A stretch of DNA of 64,000 nt from Noviherbaspirillum suwonense (GTDB lineage: Bacteria > Pseudomonadota > Gammaproteobacteria > Burkholderiales > Burkholderiaceae_D), in contig NZ_FXUL01000003.1 in assembly GCF_900182955.1 (NCBI RefSeq), positions 248,001 through 312,000 on the forward strand. Reading direction: 5' to 3'. A model generated the notes under the pieces. The model did not search any database. It saw only the letters and a list, made by a program, of their open reading frames with translations, and was not told the origin of the DNA. The translations under genes and the position numbers were made by a program. Below are positions 1 through 64,000 of the stretch, one piece after another; within the stretch, counting starts at the first letter, position 1; each line of letters opens with the position of its first letter.

Positions 1-1
1 C

Positions 2-1609
2 GAGGCGGTCTGCGAAGGCTGCGGCGACTGCAGCGTGCAGTCCAACTGCCTGTCGGTGGAGCCGCTGGAAACCGAGTTCGGCCGCAAGCGCCAGATCAAC
101 CAGTCCTCGTGCAACAAGGACTATTCCTGCGTCAACGGCTTTTGCCCGAGCTTCGTGACGGTCGAGGGCGGCCAGCTCAGGAAGCCGAAGAAGGCCGCCG
201 TTGCCGAGGCCGGCAAGCCGATGCCGGCGCAGGCCAGCCTGCCGACGCCGGCGCTGCCGGGCACGCAGGAGCCGTACGGCATCCTGGTCACCGGCATCGG
301 CGGCACCGGCGTGGTGACGGTCGGCCAGATCCTGGCGATGGCCGCGCACGTCGAAGGCAAGGGCTGCTCGGTGCTGGACATGAGCGGCCTGGCGCAGAAG
401 GGCGGGCCGGTGCTGTCGCACGTGCGCCTGGCCGACCACCCGGAGCAAATCTTTTCGACCCGCGTGGGCACCGGCGCCGCCGACCTCGTCATCGGCTGCG
501 ATGAAATCGTGACCGCCGGCCGCGACGCGCTGTCGCGCATGGGCGAGGGCCGCACCCACGCGGTGATCAACGCGACCGGCACGCCGACCGCCGCCTTCGT
601 CCGCAACCCGGACTGGCAGTTCCCCGAAGCCGGCGCGCAGCAGGACATCAACCGCGCCTGCGGCGCCGGCCAGGCCGAGTTCGTCGACGCCGGCCGCATC
701 GCGACCGCGCTGATGGGCGACACCATCGCCACCAACATGTTCATGCTGGGCTATGCGTGGCAAAAAGGCTGGGTGCCGCTGGCCGAGGCGTCGGTGCTGA
801 AGGCCATCGAGCTCAATGGCGTGTCGGTCGCCTTCAACACCCAGGCATTTGCCTGGGGCCGGGTCGCCGCGCATGACCTTGCAGCGGTGGAAAAGCTGGC
901 CCGCGCCAGCGCACCGGCCCAGGTGATCGAGTTCAAGCGCGCGCCCGGCCTGGACGACGTGATCACCCGTCGCGTCGCCTTCCTGACCGGCTACCAGAAT
1001 GCCGCCTATGCGGCGCAGTACACCGACCTCGTTGCGAAGGTGCGGCAGGCCGAGAGCGCCGTGGTCGAGGCAGGCAAGCCCCTGCGCCTGACCGAGACGG
1101 TGGCGCGCTACTACTTCAAGCTGATGGCCTACAAGGACGAGTACGAAGTGGCGCGCCTGCATTCGGACCCGGCGTTCGCGCAGAAGATCGCCGGCATGTT
1201 CGAAGGCGACTACAAGGTGAAATTCCACCTGGCGCCGCCGCTGCTGGCCAGGCGCGACAGCAAGGGCCACCTGGTCAAGCGGGAATTCGGGCCATGGATG
1301 ATGGGCGCGTTCCGTATTCTGGCGCGGCTGCGGGGCCTGCGGGGGAGCGCGCTCGATGTGTTCGGGTATACCGCCGAGCGGCGGACCGAGCGGGAGCTGA
1401 TCGGGCATTATCGCGACACGCTGCTGGGTGTGCTGCCGCGGCTGTCTTCGGACAATCTGGCGCAGATGATTGCGCTGGCGGCGGTGCCGGAGGATATACG
1501 GGGATATGGGCATGTGAAGGAGCGGCACCTGCTTGCTGCGCGGGCGAAGGAGGCGGCGTTGCTGGCGGCCTTGCGGGGGGAGAAGGTGGAGGAGCTTCAT
1601 GCCGCATGA
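2..1609 (+). CDS. Indolepyruvate ferredoxin oxidoreductase, C-terminal part (5' end outside window)
   Basis: The frame is open from base 2, so the gene starts upstream of the window. The first residues read CEGCGDCSVQSNC, the cysteine pattern of the ferredoxin-like [4Fe-4S] region of the large single-chain 2-ketoacid oxidoreductases. A pyruvate-ferredoxin oxidoreductase gamma domain follows, beginning at the glycine-rich GIGGTGVVTVGQ and including SGLAQKGGPVLSHVR. The last 250 or so residues match the C-terminal extension typical of proteobacterial fused IorAB enzymes of about 1,150-1,200 aa. These enzymes oxidatively decarboxylate arylpyruvates to aryl-acetyl-CoA and pass electrons to ferredoxin, during aromatic amino-acid breakdown. 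The stop is TGA at 1607-1609. The next gene is more than 1 kb away, so it ends its transcription unit. Confidence 0.9.
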   Translation, partial: EAVCEGCGDCSVQSNCLSVEPLETEFGRKRQINQSSCNKDYSCVNGFCPSFVTVEGGQLRKPKKAAVAEAGKPMPAQASLPTPALPGTQEPYGILVTGIGGTGVVTVGQILAMAAHVEGKGCSVLDMSGLAQKGGPVLSHVRLADHPEQIFSTRVGTGAADLVIGCDEIVTAGRDALSRMGEGRTHAVINATGTPTAAFVRNPDWQFPEAGAQQDINRACGAGQAEFVDAGRIATALMGDTIATNMFMLGYAWQKGWVPLAEASVLKAIELNGVSVAFNTQAFAWGRVAAHDLAAVEKLARASAPAQVIEFKRAPGLDDVITRRVAFLTGYQNAAYAAQYTDLVAKVRQAESAVVEAGKPLRLTETVARYYFKLMAYKDEYEVARLHSDPAFAQKIAGMFEGDYKVKFHLAPPLLARRDSKGHLVKREFGPWMMGAFRILARLRGLRGSALDVFGYTAERRTERELIGHYRDTLLGVLPRLSSDNLAQMIALAAVPEDIRGYGHVKERHLLAARAKEAALLAALRGEKVEELHAA

Positions 1610-1821
1610 GCGGGGACCTGATCAGGCCTGATTGAGGTTTGATCGGGTTGGTGGTTTCGGCGGGGGCAGGGGAAAATTGCATCCTGATGCAGTTGCGACT
1701 GGCCCCGCGCAGCGACAGTTGCGGTTGCAGTTGCCGTTGCTTGTGAAGTGGCAGTTGCCGTTGCCGTTGCAGTGAATCCCCGTTAGATGGCGACGCGTCG
1801 CCAGCGCCTGAAACGGATAAA

Positions 1822-1862
1822 GAAGCGTCCGCTGTCTGAGCGAAGCGAGTTTCGGACGCTTC
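1822..1862. repeat. REP-like hairpin, left copy
   Basis: Stem GAAGCGTCCG (1822-1831) pairs with CGGACGCTTC (1853-1862) around a 21-base loop containing TGAGCGAAGCGAG. The same element is found in reverse orientation at 2284-2324. Confidence 0.75.
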
Positions 1863-2283
1863 CCGTTTCAGGTGCTGGCGGCGCGTGCAGTCCGCGCAGC
1901 GGACCGCCATCGTAGGGGTCGCCTTTTTTGCGCCACTTTTTTGGCGAAGCAAAAAAGCGGGTCGGCTGCCGGGCCGAACACCCGGCTACTCCCCACGGCA
2001 GTGAAGCCTCAATGTTCCACCCGTCAGCAGACGTAGCATCGGCGCCTTGCTGTGGCGTGTTCTCGTAACGTGCAGCCGTCGCAAACTGCAGAAGCGGCTT
2101 CGCGACGGTACGCCGGCGGGCGGATGAAGCAATACTGTCTGTCCTGCCGGACGACCTAGCCGGGTTTCGGCCCGGCAGCCGACCTACTTCTCTTGCTTCG
2201 CCAAGAGAAGTAGGCAAGAGAAGGCGACCCCGGAGATGCCGCCCCGCTGCGCGGGGTGCCCACGCCGCTGGCACCGAAATCGG

Positions 2284-2324
2284 GAAGCGTCCGAAACTCG
2301 CTTCGCTCAGACAGCGGACGCTTC
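2284..2324. repeat. REP-like hairpin, right copy
   Basis: Second copy of the hairpin at 1822-1862: stem GAAGCGTCCG (2284-2293) with CGGACGCTTC (2315-2324); the loop is the reverse complement of the first copy's loop. Confidence 0.75.
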
Positions 2325-2393
2325 TTTTTCCGATTTCGGCACCAGCGACGTGGCGTCATCAACGGGATTCACTGCAACAGCCACTGCCAAGGC

Positions 2394-2446
2394 AACGGCA
2401 ACGGCCACTTCAAAAGCAACGGCCACTTCAAAAGCAACGGCCACTG
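2394..2446. repeat. Short tandem repeat, 18-bp unit
   Basis: About three copies of an 18-bp unit with consensus AAAAGCAACGGCCACTTC (clear units at 2412-2429 and 2430-2444, a degenerate one before). It sits inside the right arm of the large inverted repeat; the left arm has only one corresponding unit, so this copy has expanded. Confidence 0.7.
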
Positions 2447-2728
2447 CAACGGCAACCGCAACCGCAACTGTCGCTGCGCGGGCAACGGCTCCGGTCGCTG
2501 CGCGAAACTGCTATCTCATCTGAAAATCGCTTGCCGATAGGCGTTGGTGCGCTGCACCGCTCGGCGCCACCTCGAATTTCTCACGGCCCGCCGCCTTCAT
2601 CTCCATGCGATTTTGCGCAAATCTTGCGCAAAGATTCCCTTTCCCCCACCCCATATCAACGATCCACGCAAAACCTGTTTGCGCAAAACTTGTCAATATT
2701 GCATTCAATCAATTGGCAAGGAACGAAC

Positions 2729-5266
2729 GTGGACAACAGGGGCGTTGGCGCGCGTGGCGGCTGGGTGCGTGGGGCAGGCGGGATGCTGCTGCATATGGCG
2801 GGCGTACTGGCGGTTGCGGGCGTCGCGGTGGCGCTGCTGCTGGCGGGGCTGGTCTGGATCACGATCAAGGAAACGCCGGACGTCGACCACCTGCGTACCG
2901 TGCGGGCGGTGCATCCGAGCGTGGTGCTGGCGGGCGATGGCAGCGAGCTGACGACCCTGCGCAATGTGCAGCGCGAATGGCTGCCGCTGGACAGGGTCTC
3001 GCCGCAGGTGGTGCATGCGCTGGTCGATACCGAGGACAAGCGTTTCTACGAGCATCCGGGCGTGGACGTGCGGCGCACGCTGGCGGCGGCGTTCCGGACG
3101 GCCAATGGCGATACCCAGGGCGGTTCCACCATCACCCAGCAGCTGGTGCGCAACCTGTATCCGGAAGAGATCGGGCGTGCGCGGACGGTCAACCGCAAGC
3201 TGCGGGAGATCATCACGGCGACGCGCATCGAGCAACGCTATACCAAGGATGAGATTCTCGAGACCTACCTGAACACCGTGCCGTTTCTCTATAACGTCTA
3301 CGGCATCGAGATGGCGGCGCGCACGTATTTCGGCAAGCCGGCGGCTGAACTCGGCGCGCTCGAGAGCGCGACGCTGGTGGGCATGCTCAAGGGCACCCAT
3401 TACTACAATCCGGTGGTCAACCCGGAACGCGCGCGCGGCCGCCGCGACGTGGTGCTGGCGCAGATGGTGCGCGGCGGGCACCTGAGCGACGAGGAATTCC
3501 GGCGACTGCGCGGCACGCCGCTGGGGCTGAACTTCCAGCGGCAGGCGGAAGCGGCCGGCAGCGCGACGCATTTCACCGAATATGTCCGCAAGTGGCTGGC
3601 CGACTGGGCCGAGCGGAACAACCGCGATCTCGGCGCCGAAGGCCTGGTCATCCAGACCACGCTGGACCCGAAGCTGCAGGCGCTGGCGGCGGAAGCGGTC
3701 GAGCGGCAGTCGCAGGTGCTGCAGGCGGTGGCCGATGTCGAATGGGGCACGGCGTCGCCGCGTCTGCTGTCGAAAACGCCGGCGGCCTATGAAAAGATGC
3801 AGGCCAGGGTGCAGCCTTTCCGCTACCTGTGGACCGAGCGCGGCACGCTGCTCGACAGCTTCCTGCGCGAGACGCCCGAGTTCCGCCGCGCGGTTGCCGC
3901 CGACGGCGAGGCGGCGACGCTGGCGCGGCTCAAGCGCGATCCGGCCTTCATCGCCCGGCTGCAGGAAGCCAAGACCCGGCTGGAAGCCGGCTTCCTGGCG
4001 ATGGACCCGGCCAGCGGCGAAGTGCGGGCCTGGGTCGGCAGCCGCGACTTCCAGCGCGACCAGTACGACCATGTGGCCCAGGCCGAGCGCCAGCCGGGTT
4101 CGACCTTCAAGCCCTTCGTCTATGGCGCGGCGCTGGAACGCGGCTTCAGCCCGGAACGGATGTATGCGGACGGCCCGGTGGAAATCCGGCTGGGCGACGG
4201 CCGTTTCTGGCGGCCGGCGGACATGGGCGGCGCAAGCGGCCGGCCGATGAGCCTGCGCGACGGCCTGGTCTACTCGAAGAACACCATTACCGCGCAGGTG
4301 ATGCAGGATGTCGGCGTCAACGACATCGTCGCACTGGCCAAGGCGGCCGGCGTCAACCGCAGCAAGCTCGACGCGGTGCCGTCGCTGGCGCTGGGCACGA
4401 GCCCGGTCACGCTGCTTGAAATGGTGGCTTCCTATGGCACGATCGCGCGCGGCGGCGAATACCGCGAGCCGATCTTCATCCGCAGCATCAAGGACCGCGA
4501 GGGCAGGGTGCTGGCCGAATTCAGCAAGGCGCCGGTGCGGGTGATGAGCGAGCAAACCTCGACCGAACTGATCGACATGATGCGCGGCGTGGTCAGCCGC
4601 GGCACCGGCACTGCGATCAAGAGCCAGTTCCGCATCGTCGCCGATATCGCCGGCAAGACCGGCACCACGCAGAACAATACCGACGGCTGGTTCATCCTGA
4701 TGCATCCCAATCTCGTGGTCGGCTCATGGGTCGGCTTCAACGATGCCCGCGTCACCATGCGCAGCGACTATTGGGGCCAGGGCGGCCATAGCGCGCTGCT
4801 GCTGGTCGGCGACTTCTTCCGTGCGGCAACGGCCAAGGGCATGCTCGACGTGAAGGCGTCGTTCCCGCGCCCGGCCCGTCCGTCTCTGATGGCCGCCGCG
4901 CCGCCCCCGGCGATGATGGACAACCAGGGCGAAGTGGTGACGACCGCCGCCGCACTGGAATCGCTGCCGCCTCCGACCACCCGCGCCGATATCGTGGTGC
5001 GGCGTTATGTCGGCGGCGGCGTCTGGGCCGGCGACAGCCAGGCAGCCGCCCTGGCTGACAAGGCCGGCAAGGCCGACGCCATGCCGGCCCGCAGCGCCGA
5101 GGAAGTCGGCGCCATCCTCGGCGGCATGGGCCGCGACCCGGTGACCGGCGCCCGCATGGCTGCCCGCAGCGCGGTCGACTATGGCGACGATCATCCGGTG
5201 GCCACCTCGGGCGCATCGGGCGGCGGCGAAACGCAGGCCGGCGCGGAAGCCGAACCGATACGCTGA
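2729..5266 (+). CDS. Class A penicillin-binding protein (PBP1-type transglycosylase/transpeptidase)
   Basis: An 845-aa bifunctional peptidoglycan synthase of the inner membrane. A short cytoplasmic tail and one membrane segment (about residues 20-45) are followed by a GT51 glycosyltransferase domain with EDKRFYEHPGVD, GGSTITQQLVRNL and the RKLREIITATRIEQ helix. The transpeptidase domain has the nucleophile motif STFK, the SKN triad and KTGT. The C-terminal 150 or so residues are Ala/Pro/Gly-rich and look disordered. I place the start at GTG 2729 because AAGGA lies 6 bases upstream (2718-2722) and the membrane segment follows directly; the open frame continues back to 2531 without a better start. 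It is a second class A PBP, distinct from mrcA at 10.9-13.2 kb. Confidence 0.9.
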   Translation: MDNRGVGARGGWVRGAGGMLLHMAGVLAVAGVAVALLLAGLVWITIKETPDVDHLRTVRAVHPSVVLAGDGSELTTLRNVQREWLPLDRVSPQVVHALVDTEDKRFYEHPGVDVRRTLAAAFRTANGDTQGGSTITQQLVRNLYPEEIGRARTVNRKLREIITATRIEQRYTKDEILETYLNTVPFLYNVYGIEMAARTYFGKPAAELGALESATLVGMLKGTHYYNPVVNPERARGRRDVVLAQMVRGGHLSDEEFRRLRGTPLGLNFQRQAEAAGSATHFTEYVRKWLADWAERNNRDLGAEGLVIQTTLDPKLQALAAEAVERQSQVLQAVADVEWGTASPRLLSKTPAAYEKMQARVQPFRYLWTERGTLLDSFLRETPEFRRAVAADGEAATLARLKRDPAFIARLQEAKTRLEAGFLAMDPASGEVRAWVGSRDFQRDQYDHVAQAERQPGSTFKPFVYGAALERGFSPERMYADGPVEIRLGDGRFWRPADMGGASGRPMSLRDGLVYSKNTITAQVMQDVGVNDIVALAKAAGVNRSKLDAVPSLALGTSPVTLLEMVASYGTIARGGEYREPIFIRSIKDREGRVLAEFSKAPVRVMSEQTSTELIDMMRGVVSRGTGTAIKSQFRIVADIAGKTGTTQNNTDGWFILMHPNLVVGSWVGFNDARVTMRSDYWGQGGHSALLLVGDFFRAATAKGMLDVKASFPRPARPSLMAAAPPPAMMDNQGEVVTTAAALESLPPPTTRADIVVRRYVGGGVWAGDSQAAALADKAGKADAMPARSAEEVGAILGGMGRDPVTGARMAARSAVDYGDDHPVATSGASGGGETQAGAEAEPIR

Positions 5267-5426
5267 AATCCCGTCCAGCGCAGAAAATCCCCGGAATTGC
5301 TGCAGGTTGTGCTTGGCCGTTACATTGGCAAAGTGCTATTCTCTTGCAAGTTTTAAATGATGGACAATTTAGCATCACGAGGCGCCGGCAACGGCGCCCA
5401 ATCAACCGATCCGGATGGAGATAAAT

Positions 5427-5747
5427 ATGGAACAGCCTCAGGAATCATCGCAACAAGCGCATGAGCTCACGTCCCAGGTGACCTATAACCCGGACAACCT
5501 GCTTGACTCGCTGATCGAGCGCCTGAACCTGAAGAACGATGCCGCGCTGTCGCGTGCGCTCGAGGTCGCGCCGCCGGTCATCAGCAAGATCCGCCATCGC
5601 CGGCTGCCGGTGGGCGCATCCATGCTGATCCGCATGCACGAAGTCTCCAACATGGATATCCGCGAGCTGCGGGAATTGATGGGCGACCGCCGCACCAAGT
5701 ACCGCCTGAGCGATGCGCAGGGCAAGCCCAAGCCAGAAAAAGCCTGA
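5427..5747 (+). CDS. Small Cro/CI-like helix-turn-helix protein
   Basis: A 106-aa cytoplasmic protein, probably a DNA-binding regulator. Residues about 25-85 resemble an XRE-type helix-turn-helix: NLKNDAALSRALEVAPPVIS forms the turn-helix region, then KIRHRRLPVGASMLIRMHEV. I recall the family as common in Oxalobacteraceae, without a firm function. ATG 5427 is preferred over the in-frame ATG at 5415 because GGAG (5417-5420) stands 6 bases upstream of 5427. The last residues are charged (KPKPEKA). The gene stands alone between the PBP gene and a small secreted-protein gene, and no operator could be assigned. Confidence 0.75.
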   Translation: MEQPQESSQQAHELTSQVTYNPDNLLDSLIERLNLKNDAALSRALEVAPPVISKIRHRRLPVGASMLIRMHEVSNMDIRELRELMGDRRTKYRLSDAQGKPKPEKA

Positions 5748-5883
5748 CCGCCAATCCTGCATGGGTGTTTATGTTCGGCATCGCACTGTTGGAATGAACC
5801 TGCCTGGAGATAATGCTTTACAGGCGGACGGACCAGATCCGGTCCGGTTTCCGCGCCGTATAACTCATCTCCGGAGCAACACC

Positions 5884-6132
5884 ATGAAATCGAAACTTCT
5901 CGCCTTGTGCCTGTTCGCCTCGCTCGCTTCGCTGTCGGGCGCCGCGTCCGCCAAGGGTTGCCTGAAGGGCGCAGCGGTCGGCGGCGTCGCCGGCCACGTG
6001 GCTGGCAACCATGGCGTGCTGGGCGCGGCTGCCGGCTGCGCAGTCGGACGCCATCGCGCCAACAAGAAAGATGCTGCCCAGGCGCAAGCCCAGACGCAGC
6101 AGCCGGCGCCCGCACCCGCGCCAGCCAAGTAA
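5884..6132 (+). CDS. Small secreted glycine-zipper protein
   Basis: An 82-aa protein with a Sec signal peptide (MKSKLLALCLFASLASLSG, cleavage probably after AASA at about residue 23). A glycine-zipper-like stretch follows (GAAVGGVAGHVAGNHGVLGA), then a basic patch and an Ala/Gln/Pro tail. Glycine zippers insert in or associate with membranes, so a periplasmic or outer-membrane place is likely; the role is unknown. ATG 5884 is chosen because CGGAGC lies just upstream and the signal peptide begins there. It converges on the diguanylate cyclase gene 52 bases downstream. Confidence 0.7.
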   Translation: MKSKLLALCLFASLASLSGAASAKGCLKGAAVGGVAGHVAGNHGVLGAAAGCAVGRHRANKKDAAQAQAQTQQPAPAPAPAK

Positions 6133-6184
6133 ATCCGTGGCGGGTGGCGCCGTCGCCCGGTAGCCCGGCAAACCAGTAGTTCAG

Positions 6185-7519
6185 TTAATCGCTCGCGGGC
6201 TCCGGCGCCGCTGCCTGCAATGCCGGCAGCGGATGGTCGGCATGCTGGTGCCGGATGCAGTTGCGTCCTGCTTTCTTGGCTGCGTACAACGACCGGTCGG
6301 CCAGCTTCATCAACTGGTCCACGCCCGTTATCCCAGGCCCCATGCTGGCGACGCCGATGCTGACGGTATAGCCGATCTCGTCGTTGCCGCTGCGCACCCG
6401 CTGGCCTTCGACTGCCACCCTGAATCTTTCCGCCAGCCTGAGCGCGCCGTCAAGGTCGGTCGACGGCAGCAGCGCGGCAAATTCCTCGCCGCCCATCCTT
6501 GCGACGACATCGATCTCCCGCACGTTCGCCGCCAGCGTCAGCGCCAGGTTGCGCAGCACGTCATCGCCGGCCGCATGGCCCCAGGTGTCATTGATGTTCT
6601 TAAAGAAATCGGCATCGATGGCGATCAGCGACAGCGGCCGCGGGAAACGGCGCCAGCGCTCCAGCTCCAGCTCGGCCGCCTCGAAGAAGGTGCGGCGGTT
6701 GGCGATGCCGGTAAGGAAGTCGCAGGCGCTTGCGCGCATCACGCTGTCGCCGGCTTCCCGCTTGTCGGTAATGTCGCGCACGATCAGCGCATAGCCCTTT
6801 TCCTCCTCGGGCATGTCATCGTCCCGCGCGAGGGGCGCGATCATCGTGTTGGCCCAGAACCGGCTGCCGTCGGCCCGTACGCACCAGCCATTGTCCAGGC
6901 TCCAGCCGTTGGCGTCGGCTTCCCGCAGGCGGTCGGCGACGCGGTCGCTGGTAATGGAGCCGGGCGAAAAGAAAAGCGTGAGTTCGCAGCCGGTCACGGT
7001 CCGCTCGGTGTGGCCCGTCACCCGTGCAATGCTCTGGTTCCAGGCTTCGACCCGGCCGCTCTTGTCGAGCGACATCAGCGCATAATCGGTGACGCCGGTC
7101 AGCACCGCATTGAACCAGGCTTCGCTCTGCTTGAGCTGGCGTTCGCGCTTGACCACCTGCGTGATGTCGGTGATGACGGCCATCAGCCGCTTCCCGTCGA
7201 GCCTGAACAGCGAGACCGACAGCATCCGGGCATCCATCTTCCCCGGTATCCCGGCGCTGAGCTGCACCCGCTGGCCCTCGCAGATGGTGCCGTGCGTCGC
7301 CATGAAGTTGTTAGCCATGTTGCGCAGTTCGGGCGCCACCTGCTCGAGCGCGTCGAACAGGTTGTCGAGCCCGCCATGGGAGGACAGCGGCATCAGCAGC
7401 TGCGCGCACAGCGGGTTGAGCATGCCGATGGTTCCATCCGGCGCGAACTGCACCACGCCTACCGGGACCAGGTACAGAAACTGCAGCAGCGCTTCGTACT
7501 CTTCTTCCATCGTGTTCAC
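6185..7519 (-). CDS. PAS-PAS-GGDEF diguanylate cyclase
   Basis: A 444-aa soluble sensor that should make cyclic di-GMP from two GTP. Residues 1-120 form a PAS-like domain, about 130-250 a second PAS with a PAC tail (YALIVRDITDKREAG), and about 275-430 the GGDEF domain. The active-site loop is GGEEF (343-347). An intact RxxD inhibitory site (REID) stands five residues before it, so product inhibition is expected. No EAL domain and no membrane segment are present. The start is GTG 7519, with ATG 7510 an equal alternative; neither has a good ribosome-binding site. The gene lies 14 bases after the PYP-like gene on the same strand, so the two are probably co-transcribed, with the PYP-like protein made first. 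Confidence 0.92.
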   Translation of the reverse strand: MNTMEEEYEALLQFLYLVPVGVVQFAPDGTIGMLNPLCAQLLMPLSSHGGLDNLFDALEQVAPELRNMANNFMATHGTICEGQRVQLSAGIPGKMDARMLSVSLFRLDGKRLMAVITDITQVVKRERQLKQSEAWFNAVLTGVTDYALMSLDKSGRVEAWNQSIARVTGHTERTVTGCELTLFFSPGSITSDRVADRLREADANGWSLDNGWCVRADGSRFWANTMIAPLARDDDMPEEEKGYALIVRDITDKREAGDSVMRASACDFLTGIANRRTFFEAAELELERWRRFPRPLSLIAIDADFFKNINDTWGHAAGDDVLRNLALTLAANVREIDVVARMGGEEFAALLPSTDLDGALRLAERFRVAVEGQRVRSGNDEIGYTVSIGVASMGPGITGVDQLMKLADRSLYAAKKAGRNCIRHQHADHPLPALQAAAPEPASD

Positions 7520-7533
7520 GCCGCGTCCCGCGG

Positions 7534-7914
7534 CTAGGCGCGCTGTACGAGGACGTAGCGCGTGCCGCGTTGCGCGCCGGCCAGCAGGCGCAACTTCACC
7601 TTGATCGGGCGCATGCGCAGCGTCAGCACATAGTCGATGGTGTCGTCCAGCGCCGTGCCCGACTCGGCGGCATCCTCGAAGCGCTGCGCCACCAGGAAGT
7701 TGTTCATGCAGGGCGCAACCAGCGTAAACAGCGGCTGGCCGAGGACGCGCTGCGGCGACAGGCCTGCCGCCTGCGACTCGAACGCGTTGTAATGCGTGAC
7801 GGCGGTTTCGGCGTCGAAGCCGATCACGCCGAAATCGAGTTGGTCTAGCCCCTCTGCCGGCTCGGCATCGATGGCGGAGAGAAGGTCTGGCTGGTTGAAC
7901 GCGAGCTTGCTCAT
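7534..7914 (-). CDS. Photoactive yellow protein-like single PAS domain protein
   Basis: A 126-aa one-domain protein that lines up almost without gaps with the photoactive yellow protein (PYP) of Halorhodospira (125 aa, recalled from memory). Seen directly: LDFGVIGFD, then YNAFE (Tyr42, Glu46), G51, P54, G59, F63 and VAPC (Cys69). Tyr42 and Glu46 hold the p-coumarate phenolate in PYP and Cys69 carries the thioester chromophore; here all three have the same residue numbers. Thr50 and Arg52 of PYP are replaced by Ala and Leu. The C-terminal strands (PIKVKLRLL, RYVLVQR) also match. No tyrosine ammonia-lyase or coumarate-CoA ligase gene lies in the window. It may be a light sensor or a PYP-fold PAS using other chemistry. 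The downstream diguanylate cyclase is the likely partner. Confidence 0.75.
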   Translation of the reverse strand: MSKLAFNQPDLLSAIDAEPAEGLDQLDFGVIGFDAETAVTHYNAFESQAAGLSPQRVLGQPLFTLVAPCMNNFLVAQRFEDAAESGTALDDTIDYVLTLRMRPIKVKLRLLAGAQRGTRYVLVQRA

Positions 7915-7975
7915 GTCGGGATGGGATGTTTCAAAGTGTAGAAATCAGGAACAACCGATAAATTTCCGGTAAGAA

Positions 7976-7981
7976 ATTATA
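7976..7981 (-). promoter_or_regulatory. Candidate -10 box for the PYP-like/diguanylate cyclase operon
   Basis: A perfect TATAAT reads on the minus strand about 60 bases ahead of the start codon at 7914, within a marked AT-rich island (about 7950-8030) in otherwise GC-rich DNA. No good -35 box stands at 16-18 bases, so an activator may be needed, or the match may be chance. Confidence 0.4.
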
Positions 7982-8098
7982 TTACATCATAATTTATTTC
8001 TACGACGCAACTAAAATTGTTTGCTTGATCCTGCATAAGCGGCCTGCTGAATCATCGGCGATACGTGCAGTCCAACCTGGCATTGACCAGGAGGCAGC

Positions 8099-8272
8099 AT
8101 GACCAAGGACAAGCAGCAGGAAACCGATGCCGGAAAACGCCAGGATGAGGCGCGGCCCGAGACGGAACCGGACAGTGCGGACGCGCTCAACGATGCGCGG
8201 GCGCTGCAGCAGATGATCGAAGGCACGCCCGATTCGACGGATGAGTTCAGGCGGATAGAACAGAAGCGCTGA
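8099..8272 (+). CDS. Small hydrophilic protein, 57 aa, unknown function
   Basis: ATG 8099 is preceded by a consensus ribosome-binding site AGGAGG at 8089-8094, four bases away, which is the main evidence that this is translated. The product starts MTKDKQQETDAGKRQDE and ends RRIEQKR. It is highly charged, without hydrophobic segments, and probably disordered apart from a possible helix around ALNDARALQQMI. It is divergent from the PYP-like operon and converges on the pncC-like gene. I do not recognise a family. Confidence 0.55.
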   Translation: MTKDKQQETDAGKRQDEARPETEPDSADALNDARALQQMIEGTPDSTDEFRRIEQKR

Positions 8273-8297
8273 GCCGGAGGCAGTCGGGTCCGGCTGC

Positions 8298-8828
8298 CTA
8301 CACCGCCTCGGGCAGCTTGTGCGGACGGGCGTCGTCCGCGGCCAGCGCATTGTGGTAGTGCCAGATGCGGTTGATTGCATAATCGGTTGCCGCATGGCGG
8401 ACCGCGTTGCGGTCGCCGTCGAAGCGCCGGGTCTCGGAAAAGGTGGTGACGCCGTCCTTGTGCTCGAACGACCAGGCAAAGCAGATGGTGCCTGCCGGGA
8501 TGCCGCCTTCGCCGGGGCCGGGGCCCGCAACGCCGGTGTCGGAGATCGCGACATTGGCATTGGCGGCCCTGAGCGCGCCTTCGGCCATCTCGCGTGCGAC
8601 TTCCTCGCTGGTCAGGTTATGGCGCTTGATGGTTTCCGGCTTCACGCCGATGCAGCGCATCTTGGCCTCTTCCGAATAGGTGACGAAGGCGCACTCGAGC
8701 CAGCAGCCGCTGCCGGGCTCGTCGGCCAGCGTGGAGGCGATCATGCCGGCCGTGCAGGACTCGGCAGTGACGAGCTTGAGCTTGTTGTCCTGCAGGTAGC
8801 GCAGGACGCTTTGAAGTTGATGATCCAT
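8298..8828 (-). CDS. pncC: CinA-family nicotinamide-nucleotide amidohydrolase (PncC-like)
   Basis: A 176-aa stand-alone CinA C-terminal domain, about the length of E. coli PncC. The family hydrolyses nicotinamide mononucleotide to nicotinate mononucleotide in the pyridine-nucleotide salvage cycle. Characteristic motifs are TAESCTAGMIAS near residue 20 and the glycine-rich GVAGPGPGEGGIPAGT. The start is ATG 8828 (MDHQLQ), where family members begin; the frame is open further upstream but carries no signature there. It lies downstream of lysA on the same strand, about 170 bases away, and may be a separate unit. Confidence 0.85.
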   Translation of the reverse strand: MDHQLQSVLRYLQDNKLKLVTAESCTAGMIASTLADEPGSGCWLECAFVTYSEEAKMRCIGVKPETIKRHNLTSEEVAREMAEGALRAANANVAISDTGVAGPGPGEGGIPAGTICFAWSFEHKDGVTTFSETRRFDGDRNAVRHAATDYAINRIWHYHNALAADDARPHKLPEAV

Positions 8829-8953
8829 CGGGAAGGCTTTCCAGTGCCGGGCGCCGGCGATGGAAAAGTCTAGCGGGCGGAGATGCCCGCCGCTTTGCGT
8901 GGACGTAATGCGCCGGGAGGGAAGGCGCACATACCGTCACTGCCGCCGCCTCG

Positions 8954-8971
8954 CCGGGCGCTGCCGCCCGG
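8954..8971. terminator. Short hairpin downstream of lysA
   Basis: CCGGGCG (8954-8960) and CGCCCGG (8965-8971) form a perfect 7-bp stem with loop CTGC, 27 bases past the lysA stop. There is no U-tract, so this is a weak terminator candidate only. Confidence 0.3.
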
Positions 8972-8997
8972 TCCGGGATAACGGCGCTGCCGTCCCT

Positions 8998-10284
8998 TCA
9001 GGGAAGCAGCGATTCCAGCACGAACAGGTCGGCCGGGTTCTCGCGCTGGCGCACCAGGTGCACCTGCGCGCCGTCCACCATCACTTCGGCGGCGCGGCCG
9101 CGGGTGTTGTAGTTCGACGCCATCGTCATGCCGTAGGCGCCGGCCGACATGATGGCCAGCAGGTCGCCGTCCCGTATGGCGAGCGTCCGGGCGCGGGCCA
9201 GCCAGTCGCCGGATTCGCAGATCGGGCCGACCACGTCATACACGGCCGCCGCATCGCCGCTGTGCTGGATGACTTCCTTCACGCCGTGCCACGCCTCGTA
9301 CATCGCGGGACGCATCAGGTCGTTCATCGCGGCGTCGACCACGGCGAAATTCTTGGTGGCGCCATGCTTGAGGTACTGCACTTCGGTCAGCAGCAGCCCG
9401 GCGTTGCCGACGATCGAGCGGCCCGGCTCGAATAGCACCTTGATGCCCTTGCCCTGGTATTTCTCGTCGCGCCAGGCGTTGATGCGGGCGAACAGCCGCC
9501 CCAGGTAGTCGCCGGCCGCGACCGGCGCTTCCTTGTCGTAGGTAATGCCCAGGCCGCCGCCGATATCGAGATGATGCAGCGGTATGCCCAGCGCCTCGAG
9601 CTGGTCGACCAGCTCGATCACCTTGTCCAGCGCTTCCAGCAGCGGCGCATCGTCCAGCAGCTGCGAGCCGATATGGCAGTCGATGCCGACCACATCGAGG
9701 TGCGGCAGGTCGGCCGCGGCGCGATAGGTGGCCAGCGTGTCTTCATAGGCCACGCCGAATTTGTTGTCCTTCAGCCCGGTCGAAATATATGGATGGGTCT
9801 TCGCGTCCACATTGGGATTGACCCGCAGCGACACCGGCGCCTTGCGGCCCAGCCCGGCCGCCACCTCGTTGAGCCGGTGCAGTTCCGGTATCGACTCGAC
9901 GTTGAAGCAGAGGATGTCATGCTCGAGCGCCAGCCGCATCTCGTCGCGCGACTTGCCGACGCCGGAAAAGATCACCTTGCGCGGGTCGCCGCCGGCGGCG
10001 ATCACCCGCAGCAGTTCGCCGCCCGACACGATGTCGAAGCCGGAGCCCATGCCCGCGAGCAGGTTGAGCACGGCCAGGTTGGAATTGGACTTCACCGAGT
10101 AGCAGACCAGCGCGGCGTCCGCGCCGCGGGCATGCCGCTCGCAGGCGTCCGCATAGGCCGCAAAATTCTCGGTCAGCGCCTGCTTCGAATAGACGTAGGT
10201 CGGTGTGCCGAAGCGGCTGGCAATGTCTTTCAGGGGCACGGCTTCGGCGCAGAATTCGCCGTCGCGATAGGAAAAATGCGGCAT
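8998..10284 (-). CDS. lysA: Diaminopimelate decarboxylase
   Basis: A 428-aa PLP enzyme of fold type III that converts meso-diaminopimelate to L-lysine, the last step of lysine synthesis in the cytoplasm. The Schiff-base lysine is in YSVKSNSN near residue 60. Also visible are the phosphate-binding GGGLGI (about 225), HIGSQ in the barrel, EPGRSIVGNAG and the C-terminal VGPICESGD, whose cysteine and glutamate come from the partner subunit of the dimer. The start ATG 10284 gives MPHFSYRDGEF; the frame upstream overlaps lptM and is not used. It lies 16 bases after lptM, the usual lptM-lysA operon. Confidence 0.95.
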   Translation of the reverse strand: MPHFSYRDGEFCAEAVPLKDIASRFGTPTYVYSKQALTENFAAYADACERHARGADAALVCYSVKSNSNLAVLNLLAGMGSGFDIVSGGELLRVIAAGGDPRKVIFSGVGKSRDEMRLALEHDILCFNVESIPELHRLNEVAAGLGRKAPVSLRVNPNVDAKTHPYISTGLKDNKFGVAYEDTLATYRAAADLPHLDVVGIDCHIGSQLLDDAPLLEALDKVIELVDQLEALGIPLHHLDIGGGLGITYDKEAPVAAGDYLGRLFARINAWRDEKYQGKGIKVLFEPGRSIVGNAGLLLTEVQYLKHGATKNFAVVDAAMNDLMRPAMYEAWHGVKEVIQHSGDAAAVYDVVGPICESGDWLARARTLAIRDGDLLAIMSAGAYGMTMASNYNTRGRAAEVMVDGAQVHLVRQRENPADLFVLESLLP

Positions 10285-10300
10285 GGTGGGGGGAAGGGAA

Positions 10301-10498
10301 TTATTGGGAAACAGGTACGGGCGGCGTCGCGGTCGCCGGCAGCGGCGGTGGCGCCACGGCCGCAGGCGCGGACTGCCTGGGCGCGGGCTTGACCGGCATG
10401 TACAGCGGGCCGGTCTGGCCGCAGCCCGACAGCAGGAAGGCCAGCGCAATGAGGCCGGAACGGCACAGGTGGAACGGGGAGTTCACGATTAGAATCAC
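10301..10498 (-). CDS. lptM: LptM/YifL-family small lipoprotein
   Basis: A 65-aa protein with a lipoprotein signal peptide ending in the lipobox LLSGC and continuing GQTGPLYMP, the signature of LptM (formerly YifL). LptM is an outer-membrane lipoprotein that helps mature the LptD/LptE LPS translocon. The rest is a Pro/Ala-rich tether. GTG 10498 is used; GTG 10486 is an alternative and neither has a clear ribosome-binding site. It heads an operon with lysA and is divergent from cyaY, 27 bases apart, an arrangement conserved in many proteobacteria. Confidence 0.85.
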   Translation of the reverse strand: MILIVNSPFHLCRSGLIALAFLLSGCGQTGPLYMPVKPAPRQSAPAAVAPPPLPATATPPVPVSQ

Positions 10499-10525
10499 GG
10501 GTGACTAAACTTAGCGGAGTGTAAC

Positions 10526-10864
10526 ATGACCGATTCAGAATTCCTGGCCCTGGCGGAGTCCACGCTGGACAACATCGAAAGCGCGATGGAACAGGTGGCC
10601 GAGGACACCGATGTCGATATCGAGTGCAGCCGCAGCGGCAATGTGCTGCAGATCGAGTTTGCCGACAACGGCACCAAGATCATCGTCAACAGCCAGGCGC
10701 CGATGAAGGAAATGTGGATCGCCGCGCGCTCGGGCGGCTTTCATTACCGTCGCGTCGATAACCGCTGGATCAATACGCGGGACGGCTCGGAGTTCTACGA
10801 GGCGCTGTCGACCATGGCGTCCGAGCAGGCCGGCATCCCCCTGACGCTGAGGGATGCCGGCTAA
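10526..10864 (+). CDS. cyaY: Frataxin homologue CyaY
   Basis: A 112-aa iron-binding protein that modulates IscS/IscU iron-sulphur cluster assembly in the cytoplasm. The acidic first helix (DSEFLALAESTLDNIESAME), the strand patch IEFADNGTKIIVNSQ, the conserved KEMWIA and GGFHYRR, and the WINTRDGSEF region are the frataxin hallmarks, and the length fits bacterial CyaY. ATG 10526. It is divergent from lptM and convergent with mrcA, whose stop is 6 bases away. Confidence 0.95.
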   Translation: MTDSEFLALAESTLDNIESAMEQVAEDTDVDIECSRSGNVLQIEFADNGTKIIVNSQAPMKEMWIAARSGGFHYRRVDNRWINTRDGSEFYEALSTMASEQAGIPLTLRDAG

Positions 10865-10870
10865 TTCAGG

Positions 10871-13240
10871 TCAGAACAGCTCGTTCTTGACTTCGTCGCG
10901 GGTCTTCTCGGCTTCCTGGCCTGCCGGCCCGCCCGGATTTTCCGCCACGCCCAGCGTACGCACGCCGGTGCCGGGCGGGTACTCGGCATAGTAGTAGTCG
11001 CCATTGGCCGCGATCAGGCCGTCCGGCATCGTGCGCTCGTCCACCGGCATCGATTTCAGCGCCTTCTGCATGTAGTTTATCCAGATCGGCAATGCCAGGC
11101 CGCCGCCGGTTTCCTTGTTGCCCAGGTTGCGCGGCTGGTCGAAGCCTATCCAGGCAATGCCCACCAGCTTGGTCTGGTAGCCGGCGAACCAGGCGTCGAT
11201 CGAGTCGTTGGTGGTGCCGGTCTTGCCGGCGATGTCCGGCCGCTTCAGCACCATCGCCTTGTTCGCGGTGCCGTACTTCACGACATCCTTGAGCATGCTG
11301 TCCATCACGTATGCATTGCGGGCGTCGATCACCCGGTTCGCCTCGACGCCGGCGCGGTCGGGTTTGACTTCCGACAGCACGGCGCCAGACGCGTCGGTGA
11401 TCTTCGAGATCAGGTAGGGATTGACCTTGTAGCCGCCATTGGCGAAGACCGCGTACGCGCCGGCCATCTGCAGCGGCGTCACCGCGCCCGCGCCCAGCGC
11501 CAGCGTTAGGTAGGCCGGGTTCTTGTCGGCGTCGAAGCCGAAGCGGGTCGCATATTCCTGGCCATACTTCGCGCCGATGCGGTTCAGGATGCGGATCGAG
11601 ATCATGTTCTTGGACTTGGTCAGGCCCTTGCGCATGGTCATCGGGCCTTCATACTTGCCGTCGTAGTTCTTCGGCTCCCATGCCTGGCCGCCGGTCTGGC
11701 CGGCGTCGAATGTCAGCGGCGAGTCGTTGATCACCGTGCTCGGCGACAGGCCCTTTTCCAGCGACGCGGAGTAGATGAAAGGCTTGAACGACGAGCCCGG
11801 CTGCCGCCATGCCTGCGTGACATGGTTGAACTTGTTGCGGCTGAAGTCGAAGCCGCCGATCAGCGCGCGAATCGCGCCGTCTTCGGTGCTGGCCGATACG
11901 AAGGCCGATTCGACTTCCGGCATCTGCGTGATGCTCCAGGTCTTGCCTTCCTGGGTCACGCGGATGATCGCGCCGCGCTTGACGCGGCGGTTCGGCGGCG
12001 CCTTGTCGCTCAGCAGGTTGACGGCGAACGCCAGGCCGGGGCCGGTGATCGAGATTTCTTCGCCGGAGGCCAGCACCGCGCGCAGCGCCTTGGGGCTGGC
12101 TTCCATGACCACCGCCGCGATCAGGTCGTCGCTGTCGGGATGGTCGGCAAGCTCGGTCTCGATGGCGTCCTCGGCTTCCTCGCGCGCCGCCGGAATATCC
12201 ATATAGCCTTCCGGGCCGCGGTAGCCGTGCCGCTTCTCGTAGTCCATCACGCCGCGCCGCAGCGCGATGTAGGCCGCGTCCTGGTCGGACTTGGTGATCG
12301 TGGTGAAGACGTTCAGGCCGCGCGTGTAGGTCTCCTCGCGGAACTGCTCGTAGACCATCTGGCGCGTCATTTCGGCAACGTACTCGGCATGGATGCCGAA
12401 CTCGCTGGTCTCGCTCTTGATCTTCAGTTCTTCCTTCTTCGCCTCGGCATAGGCCTCGTCGCTGACGTAACCGAGGTCATGCATGCGCTGCAGGATGTAC
12501 TGCTGGCGCGCCTTGGCCCGCTTTGGATTGACCACCGGGTTGTTCGCCGACGGCGCTTTCGGCAGGCCGGCCAGCATCGCCGCCTCCGCCAGCGTGATGT
12601 CGGACAGCTTCTTGCCGAAATAGACCTGGGCCGCCGAGGCGAAGCCGTAGGCGCGCTGGCCCAGGTAGATCTGGTTCATGTAGACCTCGAGGATCTGGTC
12701 CTTGCTCAGGTTCTGCTCGATCTTCCAGGCCAGCAGCACTTCATACAGCTTGCGCTTGAGCGTCTGCTCGCTCGACAGGAAGAAGTTGCGGGCGACCTGC
12801 TGCGTGATGGTCGACGCGCCCTGGCGGGCGCCGCCCGAGAGGTTATGGACAGCGGCGCGCAGGATGCCGAAATAGTCGACGCCGCCATGCTCGTAGAACC
12901 GGTCGTCCTCGATCGCCAGCACCGCCTGCTTCATCACGTCCGGGATTTCCTTGAAACGGACGACATTGCGGCGCTCCTCGCCGAACTCGCCAATCATCAC
13001 GTTATCGGCGGTAAAGATCCGCAGCGGAATCTTCGGGCGGTAGTCAGTTAAAGAATTTAGCTCCGGAAGGTTCGGATAAGCCATCGCAAGCATAAAGCCC
13101 AGCAATAAAACGCCGATAACAGCAAAGCCAGCAAGAATTCCGAAGGCGCCCAGCGTCAGTCGGGCAAACAGGTTCATGCGGCGCTTGGGCGGCGGCGTGG
13201 TCCGTGACGAGGGACGGTCGGGGGTGTTTGGAGGGCTCAT
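10871..13240 (-). CDS. mrcA: Penicillin-binding protein 1A
   Basis: A 789-aa bifunctional peptidoglycan synthase. A basic, Pro-rich cytoplasmic tail precedes one membrane helix (about residues 25-50). The GT51 domain shows EDDRFYEHGGVD and GASTITQQVARNFFLS. An OB-like insertion sits around residues 325-420. The transpeptidase has the nucleophile in PGSSFKPF, SKN and KTGTTNDSIDAWF. Length and motif order match PBP1A. ATG 13240 is taken; ATG at codon 22 (MNLFARL) would also keep the membrane anchor. It is divergent from pilMNOPQ, a classical arrangement in beta- and gammaproteobacteria. Confidence 0.93.
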   Translation of the reverse strand: MSPPNTPDRPSSRTTPPPKRRMNLFARLTLGAFGILAGFAVIGVLLLGFMLAMAYPNLPELNSLTDYRPKIPLRIFTADNVMIGEFGEERRNVVRFKEIPDVMKQAVLAIEDDRFYEHGGVDYFGILRAAVHNLSGGARQGASTITQQVARNFFLSSEQTLKRKLYEVLLAWKIEQNLSKDQILEVYMNQIYLGQRAYGFASAAQVYFGKKLSDITLAEAAMLAGLPKAPSANNPVVNPKRAKARQQYILQRMHDLGYVSDEAYAEAKKEELKIKSETSEFGIHAEYVAEMTRQMVYEQFREETYTRGLNVFTTITKSDQDAAYIALRRGVMDYEKRHGYRGPEGYMDIPAAREEAEDAIETELADHPDSDDLIAAVVMEASPKALRAVLASGEEISITGPGLAFAVNLLSDKAPPNRRVKRGAIIRVTQEGKTWSITQMPEVESAFVSASTEDGAIRALIGGFDFSRNKFNHVTQAWRQPGSSFKPFIYSASLEKGLSPSTVINDSPLTFDAGQTGGQAWEPKNYDGKYEGPMTMRKGLTKSKNMISIRILNRIGAKYGQEYATRFGFDADKNPAYLTLALGAGAVTPLQMAGAYAVFANGGYKVNPYLISKITDASGAVLSEVKPDRAGVEANRVIDARNAYVMDSMLKDVVKYGTANKAMVLKRPDIAGKTGTTNDSIDAWFAGYQTKLVGIAWIGFDQPRNLGNKETGGGLALPIWINYMQKALKSMPVDERTMPDGLIAANGDYYYAEYPPGTGVRTLGVAENPGGPAGQEAEKTRDEVKNELF

Positions 13241-13575
13241 TGCGGGGATAGGGAAGGAGTGCGGAAGGGGGGTCTTAAAGACTGCTCATTATAACGGCAG
13301 CACAGTCCGCAGGCGCACCACGGTCCCAAATGAGCACTTTTGTCCACCATCCAATCGCTTCGTCAGGTTTTTGCAACGCGAAATAGTGTTACCCTGTGGA
13401 AATTGCTTTACATCCAGAGAAGCTTGTTGCTACGATCTGAAGACACCCTGCGCATGCGCTAAATATCGGTATTTAAAGGTTTTTTTGATATGTACATACT
13501 CGTACCGAATGTCAGGCCAGCGCACAAAACCCGCAGCCAAACAAGAAAACTTGTTTTCTAGGGGAAATTTCTGCC
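13241..13575. other. Intergenic region between mrcA and pilM
   Basis: A 335-base divergent spacer that must hold the promoters of mrcA and of the pilMNOPQ operon. It becomes AT-rich towards pilM (about 13455-13500). No -10/-35 pair or sigma-54 site stands out: TGG at about 13397 and TTGC at about 13403 are too close together for sigma-54. GGGGAAA just before 13568 probably serves as the pilM ribosome-binding site. A frame across it (13176-13634) is not coding. Confidence 0.6.
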
Positions 13576-14649
13576 ATGGACTTCTCTTCCTTATTCCAGA
13601 AAAAAAATGCGCCGCTGATCGGGCTGGACATTAGCTCGTCGGGCATAAAGCTCGTCGAACTGTCCGACGCCGGCAAGGGCATGCTGCGGCTCGAACGCTA
13701 CGCCAGCGAGCCGCTGCCGCGCGGCGCGGTGGCGGACGGCAACATCGACAACATCGAGCAGGTGTCGGAAGCGGTGCGCCGGGTCTGGAAGAAGAGCGGC
13801 ACCCGCGCCAGGCTGGCGGTGCTGGGCATGCCGCCGGCGTCGGTCATCACCAAGAAGATCGTGCTTGCCGGCGGCCTGTCGGAAGACGAACTCGAACTCC
13901 AGGTCGAAAACGAGGCGAGCCAGTACATCCCGTTTGCGCTGGAAGAGGTCAGCCTCGATTTCGACGTGATCGGCCCGCTGCAGAATTCGCTGGAAGATGT
14001 CGAGGTGCTGCTGGCCGCGTCCCGCAAGGAAAAGGTCGAGGACAGGGTCGCCGTCGCCGAAGCCGCCGGCCTCAAGCCGAAGATCATGGATATCGAGTCC
14101 TACGCCGCCCGCGCCGCGCTGGGCCGCGTGATGGAGCTGCTTCCGCAGGGCGGCCAGGGGCAGATCGTCGCGCTGTTCCAGATCGGCGCCCAGATCACCC
14201 ATATTTCCGTGCTGCTCGACGGCCAGCCGCTGTACGAGCGCGAACAGCCGTTCGGCGGCAACCAGCTCACCCAGGACATCGTCCGCACTTACGGCATGGC
14301 GCAGGAAGAGGCGGAAAACAGGAAGCGCACCGGTGACCTGCCCGAAGGCTACGAGCGGGAACTGCTGGAGCCTTTCCTGGAAAGCGCCGCGCTGGAAGTG
14401 ACCCGCGCGATCCAGTTTTTCTTCACATCGACGCCTTATACCCGCATCGACCAGATCTACCTGGCCGGCGGCTGCGCCACCATACCCGGCCTGGTCGACA
14501 TCGTCGCCAGCCGCACCAAGGTGTCCACCGCCGTCGTCAGCCCGTTCCAGGGCATGCAGCTGGGCACATCGGTGCGCGAAAAACAGCTGCGGGCCGATGC
14601 GCCCGCCTATCTCGTCGCCTGCGGGCTGGCGATGCGGAGGTTTGACTGA
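13576..14649 (+). CDS. pilM: Type IV pilus assembly protein PilM
   Basis: A 357-aa actin-like cytoplasmic protein of the type IV pilus alignment complex, which binds the N-terminal tail of PilN. Seen: LIGLDISSSGIKLVEL (first phosphate loop), the PilM motif of the EDELELQVENEASQYIPF type, and the C-terminal IYLAGGCATIPGL. It begins MDFSSLFQKKN. It is the first gene of pilMNOPQ, ending in a one-base overlap with pilN (TGATG). Confidence 0.95.
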   Translation: MDFSSLFQKKNAPLIGLDISSSGIKLVELSDAGKGMLRLERYASEPLPRGAVADGNIDNIEQVSEAVRRVWKKSGTRARLAVLGMPPASVITKKIVLAGGLSEDELELQVENEASQYIPFALEEVSLDFDVIGPLQNSLEDVEVLLAASRKEKVEDRVAVAEAAGLKPKIMDIESYAARAALGRVMELLPQGGQGQIVALFQIGAQITHISVLLDGQPLYEREQPFGGNQLTQDIVRTYGMAQEEAENRKRTGDLPEGYERELLEPFLESAALEVTRAIQFFFTSTPYTRIDQIYLAGGCATIPGLVDIVASRTKVSTAVVSPFQGMQLGTSVREKQLRADAPAYLVACGLAMRRFD

Positions 14650-15269
14650 TGGTCAGAATCAATCTGCTTCCCCACCGGGAAGCGCGGCGCAAGGAACGCA
14701 AGACCGCGTTCGTGGCGATGCTCATCGCCGCGGTGTTCGTCGGCGGGCTGATGGTGCTGGCGGTCGGCGGCGTGATCGCCACGCGCATCGCCAGCCAGAA
14801 CGAGCGCAATGCCTTCATCCAGGCGGAAAACGCCAAGCTCGATATCCAGATCAAGGAAATCGCCACGCTGAAGCAGGAAATCGAGGCGCTGAAGGCGCGG
14901 CAGCAGGCGGTCGAAGACCTGCAGAGCGACCGCAACCAGCCGGTCTACCTGATGGATGAACTGGTCAGGCAGGTCCCGGAAGGCACCTACCTGCGCTCGT
15001 TCAAGCAGGCAGGACAGAAGGTCATGCTGAACGGTTACGCGCAGTCCAACGAGCGGGTCTCCGAACTCCTGCGCAACCTGGGCAACGTGTCGCCCTGGCT
15101 GGAGCGGCCGGACCTGGTGGAAATCCGGGCCGCCACCACGGGGCAGGCCAAGGACCTGCGCAAGGTATTCGAGTTCACGGTCAACGTGGGCATCAAGCGC
15201 AGCCGTGAAGCGGACGCGGCGGCCGCAGCGGCCGCGGTAGCGCCGATCGCCGCCGCAAAACGCCCCTGA
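14649..15269 (+). CDS. pilN: Type IV pilus assembly protein PilN
   Basis: A 206-aa bitopic inner-membrane protein. The cytoplasmic N-terminus VRINLLPHREARR is the PilM-binding motif INLLP. One membrane segment (about residues 20-45) follows, then a coiled coil (NAFIQAENAKLDIQIKEIA), and a periplasmic ferredoxin-like domain that pairs with PilO. An Ala-rich tail ends the chain. Its start overlaps the pilM stop by one base. Confidence 0.95.
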   Translation: MVRINLLPHREARRKERKTAFVAMLIAAVFVGGLMVLAVGGVIATRIASQNERNAFIQAENAKLDIQIKEIATLKQEIEALKARQQAVEDLQSDRNQPVYLMDELVRQVPEGTYLRSFKQAGQKVMLNGYAQSNERVSELLRNLGNVSPWLERPDLVEIRAATTGQAKDLRKVFEFTVNVGIKRSREADAAAAAAAVAPIAAAKRP

Positions 15270-15284
15270 CGCGGAAAAGACACC

Positions 15285-15938
15285 ATGGCAAACATGAAAA
15301 GTTTCGATATCGGCGCCCAGTTCCAGAACCTGAGCGGTCGCCATCCGGGGCAGTGGCCGCTGCTGCCGCGCGCGCTGTGCGGCGTCGGCGTGCTGCTGCT
15401 GGTGCTGGCGCTGGGCTGGTACTTCTACTGGGACGGCCAGCTCGAGGAATTGAGCATGGGCGAGCAGGAAGAGCAGCGCCTGCGCGAAGCCTACAAGAGC
15501 AAGGTGCAGCAGGCGGTCAACCTGGAAGCGCTGCGCAAGCAGAAGGAACAGGTCGGCGAATACGTCGCCACGCTGGAGAAGCAGCTGCCGAGCAAGGCCG
15601 AAATGGATGCGCTGCTGTCGGACATCAACCAGGCCGGCCTTGGGCGCGGGCTGCAGTTCGAGCTGTTCAAGCCGGGCCAGGTCGTGGTCAAGGAGTATTA
15701 CGCCGAGCTGCCGATCGACATCAAGATCACCGGCAATTATCACGACGTCGGCGCATTCACCAGCGACATCGCCAATCTGCCGCGCATCGTCACGCTGAAC
15801 AACCTGAACCTGGTTGCCGGCAAGGATGGCGCGCTGACCATGGAAGCGGTGGCCAAGACATTCCGCTACCTCGACCGCGAGGAAGTCGCCGCGCAGCGCA
15901 AGGCGGAGGCCGATGCCAAGAAGGGAATCAAGAAATGA
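15285..15938 (+). CDS. pilO: Type IV pilus assembly protein PilO
   Basis: A 217-aa inner-membrane protein that heterodimerises with PilN in the periplasm. It has a short cytoplasmic N-terminus, one membrane helix (LCGVGVLLLVLALGWYFYW), a coiled coil (about 50-95) and the PilO core with PSKAEMDALLSDINQAGLGRG and the DIKITGNYHDVGAFTSDIA strand region. It lies 15 bases after pilN and overlaps pilP by four bases (ATGA). Confidence 0.95.
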   Translation: MANMKSFDIGAQFQNLSGRHPGQWPLLPRALCGVGVLLLVLALGWYFYWDGQLEELSMGEQEEQRLREAYKSKVQQAVNLEALRKQKEQVGEYVATLEKQLPSKAEMDALLSDINQAGLGRGLQFELFKPGQVVVKEYYAELPIDIKITGNYHDVGAFTSDIANLPRIVTLNNLNLVAGKDGALTMEAVAKTFRYLDREEVAAQRKAEADAKKGIKK

Positions 15939-16474
15939 GCCCGTCCCGGATAGCACGCGCGTCCCTGTGCGCCATGTTGCCCGCCCTGCTAGCAGCTTGC
16001 GGCGACGGCGGCATACCGGAAGTGAAGCAGTGGATGGATGAGACCCGGCGCCAGACGAAGGTCGTGGTGCCCAAGCTCACCGAGCCGAAAAAATTCACGC
16101 CGTTCACCTATGCCGGCAAGAGCGCGGCCGACCCGTACAGCCCCGCCAAGTTCGTGAACGCGACGGCGGCGCCGTCCGGCACGGGCAACCGCTTCCAGCC
16201 GAATACCGACCGCCGTCGTGAACCACTGGAAACTTTTCCTCTGGATAACCTTAAAATGGTGGGAACCTTGCGCAAGCAGGGCGCCAGCTTTGCGCTGGTG
16301 CAGGCGGAACACACGCTGTTCCAGGCCAAGGTCGGCAATTACATCGGCCAGAATTTCGGCCAGATCACCAAAATTACCGATAGCGAAGTCGAGCTGAAGG
16401 AAATCGTACAGGACGCAGCCGGCGAATGGGTCGAGCGCACTGCCAAGCTGGAGCTGCAGGAGATAAAGAAATGA
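15935..16474 (+). CDS. pilP: Type IV pilus lipoprotein PilP
   Basis: A 179-aa periplasmic lipoprotein linking the PilN/PilO dimer to the secretin PilQ. A signal peptide ends in the lipobox LLAAC, a disordered linker follows, and the C-terminal beta domain has LDNLKMVGTL near residue 105 and GNYIGQNFGQITKI. ATG 15935 overlaps the pilO stop (ATGA). The stop TGA overlaps the pilQ start. Confidence 0.95.
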   Translation: MSPSRIARASLCAMLPALLAACGDGGIPEVKQWMDETRRQTKVVVPKLTEPKKFTPFTYAGKSAADPYSPAKFVNATAAPSGTGNRFQPNTDRRREPLETFPLDNLKMVGTLRKQGASFALVQAEHTLFQAKVGNYIGQNFGQITKITDSEVELKEIVQDAAGEWVERTAKLELQEIKK

Positions 16475-18564
16475 TGAACCACCACTATCGTTCGCTGTGG
16501 CAAGCCTGTGCAGCCGTTTGCATCGCCGGCGCATTCGGCGTCAGCCATGCGCAGGAAAACGCCATCGAATCCATCAGCGCCAACCAGCAGGGCGCCAACG
16601 TGATCGTCAAGATCGCGATGAAGAACCCGGTGCAGAAGCCGCCTATCGGTTTTTCGATCACCAGCCCCGCGCGGATCGCGCTGGACTTCGCCGGCACCAG
16701 CAGCAGCCTGAATACGCCGGTGCAGGAAGTCGGCATCGGCGACGTGCGCAGCGTCAACATCGTCCAGGCCGGCGAGCGTTCGCGCCTGGTCTTCAACCTC
16801 AACCGCCCGCTGAATTATGCGACGGCGGTCGACGGCAATACCGTCATCGTGACGATAGACGGCACCGGCGGCGTCCCCCGCGCGGTCAATGCGGCCGGCG
16901 TCCCGGTAGCCCAGGCAGCCCAGTCGACCCAGGCAGCTCCCGCGGGCGCGCCGGCCGGCAAGCCTGCCATCCGCGACATCGATTTCCGCCGCGGCACCGC
17001 CGGCGAAGGCCGGGTCGTCATCGACCTTCCGGGCAACCAGGTCGGCGTGGACGTGCGCCAGCAGGGCCAGAACATCGTTGTCGATTTCGCGAAAACGGCC
17101 TTGCCCGAGATGCTGCGCCGCCGCCTCGACGTCGGCGACTTCGGCACGCCGGTGCGCACCATCACCGCGACATCGCAGGGTGAAAACGTGCGCATGGTGA
17201 TCGAGCCCAAGGGCTTGTGGGAACACAGCGCCTACCAGAGCGACTCGCAGCTGGTGGTCGAAGTGCGGCCGCTGAAGGAAGAGCCGAACAAGCTGAGCCA
17301 GGGCACCCAGGGCTACCGCGGCGAGAAGCTCTCGCTGAATTTCCAGAACGTCGAAGTGCGCGCGGTGCTGCAGGTGATCGCCGACTTCACCGGCCTCAAC
17401 ATCATCACCAGCGACACGGTCGCCGGCAACCTGACCCTGCGCCTGAAGGACGTGCCATGGGACCAGGCGCTGGACATCGTGATGCAGGCCAAGGGCCTGG
17501 ACATGCGCAAGAACGGCAACGTGCTGTGGATTGCGCCCAAGGATGAACTGCTGACCAAGGAAAAACTGGAGCTGGAACAACGCTCGCAGATCGCCGAACT
17601 CGAGCCGCTGCGCACCGAGACCTTCCAGCTCAATTACCAGAAGGCCGAGTCCTTCAAGACCCTGCTCGACAATGCCGGCGGCAATGGCCGCAGCATCCTG
17701 TCCAAGCGCGGCAGCGCCGTCATCGATCCCCGGACCAACCAGCTGTTCGTCACCGACATCACGTCGAAAGTGGAGGAAATCCGCAAGCTGGTCCAGAAGA
17801 CCGACATCGCCAGCCGGCAGGTGCTGATCGAGGCGCGCATCGTCGAGGCGAATGACACGTTCAGCCGCGACCTCGGCGCCAAGCTCGGTTTCGGCATCCA
17901 GAACAACCACATCGTGGCCGGCGGCCAGCAGGGCATCCCCGGCACCGGACCGACGCCGGTCGGCGGCAATTCCGTCAACCTGCCGACCAGCACCAGCAGC
18001 GGCCTGTCGCCGGGTTCGGTTGCTCTGACGCTGTTCAACACCGCGGCGACCCGCTTCATCAGCCTGGAACTGCAGGCGCTGGAGTCCGACGGCAAGGGCA
18101 AGATCCTGTCCAGCCCGCGGGTCATCACCGCCGACCAGCTGAAGGCGACGATCGAGCAGGGCACCGAGCTGCCTTACCAGACCGCGACCAGCAGCGGCGC
18201 CACCGCGCTGTCGTTCCGCAAGGCCAACCTGAAGCTGGAAGTGATCCCGCAGATCACGCCGGATGGCAACGTGATCCTCGACGTCGACGTCAACAAGGAC
18301 AGCGTCGGCCAGAACACCGCGAGCGGCCTGGCGATCGACACCAAGCACGTGAAAACCCAGGTGCTGATTGAAAACGGCGGCACGGTCGTCATAGGCGGCA
18401 TCTATATCCAGGAAGATCGCGATACAATCAACAAAGTACCGGTGCTTGGCGACATTCCGGTCATGGGGAACCTGTTCAAATCGACATCGCGCAGGAATAA
18501 CAAGACTGAACTGCTGATCTTTCTGACGCCCAAGGTTCTCAGCGATAAACTGGCTGTGAGGTAA
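16471..18564 (+). CDS. pilQ: Type IV pilus secretin PilQ
   Basis: A 697-aa outer-membrane secretin, the pore through which the pilus leaves the cell. It has a signal peptide (cleavage after VSHA, about residue 27), two AMIN domains (about 30-125 and 160-265) that bind peptidoglycan, an STN/N0 domain (about 275-345), a secretin N1 domain (KVEEIRKLVQKTD), and the secretin core with VLIEARIVE and the C-terminal GGIYIQEDRDTINKVPVLGD. ATG 16471 follows AGGAG at 16458-16462 and overlaps the pilP stop by four bases. It is the last pil gene of the cluster; aroK follows after 48 bases. Confidence 0.96.
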   Translation: MMNHHYRSLWQACAAVCIAGAFGVSHAQENAIESISANQQGANVIVKIAMKNPVQKPPIGFSITSPARIALDFAGTSSSLNTPVQEVGIGDVRSVNIVQAGERSRLVFNLNRPLNYATAVDGNTVIVTIDGTGGVPRAVNAAGVPVAQAAQSTQAAPAGAPAGKPAIRDIDFRRGTAGEGRVVIDLPGNQVGVDVRQQGQNIVVDFAKTALPEMLRRRLDVGDFGTPVRTITATSQGENVRMVIEPKGLWEHSAYQSDSQLVVEVRPLKEEPNKLSQGTQGYRGEKLSLNFQNVEVRAVLQVIADFTGLNIITSDTVAGNLTLRLKDVPWDQALDIVMQAKGLDMRKNGNVLWIAPKDELLTKEKLELEQRSQIAELEPLRTETFQLNYQKAESFKTLLDNAGGNGRSILSKRGSAVIDPRTNQLFVTDITSKVEEIRKLVQKTDIASRQVLIEARIVEANDTFSRDLGAKLGFGIQNNHIVAGGQQGIPGTGPTPVGGNSVNLPTSTSSGLSPGSVALTLFNTAATRFISLELQALESDGKGKILSSPRVITADQLKATIEQGTELPYQTATSSGATALSFRKANLKLEVIPQITPDGNVILDVDVNKDSVGQNTASGLAIDTKHVKTQVLIENGGTVVIGGIYIQEDRDTINKVPVLGDIPVMGNLFKSTSRRNNKTELLIFLTPKVLSDKLAVR

Positions 18565-18612
18565 TAACGAATTGAATTTCCTGAACGCAGGGGCACACCC
18601 TGCACGGGGGCT

Positions 18613-20310
18613 GTGGTAATCCCGGCTGGCGCGGCGGGCAATATTTTCCTGGTAGGACTGATGGGTTCGGGCAAGACCACCGTCGGCCGCGCGCTCGCAA
18701 AACGACTGAACAAACGCTTCTTCGATTCCGACCATGAAATCGAGGCGCGCACCGGCGCGTCCATCCCGCTGATCTTCGAGATCGAGGGCGAGGCATCCTT
18801 CCGCCAGCGGGAAGCGGACATGATCCGCGACCTCACCGCCTGCGAGGGCGTGGTGCTGGCGACCGGCGGCGGCAGCATCCTCAATCCCCAGAGCCGCGCC
18901 TACCTGAAGTCGCGCGGCCTCGTCATCTACCTGCGCGCCGGCGTCTCCAGCATCCTGCAGCGCACCGGGCACGACAAGAACCGGCCTCTGCTGCAAACCG
19001 CCGACCCGCGCGGCCGCCTCGAGGAACTGTCGGCGCAGCGCGAGCCCTATTACCAGGAAGTGGCGGACATCATCATCGAGACCGGACGCCCTAACGTACA
19101 ATACCTGGTCCAGACGATCATCGCCTACCTCGAAAAACTTCCCGAAAACCCATTGGGCGTCCGCCTGTCGGACGCCGACAATCCGCCGATGAACCAGACC
19201 GCCCAGACTGCCCAGACCGTGGCCGAGCCGATCACTTTGCAGGTCGATCTCGGCGAACGCAGCTACCCGATCAGCATCGGCCAATCCCTGCTTGCACATG
19301 GCAAGCTGGTCGCCGACGCGGTCAGCGGCGAACGCGCCGCGGTCGTCACCAACACGGTGGTCGGGCCGCTGTATCTCGATGCGCTCGTGCAGTCGCTGCG
19401 CGCAGCCGGCAAGCGCGTGACCGAGATCGTCCTGCCCGATGGCGAGGAAGAGAAAACCTGGGAAAACCTGCAGCGCATCTATGACGGCCTGCTGCGCGAC
19501 CAGTGCGACCGCAAGACCACGGTCATTGCGCTCGGCGGCGGCGTCGTGGGCGACATGGCGGGCTTCGCCGCGGCGACCTATATGCGGGGCGTGCCCTTCG
19601 TCCAGGTGCCGACCACGCTGCTCGCGCAGGTCGATTCCTCGGTCGGCGGCAAGACCGGCATCAACCATCCGCTGGGCAAGAACATGATAGGCGCGTTCTA
19701 CCAGCCCAGGGCGGTGGTTGCCGACACCGCCACGCTCGCCACGCTGCCGCCGCGGGAGCTGTCGGCCGGGCTGGCGGAGGTGATCAAGCACGGCGCGATC
19801 ATCGACGCGCCCTTTTTCGACTGGATCGAGGCCAATATCGGCCGCCTGATGGCGCGCGACCCGGAAGCGCTGGCCTATGCGATCAGGCGCTCCTGCGAGA
19901 TCAAGGCGGACGTGGTGCGCCAGGACGAGCGGGAAGGGGGGCTGCGCGCCATCCTGAATTTCGGGCACACGTTCGGCCATGCAATCGAGTCGGGCATGGG
20001 CTACGGGCAATGGCTGCACGGCGAAGCGGTCGGCTGCGGCATGGTGATGGCGGCCGACCTGTCGCAGCGCCTCGGCCTGATCGATGCCGCCGAGCGCGAG
20101 CGGGTGGCGGCGCTGGTGCGGGCTGCCGGCCTGCCGGATGTCGCGCCTGACCTCGGCGCGGAACGCTGGCTGGAGCTGATGCAGGTCGACAAGAAGAACG
20201 AAGGCGGGCAGATCCGCTTCATCCTGCTCAAGCCGCTGGGCGCGCCGCTGATCACCACCGTGCCGCAAGACGCGCTGCTGGCGACGCTGCAAGCCTGCAC
20301 GGCGCGCTGA
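18613..20310 (+). CDS. aroKB: Shikimate kinase fused in frame to 3-dehydroquinate synthase
   Basis: One continuous 565-codon frame covers two enzymes normally encoded by adjacent aroK and aroB. Residues 1-172 are shikimate kinase: Walker [25 protein letters not shown] and LATGGG. Residues about 200-565 are 3-dehydroquinate synthase: [42 protein letters not shown], and the zinc-binding HTFGHAIE with HGEA. The joining stretch (about 173-198) is Pro/Gln-rich and has no stop codon. An ATG at 19189 (residue 193) is where a separate AroB would begin, but it has no ribosome-binding site. Both activities belong to the shikimate pathway. The start GTG 18613 is the only usual start after the upstream stop at 18565. 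Confidence 0.85.
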
Positions 20311-20312
20311 GC

Positions 20313-21470
20313 ATGGACTTCGAAGCCGGCCTCGCCCCCTATGCCGCGCAGTCGGCGCGGTCCGCAGGCCGGCGTTACCCGGAGCCGGCAAGCAGTTCCC
20401 GCACCGAGTTCCAGCGCGACCGCGACCGCATCGTCCATTGCGGCGCATTCCGGCGGCTGGAGTACAAGACCCAGGTCTTCGTCAACCATGAAGGCGACCT
20501 GTTTCGCACGCGCCTGACGCACAGCATCGAAGTCGCGCAGATCGCCCGGTCGATTTCCCGCAACCTCGGCTTGAACGAAGACCTGGTCGAAGCGATTTCG
20601 CTGGCGCATGACCTGGGCCACACGCCATTCGGCCATGCCGGACAGGATGCGCTCCATGCCTGCATGGAAAACCACGGCGGTTTCGAGCACAACCTGCAAA
20701 GCCTGCGCGTGGTCGACATCCTGGAGCGCCGCTACGGCGGCTTCGACGGGCTGAACCTGATGTTCGAAACCCGCGAGGGGATACTGAAGCATTGCTCGGC
20801 GACCCATGCCGCGCAGCTGGGCGACATCGGCAAGCGTTTCCTGGAAAGAAAGCAGCCGACGCTGGAAGCGCAGCTGGCCAACCTGGCCGACGAGATCGCG
20901 TACAACAACCATGATATCGACGATGGCCTGCGTTCCGGGCTGCTGACGGTCGAGCAGCTCGAAGGCATCGATTTCTTTGCGCGCCACAAGCGCGAGGCCG
21001 AGACGGCTTATCCGGGCATCAGCGGACGCCGTGCGATCAATGAAACCGTGCGCCGGATGATCAATGCGCTGATCGTCGACCTGATCGACACGTCGAAGGA
21101 GCGGATACGCGAAAGCGGCGTGCAGAGCGTGGAAGAAGTCCGCATCGCCGGGCCGCTGATCGCGTTTTCAAGCAGCATGCGCGGCGAGGCCCTGCTGCTC
21201 AAGCGCTTCCTGCGGCAGAACCTGTACCAGCATTACCAGGTCAACCGGATGACCAGCAAGGCGCGGCGCATCGTCACCGAGTTGTTCGAGATTTTCATGC
21301 GCGAGCCGATATTGCTGCCGCCGTCCTACCAGATCGCCCAGGCGGCAGGCGTGGATGCCGGCGAGCACCAGGGCCGGCAGGCGCGCAGCATCGCCGATTA
21401 CATTGCCGGCATGACGGACCGCTATGCGATGCGGGAGCATCGGCGCTTGTTTACGATAGACGAACTCTGA
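20313..21470 (+). CDS. dgt: dGTPase-like HD-domain triphosphohydrolase
   Basis: A 385-aa metal-dependent HD hydrolase of the deoxyguanosinetriphosphate triphosphohydrolase-like family, which splits dNTPs into deoxynucleoside and triphosphate. The metal ligands are visible as [25 protein letters not shown] and [32 protein letters not shown] is the N-terminal family signature. It starts 2 bases after the aroKB stop and is surely co-transcribed, the common aroK-aroB-dgt order of betaproteobacteria. Confidence 0.93.
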
Positions 21471-21835
21471 GCCGGCGCGGCTCTTCGCAGCCGTCCAACA
21501 AGCCGGGAAAACAATCGCGTTCGCCAGGAGCACCCGTCAATGTGGCCGTACGAATAAACGTTGGCGCATTGCGGCATTCGCCGCGCATCGAAAGAAGCGG
21601 ATCGACGTGTACCAATCCCAAGTCATCGCGCACCGAAGGAGATCCATGGTGCCGATTCGTCACCTGGCCCGTAGGGTGTAATAACCGCAGCGCATTACAC
21701 CATCGGCCAATCAACCCCCATCGCTCATTCGCAACGAATGGTGTAATGCGCTTGCGCTTATTACACCCTACGGGGTTTCATGGCGCCTTGTGAACCGGGA
21801 TCGATATTGGCAAGCTGGTAATGCGCTGCAGCGTA
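21471..21835. other. Intergenic region with inverted repeat, no gene
   Basis: A 365-base gap between convergent dgt and the HIBYL-CoA hydrolase gene. The right half holds the inverted pair at 21668-21774 and a related fragment at about 21818-21845 (GGTAATGCGCTGCAGCGTAT). The left part shows nothing recognisable, and frames across it are short. Confidence 0.7.
21668..21774. repeat. Inverted repeat pair containing GTAGGGTGTAATAA
   Basis: The left arm at 21668-21702 (CCCGTAGGGTGTAATAAC...) and right arm at 21739-21774 are reverse complements with a few mismatches, separated by 36 bases. A transcript through it could fold into a long hairpin. This looks like a dispersed non-coding repeat of the kind common in betaproteobacterial intergenic space, here between two convergent genes, where it could also stop transcription from both sides. 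Confidence 0.7.
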
Positions 21836-22933
21836 TTACAGCGCCCGCAGCGGATGTGCATGATCCGGCCATACCGGGCTGAAAAATTGCCCGATTTGTT
21901 CGTCGGTGACCTCGTCCAGCGTGGCCGGCGACCACTGCGGCGCATTGTCTTTTTCGATCACCCGCGCCCGTATGCCCTCCAGCACCTCCTGGCCCTCGAA
22001 GGAATGCCGGACCATGGTGCGCTCCATGCGCAGGCATTCGGCCACCGTCATGTCGGCGCCGCGACGCAACTGTTCGAGCGTCACGCACAGGAGCAGCGGC
22101 GAACCGCGGCGCAGCGCCGCCAGCGTCTTCGATGCGAATTCGCCGCCGTCGCTTTCCAGCGAAGCAATGATGGCCGGCACCTTGTGATGCGCGAAATGAC
22201 GGTCGATCGCTTCCCGGTTGGCCGCGAGCATGCTGTCTTCGGGCTTGAACCCGGCCGCGTAGGGCGCGGCGCTGGCATGGATCAGCGCAATCACCTCCGC
22301 GCCGGATGCAAACGGCTGGGTCTCCAGCGCCGAGTACAGTTCGGGCAGCGCCGAAGCGGGCAGGGCAACATCGGCCAGGTCCGCATACAGCGCGTCGGCC
22401 GCGCTTACGGTCTGTCCGGTCAGCGCAAGCCAGTCGCCGACCTTGCCGGGCGAACGCGACAGGAAATAGCTGCCGCCGACGTCGGGAAACAGGCCGATGT
22501 GCACCTCCGGCATGGCCATTGCCGTCTTGTCGGTCACGATGCGCAGGCGGGTGTGCGGGCCGCCCTGCGACACGCCCATGCCGCCGCCCATCACGATGCC
22601 GTCCATGAAGGCGATGTAGGGCTTGGAATAATGGTGTATCAGGTGATTGAGCGCGTATTCCTCGGTGAAGAAATCCTCGAGCAACGCGCTGCCGCCCGCA
22701 GGACCCGCGGTTCCCACCTGGTAAAAGAAACGGATGTCGCCGCCGGCGCAAAAGGCCCGCTCCGTGCTGGCGCGTATTGCCACAGCCAGTACGTCGTCAT
22801 CCTGCTGCCAGTCATTCAGCAGCGTCGTCAATGCCCGGATCATGTCGAGCGACAGCGCGTTCAGCGCCTTGGGCCGGTCCAGTGTGATAAAGCCGATACG
22901 ATTCTTGATAGTCCCGGTGACATGTGCGGTCAT
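21836..22933 (-). CDS. 3-hydroxyisobutyryl-CoA hydrolase (enoyl-CoA hydratase/isomerase family)
   Basis: A 365-aa crotonase-fold enzyme. AFCAGGDIRFFYQ near residue 60 and the oxyanion-hole segment DGIVMGGGMGVSQGG near 110, followed by MPEVHIGLFPDVGGSYFLSR, are hallmarks of the HIBYL-CoA hydrolase branch. So is the extra C-terminal ECH_2 domain that makes it about 100 residues longer than a plain hydratase. It releases 3-hydroxyisobutyrate from its CoA ester in valine breakdown. ATG 22933. A broader acyl-CoA hydratase/hydrolase role cannot be excluded. No valine-pathway neighbour is adjacent. Confidence 0.87.
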   Translation of the reverse strand: MTAHVTGTIKNRIGFITLDRPKALNALSLDMIRALTTLLNDWQQDDDVLAVAIRASTERAFCAGGDIRFFYQVGTAGPAGGSALLEDFFTEEYALNHLIHHYSKPYIAFMDGIVMGGGMGVSQGGPHTRLRIVTDKTAMAMPEVHIGLFPDVGGSYFLSRSPGKVGDWLALTGQTVSAADALYADLADVALPASALPELYSALETQPFASGAEVIALIHASAAPYAAGFKPEDSMLAANREAIDRHFAHHKVPAIIASLESDGGEFASKTLAALRRGSPLLLCVTLEQLRRGADMTVAECLRMERTMVRHSFEGQEVLEGIRARVIEKDNAPQWSPATLDEVTDEQIGQFFSPVWPDHAHPLRAL

Positions 22934-23043
22934 AAACTTTGCTGTCCAAAAGAAAACGCACAGTTTACCGGCATTCGACTTCAGTGGCAGCGGGCTGGCA
23001 GATAGCCAGCGGAATTCCGCCAGGATAAAACTCGGCGGGTCGC

Positions 23044-23277
23044 TTAGTGGGTCGACTTGGCCTTGGCGAGCACCACGGTCCAGCGGTTGAACAGCAGCAT
23101 TTGCAGGTGGCCTGGGTCATCGCCGGGACGGCAGTCGATGATGGGGTTCACGCTGTACTGGCTGCGCCGGACTTCGCGGCGGATCTGCATTTCGCGGCGG
23201 CCGACGCGCAGCATGAAGCCAGCCTGGGGACGGTCGAAATCGACTGCATTCGGTGCGGTGTTATTCAGAAGCGCCAT
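23044..23277 (-). CDS. Small protein of 77 aa, unknown function
   Basis: MALLNNTAPNAVDFDRPQ starts a basic, soluble 77-aa protein with no membrane segment or signal peptide. Several short hydrophobic strands (GFMLRVG, LLFNRWTVVLA) suggest a small beta-rich fold. A GGAG ribosome-binding site lies 9 bases upstream of ATG 23277. It sits in a stretch of about 500 bases between hpf and the HIBYL-CoA hydrolase gene, all on the minus strand. I do not recognise it. Confidence 0.6.
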   Translation of the reverse strand: MALLNNTAPNAVDFDRPQAGFMLRVGRREMQIRREVRRSQYSVNPIIDCRPGDDPGHLQMLLFNRWTVVLAKAKSTH

Positions 23278-23429
23278 GGCGTTTTCTCCGGATCAGAAAC
23301 GTTGAACATGGCGATAATGTATCACAAGTACTGTATGAATAAACAGTATTTTTGCGGCGCGGGTAGCAACAAGGGCGCAGAACGCGCCCTCGGACTGGCT
23401 GGCCTATGCGGCCGGAAATTCAGGCAGGC

Positions 23430-23819
23430 TCACGGCGCGGGGGCCGGGACGCTGTCGGCATCGATGTCGGAACCGCCCTCGACGCTTTCGCCGGGCATGC
23501 GCTTGAAGCCCGGATGCTGGTGTTCCTGGGTGCGCGTCTTGTACTTGATCACCTGGCGATCGAGCTTGTCGATCAGGATGTCGATGGCGGCGTACAGGTC
23601 CTGCGCGAGGCTGGCCACGTGCACATCCTTGCCGCGCAGACGCAGGGTGATCTCGGCGCGCTGGCGTTTTTCTTTCTCGGGGAGGTTGTCCACCGCCAGG
23701 ATGACGGCGATGTCGATGACATGATCAAAATGGCGCCTGATGCGCTCTAGCTTGCCTTGCAGGTATTCACGGATTGCGGGAGTCACTTCGAGATGATGTC
23801 CACTGATGGTCAGATTCAT
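23430..23819 (-). CDS. hpf: Ribosome hibernation-promoting factor (HPF/RaiA family)
   Basis: A 129-aa protein that binds the small ribosomal subunit in stationary phase and silences translation. The HPF/YfiA beta-alpha-beta-beta-beta-alpha fold is recognisable: [19 protein letters not shown], a basic helix KLERIRRHF, and [21 protein letters not shown] variable tail follows the core; the long-HPF dimerisation domain is absent, so it is the short type. ATG 23819 is chosen because of AGGAG just upstream; the frame reaches back to 23882 without support. It directly follows rpoN, as in most proteobacteria. Confidence 0.93.
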
Positions 23820-23892
23820 ACAACGCTCCTGTGAAATGCCGGCAGAGGTTTCATCGGACATGAAACTTGGCGACTGGTACATGCAGCAAAAA

Positions 23893-25374
23893 CTACAAGG
23901 CCTTGCGCAGGTTAACTGGAGGGATCTTCAGGGCTTCCCGATATTTTGCAACGGTGCGGCGGGCAACCACCATGCCCTGTTCCGCCAGCATTTCTGCGAT
24001 TCGGCTATCGGAAAATGGGATCTTGGGGTCTTCGGCTCCTATGAGTTGCTTGATCAGCGCACGTATCGCAGTCGATGACGCTTCACCGCCGGCATCGGTT
24101 GCGACATGGCTGCCGAAAAAGTATTTCAGTTCGAACATGCCATGCGGCGTAAGCATATATTTCTGGGTAGTCACACGGGAGATGGTGCTTTCGTGTAAAC
24201 CCAGTGTATCAGCAATCTCCCGCAAGACAAGCGGACGCATGGCGACCGCGCCGTGCGAGAAAAAATTGCGCTGGCGGTCGACGATGGCCTGTGCGACGCG
24301 CAGGATGGTGTCGAAACGCTGGCGCATGTTCTTGATCAGCCACTTCGCTTCCTGCAGCTGCGAACTCATCGAGCCCTCGCCCTTGTTCTGCTTCAGGATG
24401 TTGGCATACAGCGCATTGACCCGCAGCCGCGGCATCACGTCGTGATTGAGCACCACCTGCCAGCCGGCCCTGGTGCGCTTGACGATCACGTCCGGCACCA
24501 CGTAGTCGGAGGCGTCGCTGGCGAACGCGGCGCCCGGGTGCGGGTTGCACTGCCGGATCACCGCCTGCGCCTCGCGCAGGTCCTCGTCGTCGCAATCGAG
24601 CGCCTTCTTGAGCTTGTTGAAGTCGCGCTGGGCGAACAGCTGCAGATGCTTTTCCACGATGGCCAGCGCGGTCCGGCGCGTGACCAGCGGGATGCGCGGC
24701 ATGCGGCGGATCTGCAGGGAAAGGCATTCGGCCGCATCGCGCGCGCCGACGCCGGGCGGGTCGAAGCTCTGCAGCAGCTTCAGCGCCATCGACATTTCCT
24801 CGGCCTCGACTTCGAGTTCCTCGGGCAGGCGCGCATGGATTTCCTCCAGCGGCTCGGTCAGGTAGCCATTGTCGTCGAGCGCATCGACCACCAGTTCGAC
24901 CAGCGCCCGGTCGCGCGGGTTTTTCACGGTCACGCGCATCTGCTCCAGCAGGTGCTCGCGCAGCGTGACGTCATGCGCTTCCATCTGCGGCCTGGCGTCA
25001 TCGTCCTCGGGCGCCTTGGACGTGCGGGCCACGTCGTCGAAACTCCAGTCGCTGTCGCCGCTGCTTTCCCCGCTGTCGCCGCCTTCGCCGCCCTCGAAGC
25101 TGGTCTCGCCGTCGCCCGCGGGCGCCGCGTCGGGCGCCGGCGCATCGCTGCTGGCGGTCGTGGTGGGGGCGCTGCTGACCGAACCGTCAGCCAGCAGGCG
25201 CACCGAATGATCGAGCGGATCGTCCAGCCGCTCCAGCAGCGGATTGTCGGACAGGATCTGTTCGAGCTCCTGGTGCAATTCCAGGGTGGACAACTGCAGC
25301 AGCCGGATCGACTGCTGCAGTTGCGGCGTCAATGCGAGATGCTGTGATACGCGGAGTTGAAGGGTCTGTTTCAT
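23893..25374 (-). CDS. rpoN: RNA polymerase sigma-54 factor
   Basis: A 493-aa sigma-54 that directs RNA polymerase to -24/-12 promoters and needs AAA+ activators to open DNA. The Gln/Leu-rich region I is at the N-terminus ([17 protein letters not shown]), an acidic region II spans about 55-140, the core-binding region follows, a helix-turn-helix is near 370-400 ([13 protein letters not shown]), and the RpoN box [12 protein letters not shown] lies near the C-terminus. It lies 12 bases after lptB and is followed by hpf. A matching -24/-12 promoter is found in this window at 40812-40826. Confidence 0.97.
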
Positions 25375-25386
25375 TTGTGCCTTCGC

Positions 25387-26130
25387 CTACATCCGGAAAT
25401 GCTCGCCCAGATAGACGCGCCTGACCGATTCGTCGGCAATGATGTCGTTTGGACTGCCACTGGCCAGGACCACGCCTTGATTGATGATATAGGCGTGATC
25501 GCAAATACCCAAGGTTTCGCGAACGTTATGGTCGGTGATCAGCACACCGATATTGCGCTCCTTCAGGAATCGAACGATGCGCTGGATTTCAATGACGGCA
25601 ATCGGGTCGACGCCGGCAAAGGGTTCGTCCAGCAGGATGAAGCGCGGGTTGGTGGCCAGCGCGCGCGCGATCTCGACCCGCCTGCGTTCGCCGCCGGACA
25701 GCGACATTGCCTGGTTGTCGCGCAGTTTCTCGATCTGGAGTTCGGACAGCAGTGCGTCCAGCCGTTTTCCGATCGCGGCCTTGGACAGCGGCTTTCCGTC
25801 CAGCCGCTGCAGCTCCAGCACCGCGCGGATATTTTCCTCCACGGTCAGCTTGCGGAATACCGAGGCTTCCTGCGGCAAGTAGGACAGGCCCAGCGACGCG
25901 CGCCGGTGGATAGGCAGGCGCGAGATGTCGACGCCGTCCAGGTCGATTTCGCCGGCGTCGGACGGCACCAGGCCGACGATCATGTAGAACGAGGTGGTCT
26001 TGCCGGCGCCGTTGGGCCCGAGCAGCCCGACAACCTGGCCGCTCTCCACGTGCAGCGAGACGTCGCGCACGACCTGGCGGGCGCCATAGGTTTTCTGCAG
26101 GCCGCGGACGTTGAGCGTGCTGTTGTCCAT
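25387..26130 (-). CDS. lptB: LPS export ABC transporter ATP-binding protein LptB
   Basis: A 247-aa ATPase that, with LptFG, extracts LPS from the inner membrane and drives it along the LptC-LptA bridge. It shows Walker [10 protein letters not shown], the Q-loop region [10 protein letters not shown], the signature LSGGERRR, Walker [13 protein letters not shown] and the switch histidine in [13 protein letters not shown] 26130 begins one base after the lptA stop codon. The frame continues upstream through lptA in another phase and is not coding there. It belongs to the kdsD-kdsC-lptC-lptA-lptB-rpoN-hpf run. Confidence 0.96.
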
Positions 26131-26131
26131 G

Positions 26132-26686
26132 TCAGGGCGCCTTCGTCTCGTTGCGCGGCTGGATGGTCGCCCTGATGCGTCCGCCGCCGGCCTTGCTGGC
26201 GCCGCTCGCGGTGTTGTTGACCGAATAGAATTCCTGCTTGCTGTCGTAGGAAATGAAATCGCCCTCGACCTCGTCGGTCGGCCGGGTGCCGTCCAGCAGC
26301 CGCACCCGCGCATTGACATAGAACTTGGCGACCTCGGTCCTGGTGTCGTACTCGATGCGGTCCGCCGCCTCGCCGTCGATCCACAGGTTGGGGCCGCCAT
26401 CGCGTTTCTGGCGGAAGGTCGCCTTCTCGCCGCGCTTCGCATACAGGGTTGCGTACTGGTAACCGGCCGGGTCCTGGGTGACGACCATGCGGTCGGCCTT
26501 GAGGGTCAGCGTGCCGCGCACCAGCACCACGTCGCCGGTAAACGTATTGATCTGCTTGACGTCATCGTAGGCCATCTGGTTGGCTTCGATGTTGGTCGGC
26601 TTGGAAGCGTCCGCTTTTTCCGCCTGTGCGCCGCCTGCGGCAACCATGCCCAGCAGCAGAACGATCCAGCATTGGATTCTTTTCAT
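26132..26686 (-). CDS. lptA: LPS transport periplasmic protein LptA
   Basis: A 184-aa periplasmic bridge protein that carries LPS between LptC and LptD. A cleavable signal peptide (cleavage after GAQA, about residue 22) is followed by the OstA/LptA beta-jellyroll with [23 protein letters not shown] and [20 protein letters not shown] 26686. It lies 46 bases after lptC and 1 base before lptB. Confidence 0.95.
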
Positions 26687-26732
26687 CAGTGTTCTCTAAG
26701 GTAATGCGCGGAAGCCCGGAGCCGTTCAAGGC

Positions 26733-27326
26733 TTATGGCGCCGCGTTCTTGGGCGGCAGCGTCGCCTGCACGCGGCTCGCGAGCTGCACTTCGCCGGTCG
26801 CATTGTTGGCCACCATGCCGGTGCCGTTGAGCTGCGAGTCGCCGAGCGTCATGCGGACCGGCTTGTCGGTGCGCATGATGTCCTCGTCGGGCAGCACCAG
26901 CAGGTAATCGGACTCCATGTGGAACAGGGTGGAGGCCGGGGTCTTGGGCCGGTCGATGCGGACCTGATCATACATGTGCACCCGGCTGCCGTCAGGTTCG
27001 ATCCACGCACGCTCGGCGCGGGCCGTCATCGGCGGCCGTTCGCGGCTCAGGCTGTTGACGACCGGCAGGTCGACCGTATGCGTGTCGTCGGCCGGGTTGT
27101 GCACCATGCGCTTGCCGGAAATGTTGTACTGCGCTTCGCCAGTAGCCGAAAGCCGAACGAAATTGAAGTTCTCGACAAAATAGTCCGGGTCGACGCGCGC
27201 CGTCGCGGTTCCCGCGGCATTGCCCGTCTTGCGCATGATTTCCAGCAGCCAGAAGCTGCCCAGCGCCAGCACCACGGCCAGCATCAGCAGCGGCAGCGCG
27301 CCGAAGCGCCTGCGGTCCTTTTTCAT
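26733..27326 (-). CDS. lptC: LPS export system protein LptC
   Basis: A 197-aa bitopic inner-membrane protein that receives LPS from LptBFG. It has a basic tail MKKDRRR, one membrane helix (about residues 10-30) and a periplasmic jellyroll with DYFVENFNFVRLSATGEAQY and SDYLLVLPDEDIMRTDKPV. ATG 27326 overlaps the kdsC stop by four bases (ATGA), implying translational coupling. Confidence 0.94.
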   Translation of the reverse strand: MKKDRRRFGALPLLMLAVVLALGSFWLLEIMRKTGNAAGTATARVDPDYFVENFNFVRLSATGEAQYNISGKRMVHNPADDTHTVDLPVVNSLSRERPPMTARAERAWIEPDGSRVHMYDQVRIDRPKTPASTLFHMESDYLLVLPDEDIMRTDKPVRMTLGDSQLNGTGMVANNATGEVQLASRVQATLPPKNAAP

Positions 27327-27859
27327 TGCAGGTACGGCGCCAGCGCCGCCTCGTAGTTGCCCTGCGCACGCAGGATGAAGTCGCACAGCTCGCGTACCGC
27401 GCCCTGGCCGCCGCGGGCGGTAGTCACGTAATGCACGCGCGAACGCACCTCGGGATGGCCGTTGGGCACGCTGGCCGCGAAGCCGACGCGGGTCAGCACC
27501 GGCAGGTCGATCACGTCGTCGCCGATGAAGCCGCTGTCTTCGGCCGCGATGCCGCATTCCTGCAGCAGCGTGCGGTAACCGGATAGCTTGTCATGCACGC
27601 CCTGCTGCACGTGGACGATGCCGAGGTCGGCCGCGCGCCGCGCCACCAGCGGCGACTTGCGCGCGCTGATGATGGCGGTGATCACGCCGGACTGCTGCAG
27701 CAGCTTGATGCCGTGGCCGTCGAGCACGTTGAAGGTCTTGATCATTTCGCCGTCGGCGCCGAAATGCAGGCTGCCGTCGGTCAGCACGCCGTCGACGTCG
27801 AACACCATCAGCCGGACGCGGCGCGCCCTGGCGATCATGGCTTCTTCCTGGGACTGCAT
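27323..27859 (-). CDS. kdsC: 3-deoxy-D-manno-octulosonate 8-phosphate phosphatase KdsC
   Basis: A 178-aa HAD-family phosphatase that frees Kdo from Kdo-8-phosphate for the LPS inner core. The nucleophile motif is VFDVDGVLTDGS near residue 20, motif II lies in IISARKSP, and GFIGDDVIDLPVL carries the metal-binding aspartates. Like other KdsC proteins it lacks a cap domain. Its start overlaps the kdsD stop by one base (TGATG). Confidence 0.95.
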   Translation of the reverse strand: MQSQEEAMIARARRVRLMVFDVDGVLTDGSLHFGADGEMIKTFNVLDGHGIKLLQQSGVITAIISARKSPLVARRAADLGIVHVQQGVHDKLSGYRTLLQECGIAAEDSGFIGDDVIDLPVLTRVGFAASVPNGHPEVRSRVHYVTTARGGQGAVRELCDFILRAQGNYEAALAPYLQ

Positions 27860-28884
27860 CAGATCACCTTGGCGCGGGTCAGGTCGTGGATGTGCAGGGC
27901 GCCCACCAGCCTGCCTTCGGCGTCTGCCACCAGCAACTGGTTGATGCGGTGCTGCTCCATCAGTTCGACCGCTTCCACCGCCAGCTGGTCCGGCCCGATG
28001 GTGCGCGGGTTGGCATGCATCACGTCGGCGATGGCAAGCTTGCTGAAGTCCTGCTCGCGCTCGATCAGCCGCCGCAGGTCGCCGTCGGTGAACACGCCGA
28101 TCGGGCGGCGCATGTCGTCGACGATGGCGGTCATGGCCATGCCCTTGCGGGTGATTTCCAGCAGCGCCTGGTTCAGCGACACGTCGCGGGCAACCGCCGG
28201 GATCGCGTCGCCGCTGCGCATGATGTCCCGCACATGGGTCAGCAGCCGGCGGCCGAGCGCGCCGCCCGGGTGGGAGCGGGCAAAGTCTTCCTCGCGGAAG
28301 CCGCGCGCGTCGAGCAGCGCCACGGCCAGCGCGTCGCCCATCGCCAGCGTCGCGGTGGTGCTGGCCGTGGGCGCGAGGTTCAGCGGGCAGGCCTCCTTTT
28401 CGACCCGGGTGTCCAGGTGCACGTTGGCCAGCAGCGCCAGGCTGGAGAATTCATTGCCGGTCATCGCGATCAGCTTGGCGCCCATGCGCTTGATGATCGG
28501 AACGATGGCCAGCAGTTCGGCGGTCTCGCCGGAATTCGAGATGGCGATGAACGCGTCGTTCTCGGTGACCATGCCGAGGTCGCCGTGCGCGGCTTCGGCC
28601 GGGTGGACGAACATCGACGGCGTGCCGGTAGAGGCCAGGGTCGACGAGATCTTGCGGGCGATGTGGCCGGATTTGCCGATGCCGGACACCACCACGCGGC
28701 CGGTGCATCCGAGCAGCAGCGCGACGGCGCGGCCGACGCTGCCGTCGTCGGCGGAGATCCGGTCTTTCAGCGCGAGGATGGCGTCGGCTTCGATCTGCAG
28801 TGTTTCACGCGCCATCTGTGTTGCGCGCTGGGCCGGGCTGGTGTCGAAAGGCTTCGACATTGTTTTTTCATCGGGTACACTCAT
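27859..28884 (-). CDS. kdsD: Arabinose-5-phosphate isomerase KdsD (KpsF/GutQ family)
   Basis: A 341-aa enzyme that converts ribulose-5-phosphate to arabinose-5-phosphate, the first committed step of Kdo synthesis. The SIS domain (about 55-200) has GIGKSGHIARKISSTLASTG and the conserved PAEAAHGDLGMV. Two CBS domains follow (about 220-340). ATG 28884 gives MSVPDEKT; the ATG at 28860 (MSKPFD) is an alternative. It is the first gene of the Kdo/LPS-transport operon, divergent from the KefB-type gene 139 bases away. Confidence 0.94.
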   Translation of the reverse strand: MSVPDEKTMSKPFDTSPAQRATQMARETLQIEADAILALKDRISADDGSVGRAVALLLGCTGRVVVSGIGKSGHIARKISSTLASTGTPSMFVHPAEAAHGDLGMVTENDAFIAISNSGETAELLAIVPIIKRMGAKLIAMTGNEFSSLALLANVHLDTRVEKEACPLNLAPTASTTATLAMGDALAVALLDARGFREEDFARSHPGGALGRRLLTHVRDIMRSGDAIPAVARDVSLNQALLEITRKGMAMTAIVDDMRRPIGVFTDGDLRRLIEREQDFSKLAIADVMHANPRTIGPDQLAVEAVELMEQHRINQLLVADAEGRLVGALHIHDLTRAKVI

Positions 28885-29023
28885 GCCCAAAGTATAAACG
28901 AATTACGAAAGCAAAAAACCTGCCAGAGATAACAAAAACCCGGTGATTTGATCGGTCGCTATCCAGCCGCGGCAACAGGCTGTTTCGATTTTTCAACCAG
29001 GACCGGCTTTCCTGCCCGCGCCC

Positions 29024-31009
29024 ATGTTTTCAGCTCTCGAACTTACTCTGCTTCTGCTGGGCTCAGCCGTGCTTGGCGTGGTGGGCTTCCGCATGCTGCA
29101 TCTGCCGCCGATGCTGGGCTACCTCGCGGTCGGCATCCTGATCGGCCCGCATGCGCTCGGCCTCGCGGAGGAAAACGCGACCACCCATACGCTGGCCGAG
29201 TTCGGCGTGGTGTTCCTGATGTTTTCCATCGGCCTCGAATTCTCGCTGCCCAAGCTGTCGTCGATGCGGCGCACCGTGTTCGGCCTGGGCATGGCGCAGG
29301 TGCTGCTGACCATCGCGGTGACCATGCTGTTCGGCTGGTTCGCCGCGCTGGTGCTGCCGCCGATGATGCAGATCAGCTGGCGCGCCGCGTTCGCGCTGGG
29401 CGGGGCGCTGGCCATGTCCTCGACCGCCATCGTCTCCAAGATGCTGACCGAGCGGCTCGAACTGGAAAGCGAGCACGGGCGCCGCATCATCGGCATCCTG
29501 CTGTTCCAGGACCTGGCGCTGGTGCCGCTGCTGATCCTGGTGCCGGCGCTGGCCAACCCGCGCGACCTGCTGCCGACGCTGCTGTGGGCCGGCCTGAAAG
29601 CGGTGATGGTGCTGGTGCTGCTGCTGTTCCTGGGACAGAAGCTGATGCGCGGCTGGTTCCAGATCGTCGTCAAGCGCCGCTCGCAGGAACTGTTCATGCT
29701 GAACCTGCTGCTGATCACGCTGGGCGCGGCCTGGATCACCGAACGCGCCGGCCTGTCGCTGGCGCTGGGCGCCTTCGTCGCCGGCATGCTGGTGTCGGAG
29801 ACCGAATACAAGCACCAGGTCGAGGAAGACATCGCGCCGTTCCGCGACGTGCTGCTGGGCCTGTTCTTCATCACCATCGGCATGCTGCTCAATGTGCCGC
29901 TGGTGCTGCAGAACTGGTGGCTGGTGCTGCTGCTGCTGGTCGGCCCGGTGCTGATCAAGTTCGGCCTGATCGCGGCGCTGGCGCGGGCCTTCGGCGCTTC
30001 CACCGGCGTCGCGCTGCGCACCGGCCTCGGGCTGGCGCAGGCCGGCGAATTCGGCTTCGTGCTGCTGAACCAGGCCGGCGGCCTGCAGCTGGTCGACCCC
30101 TTCCTGATCCAGCTGATCCTGGCGTCCATGGTGCTGTCGATGCTGATCACGCCGTTCATCCTGGCCAAGTCCGACGCCATCGTGCTCAAGCTGTCGGCCA
30201 ATGAATGGATGCTGCAGTCGCTGGCGCTGACCCAGATCGCCACCCGCACGATGAGCACGCAGCAGCACGTGATCATCGCCGGCTTCGGCCGCAGCGGCCA
30301 GAGCCTGGCCAAGCTGCTGGAAGAGGAGAAGATCGCCTATCACGCGCTGGACCTCGACCCGGAACGGGTGCACGAGGCGCAGGCGGCCGGCGCCAACGTG
30401 TCGTATGGCGATGCCGCGCGGCGCGAAAGCCTGGTCGCGGCCGGCATCCACCGCGCCGCGGCGCTGGTGATCACCTACGCCAGCACGCCGTCGGCGTTGA
30501 AGACGCTGCACCATGTGCATGAGCTTGCGCCGCAGCTGCCGGTCATCGTGCGCAGCCATGACGACACCGACCTCGACAAGCTGCGCGCCGCCGGCGCCGC
30601 CGAAGTGGTGCCCGAAGCGATCGAGGGCAGCCTGATGCTGGCCTCGCATGCGCTGCTGATGCTGGGCGTGCCGCTGCGGCGCGTCCTGCACCGGGTGCAG
30701 GACGCGCGCGGCGAACGCTATGCGGCGCTGCGCGGCTACTTCCACGGCGCCGACGACAGCCCGGACGGCGCCGAGCACCTGAACGTGCGGCTGCACTCGG
30801 TGGCCCTGTCCGGCGACGCGCATGCGATCGGCAAGTCGCTGGGAACGCTGGGACTGCACGAGGTCGGCGCGGAGATCACCGCGATCCGGCGCAGCAGGAG
30901 CCGCATCGACATCTCGCCGGAAACGGTGTTCCATGGCGGCGACATCGTCGTGCTGCGCGGGGCGACGGAAGCGATCGCGCTGGCGGAGGAAAGGTTGCTG
31001 AGGGCCTGA
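29024..31009 (+). CDS. KefB-type monovalent cation:proton antiporter (CPA2 family)
   Basis: A 661-aa inner-membrane transporter. The first 380 or so residues form about 12-13 membrane helices of the Na+/H+ exchanger fold, with RMLHLPPMLGYLAVGILIGP near the start. A TrkA-N Rossmann domain opens at HVIIAGFGRSGQSLAKLLEE (about residue 415), followed by a TrkA-C ligand-binding domain (about 575-660). Members exchange K+ or Na+ for protons and are gated by nucleotides or glutathione adducts; the substrate here is not certain. It is divergent from kdsD, a neighbour pair common in betaproteobacteria. Confidence 0.9.
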   Translation: MFSALELTLLLLGSAVLGVVGFRMLHLPPMLGYLAVGILIGPHALGLAEENATTHTLAEFGVVFLMFSIGLEFSLPKLSSMRRTVFGLGMAQVLLTIAVTMLFGWFAALVLPPMMQISWRAAFALGGALAMSSTAIVSKMLTERLELESEHGRRIIGILLFQDLALVPLLILVPALANPRDLLPTLLWAGLKAVMVLVLLLFLGQKLMRGWFQIVVKRRSQELFMLNLLLITLGAAWITERAGLSLALGAFVAGMLVSETEYKHQVEEDIAPFRDVLLGLFFITIGMLLNVPLVLQNWWLVLLLLVGPVLIKFGLIAALARAFGASTGVALRTGLGLAQAGEFGFVLLNQAGGLQLVDPFLIQLILASMVLSMLITPFILAKSDAIVLKLSANEWMLQSLALTQIATRTMSTQQHVIIAGFGRSGQSLAKLLEEEKIAYHALDLDPERVHEAQAAGANVSYGDAARRESLVAAGIHRAAALVITYASTPSALKTLHHVHELAPQLPVIVRSHDDTDLDKLRAAGAAEVVPEAIEGSLMLASHALLMLGVPLRRVLHRVQDARGERYAALRGYFHGADDSPDGAEHLNVRLHSVALSGDAHAIGKSLGTLGLHEVGAEITAIRRSRSRIDISPETVFHGGDIVVLRGATEAIALAEERLLRA

Positions 31010-31180
31010 CGCCGCCAGGGCGCGGGCGCGCAACTGCAGATTTCATCGCTTTCCGCGCCAGGCCGTGCACGAAACGATCGCCTGACGGAAGCGTTTTACA
31101 ATAGCGTGTTCAAGAAATCGCGCCGTGCAGCGCAGACGGCCGCGCCCCGCCTGCTTCCTCCCTGATATGAATGGAGTTTT

Positions 31181-32062
31181 ATGCCGTTTTTGAAGCGATC
31201 CCTGACGGTGATTTTCGCCGCCGGCATCATGCTCGCCTGCGTGGCCTGCAGCCCGCTCAGCGCGATCAACACGCTGACCCCGTCGGCCAGCTATCACAAG
31301 AGCGCCGACATCAGCTACGGCGCCGACCCGCGCCAGAAGCTCGACATCTATGCGCCGCGCGACGTGGCGGTCGGCGCGCCGGTGGTGGTGTTCTTCTATG
31401 GCGGCAACTGGCGCATGGGCGACCGCGCCGACTATGCGTTCGTCGGCGAGGCGCTGGCCTCGCGCGGCATCCTGGCGGTGATTGCGGACTACCGGCTTTA
31501 TCCGCAGGCCAGCTATCCCGGCTTCCTGGAAGACAGCGCCGCCGCGGTCGCCTGGACCGCGCGCAAGGTGCGCAGCTACGGCGGCAACCCGGAGCGCCTG
31601 TTCGTGATGGGGCACAGCGCCGGCGCCTATAACGCGGCGATGATGGCGCTCGATGGACGCTGGCTGGGTGCGCAGGGCATGAAGCCGACGGCATTGCGCG
31701 GCTGGATCGGCCTGGCCGGCCCGTACGACTTCCTGCCGATCGACAGCCCGGATGTGAAGCCGGTATTCCATTTCCCCGATACGCCGCCGTCGTCCCAGCC
31801 GGTCAACCATGTCAGCGCGGGCGCGCCGCCGGCGCTGCTGATCGCATCGGAAAAGGATGCCGTGGTCGATCCGGCGCGCAATACCGGCCGGCTCGCCAGC
31901 CGCCTGCGCGAGGCAGGCGTCGACGCCGAAACCTTCTACTACGGCCGCACCGGCCATGCGACGCTGGTCGCCACGCTGTCGCGTCCGCTGCGCAGCCTGG
32001 CGCCGGTGCTGGACGATGTCGAACGCTTCGTGGCAAGTCACGGCGCCGCAGCGAGGGACTGA
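31181..32062 (+). CDS. Alpha/beta hydrolase, probable membrane-anchored esterase
   Basis: A 293-aa hydrolase of the carboxylesterase (HSL/BD-FAE-like) group. A signal peptide with cysteines at about residues 20 and 23 (IMLACVACSP) suggests a lipoprotein. The oxyanion segment is FFYGGNWRMGD, the nucleophile elbow GHSAG (about 145), the aspartate is in ASEKDAVVDP, and the histidine in GRTGHATL. The substrate is unknown. ATG 31181. It lies 6 bases upstream of the AEC transporter gene, so the two form an operon. Confidence 0.82.
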   Translation: MPFLKRSLTVIFAAGIMLACVACSPLSAINTLTPSASYHKSADISYGADPRQKLDIYAPRDVAVGAPVVVFFYGGNWRMGDRADYAFVGEALASRGILAVIADYRLYPQASYPGFLEDSAAAVAWTARKVRSYGGNPERLFVMGHSAGAYNAAMMALDGRWLGAQGMKPTALRGWIGLAGPYDFLPIDSPDVKPVFHFPDTPPSSQPVNHVSAGAPPALLIASEKDAVVDPARNTGRLASRLREAGVDAETFYYGRTGHATLVATLSRPLRSLAPVLDDVERFVASHGAAARD

Positions 32063-32068
32063 GCGCCG

Positions 32069-32977
32069 ATGGACATGTTTCAACGCATACTCGGCATCAT
32101 CCTGCCGGTGTTCGTCATCATCGGCCTCGGTTACGGCTATGCGCGGCTGCGCGGCGAAAGCGTGCGCGCCGACATGGTCCCGGTCAACCGCGTCAGCATG
32201 GAAGTGCTGTGCCCGCTGCTGATCTTCACCGCGCTGGCCGCCAAGGACTTCGATGTCGCCAACAATCTGTCGCTGATCGTCGCCGGCGCGCTGATCTCGC
32301 TCGGCTCCGGCCTGCTGGCATGGCCCGTGGCGCGCCTGCTCGGCTACGACCCGCGCAGCTTCGTGCCGCCGATGATGTACAACAACTGCGGCAACATGGG
32401 CCTGCCGCTGGCGGCGCTGGCGTTCGGCCAGGCCGGGCTGTCGGCGGCGGTGGCGCTGTTCATGGCGGCCAACCTGGTGTATTTCTCGGTCGGCATCAAG
32501 ATCATCGAGGCTGGCCGCAGCGGACGGCGCAGCTCCTTCTTCAAGTTCATGAGCAGCCCGATGATGCTGGCGATGATGGTCGGCATGGTGTTCGCGGTGC
32601 TCAAGCTCAGGCTGCCGGGGCCGCTGCAGATCGCGCTGAAGATGATGGGCGACGCCTGCATACCGCTGATGCTGTTTTCACTGGGCGTGCGGATGATGGA
32701 CGTGAGCTTCAAGAGCTGGCACATCGGCCTGGTCGGCGCGATTGCCTGCCCGCTGACGGGGCTGGCCTGCGCCGGCCTGCTCGACCTGGTGCTGCCGCTC
32801 TCGGCGATGCAGCGCGGCCAGATGTACCTGTTCGCGTCGCTGCCGCCGGCGGTGTTCTGCTTCATGATCGCCGAGCAGTACCAGCAGGAGCCGGACAAGG
32901 TGGCGTCCATCGTGCTGCTCGGGAACCTGGTGTCGCTGGCGTTCGTGCCGCTGGGCTTGTGGCTGGGGCTGGCCTGA
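32069..32977 (+). CDS. AEC-family transporter (auxin efflux carrier-like permease)
   Basis: A 302-aa inner-membrane protein with about 10 hydrophobic segments in two five-helix halves. The first half ends with MMYNNCGNMGLPLAALAFG, the conserved Asn/Gly-rich crossover of AEC carriers, and the second half has LGVRMMDVSFKSW. Bacterial members move malate, other organic acids or amino acids; the substrate is not predictable. It converges on the GT25 gene, 22 bases away. Confidence 0.87.
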   Translation: MDMFQRILGIILPVFVIIGLGYGYARLRGESVRADMVPVNRVSMEVLCPLLIFTALAAKDFDVANNLSLIVAGALISLGSGLLAWPVARLLGYDPRSFVPPMMYNNCGNMGLPLAALAFGQAGLSAAVALFMAANLVYFSVGIKIIEAGRSGRRSSFFKFMSSPMMLAMMVGMVFAVLKLRLPGPLQIALKMMGDACIPLMLFSLGVRMMDVSFKSWHIGLVGAIACPLTGLACAGLLDLVLPLSAMQRGQMYLFASLPPAVFCFMIAEQYQQEPDKVASIVLLGNLVSLAFVPLGLWLGLA

Positions 32978-32999
32978 CTGAGGGGCTGGCGCGGTTTGC

Positions 33000-33752
33000 C
33001 TAGCGCACCGTGCGCTTGTCGCCCAGCCGCCGGCGCTTCTTCGCCAGGAACAGCTGCTTGCGGATGTTGCCGCCGGCGCGGTGCAGTTCCCGCATCAGCT
33101 TCTGGCGCAGCGACAGCCGCGGCTTGCTTGCGCTGCCCAGGGTCGTCTCGAAGCTTTCCTGGTGCGAGATCGGCCCCGGCGCCACGCCCATGATGTTGAC
33201 GCCATGCTCCCATTCGCGGTCGATCGCCATGTCGATCGCATGCGCCATGTCGGCCGTGTAGTCGACCAGCCGGCGCGCCGCGCGGCGGTTGAGCAGGTAG
33301 CCCTGCGTGCCGTTGGGCTGCTCCAGGTAGTCGACCAGGAAATGCTCGCCGGCGAGGCGCCGCAGCGGGTAGGCGGTGCGCTGGAACACGCCGGTCAGGC
33401 GCACGAATTCCCAGTCGCCGGTATCCCTGCAAAGCGCGTCGACGACGGCGGCAAAGTCGGGACCGATCTCGACATCGTCTTCCAGCACCAGGCAGAGCTG
33501 GTCGTCGCCGGCGAGGAAGGCCTTCCAGACCTCGCGGTGGCTGAGGTAGCAGCCCATTTCGCCGGCGCGCATGTCGACGCCGCTGTGGCGCAACCGCCGG
33601 TCACGGGCGTAGGCGTCGGGCCAGCCGCGGCCGAGGTCGACCCGGACGGCGTCGAAGAAGCGGTAGGGCAGGCCGCAGGCGTCGAGCTGGGCCCGCATGT
33701 AGGCGCGGCGCGCATGCTCGTCGGCCAGCGAAATGCACTGTACCGTGATCAT
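33000..33752 (-). CDS. Glycosyltransferase family 25 (LPS biosynthesis type)
   Basis: A 250-aa cytoplasmic glycosyltransferase of the LgtB/Lex1 type. It starts MITVQCISLADEHARRAYMR, has GEMGCYLSHREVWKAFL and the metal-binding LEDDVEIGPDF near residue 90, then PNGTQGYLLNRRAARRL, the GT25 order of motifs. The C-terminus is strongly basic. Such enzymes add galactose or similar sugars to the LPS core. ATG 33752 overlaps the stop of the O-antigen ligase gene (ATGA), so the two are translationally coupled and likely work on the same glycan. Confidence 0.88.
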   Translation of the reverse strand: MITVQCISLADEHARRAYMRAQLDACGLPYRFFDAVRVDLGRGWPDAYARDRRLRHSGVDMRAGEMGCYLSHREVWKAFLAGDDQLCLVLEDDVEIGPDFAAVVDALCRDTGDWEFVRLTGVFQRTAYPLRRLAGEHFLVDYLEQPNGTQGYLLNRRAARRLVDYTADMAHAIDMAIDREWEHGVNIMGVAPGPISHQESFETTLGSASKPRLSLRQKLMRELHRAGGNIRKQLFLAKKRRRLGDKRTVR

Positions 33753-35017
33753 GCATCGGCCCCGGCGTTGTCCATGTTCACCAGCAGCAGGCTGACCGCA
33801 AGCCCATAGAACATGATGGTCGGCCGCCATGCCAGCACCACGTCCACCATGCCGGCCAGCAGGAAGCCGCTGCACAGGATGACCAGCGGCAGCGCCGGGC
33901 TGGCGGCCGACGGCTGCAGCCGGTAGCGCCGCCAAGCCGCCGTCAGCGGCACGAAATACAGCATCAGGATGGCGGCCGCACCAAGCAAACCGCCTTCCGC
34001 GGCGAACTTCAGGATGTCATTGTGCGGATGGGTGAACATGCCCAGTTCGGCCGGCGTCTTGCCGCTCGACTTGTAGCCGGCCAGCGTCCCGGCGAAATTA
34101 TGGTTGCCGACGCCGATCAGCGGGTGCTCGGTGAGCATCCTGCCGGCGAAGCGCCACAGTTCCAGCCGGGTGGTCGTCGAGGTGCTGACAAAATGTTCCT
34201 CGGTCATGTAGTGCTCGATCTCGGCGACGGTCTGGTCGCCCCTGGCCCACAGCGTGCTGTTGCTCATCACCACCACCATGACGACGGCCGCCGCGCCCAC
34301 GCTCAGCAGCAGCACCCGCAGGTTCTTGCGCGGCAGCAGCAGCCAGAGCACGATGCCGAGCGCCAGCGCCACGCCCAGGCCGCTGCGCGTCTGGCTGAGC
34401 AGGGGCACGCTGAAGGCGACCGCCAGCAGCGCCGCCGGCGCGATGCGGCTGCGCAGCAGGCCGTTCGGCGCAACCCAGCACTGCAGCGCGACCATGGCCA
34501 GGATGATGGACAGCGAGGTCTGCGGAATGGTGCCGAGGAAGCCGTTCGGGCTGATGCCGCGGTCCAGGTGCAGCACGTGCATGTGCACGGCCATCAGTCC
34601 CATGCTGTAGACGGTGAAGAACACGCAGCCCCACAGGAAGGGGCGGATCGGCGGCCGCAGGATGCGCAGCGCCAGGTAGACCGGTATGCAGAGGAAGAAG
34701 CGGGACAGGTCGTCGAAATCGCGCAGCGCGATGAGCCGCGGCGTGGCCAGGTACTGCACCGTCACCAGCGCCAGCGGCAATGCCAGCGCCAGCAGCCACA
34801 GGCGCCGGACCGGGGCGGGCGCCGCGGCCGGCAGGCGGCGTGCCATCGCCAGCGTCGCGCATGCCGCCAGGAAAATCAGCACGGTGACGATGTCGTTGGC
34901 GGTCTTGTTGGTGATCAGGGATACCGGGTACAGGCAGAAAAGCCATGTCATGACGGTTTGCATGACGACGGGACGCTGTTCGGTTTGTTGCACGAGGTGT
35001 TCTTTCTGGCTATACAC
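33749..35017 (-). CDS. O-antigen ligase family membrane protein
   Basis: A 422-aa polytopic membrane protein with about 10-12 hydrophobic segments. A large periplasmic loop (about residues 240-340) contains RLELWRFAGRMLTEHPLIGV, GNHNF and FTHPHNDILKFAAEGG, the Wzy_C pattern with the conserved His pair seen in WaaL ligases. It probably joins O-antigen or another lipid-linked glycan to lipid A-core in the periplasm. WaaL and Wzy polymerases look alike, so a polymerase role is possible. The start is GTG 35017; an ATG at codon 19 is an alternative. A nested palindrome lies just upstream at 35043-35087. Confidence 0.82.
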   Translation of the reverse strand: MYSQKEHLVQQTEQRPVVMQTVMTWLFCLYPVSLITNKTANDIVTVLIFLAACATLAMARRLPAAAPAPVRRLWLLALALPLALVTVQYLATPRLIALRDFDDLSRFFLCIPVYLALRILRPPIRPFLWGCVFFTVYSMGLMAVHMHVLHLDRGISPNGFLGTIPQTSLSIILAMVALQCWVAPNGLLRSRIAPAALLAVAFSVPLLSQTRSGLGVALALGIVLWLLLPRKNLRVLLLSVGAAAVVMVVVMSNSTLWARGDQTVAEIEHYMTEEHFVSTSTTTRLELWRFAGRMLTEHPLIGVGNHNFAGTLAGYKSSGKTPAELGMFTHPHNDILKFAAEGGLLGAAAILMLYFVPLTAAWRRYRLQPSAASPALPLVILCSGFLLAGMVDVVLAWRPTIMFYGLAVSLLLVNMDNAGADA

Positions 35018-35042
35018 GGGTCGGACTGCGCAAGCCTGCCCA

Positions 35043-35087
35043 TTTTAATGCACTAATGACAATTAGTTGTCTGTCCGTGCATTAAAA
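35043..35087. promoter_or_regulatory. Nested palindrome upstream of the O-antigen ligase gene
   Basis: TTTTAATGCAC (35043-35053) and GTGCATTAAAA (35077-35087) are perfect 11-bp inverted repeats. Centred between them lies a second palindrome, GACAA (35058-35062) with TTGTC (35067-35071). It begins 25 bases ahead of the GTG start. The AT-rich, nested form suggests an operator; a stem-loop role as a terminator after uvrA is also possible. Confidence 0.5.
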
Positions 35088-35124
35088 CAGCATTGCTGCG
35101 CCGCGGCAGCCCGAAGTATAACCG

Positions 35125-35172
35125 CCGCCCGCAGGCCAAACCCGTGGACGACCGGGCCTGGCCTGCGGGCGG
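35125..35172 (-). terminator. Strong hairpin directly after uvrA
   Basis: A perfect 14-bp GC-rich stem, CCGCCCGCAGGCCA (35125-35138) with TGGCCTGCGGGCGG (35159-35172), begins 7 bases past the uvrA stop. The loop can pair further (CCCG with CGGG). No U-run follows in the uvrA direction, so it may act as a pause/mRNA-end stem instead of a classic intrinsic terminator. Confidence 0.6.
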
Positions 35173-35178
35173 GCTGCC

Positions 35179-38034
35179 TTACTTCTTTTTCTTCAGCATC
35201 GGCGCCAGGTACCTGCCGGTGAAACTGGCGGGCGTTTTCGCCACGGCTTCCGGCGTGCCGGCCGCGATGATCTCCCCGCCGCCCGCGCCGCCCTCGGGAC
35301 CGAGGTCGATCAGCCAGTCGGCCGTCTTGATCACGTCCAGGTTGTGCTCGATGATGACCACCGTGTTTCCCTGGTCGCGCAGCCGGTGTATCACTTTCAG
35401 CAGCAGGTCGATGTCATGGAAGTGCAGGCCGGTGGTCGGCTCGTCGAGGATGTACAGCGTGCGGCCGGTGTCGCGCTTGGACAGTTCCAGCGACAGCTTG
35501 ACCCGCTGCGCCTCGCCGCCCGACAGCGTGGTCGCGCTCTGGCCCAGGCGGATGTAGCCCAGGCCCACGTCCAGCAGCGTGTGCAGCTTGCGGGCAATGA
35601 CCGGCACCGGCTTGAAGAACTCGTGCGCTTCCTCCACCGTCATCCCGAGCACCTCGGTGATGTTCTTGCCCTTGTACTGCACTTCCAGCGTTTCGCGGTT
35701 GTAGCGCCGGCCGTGGCAGACGTCGCACGGCACGTAGACGTCGGGCAGGAAGTGCATTTCCACTTTCAGCACGCCGTCGCCCTGGCACGACTCGCAGCGC
35801 CCGCCCTTGACGTTGAACGAGAAGCGCCCGGCCGAGTAGCCGCGTTCCTTGGCGGTCGGCACGGTCGCGAACAGGTCGCGGATCGGCGTGAAGACGCCGG
35901 TATAGGTCGCCGGGTTGGAGCGCGGCGTGCGTCCGATCGGCGCCTGGTCGACCGAGATCACCTTGTCGAAATGCTCCATGCCGGAGATCGAGTCATGCGC
36001 CGCCGGCTCCGCCTGCGAGCCGTACAGGTGGCGCGCCGCCGCATGGTAGAGCGTGTCGTTGACCAGCGTCGACTTGCCCGAGCCGGACACGCCGGTCACG
36101 CAGGTCAGGAGGCCCACCGGCACCTTGAAGGTGACGTTCTTCAGGTTGTTGCCGGTGGCGCCAGTGATGATGAACTGGCGCTTGGGGTCGGGCGGCGTGC
36201 GCTTTTCCGGCACCTTGATGGCGAAGGTGCCGTTCAGGTACTGCGCGGTCAGGGACTTCTTGTTCTTCAAGATTTGCGCCAGCGTGCCTTCGGCAATCAC
36301 TTCGCCGCCGTGCACGCCCGCGCCCAGGCCCATGTCGACGATGTAGTCGGCGCAGCGGATCGCGTCCTCGTCATGCTCGACCACGAGCACGCTGTTGCCG
36401 ATGTCGCGCAGGTGCTTCAGCGTCTCGATCAGGCGGTCGTTGTCGCGCTGGTGCAGGCCGATCGACGGCTCGTCCAGCACGTACATCACGCCGGTCAGGC
36501 CGGAGCCGATCTGCGAGGCCAGGCGGATGCGCTGCGCCTCGCCGCCCGACAGCGTGTCGGCGCTGCGCTCGAGCGACAGGTAGTCGAGGCCGACATTGTT
36601 GAGGAAGGTCAGGCGCGCGATGATTTCCTTGATGATGCGGTCGGCGATCTCGCGCTTGGCGCCCTTGAGCTTCAGGTTCTCGAAGAAGGCCAGCGTGTCG
36701 CGCAGCGGCGTGGCCGCCACTTCATAGATCGCGCGCTCCTGCGCGCCGTTGCCGACCTTCACGTTGCGCGCTTCGATCCGCAGCCGGGCGCCGTTGCAGG
36801 ACGGGCATTCCTTCTTGTTGATGAACTTGGCCAGTTCTTCCTTGACAGCGATGGAGTCGGTTTCCCGGTAGCGCCGCTGCAGGTTGTTGACCACGCCTTC
36901 GAAGGTATGCTCGCGCACCACCGCGCGGCCGCGCTCGTTGATGTAGGTAAACGGCACGGTCTGCCGGCCCGAGCCGTGCAGCACCGCGTCCTGCGCCTTC
37001 TCCGGCAGGTCCTCGAACGGCACGTCGAGGTCGAAGCCGTAGTGCGCGGCCAGGCTGGAGAGCATCTGGAAATAGAACTGGTTGCGCCGGTCCCAGCCCT
37101 TGACCGCGCCGGAAGCCAGCGACAGGTTGGGGAAGGCGACGATGCGGCGCGGGTCGAAGAATTCGATGTGGCCCAGGCCGTCGCATTCCTGGCAGGCGCC
37201 CATCGGGTTGTTGAACGAGAACAGCCGCGGCTCCAGTTCCTGCAGCGAATAGCCGCAGACGGGGCAGGCGAACTTGTTGGAGAACACGTGCTCGGCCTGG
37301 CTGTCCATGTCCACCACCACCGCGCGGCCGTCGGCCAGGCGCAGCGCGGTCTCGAAGCTCTCGGCCAGCCGCTGCTTGATGTCGGCCTTGACCTTGATGC
37401 GGTCGATCACCACGTCGATCGTGTGCTTCTCGGTCTTCTTCAGCTTGGGCAGGTCGTCGATTTCGTAGATGCGGGCCGGGTTGGTCCCGCTCTGTATGCG
37501 AAAGCGCACGAAGCCCTGGGCCTGCATGTGCTCGAACAGGTCGACGTGCTCGCCCTTGCGGTTGGCCACCACCGGGCCGAGGATCATCAGCTTGGTGTCT
37601 TCCGGCATGGCCAGCACGGCGTCGACCATCATCGACACCGACTGCGCCGCCAGCGGATTTTCCGGGTGCTGCGGGCAGTAGGGCGTGCCGACGCGGGCGT
37701 ACAGCAGGCGCAGGTAGTCGTGGATCTCGGTGACGGTGCCGACGGTCGAACGCGGATTGTGCGACGTGGCTTTCTGCTCGATCGAAATGGCCGGCGACAG
37801 GCCCTCGATCAGGTCGACGTCCGGCTTTTCCATCAGCTGCAGGAACTGGCGCGCATAGGCCGACAGCGACTCGACGTAACGGCGCTGGCCTTCCGCGTAC
37901 AGCGTGTCGAAGGCGAGGGAGGATTTGCCGGAGCCGGAGAGCCCGGTAATGACGATCAGTTTGTTGCGGGGCAGATCGAGGTTGATGTTCTTGAGGTTAT
38001 GCGTGCGCGCGCCTCGAATGCGAATTTCTTCCAT
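35179..38034 (-). CDS. uvrA: Excinuclease ABC subunit A
   Basis: A 951-aa DNA-damage recognition ATPase of nucleotide excision repair; two copies load UvrB at lesions. Walker A motifs are [12 protein letters not shown] near residue 35 and [12 protein letters not shown] in the second half. Two ABC signatures (TLSGGEAQR) and Zn modules (CPVC...CQEC and CESCQGDG...CDVC) are present. ATG 38034 gives [17 protein letters not shown], the family start; the frame runs back to 38106 but those 24 residues are not family-like. It is divergent from the MFS gene. No SOS box was identified in the 136-base spacer by eye. Confidence 0.97.
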
Positions 38035-38170
38035 GAATACTTTCAGCGTGAGTATCCCGGCTGCGGTGCAATCAATCTCGGCAGGGACCGGGTCAGTGCG
38101 GGTCAACCTGATACTATAACGGGTTTTGAAGTTCGCTGTATTACCCGGCTTTTGCCGCTAACATCTACCC

Positions 38171-39427
38171 ATGTCATCCTTACATTCCGCATCGTCCCCG
38201 CCTTCGCAGCCACCTTCGCAGGACGGCGGCATGACCCGCACCGAGGTCCGCGCCAGCGCTTCGCTGGCCTCGATCTTCGCGTTGCGCATGCTGGGCCTGT
38301 TCCTGATCCTGCCGGTGTTCTCGGTGCACGCGCGCAGCATGCCGGGCGGCGACAGCGCCACGCTGATCGGGCTGGCGATGGGCATGTACGGGCTCACCCA
38401 GTCCTTCGGGCAGATTCCCTTCGGCATCGCGTCCGACCGCTACGGCAGGAAGCGCATCATCATCATCGGCCTGCTGCTGTTCGCGCTCGGCTCCTTCGTC
38501 GCGGCCATGGCCAACCATATCGGCTGGGTCATCGTCGGCCGCGCCATCCAGGGCGCGGGCGCGATTTCCGCCGCCATCACCGCGCTGATCGCCGACAGCA
38601 CCCGCGAGGAGCACCGCACCAAGGCGATGGCCATGGTCGGCGGCTCGATCGGCCTGTCCTTCGCGCTGTCGCTGGTGGCCGCGCCGCTGCTCTACAGCGC
38701 CATCGGCATGGGCGGCATGTTCGCGCTGATCGGGCTGATGTCCATCGCCGCGATCCTGGTGGTGATCTATGTCGTGCCGCAGGCTGCGCCGCTGCCGCCG
38801 CAGACCGTGCGCTTCGCCGAGGTGCTGAAGAACCGCGAGCTGATGCGCCTGAACTATGGCGTCTTTGCGCTGCACCTGACGCAGATGGCGATGTTCGTCG
38901 TCGTGCCGGCGGCGCTGGTGCGCGGCATGGGCCTGCCGGTGGCCGAGCACTGGAAGGTCTACCTGCCGGTCGTGCTGCTGTCCTTCGTGCTGATGCTGCC
39001 GCCGGTCTTCATCGGCGAGAAGCAGGGCCGGATGAAGCAGGTATTCGTCGGCGCGATCGCGCTGCTGCTGCTGGTCCAGGGCGGCATGTGGCTGGTCCTG
39101 TCGCAGCCCGCGCCGCACTGGATGGCGCTGGTCGGGCTGCTGCTCGCCTTCTTCATTGCGTTCAATATCCTCGAGGCAAGCCAGCCGTCGCTGGTGTCGC
39201 GCATCGCGCCGCCCGGCGGACGCGGCGCGGCGCTCGGCGTCTACAACACGCTGCAGGCGCTGGGCCTGTTCTGCGGCGGCGCCGCGGGCGGCTGGCTGAC
39301 CCAGCATTCGGGGCCGTCGACGGTGTTCATCCTGGGCGCGGGACTGACTGTTGTGTGGCTTATAATTGCGTCCAATATGCAAAACCTGCCGCGGCGCGGC
39401 CCCCGTCAGCAACCTGCCGCCGTTTAA
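38171..39427 (+). CDS. Major facilitator superfamily transporter (YajR-like)
   Basis: A 418-aa inner-membrane secondary transporter with 12 predicted helices. Motif A appears as GIASDRYGRKRIIIIG in the loop after helix 2, and GRAIQGAGAISAAITALIAD is in helix 4. The first 20 residues (Ser/Pro-rich) are poorly conserved in appearance; ATG at codon 21 (MTRTEVRAS) may be the real start. Export of a drug or metabolite is likely, substrate unknown. It lies 21 bases before ssb, the uvrA-MFS-ssb order of Burkholderiales. Confidence 0.88.
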   Translation: MSSLHSASSPPSQPPSQDGGMTRTEVRASASLASIFALRMLGLFLILPVFSVHARSMPGGDSATLIGLAMGMYGLTQSFGQIPFGIASDRYGRKRIIIIGLLLFALGSFVAAMANHIGWVIVGRAIQGAGAISAAITALIADSTREEHRTKAMAMVGGSIGLSFALSLVAAPLLYSAIGMGGMFALIGLMSIAAILVVIYVVPQAAPLPPQTVRFAEVLKNRELMRLNYGVFALHLTQMAMFVVVPAALVRGMGLPVAEHWKVYLPVVLLSFVLMLPPVFIGEKQGRMKQVFVGAIALLLLVQGGMWLVLSQPAPHWMALVGLLLAFFIAFNILEASQPSLVSRIAPPGGRGAALGVYNTLQALGLFCGGAAGGWLTQHSGPSTVFILGAGLTVVWLIIASNMQNLPRRGPRQQPAAV

Positions 39428-39448
39428 ATCAGTTAAGGAGAACTACCC

Positions 39449-39958
39449 ATGGCTTCGGTCAATAAAGTCATCATCGTTGGCAACCTCGGGCGCGACCCGG
39501 AGACGCGCTACATGCCCAGCGGCGACGCAATGACGTCGATCGCCGTCGCAACCACCGACACATGGAAAGACAAGACCACCGGTGAAAAGAAGGAACAGAC
39601 CGAATGGCACCGGATCAGCTTTTTCGGCAAGCTCGCCGAGATCGCCGGCCAGTACCTGAAAAAAGGCAGCCAGGTCTACATCGAAGGCTCGCTGCGCACC
39701 CGCAAGTACACCGACAAGGACGGCGTCGAAAAGTACTCGACCGAAATCAAGGCCGACACGATGCAGATGCTGGGCAGCCGCCAGGGCATGGGCGGCGGCG
39801 CCGGCGGCGGCATGGATGACGGCGGCGGCTACAGCAGCGCCCCGCCGGCACGCCAGAACGCCGGCGCGCCCGCTGGCGGCGCGTCCGGCGGCGGCAGCCG
39901 CCCGGCGCCGCGCCCGGCGCCGAACTTCTCGGACATGGACGACGATATTCCGTTCTGA
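39449..39958 (+). CDS. ssb: Single-stranded DNA-binding protein
   Basis: A 169-aa SSB that coats single-stranded DNA in replication and repair. The OB fold occupies residues 1-112 ([55 protein letters not shown]). A Gly/Ala/Pro-rich linker follows and the acidic tip DMDDDIPF recruits partner proteins. ATG 39449 follows AAGGAG. An intrinsic terminator lies at 39985-40021. Confidence 0.97.
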
Positions 39959-39984
39959 CGCCCGCGCAGTTCCAGGCAACGCAC

Positions 39985-40021
39985 AACCCCGGCAATCCTC
40001 GATGGATGCCGGGGTTTTTTT
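39985..40021 (+). terminator. Intrinsic terminator of ssb
   Basis: Stem AACCCCGGCA (39985-39994) with TGCCGGGGTT (40007-40016), a 12-base loop, and a run of seven T ending at 40021. It stands 26 bases after the ssb stop. Confidence 0.9.
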
Positions 40022-40129
40022 CGATCGGGCGCGGGAAGCGCCGATCGTGCCGGCCCTGTCCTGCGCCAGGACAGCGCGGTGGGCCGGGAAAAGCGGCGAT
40101 GCGCTGCTCGCGCCGCGCCGGCCAGCATG

Positions 40130-40154
40130 AAAAAAGCCCCGGAACCGGGGCTTT
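40130..40154 (-). terminator. Intrinsic terminator of the PEP-CTERM gene
   Basis: Stem AAAGCCCCGG (40133-40142) with CCGGGGCTTT (40145-40154) and a 2-base loop. On the minus strand it ends in a run of T (complement of the A run at 40130-40135), 58 bases after the stop at 40212. Confidence 0.85.
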
Positions 40155-40211
40155 CTGTTTCCCGGACCGCCGCATGCGCGCCGGTCCGGGAGGCCTGGAC
40201 GGCTCAGGCGA

Positions 40212-40757
40212 TCAGGCTGCCTTGTTTTTTGCGGACTTGCGCCGCGCCGCGCCTATGCCCAGGAAACCGATGCCCATCAGGGCGATGGACAGCGGCTCCG
40301 GCACCTGCGCGGTCAGGGTCGAGTCGGCGAAGAAGAAGGTGCTCAATGGGTTGATAGTGCCGACGGTGATGGAAATTTTTCCGTCTGTCGCGAGATCCGC
40401 GAGCGATGCCGAATTCAGCGCGAAATTCACGATCTCGCCGCCATGTGCCGAATTGTAGGTGCCGTTCGGGACGTCGCTGCCGGTTTTGAGCTGGCCCGTT
40501 CCTACGGTAATGAAATAGTTTTCATTGAACAGCAGGTCTGTCAGGCGGACTTCGAGCACCGCGGAAAGCAGTCGATCGCTGCCTGGCGTGTAGCCGCTGC
40601 CGATGTCGTGGGTGAAAGTGGCCCAGTGCGCTATCGAGATCAACTCATCAGGGTTTCTCGCGATGCTGTCAGTGACCACTGCCGCGCTGGCGGTGATCGA
40701 AGTAGCGGCTGCCGTCATGAAGGCAAGGCTGAGTAAGGCTTTCTTCAACATTTTCAT
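40212..40757 (-). CDS. PEP-CTERM sorting domain protein
   Basis: A 181-aa secreted protein. A signal peptide (MKMLKKALLSLAFMTAAATS, cleavage about residue 26 after ASA) leads to a beta-rich middle with no known enzymatic motif. The end carries the PEP-CTERM sorting signal: VPEP, a hydrophobic helix (LSIALMGIGFLGIG), and a basic RRKSAKNK tail. Exosortase cuts such proteins and passes them to the cell surface or exopolysaccharide matrix; no exosortase gene is in the window. ATG 40757 has GGGAG upstream. A sigma-54-type promoter lies at 40812-40826 and a terminator at 40130-40154, so it is a single-gene unit. Confidence 0.88.
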   Translation of the reverse strand: MKMLKKALLSLAFMTAAATSITASAAVVTDSIARNPDELISIAHWATFTHDIGSGYTPGSDRLLSAVLEVRLTDLLFNENYFITVGTGQLKTGSDVPNGTYNSAHGGEIVNFALNSASLADLATDGKISITVGTINPLSTFFFADSTLTAQVPEPLSIALMGIGFLGIGAARRKSAKNKAA

Positions 40758-40811
40758 TTTTCGCTCCCTGGAGTCGGTTTGGATTATGGTTCTAATTGCA
40801 TTATCGAAGTA

Positions 40812-40826
40812 GCAATGTTTATGCCA
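40812..40826 (-). promoter_or_regulatory. Sigma-54 (-24/-12) promoter of the PEP-CTERM gene
   Basis: On the minus strand the bases read TGGCATAAACATTGC, matching the sigma-54 consensus TGGCACG-N4-TTGC in spacing and in 9 of the 11 fixed positions, with the essential GG and GC doublets 12 bases apart. The start of transcription would fall near 40800, about 43 bases ahead of ATG 40757. A sigma-70-like pair (TTGGCA, 16 bases, GATAAT) overlaps it and is the competing reading. Confidence 0.7.
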
Positions 40827-40974
40827 ATAAATATTACCCATAAAAAACAATTGCTTAAATGAACATGGGTTTCCGGCGAGGGCGGGGTTGTAAGAAATTC
40901 CGACATGGGCGGGCAGGGCGGCGCGCCGCCGGCGAAAGGGCGCGCGGCCTGTGCCTGCATCCGGGCGCGGCGGC

Positions 40975-41970
40975 CTAGCGGAGGTAAAACGCCAGTCTTT
41001 GTTCCTGGGCGGCGGCGGAGTACATCTGCTCGACCGTCGCCCGCGCGGCGGCGCCGAGGCGCGCGCGCAGGCCGGCGTCGGCGGCGAGACGTTCGAGCAG
41101 CGCGGCGGCTTCCTCAGTGGTCTCGAAGAGAAATCCGTTCTCGCCATGCCGGATCGCGTCCGCATAGCCGCCGTTGACATGGCAGACCACCGGCAGCGCG
41201 CAGGCCATGGCCTCGAAAACGACCCGGCCGAAGGTTTCCACGTGGGTGTGGCTGCGGTAGTAGAAGATGTCCAGGCCTTGCAGGAAGTCGGCCGCCGGCA
41301 TCGCGCCTTCCGGCGACAGCGCGATGCCGTCCTCCGGGGCAAGGCGGTCCGCCAGGCAGCTTGCGCCCTGCAGGCGCACCGCGTAGCCGCTGGCCGCAAG
41401 CCGGCGGTACAGCGCGATATCGTCGGGATGGTGCTTTTCCGGCACGTCGCGGCTCATCCTGCCGATGACGATGCGCGGGTGCGGCGCATCCGGCGAACGC
41501 GGCGCCGGCCGGAAACGTTCGATATCGATAGGCGACGGATGCACTTCGCCGGGCAGGGACAGCAGCCGGCTCTGGAACGAGGAGATCAGCACGTATTCGG
41601 TGCGCGGCCAGCCCAGCAGGCGCGGCATCGCCGAGGTCAGCGCCACCACTTTCGGGTGGAAGGTGTTGTAGAGGTAGATCAGCCGGCGCGGCTTCTGCAC
41701 GAAATACGGCCACAGCTTGTTGCGCCAGTGCGCGCCGATGAAGACATAGGTGCCGCCCTGCGGGAAGGCGCCCGGACGCCGGGCCACGCGCCGGATCGGA
41801 AACTGCCGCATCAGCTCCCTGGAGACCTTGGACGACGTTGCCCACAGGCTGACGTCCGCGCGGTCCTTCAGCAGCGCATACAGCGACAGCGCTTCCTGCT
41901 CGCTGCCGCCGTAGGGGTTCTGGAAACCGTTGAAAAGATGAAGGACAGGGCGCGCCGGCGGATTGGGCAT
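40975..41970 (-). CDS. Glycosyltransferase family 4 (GT-B)
   Basis: A 331-aa cytoplasmic sugar transferase. The N-terminal half starts PVLHLFNGFQNPYGGSEQEALSLY, the glycine-rich acceptor-side loop of GT4 enzymes. The C-terminal half has the donor-site pattern HVETFGRVVFEAMACALPVV, whose two glutamates are the E(x)7E motif, and HGENGFLFE. Donor and acceptor are unknown; a role in surface polysaccharide is inferred. The start is uncertain: ATG 41970 (MPNPPARP) is used, while a TTG at 41991 would add seven residues. It stands alone between the PEP-CTERM and kaiC genes. Confidence 0.85.
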   Translation of the reverse strand: MPNPPARPVLHLFNGFQNPYGGSEQEALSLYALLKDRADVSLWATSSKVSRELMRQFPIRRVARRPGAFPQGGTYVFIGAHWRNKLWPYFVQKPRRLIYLYNTFHPKVVALTSAMPRLLGWPRTEYVLISSFQSRLLSLPGEVHPSPIDIERFRPAPRSPDAPHPRIVIGRMSRDVPEKHHPDDIALYRRLAASGYAVRLQGASCLADRLAPEDGIALSPEGAMPAADFLQGLDIFYYRSHTHVETFGRVVFEAMACALPVVCHVNGGYADAIRHGENGFLFETTEEAAALLERLAADAGLRARLGAAARATVEQMYSAAAQEQRLAFYLR

Positions 41971-42195
41971 GGCGATGGCGATGCGGGACAAAAGGGGGGC
42001 CTAGCCTAACATATTGCCCCGCATGCATGCCGGCCGCCGGCAGACCCTAGCCATCAGGACAGGGACCGGTCCACTTTTGCGCTGTCGCTGATCCGACGCA
42101 AACCCGGATGGCCGGAGGATGGGCGTACCGCAACTGCCAATATTGCTTTTCATTTATACTTTCTCCTTTATATTCAGCGCTTTCACGGGCCGACC

Positions 42196-43725
42196 ATGCA
42201 GACTAAAACAGGCCCGGCGCAAACCGTTGCCAACAAAACACGGGCATCCACCGGCATCGCCGGACTCAACGACATACTGGGCGGCGGGCTCACGCCCAGC
42301 CGGGTCTACCTGGTCGAGGGCACGCCGGGCACCGGCAAGACCACGCTGGCGCTGCAATTCCTGCTGGAAGGCGCGAAACAGGGCGAAAAAGGGCTGTACA
42401 TCACGCTGTCGGAGACCGCCGAGGAACTGGCCTCGGTGGCCGAGAGCCATGGCTGGATGCTCGACAGCATCTCGGTGTACGAGCTGATCAACGACATGAA
42501 CCTGGACCCCGACGGCGAGCAATCGATTCTTTATCCGTCGGAAATCGAGCTTGGCGAGACGACCCAGAGCGTGATGCAGCAGGTCGACCAGCAGGCGCCG
42601 GTGCGCATCGTGTTCGACAGCCTGTCGGAAATGCGGCTCTTGGCGCAGAACCCGCTGCGCTACCGGCGCCAGATCCTGGCGCTGAAGCATTACTTTGCGT
42701 CGCGCAAATGCACGGTGCTGCTGCTGGACGACAAGACGTCGGAGTCGGGCGACCAGCAATTGCACAGCATTGCGCATGGCGTGATCAGCCTCGAACAGGC
42801 GGCCCACGAGTTCGGGCCGGAAAGGCGCCGGATGCGGGTCATCAAGATGCGCGGCCTGAAATTCCGCGGCGGCTATCACGACTTCATCCTCGGCACCGGC
42901 GGCCTGCAGGTTTTCCCGAGGCTCGTGGCGGCCGAACACGGTCGCGCGTTCGCGGTGGACATGCATTCCACCGGCTCGGCCGGGCTCGACCGGCTGCTGG
43001 GCGGCGGGCTGGTGCCGGGCACCTCGTTCCTGGTCTGCGGCCCGTCCGGCATCGGCAAGACCACGACGGCGATGCGCTGCGCGCTGACCGCGATGCAGCG
43101 CGGCGACCGGGTCGCCTATTACCTGTTCGACGAAGGCATGAGCACCTTCATGCTGCGCAGCAGGACGCTGGGCATGGACATGCAGCCGTATATCGACAAC
43201 GGCCTGCTGGTGATCCATCACATCGACCCGGCCGAGGTGGCGCCCGGCGAGTTTTCCCACATGCTGCGCACGGCCGTCGAGAAGAACCACGCGAAGCTGG
43301 TCGTGATCGACAGCCTGAATGCCTACCTGCAGGCGATGCCCGGCGAGAAATTCCTGATCCTGCAGATGCACGAAATACTCAGCTACCTGAACCAGCAGGG
43401 CATCACCACGGTGCTGGTGCTCGGCCAGCATGGCGTCATCGGCGACGTGCATGTGGACGTCGACCTCAGCTACCTGAGCGACGCCACCATGTTCCTGCGC
43501 TTCTTCGAGGCGGCAGGGCAGATACGCACGGCAATGTTCGTCATCAAGAGCCGGACCAACAACCACCAGCGCACGCTGCATGAATTCCGCATTACCGCGG
43601 ACGGCGGCATACAGGTCGGCGACGCGCTGGAAAATTTCGAGGGCATCCTGACCGGCCTGCCGACCTATCGTGGCGGCACGGCGATGATGCAGGTGGCGGA
43701 CGACGGTGAAAATGACGGCCAGTAG
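42196..43725 (+). CDS. KaiC-like double-domain RecA-type ATPase
   Basis: A 509-aa protein with two KaiC domains. Walker A motifs are GTPGTGKTT (42-50) and GPSGIGKTT (282-290); Walker B ends are RIVFDSLSE and LVVIDSLN. Of the paired catalytic glutamates of KaiC, the first domain keeps one (SET at 72-74) and the second has DEG at 312-314. The KaiC phosphosites Ser431/Thr432 align with Ser425/Tyr426, so autophosphorylation could persist on serine. No kaiA or kaiB lies near, so this is a KaiC-family signalling ATPase, not proof of a clock. Its 3' end overlaps the hybrid kinase gene by 14 bases, pointing to co-translation. Confidence 0.9.
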   Translation: MQTKTGPAQTVANKTRASTGIAGLNDILGGGLTPSRVYLVEGTPGTGKTTLALQFLLEGAKQGEKGLYITLSETAEELASVAESHGWMLDSISVYELINDMNLDPDGEQSILYPSEIELGETTQSVMQQVDQQAPVRIVFDSLSEMRLLAQNPLRYRRQILALKHYFASRKCTVLLLDDKTSESGDQQLHSIAHGVISLEQAAHEFGPERRRMRVIKMRGLKFRGGYHDFILGTGGLQVFPRLVAAEHGRAFAVDMHSTGSAGLDRLLGGGLVPGTSFLVCGPSGIGKTTTAMRCALTAMQRGDRVAYYLFDEGMSTFMLRSRTLGMDMQPYIDNGLLVIHHIDPAEVAPGEFSHMLRTAVEKNHAKLVVIDSLNAYLQAMPGEKFLILQMHEILSYLNQQGITTVLVLGQHGVIGDVHVDVDLSYLSDATMFLRFFEAAGQIRTAMFVIKSRTNNHQRTLHEFRITADGGIQVGDALENFEGILTGLPTYRGGTAMMQVADDGENDGQ

Positions 43726-45769
43726 CGCCGAAGAGCGCATCCTGGTGCTGGCGCCGCGCGGCCGCGACGCCCAGGTCATCGCGCAGGTGCTGGCCGGCAG
43801 CGGGCTGACGTGCGCCGCCTGCGGCGACTACCCGGCGCTGATGCGCGAGCTCGACGCCGGCGCCGGCGCGGCGGTGATTTCGGAGGAGGCGCTGCAGGGC
43901 GCCGACCTCGACATCCTCGCCGCCTGGCTGGCGCGGCAGGCGTCGTGGTCCGACTTCCCGTTCGTGCTGCTGGTGTCGCGGCAGGCCGCGCCGCGCAAGG
44001 AAGCGGCCCGCATGCTGCTTGGCAATATCGCCAATGTGCTGCTGTTGGAACGGCCGCTGAATGCGGAAACCATACGCCGCGCCACCGCCTCCGCGCTGCG
44101 CGCGCGCAAGCGCCAGTACCAGGCGCGCACCGACCTGCAGGTGCGCATACGGGCCGAGGAAAGGCTGCACATCGCGCTGGAAGCCGGCCGCCTCGGCACC
44201 TGGGAAATCGACTTTCCGGGCATGGAGCTGCGGGCTTCGGACACCTGCAAGCGCAGCTTCGGCCGCGACCCGGCGCAGCCTTTCGGCTACGACCAGCTGG
44301 TCGCCGGCATCCAGCAGGAAGACTGGCGGCGCTACCATGACCTGATGAAGGCGACGATCATCGCCGGCGGCGGCTTCAGCATCGAATACCGGGTGATCTG
44401 GCCGGACGGCTCGCTGCACTGGCTGCATGTGCAGGGCAAGGCCAGCCTGGACGCGGATGGCAGGCCGGTGGCGGTGGCCGGCGTGTCCCAGGACATCACC
44501 GAACGCCGCGCGGCCGAGCGGCGCCTGCGCGAAAGCCAGGAAGCGCTGCGCGAGCTCAACGAGACGCTGGAGCAGCGCATCGACGCCCGCACGGCCGAGC
44601 TGGCGCAGGCGAACGACAGGCTGATGCGCGAGATCACCGAGCGCGAACGGGCCCAGGTGGCGCTGGTCCAGGCCCAGAAAATGGAGGCGGTGGGCCAGCT
44701 GACCGGCGGCATCGCGCACGATTTCAACAACCTGCTCAATGTCATTTTGGGCAATGTCGAACTGATCGAGCGGCAGTCGAGCGACGAGCGCATCAAGCGC
44801 ATGGCGCAGACGGCCCGCCGTTCGGCCGAACGCGGCGCCAAGCTGACCGGCCAGCTGCTGGCCTTTTCGCGCAGCCAGAGCCTGGACCTGCGCCCGGTCG
44901 ACCTGACGCACCTGATGGGCGAGGTCAGGGACCTGCTGTCGGCCGCGATCGGGCCGGACATCCAGCTTGAGTTCGGCCTTGCTCCCGACCTGCCGCCGGC
45001 GATGGCCGACCTGAGCCAGACCGAGCTGGCGATACTGAACCTGGCCATCAATGCGCGCGACGCGATGCCCAATGGCGGCCGGCTCGTCATCGACTGTGCG
45101 CTGCGGCAGCCGCCCGACGGCCTGCTGCCGCCGGGCCGGTATGCGGTGGTGTCGGTGCGGGACAATGGCCAGGGCATCAACCCCGAGATCCTGAACAAGG
45201 TGTTCGACCCGTTTTTCACGACCAAGGCGGTCGGCAAGGGCACCGGCCTGGGACTGAGCCAGGTCTACGGCATCGCCCAGCAGTCCGGCGGCACCGCGCG
45301 CATCGAAAGCCGGGCCGGCGAAGGCACCACGGTCGAGATCTGGCTGCCGCTGGCGCCGCAGGATGCGGCCGAGGCCGCCGCCGCGCGCGCAGCCGAGCCG
45401 CCGCGCACCGCCGGCCAGGCCCGCATCCTGGTGGTGGAGGACGACCCCGGCGTGCGCCAGTTCATCGTCGAATGCCTGGAAATGTCGGGCCACTGGGTGA
45501 CCCAGGCCGAGCATGGCGAAGCGGGGCTGGCGCAGATCGACAGCGCGATGCCGGACCTGATGATCGTCGACTTCCTGATGCCGGGGATGAACGGCGCGCA
45601 GCTCGCCGCCGAGGTCGGCCTGAAACGCCCGGACCTGCCCATCATCATTGCCACCGGCTATGCCGACATGCAGGAAATCGAGCGCGTGGTCGGCAAGAAC
45701 GCGGTGCTGAAAAAGCCATTCCAGATGCGCGACCTGCTGGAAAGCGTGCGGCTGGCGCTGACACGCTGA
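43712..45769 (+). CDS. Hybrid sensor histidine kinase with PAS domain and C-terminal receiver
   Basis: A 685-aa soluble kinase. Residues 1-135 look like a degenerate receiver ([12 protein letters not shown]) without the acidic pocket. A PAS/PAC domain follows (about 150-265), a coiled coil (about 265-320), HisKA with the phospho-acceptor in [11 protein letters not shown] (His336), the ATPase domain with DNGQGI and GTGLGL, and a receiver whose phospho-acceptor is Asp620 in [11 protein letters not shown], with Lys in LKKPF. No membrane segment is seen. ATG 43712 is chosen; GTG 43706 adds two residues. It overlaps the kaiC-like gene, so the KaiC-like ATPase is its likely input or partner. No separate response regulator follows. 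Confidence 0.92.
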
Positions 45770-45936
45770 ACGGCCGGCGGGCGGGGAGGGCGCTGCGCGC
45801 GCCTCCCCATTCGCCCACGCAGCGCCCGGCCCCACGCCCTGGGGCAAAACCGCTTCCCGCCATTCCCGCTCCCGTTCGGTCTACAATCGCGCATCCAAAG
45901 TGCGAATGCCGTATCCATGGTATTGACCCCTAGCAA

Positions 45937-48900
45937 ATGAGCAAGTCCATCAGCAACCTGCGCCACCGGTTCGACCGCATCGCCGGCAGCAGGCCCATGC
46001 TGGCCGTCGGCACGGTCGCGATCGCCTGGCTCGCGGGCGGGCTGTTCGGCGTGCCGGCGCTGCTGAAATGGCAGTTGCCGCAGCAGGCCCAGCGCCAGCT
46101 GGGCGCGACGCTGACGCTGGGCGAGGTCTATTTCAATCCGCTGACGCTGGCGCTGGAAGTCAATGACATCAGCCTGCGCACGGTCCGGGAAGGCACGCTG
46201 CTGTCGGCCGGGAAGCTGCGCGCCGACCTGGAAATGTCGGGCCTGTTCCGGCGCGCGTGGACCCTCGCCGACATCCAGCTCGAACAGCCGATGCTGCGCA
46301 TCGAATACGACAAGCAGGGCGCGCTGAACCTGCAGCCGCTGCTGTCGGCGCTGCAGAAAAATCCGGCGCCGCCCGACCAGCCGCCGGCGCGCATGCTGCT
46401 GCAGCGCCTGAGCATCCGGAACGGCCGCGTCGATGTCGTCGACCAGCGCCTGCAGCAGCCGTTGATCGCCCGCATCAGCCCGGTAACGCTGGACGCAAGC
46501 GACATCGGCACGCTGCCGGACGCGGCCGGCAAGTGGACGCTGGCCGCCCGTTCCGAGGCGGGCGAGGTGCTGCGCGCCGGCGGCTCCCTGGGCCTGCAGC
46601 CCGTGGCGCTGCGCGGCACGCTCGACCTGGCCGGCGTGCAGGCGGGCACCCTGGCGCGCGCGCTGCACAGGCAGGTGACGCTGACCGATGTCGCCGGCAC
46701 GCTGGGCCTGCATGGCGAGATCGATGCGGCGCTCGCCGGCGGCGCGCTCGCGGCCACGCTGGACAAGGTCGAGCTGACGCTGGCCGGGCTGGCGCTGAAG
46801 TCCGGCGCCGCCGTCATCGCCGTGGAGAGCGGGACGCTGGCCCTGGCGCATGCGCAGCTGGCCCAGGCCGAAGCCGGCCTGCAGGGCAGGATTGCGGACA
46901 TCAGCCTGGCGCTCGGTTCGTCCAGCCTCGCCCAGGGCGCGACCCGGCTACGCTTTCCCGAAGCCCGTTACAGCAGCCGCGCGCTGCTGCTCGCGCCCGG
47001 CAGCGACAATGCGTACGTGCTGGAGGAAAGCGCCATGTCGCTGCCGCAGCTGGCATTGAAGCAGGCCGGCAGCGACATGGCGCTATCGGCCCCGGCCGCC
47101 AAGGCCGGCCGGCTGGCGCTCAAGCCGCTGGCCGGCGGCTTTTCGATGCGGGCCGATGACGCGGCGCTGACGCTGGCCGGGATGACCCGGCAGGAAGGCG
47201 CGCAGAAGCTGAGGTCGGGCGCGGCCGCGCTGGACGTGCGCAGCGCGAGCACCAGGCGCGAAGGCAGTGCGCCGCTCACCGTGCGCCTGAACGCGCCCAA
47301 GGTCTCGGTCGCCGCGCTGAACGTCAGCGGCGCCCGCGCGGAGCCGCTGTACGGCCTTGCCGAGGGCCGCGGCGCGGCCGAGAGCGTCACGCTGTCGTTG
47401 CCCGCCTCGGGGCCGGATGCGCTCGTCGACGGATTGTCCGCGACCCTGAGGAAGCTGGTCGCCAACGATGCCCGCCAGCCCGGCGAACTCGCCCACGCGG
47501 ACAGCCTCGAACTCAAGGGCGCGCGGCTGCGGCTGGCGTCGCGCCAGCTCGACCTCGGCAGCCTGACGCTGGCCGACGGCGCCGCAAGCGTGCGCTTCGC
47601 CAGCGACGGCAGCCTGAACTGGACCGGCCCGGCGGCGTCGCCTGCGGTGGCTTCCCCGGCTGCCCCGGCTACGACGCCTTCGTCCGTTTCAACCGCTTCC
47701 ACCGCCTCGACCCCGCCCCCGGACAAGGCGCCGGTGGCGGCGCGCCGGGCGCCAGCCGCGGCGCCATGGCGCATCACCGCCGACAGCATCGACCTGCGCA
47801 ACTTCAGCGCCTCCTATGCCGATGCCCGCCAGCAGCCGCCGCTGGCGGTCGATGCCGACAACATCGTCGCCAGCGTCAGTGCGCTGGACACGGCCGGCGC
47901 CGCGCCGGCGCGCGTGGCGCTGCGGGCCGGCGTGGGCGGCGGCACGCTGCAGGCGCAGGGCAGCCTGCAGCTGCAGGACTATGGCGGCGAGTTCGACATC
48001 AAGGCCGCCGGCCTGCCGCTGAAGCTGGCGCAGCCCTATATCACCGAGGCCGCGCGGCTGGTGCTGACCGGCGGCACGCTGTCGGGCGCCGGCAAGCTGC
48101 GGGTGGGCAATGCGACCGGCCCGAAGATCACCTATGCCGGCAGCGCATCGCTGGACAAGGTGGCGATCGACGAGACCGCGCCGCGCCAGCCCTTCCTGTC
48201 GTGGGACGCCATCTCGGCCGCCAACATGCGGCTGGCGCTGTCGCCGAACCGGCTGGAGATCGGCCAGCTCAATATCGCCGGCCCGGTCGGCAAGCTCATC
48301 ATTGCCGAAGACCAGACGGTCAACCTGTCGCGGGTGTTCAGGAAGTCGCCGGCCCCCGGCGCGCAGAAAACGGCCGCCGCCAGTGCGCCGGCGAAGGCCG
48401 CCGACGGCGACCCGTTCCCGGTCTCGATCGCCCGCATCCGCGTCGACGACGGCGTGCTGACCTTTGCCGACTTCAGCCAGCAGCCGCAGTTCAGCACCCG
48501 GATGCATGACTTCGAGGGCGTGATGACCGGGCTTTCCAGCGCGCCCGGCAGCCGCGCGCAGATGCAGTTCAATGCCGCCATCGCCGACTATGGCGACGCC
48601 CGCATCAGCGGCGCGATGAACCCGTTCAAGCCGGCCTATGCGACCGACGTGCGGATGAACTTCCGCAACGTCGACCTGAGCCAGCTGACGCCGTACGTGG
48701 TGCGCTTCGCTGGCTACCGGGTGACGGCCGGCACGCTGTCCTCGGACCTGCGTTACCAGGTGAAGGAAGGCCGCCTGGTCGGCGACAACCGCTTCGTGCT
48801 CAACAAGGTGAGGCTGGGCGAGAAGGTGGAAAGCCCGACCGCGATGGACCTGCCGCTGAAGCTGGCGCTGTCGCTGCTGGAGGACGAGAACGGCATCATC

Positions 48901-49596
48901 AACATCGGCGTGCCGGTGACGGGCGACCTGCAGAATCCGCAGTTCAGCTTCGGCGCGGTGGCCCGCCGCGCCATCGGCACCGTGCTGCGCAACATCGTCT
49001 CGGCGCCGTTCCGCGCGCTGGCGTCGCTGTTTGGCGGCGGCGGCGAAAAGATGGATGTGATCGCGTTCGATCCCGGCAGCGCGGAGCTGGCGCCGCCCGA
49101 GCAGCAGAAGCTCGACAAGCTGGCCGAGGCGCTGGCCAAGCGTCCCGCGGTGAAGCTGCTGGTGCATCCGGCGGTCAGCGCCGAGCAGGACGAGGCGGCA
49201 TTGCGCTCGCTGGCCGCGCGGCGCGCGCTGCTGGGCCGCATGGGCGTGAAGCTGGCGGCAGACGAGGAGCCGGGACCGGTCGACACCGCCGGCCCGGACG
49301 TGCAGAAAGCCATCGTCGCCCTGTACCGCGAACGCTTCCCGGGCGAGGCGCCGCAGCCGGCGGCGGATGTGACGCCGGAAGCCTGGCATGCGCAGCTGCT
49401 GGACAAGCTGATCGCCGCGCAGCCGCTGCCGCAGGATGCGCTCGCGGCGCTGCAGAAAGAGCGCGGCAGCATGGTCAGGGAACAGCTGGTGAAATCGTCA
49501 TTGCCGGAATCCAGGATCGCGCTGGGCAAGCCGGAGCAGGCGACCGGCGCGCAGGACGGCGACATCGCGACCAGGCTGGAACTCGTGCCGCTGTAA
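45937..49596 (+). CDS. Large AsmA-like protein with DUF748 repeats
   Basis: A 1,219-aa envelope protein. One N-terminal membrane segment (about residues 20-40) anchors a long periplasmic chain with repeated DUF748/AsmA-like beta segments: GATLTLGEVYFNPLTLALEV, PFPVSIARIRVDDGVLTFAD and NFRNVDLSQLTPYVVRFAGY are typical. A Pro/Ala/Thr/Ser linker sits around 565-600. The final 180 residues (from FDPGSAELAPPEQQKLDKLA) resemble an OmpA-type peptidoglycan-associated module. AsmA-superfamily proteins (TamB, YhdP, YdbH) are thought to form grooves that carry phospholipids to the outer membrane; that role is inferred here. It stands alone, 167 bases after the kinase gene. Confidence 0.85.
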   Translation: MSKSISNLRHRFDRIAGSRPMLAVGTVAIAWLAGGLFGVPALLKWQLPQQAQRQLGATLTLGEVYFNPLTLALEVNDISLRTVREGTLLSAGKLRADLEMSGLFRRAWTLADIQLEQPMLRIEYDKQGALNLQPLLSALQKNPAPPDQPPARMLLQRLSIRNGRVDVVDQRLQQPLIARISPVTLDASDIGTLPDAAGKWTLAARSEAGEVLRAGGSLGLQPVALRGTLDLAGVQAGTLARALHRQVTLTDVAGTLGLHGEIDAALAGGALAATLDKVELTLAGLALKSGAAVIAVESGTLALAHAQLAQAEAGLQGRIADISLALGSSSLAQGATRLRFPEARYSSRALLLAPGSDNAYVLEESAMSLPQLALKQAGSDMALSAPAAKAGRLALKPLAGGFSMRADDAALTLAGMTRQEGAQKLRSGAAALDVRSASTRREGSAPLTVRLNAPKVSVAALNVSGARAEPLYGLAEGRGAAESVTLSLPASGPDALVDGLSATLRKLVANDARQPGELAHADSLELKGARLRLASRQLDLGSLTLADGAASVRFASDGSLNWTGPAASPAVASPAAPATTPSSVSTASTASTPPPDKAPVAARRAPAAAPWRITADSIDLRNFSASYADARQQPPLAVDADNIVASVSALDTAGAAPARVALRAGVGGGTLQAQGSLQLQDYGGEFDIKAAGLPLKLAQPYITEAARLVLTGGTLSGAGKLRVGNATGPKITYAGSASLDKVAIDETAPRQPFLSWDAISAANMRLALSPNRLEIGQLNIAGPVGKLIIAEDQTVNLSRVFRKSPAPGAQKTAAASAPAKAADGDPFPVSIARIRVDDGVLTFADFSQQPQFSTRMHDFEGVMTGLSSAPGSRAQMQFNAAIADYGDARISGAMNPFKPAYATDVRMNFRNVDLSQLTPYVVRFAGYRVTAGTLSSDLRYQVKEGRLVGDNRFVLNKVRLGEKVESPTAMDLPLKLALSLLEDENGIINIGVPVTGDLQNPQFSFGAVARRAIGTVLRNIVSAPFRALASLFGGGGEKMDVIAFDPGSAELAPPEQQKLDKLAEALAKRPAVKLLVHPAVSAEQDEAALRSLAARRALLGRMGVKLAADEEPGPVDTAGPDVQKAIVALYRERFPGEAPQPAADVTPEAWHAQLLDKLIAAQPLPQDALAALQKERGSMVREQLVKSSLPESRIALGKPEQATGAQDGDIATRLELVPL

Positions 49597-49653
49597 TCAG
49601 CATGGAAAGGGCGCGTGTGCCGCGCATCCGTGCCTATTGCGTTGCAGCGTGCG

Positions 49654-49734
49654 TCAGAGCGGAACCGAATACAGGATCGCTGCAAAGGTGATGACGATCA
49701 GCGAACCGCAGACGACTTCCTTGAAGGTACCCAT
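49654..49734 (-). CDS. 26-aa hydrophobic microprotein
   Basis: A tiny frame, too short for ordinary gene calling: MGTFKEVVCGSLIVITFA then AILYSVPL and stop. One membrane-spanning stretch fills residues 7-24, with a charged N-terminal tip (KE). A GGAG ribosome-binding site stands about eight bases before ATG 49734. It lies alone on the minus strand in a 309-base gap, convergent with the DUF748 gene. Single-helix membrane microproteins often regulate larger membrane complexes. No partner is evident, and existence rests on the ribosome-binding site and the hydrophobic pattern. Confidence 0.5.
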   Translation of the reverse strand: MGTFKEVVCGSLIVITFAAILYSVPL

Positions 49735-49905
49735 GATAAGTCTCCGTTGAATATGTTAAGTATATTGCAACGTTTTTGCGGCCAAAGAGTTGATGAGACG
49801 CAAGTAAATTTCGTCATCGATCCATTTCCGGCCTGGCTTTTTCCTTGAATCCCGGTCGGATGCCGACGGTACAATGGCGGCTTCCTGAACGGACCGTCCG
49901 CCTCC

Positions 49906-50610
49906 ATGGCCCGCCTCCCACGCCTCGTGGTTCCCCACCAGCCGCATTACGTCAGCCAGCACGGGCATGACGGCCAGCCGGTCTTTCGCGACAGCGAGGA
50001 TTACGCCGCCTACCTGGCATGGCTGCGGGAAGCCGGCAAAAAATTCGCCGTCGCCATCCACGCCTACCTGCTGCTGCCGGAAGAAATCAACCTGCTGGTC
50101 ACGCCCTCCGACCATGAAGGGCCGGGCCGGATGATGCAATGGATAGGGCGGTATTACGTACCCTGGTTCAACCGCAAGTACGGCCGCTCGGGCACGCTCT
50201 GGGGCAGCCGCTACAAGGCAACCGTGGTCGACGCCGGCAGCCATTTCCTGGACTGCTGCCTCTACATGGAAATGCGCCCGGTGCTGCTCGGCGCGGCTGC
50301 CGAGCCGGCCGACTACCGCTGGTCGAGCTATGCGCACCATGCCGGCATCGAATCCGACCCGCTGACCGCCGACCATCCGCTGTACTGGGCGCTCGGCAAC
50401 ACGCCGTTCGAGCGGGAGGCGGCATACCGGCGGCTGATGGAGCAGGGCATGTCGGTCAACGAGATTGCCCGGCTGGAGCGGGCAGTGCGGGCAGAGTGGG
50501 CGCTGGGTTCGGACGCGTTCCGCAGCGAACTGGAGAAACGCACGCAGCGCCGCGTCGGCCCGGCCCGGCGCGGGAGGCCGCCAAAAAGCATGCCTATCGC
50601 ACCAAAATGA
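49906..50610 (+). CDS. Degenerate REP-associated tyrosine transposase (RAYT)
   Basis: A 234-aa protein of the Y1 transposase/RAYT family. It starts MARLPRLVVPHQPHYVSQHG, close to the usual ARxPR...HVTxRG, and contains FNRKYGRSGTLWGSRYKA and CLYMEMRPVLLG, equivalent to the YIELNPVRAG segment with the catalytic tyrosine (Tyr120). The HUH metal motif, normally PNHVH, reads PEEIN (58-62): both histidines are gone. Nicking activity is therefore doubtful and the protein may have been retained for DNA binding. A basic tail RRGRPPKS resembles an AT-hook. REP-like palindromes follow immediately at 50609-50672. Confidence 0.8.
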   Translation: MARLPRLVVPHQPHYVSQHGHDGQPVFRDSEDYAAYLAWLREAGKKFAVAIHAYLLLPEEINLLVTPSDHEGPGRMMQWIGRYYVPWFNRKYGRSGTLWGSRYKATVVDAGSHFLDCCLYMEMRPVLLGAAAEPADYRWSSYAHHAGIESDPLTADHPLYWALGNTPFEREAAYRRLMEQGMSVNEIARLERAVRAEWALGSDAFRSELEKRTQRRVGPARRGRPPKSMPIAPK

Positions 50611-50672
50611 CTCTGTCACCAATTAAAATGAACTTCGATAGGGCGTGATTTTAATTGGACTCTGACCCTAAT
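50609..50672. repeat. REP-like palindrome pair after the RAYT gene
   Basis: CCAATTAAAAT (50619-50629) and ATTTTAATTGG (50648-50658) are perfect 11-bp inverted repeats. Each is flanked by a related head: GACTCTGTCACC before the first and GGACTCTGACCC after the second. Sequences of this kind (TTGGACTCTGACCC) are recalled as flanking RAYT genes in many proteobacteria. They lie between the transposase stop and gltB and could also shape the gltB leader. Confidence 0.65.
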
Positions 50673-50743
50673 TTTTCCTGTTGAACTATCTGATTCCTTG
50701 CACTATTCTGCAGGGTCAATCTTTTCAGCAGTGAGGAAACCCC

Positions 50744-55432
<4,689 letters not shown>

Positions 55433-55507
55433 CAACGAACAGTGCCGCGCGCCGTTTCATGCATGGCGCGCGGCGGTAGAGCACATTGAGGAAGCGAGCA
55501 CATACAC

Positions 55508-56971
55508 ATGGGTAAAGTCACCGGATTTCTGGAGTTCCAGCGTCTGCAGGAAGCAGCGGAACCGACCACCGAGCGCACGAGGCATTACAAGGAATTCACG
55601 CTGCGCCTGTCGGACGATCAGGCCAAAGTGCAGGGCGCGCGCTGCATGGACTGCGGCATCCCGTTCTGCAACAACAGCTGCCCGGTCAACAACATCATCC
55701 CGGACTGGAATGACATGGTCTACCGCGGCACCTACCGCGAGGCGCTGGACAACCTGCACCTGACCAACAACTTCCCCGAGTTCACCGGCCGCATCTGTCC
55801 GGCGCCGTGCGAGGCCGGCTGCACGCTGGGCATCAACAATGACCCGGTCGGCATCAAGTCGATCGAGCATTTCATCATCGACAAGGGCTGGGAAAACGGC
55901 TGGGTCGTGCCGCAGCCGGCCGAAACGAAGACCGGCAAGAAGGTCGCCGTGGTCGGCTCCGGCCCGGCTGGCATGGCGGCCGCGCAGCAGCTCGCGCGCG
56001 TCGGCCACGATGTCACCGTGTTCGAGAAGAATGACCGCGTCGGCGGCCTGCTGCGCTACGGCATCCCGGACTTCAAGATGGAGAAGTCGCACATCGACCG
56101 CCGCGTCGAGCAGATGAAGGCCGAAGGCGTGACCTTCCGCACCGGCGTGCTGGTCGGCAAGGACTTCCCGAAGAATGTGACCAACTGGGCCAGCGAGACC
56201 ATCTCGCCGGAACAGCTGCAGCAGGAGTTCGACGCGGTCGTCATCGCCGGCGGCGCCGAGCAGCCGCGCGACCTGCCGGTGCCGGGCCGCGAACTGCAGG
56301 GCGTGCATTTCGCGATGGACTTCCTGCCGCTGCAGAACAAGGTCAATGCGGGCGACGAGCTGAAGGACCAGATCAAGGCGACCGGCAAGCACGTGGTCGT
56401 CATCGGCGGCGGCGACACCGGCTCCGACTGCGTGGGCACGTCCAACCGGCATGGCGCCGAGTCGATCGTGCAGTTCGAGCTGCTGCCGCAGCCGCCGGAA
56501 ACCGAGAACAAGCCGCTGGTCTGGCCTTACTGGCCGACCAAGCTGCGCACCTCGTCGTCGCACGAAGAGGGCTGCGAGCGCGACTGGGCGGTCGCCACCA
56601 AGCGCCTCGAAGGCCGCGACGGCAAGGTCGAGAAGCTGATCGCCGCCCGCGTCGAATGGAAGGATGGCCGGATGCAGGAAGTGCCGGACTCCGAGTTCGA
56701 GCTGCAGGCCGACCTGGTGCTGCTGGCCATGGGCTTCGTCTCGCCGGTGCAGCAGATGCTGGACGCATTCGGCATCGACAAGGACGCCCGCGGCAATGCG
56801 CGCGCCACCACCGACGGCGACGGCTGCTACAAGACCTCGGTCGACAAGGTCTTCGCCGCCGGCGACGCCCGCCGCGGCCAGTCGCTGGTGGTATGGGCGA
56901 TCCGCGAAGGCAGGCAGTGCGCCCGCGCGGTCGATGAATTCCTGATGGGTTCGTCGGTGCTGCCGCGCTAG
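55508..56971 (+). CDS. gltD: Glutamate synthase (NADPH) small subunit
   Basis: A 487-aa FAD and iron-sulphur protein that takes electrons from NADPH for GltB. N-terminal cysteine clusters [17 protein letters not shown] and CPAPCEAGC (residues about 45-110) bind the 4Fe-4S centres. [19 protein letters not shown] (about 150) is the FAD-binding Rossmann motif; [17 protein letters not shown] (about 295) is the NADPH site. The C-terminal [16 protein letters not shown] is the second FAD motif. It forms the gltBD operon, ended by the terminator at 57036-57077. Confidence 0.97.
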
Positions 56972-56978
56972 GCGGCCA

Positions 56979-57034
56979 GCATCAAGCACAAGGCATCAAG
57001 CACAAGGCATCAAGCGCAAGGCATCAAGCACAAT
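56979..57034. repeat. Four tandem copies of a 14-bp unit
   Basis: GCATCAAGCACAAG occurs at 56979-56992 and 56993-57006, then GCATCAAGCGCAAG at 57007-57020 and GCATCAAGCACAAT at 57021-57034. The array fills the space between the gltD stop and its terminator, so it would be in the 3' end of the gltBD mRNA. Confidence 0.9.
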
Positions 57035-57035
57035 A

Positions 57036-57077
57036 CGCAGGCCGGGCTGCCGCAAGGAGCCCGGCCTGCGCTTTTTC
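57036..57077. terminator. Bidirectional terminator between gltD and the RIO kinase gene
   Basis: A perfect 12-bp stem, CGCAGGCCGGGC (57036-57047) with GCCCGGCCTGCG (57059-57070), 11-base loop, followed on the plus strand by CTTTTTC. It overlaps the end of the convergent RIO kinase frame by one base. Confidence 0.88.
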
Positions 57078-57922
57078 TAGTCCTGCTGCAGGTAACGCTG
57101 CCGCTCTTCCTCTTCCCGCCGCGCGATATCGATTTCCCTCAGCACCGCGCCGACATCGGCCGGCCGCGCGGGCGCCGCGACCCTGCCCGTCAATACCGTC
57201 TCCGGCGTCAGCAGGCCGGCGCTGTAGAGCGCCCAGATCTCCTTGCCGTACTGTAGTTCCAGCAGCGCCGGCACAAAGCGGCCCAGGCAGTCGGCCAGGT
57301 TGGCGACGTCGCGTTCCAGCATCGCCGCGGCTTCGGTATTGCCCGCCGCATCGATGGCCTGCGGCAGGTCGATGATGACCGGGCCGTCCGCATCGACCAG
57401 GATGTTGTAGCCCGACAGGTCGCCGTGGACCACGCCGGCGCACAGCATCAGCACGACCTCGCGCAGCAGCTGCGCATGGAAGAGCAGCGCCTGCTCCATG
57501 CTCAGGTCGACTTCGGCCAGGCGCGGCGCGGCATGGCCGTCGGCGTCGGTGACGAGTTCCATCAGCAGCACGCCCTCGAAGCAGATGTAGGGCCGGGGCA
57601 CGCGCACGCCGGCCGCCGCCAGCCGGTACAGCGCATCGACCTCGGCGTTCTGCCAGACTTCCTCCTGCATCTTGCGGCCGTAGCGCGTGCCTTTTTCCAT
57701 CGCCCGCGCCTGCCGGCTGTTCTTGACCTTGCGGCCTTCCTGGTAGGACGCGGCCTGCCGGAAGCTGCGCTGGCTGGCCTCCTTGTAGACCTTGGCGCAG
57801 CGGACGTCGTCGCCGCAGCGCACGACATAGACGGTGGCTTCCTTGCCGCTCATGAGCTGGCGCAGGACGGTATCCACCAGGCCCTCGTCAACCAGGGGCT
57901 GGAGTCGTTTCGGGACTTTCAT
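57077..57922 (-). CDS. RIO-type serine/threonine protein kinase
   Basis: A 281-aa kinase of the bacterial RIO1-like family. The nucleotide loop and adjacent segment are SGKEATVYVVRCG (about residue 25). RSFRQAASYQEGRKVKNSR is the RIO-specific stretch. The catalytic loop is VHGDLSGYNILVD (about 175) and the metal-binding aspartate follows in VIIDLPQA. These kinases phosphorylate themselves and unknown targets; archaeal and eukaryotic relatives act in small-subunit ribosome maturation. ATG 57922 (MKVPKRLQ) is chosen although the upstream bases are pyrimidine-rich; the frame upstream overlaps the divergent 80-aa gene. It shares a terminator with gltD. Confidence 0.88.
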   Translation of the reverse strand: MKVPKRLQPLVDEGLVDTVLRQLMSGKEATVYVVRCGDDVRCAKVYKEASQRSFRQAASYQEGRKVKNSRQARAMEKGTRYGRKMQEEVWQNAEVDALYRLAAAGVRVPRPYICFEGVLLMELVTDADGHAAPRLAEVDLSMEQALLFHAQLLREVVLMLCAGVVHGDLSGYNILVDADGPVIIDLPQAIDAAGNTEAAAMLERDVANLADCLGRFVPALLELQYGKEIWALYSAGLLTPETVLTGRVAAPARPADVGAVLREIDIARREEEERQRYLQQD

Positions 57923-58022
57923 CGGGGGGAGGGCAGCGGGGCAAGGGGTGGGGGAGCGCGGATAGTACCATCGGTTTTTGCCGAACTGCGCGAGAATGTG
58001 GCCTGACCAAACCGGAGGCAAC

Positions 58023-58265
58023 ATGACGTACGAGGAATACCTGGATGAAGTGACAACGCTGATTACCGAGAAATACGATGTCAGCGACGAGGACGCGATC
58101 AAGCATGTGATGCGTGCGCAGGCGGCCGGCTTCTTCAGCCTGCATGACGACCTGCCGGAGATGCGCACCCAGGAACGCGCGGAGCAGGACGCGAAAACCG
58201 TCTTCGAGCAAAAGAACAAGTCGCGCCCGCATACGCCCGGCAAACGCAGCGGCCCCAAAAAATAA
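58023..58265 (+). CDS. Small acidic-to-basic protein, 80 aa, unknown function
   Basis: MTYEEYLDEVTTLITEKYDV opens an 80-aa cytoplasmic protein with an acidic helical first half (SDEDAIKHVMRAQAAGFFSL) and a basic, disordered tail (KNKSRPHTPGKRSGPKK). GGAGG stands five bases ahead of ATG 58023, which decides the start; an upstream GTG-type frame beginning at 57978 lacks one. It is divergent from the RIO kinase gene. I do not recognise the family; it looks like a conserved hypothetical. Confidence 0.65.
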   Translation: MTYEEYLDEVTTLITEKYDVSDEDAIKHVMRAQAAGFFSLHDDLPEMRTQERAEQDAKTVFEQKNKSRPHTPGKRSGPKK

Positions 58266-58288
58266 GCCGCGGACTGGCCGCGGCTTAT
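58262..58288 (+). terminator. Hairpin at the end of the 80-aa gene
   Basis: A perfect 11-bp stem, ATAAGCCGCGG (58262-58272) with CCGCGGCTTAT (58278-58288), loop of five, overlapping the stop codon. No T-run follows. Confidence 0.5.
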
Positions 58289-58408
58289 CGGGTCCCTGCT
58301 TCGGTGCTGGGGTGCCCAGGCGCCTGAGCGCCTGAGTAGCTTGGCGCGTGCCTGCCTGAACACTGGACCGCGGGCCCGCCGCGGCCCGGCGCAGCAAGGG
58401 TCAGCGCA

Positions 58409-58519
58409 TCATTGCCGCTTGCTGGCTTCCTTCTTTACCTTCTTCGCTTCCTTTTTTTCCTTGGGGCTCTTGGCGGGTTCTTTCTTCACTGCTTTCTTGC
58501 TGTCCTGGCTCTTGCTCAT
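58409..58519 (-). CDS. Lysine-rich microprotein, 36 aa
   Basis: MSKSQDSKKAVKKEPAKSPK begins a 36-aa peptide of which about 40 percent is lysine, ending KKEASKRQ. CGGAG stands about nine bases before ATG 58519. Longer in-frame readings that start upstream have no ribosome-binding site and uncharacteristic composition. The Lys/Ala/Pro/Ser make-up resembles histone-H1-like or ribosome-associated basic tails, so nucleic-acid binding is plausible. It converges on the 80-aa gene. Confidence 0.6.
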   Translation of the reverse strand: MSKSQDSKKAVKKEPAKSPKEKKEAKKVKKEASKRQ

Positions 58520-58870
58520 GATGGTTGCTCCGGTTGAAGAAAGTACGGTATGCACTTTGCGGTGAAGGCAGCATTGTAGCTTGGCGCGCCCTGCGTTGCG
58601 CCGATGCCACGTCAGGCCATGCCATCGCCATGCCCCAGCCAACGGGCTTTTCACTGGGCGCCTTCATCGGCACTCTTGACTTTAACGCAATTTTCCCCTT
58701 CTTTGATCCGCAGAATCTCTCCGGAACTGCAATTGATGATTGCAGCCATCATTTCCCAAGAGTAATATCACTCCAAATATATTTCCCATGATAAATATTT
58801 GGTAATGTTGTCGCGCTGGCGTCATCGGCGATGCCCTTACCCTCGCACCCCGACATACCAGTAAATCATT
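58520..58870. other. Intergenic region ahead of the minor pilin operon
   Basis: A 351-base spacer that turns from GC-rich to AT-rich near 58740-58800. It holds a perfect inverted repeat at 58727-58745. A weak sigma-54-like match, TGGTAATGTTGTCGC (58800-58814), has the right spacing but only one of its -12 and part of its -24 bases; I do not call it a promoter. No other gene is seen. Confidence 0.55.
58727..58745. promoter_or_regulatory. Inverted repeat upstream of pilE, possible operator
   Basis: CTGCAAT (58727-58733) and ATTGCAG (58739-58745) with a 5-base spacer, about 125 bases ahead of the pilE start. The size and symmetry suit a dimeric regulator site; the regulator is unknown. Confidence 0.4.
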
Positions 58871-59326
58871 ATGAAAAATATGCAGACCGTTGCCCGCCGC
58901 TCCCACCGTGGATTCACGCTGATCGAATTGATGGTGACCGTGGCCATCGTCGCCATCCTGGCCTCGGTAGCAATTCCTTCCTACCGTGACTACGTGACGC
59001 GGGGCCGGATCCCGGATGCCACCAATGGCCTGTCCACGCTGCGCACGCAGATGGAGCAGTACTACCTGGACAACCGCACCTATGTGGGCGGCTGCGCGGC
59101 CGGGACCGTGGCGCCCCTGCCGACGTCGAGCAATTTCACGTTTTCCTGCACGGGACTGACCCCATCCGCCTTCACCGCCACCGCCACCGGCACCGGCACG
59201 ATGGCCGGCTTCGTCTACGCGGTCAATGAGTCAAATACACGCACTACCACCGGCGTGCCGGCAAGCAGCGGTTGGGGCACAACGCCTGCCAACTGCTGGA
59301 TCGTGCGCAAGGGCGGCGGATGCTGA
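58871..59326 (+). CDS. pilE: Type IV pilin PilE-like protein
   Basis: A 151-aa prepilin. The class III signal is RGFTLIELMVTVAIVAILAS: the prepilin peptidase cuts after Gly14 and methylates Phe15, and Glu5 of the mature chain is present. The globular part starts at PSYRDYVTRGRI and has cysteines at about 75, 92, 142 and 151 for disulphides. PilE in such clusters is usually a minor pilin next to FimT/PilV/W/X. It is the first gene of the operon, and its stop overlaps the fimT start (ATGCTGA). Confidence 0.92.
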   Translation: MKNMQTVARRSHRGFTLIELMVTVAIVAILASVAIPSYRDYVTRGRIPDATNGLSTLRTQMEQYYLDNRTYVGGCAAGTVAPLPTSSNFTFSCTGLTPSAFTATATGTGTMAGFVYAVNESNTRTTTGVPASSGWGTTPANCWIVRKGGGC

Positions 59327-59916
59327 ATCGCCTGCAGCGCGGGGTCACCTCGATCGAACTGATGATCGGGATCGCGATCCTTGCCATCCTGATGGCCGCC
59401 GGCATGCCTTCGATGTCCGCATGGATCAGCAATGCGCAGATACGCGGCGGCGCCGAAATCGTGCAGAGCGGGATGCAGCTGGCGCGAGGGGAGGCAATCA
59501 AGCGCAATGCGCCGGTACGTTTCACGCTGACCGAGGCCGACGGCCAGATCGGCTGGCGGGTGGGCTGCGTCAGCATCACGACCGCGCCCGACTGCCCGGC
59601 CACGATACAGGCCCGGACCGCGGTCGAGGCCAGCAGCAAGGCCCGGATCGGGGCAAGCACGGCGATCATTCCGAACCCTGCGCCGTCCACCCAGTTCACC
59701 ACCGCGCTTGCCGCGGGCGCCGCCTTGCCCGCTGGCGTGACCTTCGACGGCTTTGGCCGCTCAGTGCCCGCGGCCGGCGCCGACATTGCCCGGGTCGACG
59801 TCATCAACCCGGCCAGCGCGGGCGCCAGGCGCATGGTGATCACGGTAGGCAGCGGCGGCGTGGTGCGCATGTGCGACCCGGCCCTGTCGCGCGCGGCCAA
59901 TTCACAAGGCTGTTAA
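59320..59916 (+). CDS. fimT: Minor pilin FimT/GspH family
   Basis: A 198-aa prepilin-like protein. The N-terminus RGVTSIELMIGIAILAILMA is a type IV pilin signal with Thr in place of the usual Phe at +2 or +3; the catalytic Gly and Glu5 are kept. The GspH-like core includes GGAEIVQSGMQLARGEAIKRN, the FimT/GspH hallmark, and GVTFDGFGRS near the end. It primes pilus assembly with PilV, W, X. ATG 59320 overlaps the end of pilE. Confidence 0.9.
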   Translation: MLNRLQRGVTSIELMIGIAILAILMAAGMPSMSAWISNAQIRGGAEIVQSGMQLARGEAIKRNAPVRFTLTEADGQIGWRVGCVSITTAPDCPATIQARTAVEASSKARIGASTAIIPNPAPSTQFTTALAAGAALPAGVTFDGFGRSVPAAGADIARVDVINPASAGARRMVITVGSGGVVRMCDPALSRAANSQGC

Positions 59917-59928
59917 GGGAGGCCGACG

Positions 59929-60336
59929 ATGAAAGCCACAACGCAGCGAGGCGTGATCCTGATAGAGAACATGGTGGCGCTACTGATTTTTTCAGTCGGC
60001 ATACTCGGCATGATCGGCATGGTGGCAACTTCGCTCAAGAACACGGCCGACGCGAAATTCCGCAATAACGCGAGTTTCCTGGCGAATCAGATCGTTGCCC
60101 GCATGTGGGTCGACGACAAGACCAATGCCACGCTGAAGAGCAATTACGAAAGCCCGAACGGCGCCAGGTATGTCGAGTGGAAGACCGCGGTCGCCGGCGT
60201 GCTGCCGGATGTGGCGGCCAATCCGCCGATCATCTTGGTGAACGCGCAGAATGTCGTCACTGTCTCGGTGCGCTGGAAACTGCCCGGCGCGCAAGCGGCC
60301 AGCAACTACACCATGTCCGCGATGATCAACCAGTAA
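59929..60336 (+). CDS. pilV: Minor pilin PilV
   Basis: A 135-aa prepilin-like protein of the type IV pilus tip complex. The signal is TQRGVILIENMVALLIFSVG; Leu and Ile follow the cleavage site and Glu5 is kept, as in PilV. The rest has NASFLANQIVARMW, typical of PilV. It lies 12 bases after fimT and 14 bases before pilW. Confidence 0.92.
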   Translation: MKATTQRGVILIENMVALLIFSVGILGMIGMVATSLKNTADAKFRNNASFLANQIVARMWVDDKTNATLKSNYESPNGARYVEWKTAVAGVLPDVAANPPIILVNAQNVVTVSVRWKLPGAQAASNYTMSAMINQ

Positions 60337-60350
60337 GGAACGGGGCAGAC

Positions 60351-61523
60351 ATGGTCACGCAGCGATACGGCAGCAAGTCCAGCGCGGGTTTCAGCCTGGT
60401 TGAAATCATGGTCGGCCTGGTCATCAGCATGGTCGCGGTGCTGGCGATCATGCAGGCCCTGTCGATGTTCGAAGCGCCGCGCCGCGCGGCCATCGCAGCG
60501 TCGGACGCGCACATGCAAGGCGGCCTGGCCATGTATACGCTGGAGCGGGATGTGCGCATGGCCGGCTATGGCCTGAGCTTGCCGGCATTGCTTGGCTGCA
60601 CGCTCAACAGCTCCTACAACGGCGCGACTCCCACCGCGCCATCGCCGCTGGGCGGGTCATTCATCCTGGCGCCGCTGATCATCACCAAGGGCGCCAACGG
60701 CTTGCCCGACACGATACGCGTCGTCTCCAGCGCCAAGCGCAACCCCAGCGTCCCGGCCAGGGTGGTGACTGACCATCCTTCGCAGGGCAGCAGCTTTTTC
60801 CTCAACACGGTGCTCGGGATCGCGCCGGGCGACATGATGATCGCTTACGAGCCCGGCAAGAACTGCGCGCTGTTCCAGGTCACCGATATCCCCACCGGCA
60901 ACGTCCAGGTCAACCATACCAGCGCCGGCAGCCGGTGGAACCCGGCCGGCAGCGCCACCATCTTCCCGACCAGCGGCTACACCACGGATGCGCTGCTGTT
61001 CAACATGGGCAGCTTCTCCGTCCGCACCTATTCGGTCGACAGCAGCGCCAACCTGCTGCTGTCGGACTATACGGCGAATGGCAATGCCAACACGGACCAG
61101 CAGCTGTTTCCCGACATCGTCAGCCTGAAGGCGCAATACGGCTTCGACACGCGGCCAGCGGGACTGGATGCGCAAGTGGACGCATGGCGCGACACAGTCA
61201 TCGATGCCGATGGCAACGGCACGGCGGGCGACACCGGCGACCTCCAGCGCATGTACGCTGCGCGCATCGCGGTCGTCGCGCGCAGCGCCGAGATGGAGAA
61301 GCCGCTTGCCAACGGCAGTTGCGACAACTACACCCGTGCTTCCCCGGTCCTGGTCCGGCCGACATGGACCGCGGCCGATCCTGCAACCGGGGTGCTGAGG
61401 ACGACGACGATCGACGTCAGCAAGAACCCGGACGGAACGGCGAATGCGCTGTGGCAGTGCTATCGCTACAAGGTGTTCGAAACCGTGATCCCTCTGCGCA
61501 ACCAGATCTGGGGCAAATCATGA
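60351..61523 (+). CDS. pilW: Minor pilin PilW
   Basis: A 390-aa large minor pilin. The signal is SSAGFSLVEIMVGLVISMVA with Glu5. The body contains MYTLERDVRMAGYGL, the conserved segment of PilW, and ends with ETVIPLRNQIW. PilW takes part in the initiating complex of the pilus with PilV, PilX and PilY1. ATG 60351 follows AAGGA; its stop overlaps the pilX start (ATGA). Confidence 0.93.
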   Translation: MVTQRYGSKSSAGFSLVEIMVGLVISMVAVLAIMQALSMFEAPRRAAIAASDAHMQGGLAMYTLERDVRMAGYGLSLPALLGCTLNSSYNGATPTAPSPLGGSFILAPLIITKGANGLPDTIRVVSSAKRNPSVPARVVTDHPSQGSSFFLNTVLGIAPGDMMIAYEPGKNCALFQVTDIPTGNVQVNHTSAGSRWNPAGSATIFPTSGYTTDALLFNMGSFSVRTYSVDSSANLLLSDYTANGNANTDQQLFPDIVSLKAQYGFDTRPAGLDAQVDAWRDTVIDADGNGTAGDTGDLQRMYAARIAVVARSAEMEKPLANGSCDNYTRASPVLVRPTWTAADPATGVLRTTTIDVSKNPDGTANALWQCYRYKVFETVIPLRNQIWGKS

Positions 61524-62167
61524 ACCGGTCGCGCCCCGTCAAAAGAATCGTGCGTCAAAACGGCATGGTGCTCGTGATCGCGCTGATCGTGCTGGTTCTG
61601 ATGACCATGGGCACATTGGCAATGGTGCGCAAGATCGATTCCGGCAATGCGGTTGCCGGCAACCTCTCGTTCAAGCAGGGAGCCACCGCGGCTGCCGACG
61701 CCGGCACCGAGGCTGCCATCGCCTGGCTGCAGAACCGGATAGGCGGCCCCGAGCTTTATGAAGACAGTCCCGGCGACGGCTATTACGCCACCAGCATGGA
61801 CCTGGTGGACATGACCGGCGGCCAGCGCAACCCGGCGCTGGCCCTGGTGGACTGGGACCAGAACAGCTGCAACAGCCAGCGCAGCGCCAACTGCATCGAC
61901 CCGGCGCCGGCGGCGCCGGTCGGCGTCGACAACACGGTCAGCTACGTCATCAATCGCCTCTGCCTGCGCGCCCTCGACCCGAACGACACGCAAAACAGTT
62001 GCGCCAGCTTCAGCCAGGGCAGTGACGCCAGCCCGAAAAGGGGCGAATTGAAATATGGCGACGACAAGCGTTTCGGCGCATTGCCAGGCGAGTATTTCCG
62101 GATCACGACACGGGTCAGGGGACCCAGGAACACCGTCAGTTTTGTCGAAACCATCGTTCATTTCTGA
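61520..62167 (+). CDS. pilX: Minor pilin PilX
   Basis: A 215-aa protein with a basic N-terminus and the segment QNGMVLVIALIVLVLMTMGT, the PilX-type signal that lacks Glu5, followed by GNLSFKQGATAAADAG, the PilX_N motif. It joins PilV, PilW and PilY1 in the tip complex. ATG 61520 overlaps the pilW stop by four bases. pilY1 starts 77 bases downstream. Confidence 0.92.
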   Translation: MNRSRPVKRIVRQNGMVLVIALIVLVLMTMGTLAMVRKIDSGNAVAGNLSFKQGATAAADAGTEAAIAWLQNRIGGPELYEDSPGDGYYATSMDLVDMTGGQRNPALALVDWDQNSCNSQRSANCIDPAPAAPVGVDNTVSYVINRLCLRALDPNDTQNSCASFSQGSDASPKRGELKYGDDKRFGALPGEYFRITTRVRGPRNTVSFVETIVHF

Positions 62168-62244
62168 AAAACGCGCAGCGGCGGACGCAACGATCCCGCA
62201 GCAGGCATAGCCCAGTTCCGCAACTGGCACACCAGGAAAGCATC

Positions 62245-64000
62245 ATGAAGCAGCATTCAACAGCAATTGCAACGATTGCAGCGGTAGCGTCAGTCCTGCT
62301 CTGGCCGCTGCTCGCTGCCCAGGCCGCGGTCACCGACATCGCGAACGTGCCCATCGCGTCGTCGCCATCGACGTCGGTCAAGCCCAACGTCATGTTCGTG
62401 CTGGATGACTCGGGCAGTATGTCATGGACCTATATGCCCGATGCCGCGGACGATTTCCGGGGCGCTTACGGTTATGCCAGCAGCCATTGCAACAGCGCCT
62501 ATTACGATCCGACGGTCAAGTACCTGCCGCCGCTGGACTCGACCGGGCGCAGCTTTGCCAATGCCAGTTTCAGCGGTGCGTATTCTGACGGCTTCGACAA
62601 CAGCTCGCCGGTCGTCAACCTCGGCAGCCAGTTCATCGTCAATCGCTTCGTGCCCGAGGCCGCCAACGGCTGGTATGCCGCGAACGGCTCCTATACGCGT
62701 TATTCGTACGGCGCCGGCGCTGCTTACTACTACACCTACAGCGGCAGCCAGGACGTCCCGAATTATGGCGACACGACATCGTTCTTTTACCGGGAATGCA
62801 ATACCGCCATCGGAACGAACGACAAGGTCAACAACGTCACGGTGTCCAACCTTTTCACAAAGCGCGTGGTCAGCTCGAATTCCGGGCCGGGCGCAACCGA
62901 CGAGCGGCAGAATTTTGCCAACTGGTACAGCTACTACCGCACCCGCATGCTGGCGATGAAGACCGCCGCCTCCCGGGCGTTCGCGGCTGTCGGCGACAAC
63001 TACCGGGTCGGCTTCATGAGCATCAATAACAATACGGGCGCCGACTACCGCAACATCGGCGACTTCACCGCAACGCAGAAAAAATCGTGGTACGACACGC
63101 TGACGGCGGCCGTCCCTTACAACGGCACGCCGCTTCGCTCGGCGCTGTCGACGGCCGGGCTGATCTATGCAGGCAAACTCAACGGACTGACCTTCAACGG
63201 CTCCACGGTGGCGGACCCGGTCCAGTACTCGTGCCAGCAGAACTTCGCCATCCTGTCGACGGACGGCTACTGGAACACCGGGCGCGACAGCGGCTGCTCC
63301 GGGCGCAACGGCGCTGGCTGCACGCTGGCGCGCAACGTCGGCGTGGGAGACACCGACAGCGCAACCACCCAGGCCCGACCGATGCGCGACGACCTGAAAA
63401 AAGCCGACACGCTGGCCGACGTCGCGATGTATTACTACAACCAGGACCTCAGGACGCCGGCGCTCAACAATTGCACGGGCGCGCTCGGGAGCAGTGCGGC
63501 ACTGGTCTGTGACAACAACGTGCCTGGCGGCAGCACGGACCGCAACGCCCAGCAGCACATGACCACGTTCACGCTGGGGCTGGGCGTCAGCGGCACGCTG
63601 AAATATACCGACGACTATCTGTCGGGCGGGTCGGCCGACTACAACGCGCTGATCCAGGGATCCAAGAAATGGCCGGACGCGATAACCGACGAAGGCGCTG
63701 CCCGCATCGACGACCTGTGGCATGCAGCAGTCAATGGCAGGGGCACCTACTTCAATGCGACCAGCCCGGATGCGCTCTATACCGGCCTGAGCAAGGCGCT
63801 GGCCGGCGTCAGCGCACGCACCGGTGCGTCATCCGCGGCGGCCACCAGTAACCTGGAGCCGGTCGCCGGCGATAATTTTGTGTACTCGGCGCTGTACCGT
63901 ACGGTCAAATGGGACGGCGACCTGCAGGCAAAGACCATCGACCCGGCGACCGGCGCCATCTCCACCACGCCGCTGTGGTCGGCCCAGGAACTGCTCGACG
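62245..64000 (+). CDS. pilY1: Type IV pilus tip adhesin PilY1, N-terminal part (3' end outside window)
   Basis: From ATG 62245 (after AGGAAAG) the frame is open for 585 codons to the window end. A signal peptide (cleavage after LLAAQA, about residue 32) is followed by a von Willebrand A-like domain with the MIDAS motif DDSGSMSW (about 54-61) and the recognisable LRSALSTAGLIYAGKLNG and QQNFAILSTDGYWN. The C-terminal beta-propeller of PilY1 lies beyond the window. PilY1 caps the pilus, and in relatives controls twitching and surface sensing. It completes the pilE-fimT-pilV-W-X-Y1 operon. Confidence 0.93.
   Translation, partial: MKQHSTAIATIAAVASVLLWPLLAAQAAVTDIANVPIASSPSTSVKPNVMFVLDDSGSMSWTYMPDAADDFRGAYGYASSHCNSAYYDPTVKYLPPLDSTGRSFANASFSGAYSDGFDNSSPVVNLGSQFIVNRFVPEAANGWYAANGSYTRYSYGAGAAYYYTYSGSQDVPNYGDTTSFFYRECNTAIGTNDKVNNVTVSNLFTKRVVSSNSGPGATDERQNFANWYSYYRTRMLAMKTAASRAFAAVGDNYRVGFMSINNNTGADYRNIGDFTATQKKSWYDTLTAAVPYNGTPLRSALSTAGLIYAGKLNGLTFNGSTVADPVQYSCQQNFAILSTDGYWNTGRDSGCSGRNGAGCTLARNVGVGDTDSATTQARPMRDDLKKADTLADVAMYYYNQDLRTPALNNCTGALGSSAALVCDNNVPGGSTDRNAQQHMTTFTLGLGVSGTLKYTDDYLSGGSADYNALIQGSKKWPDAITDEGAARIDDLWHAAVNGRGTYFNATSPDALYTGLSKALAGVSARTGASSAAATSNLEPVAGDNFVYSALYRTVKWDGDLQAKTIDPATGAISTTPLWSAQELLD

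Follow-up and report, generated by a model that had tools for sequence, protein, structure and literature searches.

Genome comparison suggests that a clade C photoactive yellow protein signals to c-di-GMP enzymes through one dedicated docking domain

How a light sensor made of a single domain passes on its signal is a question posed by the photoactive yellow proteins (PYPs). A recent account gives 83% of PYPs as single-domain proteins and names their signalling to partners as an important gap (PMC12826048). A locus of the soil bacterium Noviherbaspirillum suwonense bears on this question. It lies in a stretch of 64,000 nucleotides (the window; assembly GCF_900182955.1, contig NZ_FXUL01000003.1, positions 248,001 to 312,000 of the forward strand), where a reading frame with an ATG start on the minus strand (7534..7914) encodes a protein of 126 aa. 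A PncC-type amidase gene and lysA are located upstream, both on the minus strand, and a consensus scan for a promoter upstream of the PYP gene returned none. A sequence-only reading had proposed that the product carries Tyr42, Glu46 and Cys69 at their PYP residue numbers and that it aligns with PYP almost without gaps. Both proposals are borne out by the reading frame and the alignment, with the motif YNAFE supplying Tyr42 and Glu46 and the motif VAPC supplying Cys69, the expected chromophore attachment site (TGC codon at 7708..7710, minus strand). Over 125 aligned positions the protein shares 37 residues (30%) with the PYP of Halorhodospira (H. halophila) and shows a single extra residue after approximately position 87. 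The reference used was what we take to be the H. halophila PYP sequence, which agrees with the 1gsv row except at position 47, mutated in 1gsv. The exchanges of Thr50 for Ala and Arg52 for Leu, singled out in the sequence-only reading, are both present in the window protein but are not unusual, since Ala50 and Leu52, together with Thr97, represent the family consensus in a set of 984 homologues (PMC12826048). The accompanying remark that true PYPs are rare is likewise out of date.

The window protein is a member of the PYP family and not a generic PAS protein. Its sole NCBIfam match is TIGR02373 (photo_yellow), the profile that the sequence-only reading had named for this purpose, at E 3.5e-21 and 75.6 bits, though this is under the equivalog cut-off of 143.05 bits, so that the protein is not filed under that narrow model. 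Pfam profiles for generic PAS domains score lower, with 25.0 bits for PAS_4 (cut-off 23.1) and 22.4 bits for PAS. Searching the PDB with phmmer returned 1mzu at E 3.7e-15 and H. halophila PYP at about 1e-12, and all 33 sequences listed at E <=1 are PYPs or PYP-derived tags. An AF2 model built on an alignment of 61 sequences (pLDDT 91.6, pTM 0.86) led to a similar outcome in Foldseek, where the top 40 matches are PYPs or PYP-derived tags, with a TM of 0.90 to 2phy as against 0.65 for the first non-PYP PAS domain. A tree of 73 rows, comprising 46 clade C copies (the window sequence being L003) and 27 other PYPs including that of H. halophila, places the two sets on the two sides of a single branch with an SH-aLRT of 99; as the sets had been labelled by profile score, and few columns and a short search were involved, the tree confirms this split and does not discover it. 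That a generic PAS protein should resemble PYP by chance at three residues is barely conceivable and, despite a TIGR02373 score under the cut-off and a PAS_4 score above its own, can be dismissed on the profile scores, PDB matches, Foldseek results and residue conservation, with sequence, fold and tree all putting the protein with PYP and TIGR02373 capturing just 20% of BLAST-detected PYP homologues (PMC9664959).

The presence of Cys69 is what defines the PYP family in PMC9664959, and the window protein possesses this residue as well as Tyr42 and Glu46. Judged from their sequences, the protein and its relatives fit clade C of that study (Xing, Gumerov, Zhulin 2022), which is equated there with group 6 of an earlier study and is described as occurring mostly in Proteobacteria, especially Burkholderiales, with no characterised members. 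The published marks of the clade, namely the loss of Phe92, Phe96 and Trp119, the retention of Met100 and the frequent adjacency of GGDEF genes, are all found here in a member of the Burkholderiales, and it is on these marks, not on a reference clade C sequence, that the name rests.

Conservation within the clade was followed in 294 genomes of the family by means of a protein search without patterns. A PYP match was detected in 58 genomes, belonging to 13 of 44 genera, in counts that are not corrected for relatedness; the PYP count excludes weak matches in G244 (25.7 bits) and G074 (20.8 bits). All 58 genomes possess clade C, 15 also possess a canonical PYP, and a canonical PYP alone occurs in none. 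Tyr42, Glu46, Cys69, Asn71, Asn72, Tyr94 and Arg99 are invariant among the 62 distinct clade C copies, and the loss of Cys69 in close homologues, which the sequence-only reading had regarded as telling against its proposal, was thus not observed. Position 50 is occupied by Ala (57 copies) or Ser (5), position 52 by Leu (61) or Ile (1), position 92 by Ile, Leu or Val in all 62 and position 96 by Leu in 61, with Phe92, Phe96 and Trp119 of H. halophila PYP mostly missing. A wider set of 116 unique copies, each of at least 130 bits, was assembled from the family copies, the 80 loci of a contig scan (retained from 227 relatives) and the loci of an order sample, with canonical PYPs, the G415 copies and a fragment, and L190 in G453 omitted as scoring under 130 bits. 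Cys69 occurs in all 116, and Tyr42 and Glu46 in 115 each, the exception (L186) being a partial frame; the contig-scan loci had been found by two peptide patterns, one of which includes Cys69, and this biases the Cys69 count of that set, not that of the 62 copies. On plasmids, where 13 records gave a match and 10 were opened at one place each (H5, H11 and H13 being left out), reading the sequences by eye showed that Cys69 and Glu46 are kept in all ten clade C copies, while Phe42 is found in L211 and L212, and position 68 is Gln in five and Val in one. Both Phe42 copies, on Caballeronia plasmids, lie beside a canonical PYP with an AMP-binding ligase. In a class sample (190 genomes), five other genomes show a match to the PYP profile; three hold non-C PYPs (84-90 bits), and the weak matches of the remaining two (approximately 27 bits), whose frames bear a GGDEF motif, were taken as generic PAS. 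A genome of another Burkholderiales family presents four PYP-like matches of 56-65 bits within 3.5 kb (G415:C1:133878-137382).

The sequence-only reading stopped at the ends of the PYP gene and so missed the most informative feature of the locus, which is the N-terminal domain of the gene downstream. This gene (6185..7519, minus strand) starts 14 bases after the PYP stop codon on the same strand and encodes a diguanylate cyclase of 444 aa from a GTG codon, with an ATG located 9 bases further in. Its first domain, aa 1-125 (7145..7519, minus strand), is a divergent PAS-like domain, well matched by none of the Pfam models, which is proposed here as a PYP receiver. It is followed by a second, ordinary PAS domain at approximately aa 130-256 (6752..7132, minus strand), identified by NCBIfam and Pfam profiles, and by a GGDEF domain at approximately aa 263-423 (6251..6733, minus strand), identified by profiles and sequence, in which the GGEEF motif is intact and is preceded, five residues before, by an RxxD motif that is presumably the I-site. 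Among 61 receiver members scanned, no Pfam match was better than E 0.0026 (PAS_4), with two members matching in all, and no PDB sequence matched the domain at E <=10.

The distribution of this receiver follows that of clade C closely. At a threshold of E 1e-5 it was detected in 59 of the 294 family genomes, comprising 58/58 with clade C and 1/236 without (Fisher p 4e-61, a descriptive value not corrected for descent), and all listed matches reach at least 79.9 bits. In the one genome without clade C (G072), the receiver heads a similar cyclase and no PYP was found in the surrounding stretch fetched. An order sample of 200 genomes showed clade C and the receiver in the same four genomes, two of them shared with the family sample, and no receiver was found in G415 with its four other PYP matches. 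In the class sample the receiver occurs only in the N. suwonense genome, with none in the three genomes that carry non-C PYPs. Canonical PYP loci without clade C nearby gave no receiver in any of 13 fetched stretches (L033, L036, L040, L043, L046, L050, L051 and L078-L083). The genes are also physically linked. Of the 62 family clade C copies, 61 are directly followed by a co-directional receiver, as are 115 of the 116 unique copies, with a median gap of 15 and a maximum of 80 bases; at the one unlinked copy (L054) the contig ends 1 base behind the clade C gene. A receiver is present at nine of the ten plasmid loci opened among the 13 records. On plasmid L207 (CP099603.1) none was detected within 5 kb on either side of clade C; the copy there is the one with Val68, and a convergent 4.1-kb gene for a PAS protein is followed by a BLUF gene beyond.

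What the receiver is joined to varies considerably, the outputs being GGDEF, GGDEF-EAL, HD_5 or histidine kinase (HisKA-HATPase) domains. At least two receiver-bearing frames were counted in 62 of the 80 contig-scan loci (the pair in L156 overlaps and might be a single gene); typically, GGEEF is present in one frame and GGDEF-EAL motifs in the other. In a MAG labelled "Geobacteraceae" (L165:2207-8290), two clade C genes precede receiver-HD_5 and receiver-PAS-HisKA-HATPase genes, and the receiver is also joined to HisKA-HATPase in an "Archangium" MAG (L166) and in a betaproteobacterial MAG (L160); even if these MAGs were misbinned, which is possible, the domain argument would stand. Two receivers occur within a single GGDEF-EAL frame at L058:4816-6030 and L059:5512-6675 (open frames of 998 and 892 aa), and on plasmids L211 and L212 a separate EAL gene, in which no receiver was detected, comes after the receiver-GGDEF gene. 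The second receiver protein of N. suwonense is encoded on another contig (G000:C39:18042-18392; L176:6025-7764) and consists of 580 aa in the order receiver-GGDEF-EAL, and the surrounding sequence fetched contains no PYP. Since its GGDEF motif is degenerate (GSDEF) and its EAL motif is kept (EALVR), this protein is, as far as its motifs indicate, probably a c-di-GMP phosphodiesterase. A second receiver gene on a separate contig is a feature of G000, G015, G055 and G078.

A sensor encoded separately, a receiver heading the enzyme and outputs that differ from one locus to another are most simply read as docking, with the contact changed by light. Taken together, the evidence tips slightly in favour of a dedicated PYP receiver that has co-evolved with clade C and acts as the platform for its docking on diguanylate cyclases, EAL- or HD-type phosphodiesterases and histidine kinases. 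A structural view of the pair was sought at L018, where just one TGA separates the PYP gene from the receiver gene, both being in the same frame, and the chain read through this TGA into the receiver was modelled (P0002, alignment A4). In the model, a linker of low confidence connects the PYP to another domain, whose strands and helices follow the PAS order behind an 18-residue leading helix; the chain has a pLDDT of 88.1, and at a pTM of 0.64 the relative placement of the domains is not confident, so docking was not read from this chain, which neither supports nor refutes it. Foldseek matches over the whole chain include some tandem-PAS proteins, such as PpsR, DosP and NifL-NifA, and a repeat structural comparison was taken up by alignments over the PYP and gives little information about the receiver.

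The receiver might instead sense a signal of its own, or only dimerise, and never bind the PYP, the genes being kept together through one shared response. The absence of a confident contact in the L018 model would agree with this, as would a PAS fold that could hold its own ligand and the retention of the receiver in G072, which has no clade C. Against it, the presence of the receiver tracks clade C genome by genome (58/58 versus 1/236), and does so even in the four genomes, named above, whose second receiver gene is on a separate contig; the 13 canonical PYP loci without clade C nearby show none; and the receiver is kept while the output changes among GGDEF, EAL, HD_5 and kinase. A receiver without PYP binding is, on these grounds, quite unlikely.

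With docking on a dedicated receiver as the preferred reading, the nature of the signal depends on what Cys69 carries. The sequence-only reading had suggested searching the remainder of the genome for the two enzymes that supply the PYP chromophore, and the results were divided. A second, canonical PYP is encoded in the N. suwonense genome (G000:C22:3622-3987, L033; 179.9 bits to TIGR02373), and directly behind it lies a ligase with 332.0 bits to the 4-coumarate-CoA ligase model TIGR02372 (cut-off 334.7), a PYP-type coumarate ligase (pCL); a tyrosine ammonia-lyase (TAL) of the PYP-linked type was not found in this genome. Using the N. suwonense pCL as query at E 1e-35, an orthologue was detected in 36 of the 294 family genomes, distributed as 35/58 with clade C and 1/236 without, the latter (G124) having its pCL at a contig end. 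All 15 genomes with a canonical PYP possess pCL, as do 20 of the 43 that have clade C but no canonical PYP, and the association of pCL with clade C among genomes without canonical PYP has a Fisher p of 1e-17 (descriptive, not corrected for descent). In each of these 20 the pCL is on the same contig as the clade C gene, at a distance of 98-1803 bases, with 15 divergent and five on the same strand, and two of the matches are incomplete or split (G018, G138). At this threshold pCL was not found in 23 of the 58 clade C genomes, including G055 of Noviherbaspirillum. In G236 the receiver-GGDEF frame is split in two, possibly by a frameshift, with pCL downstream (L070:5259-6682).

Some loci bring all these genes together. 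On an Indioceanicola plasmid (L209), pyp, pcl, an aromatic ammonia-lyase gene, clade C and receiver-GGDEF follow each other in the same direction, with overlaps of 1 base between neighbours among the last four genes. The order in a Methyloversatilis MAG (L167) is lyase, pCL, clade C, receiver-GGDEF and receiver-GGDEF-EAL, and in L213-L216 it is clade C, receiver-GGDEF and AMP-binding ligase. An aromatic ammonia-lyase is linked to clade C in L167, L209 and L054 (G086), the frame in L054 being interrupted by a stop, while in two MAGs (L034, L035) clade C is divergent from a row of lyase, canonical PYP and pCL. The best PDB match of the L034 lyase is 2o78/2o6y, listed as "putative histidine ammonia-lyase", which we take to be the R. 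sphaeroides tyrosine ammonia-lyase. The pyp-linked lyases of L034, L167 and L209 score below the cut-off of every NCBIfam lyase model, whether HutH or TAL, so that we infer their substrate. A search of four Noviherbaspirillum genomes found a single aromatic ammonia-lyase in each and none of the PYP type, that of N. suwonense being closest to histidine ammonia-lyase; with such an inventory, p-coumarate would need an external source or a promiscuous enzyme. Counting lyases genome-wide was set aside as evidence, with 111 of the 294 genomes matching the L034 lyase at E 1e-90 and only seven having the match beside a pyp gene (G003, G012, G053, G071, G086, G148 and G279). Linkage of PYP, pCL and TAL in general is already in print (PMC9664959, PMC12826048).

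The ligand, the photocycle, physical docking and the direction of the effect are matters that we infer from these computed patterns of membership, conservation, linkage, co-occurrence and output. Overall we consider it probable that the clade C protein carries p-coumarate and acts as a free-standing blue-light sensor that docks on the receiver of c-di-GMP enzymes. The ligand on Cys69 would most likely be thioester-bound p-coumarate or a closely related cinnamate, with Tyr42 and Glu46 hydrogen-bonding the chromophore, and the acyl-CoA donor would be produced by the coumarate ligase whose gene adjoins that of the canonical PYP at another place in the N. suwonense genome. Blue light would isomerise the chromophore and alter the protein surface, and the PYP would dock on the dedicated PAS-like receiver at the N terminus of its partners, which would be the co-directional receiver-PAS-GGDEF cyclase and the unlinked receiver-GGDEF-EAL protein. 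The occurrence of the same receiver on both suggests joint control of c-di-GMP, such that a single sensor could shift its synthesis and breakdown together. In Noviherbaspirillum, with no PYP-type lyase found in the four genomes searched, formation of the holoprotein might further depend on plant-derived p-coumarate, making the protein a detector of light and plant material.

An alternative is that clade C represents a PYP fold that has moved past light sensing, with Cys69 bearing another acyl or thiol ligand, such as a different cinnamate or a redox mark, that is read by the receiver. This would be consistent with the 23 clade C genomes in which pCL is missing, with the lyase inventory of Noviherbaspirillum, with Phe42 in two plasmid copies and with Phe92, Phe96 and Trp119 being replaced in most cases, as also reported in PMC9664959. 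We nevertheless consider it unlikely, given that Tyr42 and Glu46, which hold the p-coumarate phenolate in the H. halophila protein, vary no more than Cys69 does (62/62 in the family set), that linkage with pCL is repeated and extends to an aromatic ammonia-lyase in three loci, one of them with the stop-interrupted frame, and that Y42F is known in approximately 9% of PYP homologues (PMC9664959). Redox sensing, which the sequence-only reading had offered as a fallback, is not needed as a main reading, because the family copies show no more variation at Tyr42 and Glu46 than at Cys69.

The receiver, in tracking one PYP clade, turns the signalling gap into a binding question on a fragment of 125 aa. 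Docking on it would, if true, explain in general terms how clade C proteins, as PYPs of one domain, hand their signal to partners, in the form of a two-part, non-fused blue-light switch for kinases and for enzymes that make or break c-di-GMP, a biofilm messenger. Clade C and its GGDEF neighbourhood are already in print (PMC9664959, PMC12826048); what is new here is the PAS-like receiver that heads the next gene, tracks clade C genome by genome and is attached to varied outputs. A literature search found no mention of a shared PYP receiver or partner domain, and a supplementary mention is possible.

Compared with clade C as described in PMC9664959, the proteins reported here agree in their occurrence in Burkholderiales, the residues kept and lost and the adjoining GGDEF genes. 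They agree even in the misnaming as phosphonate transporter reported there for newly found PYPs, which recurs on plasmids L207, L208, L211, L212 and L214 (H1, H2, H6, H7 and H9). The Results and Discussion of that study give the GGDEF neighbourhood but no shared N-terminal receiver, genome-level co-occurrence or attachment to kinase or HD outputs. The canonical PYP of H. halophila resembles the window protein in fold and in the three chromophore residues, and its association with pCL and TAL is paralleled by the linkage of clade C to pCL and, in three loci, to a lyase. It differs in the low identity noted above, with Ala50, Leu52, Leu62, Met70, Asn71, Asn72, Thr97 and Arg99 (H. halophila numbering) in the window protein, and in that the pCL of N. 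suwonense sits with the other, canonical PYP. In Idiomarina loihiensis, for which light-dependent biofilm formation has been reported, a free-standing PYP likewise adjoins a GGDEF gene (PMC9664959, PMC12826048), although that PYP belongs to clade A. PYP input to c-di-GMP enzymes is also described for the Ppd-type fusion of PYP, bacteriophytochrome and GGDEF/EAL in Thermochromatium tepidum (PMC9664959, PMC12826048), where input and output form one chain, whereas at the present locus they are separate proteins and a PAS-like receiver stands in place of the fusion.
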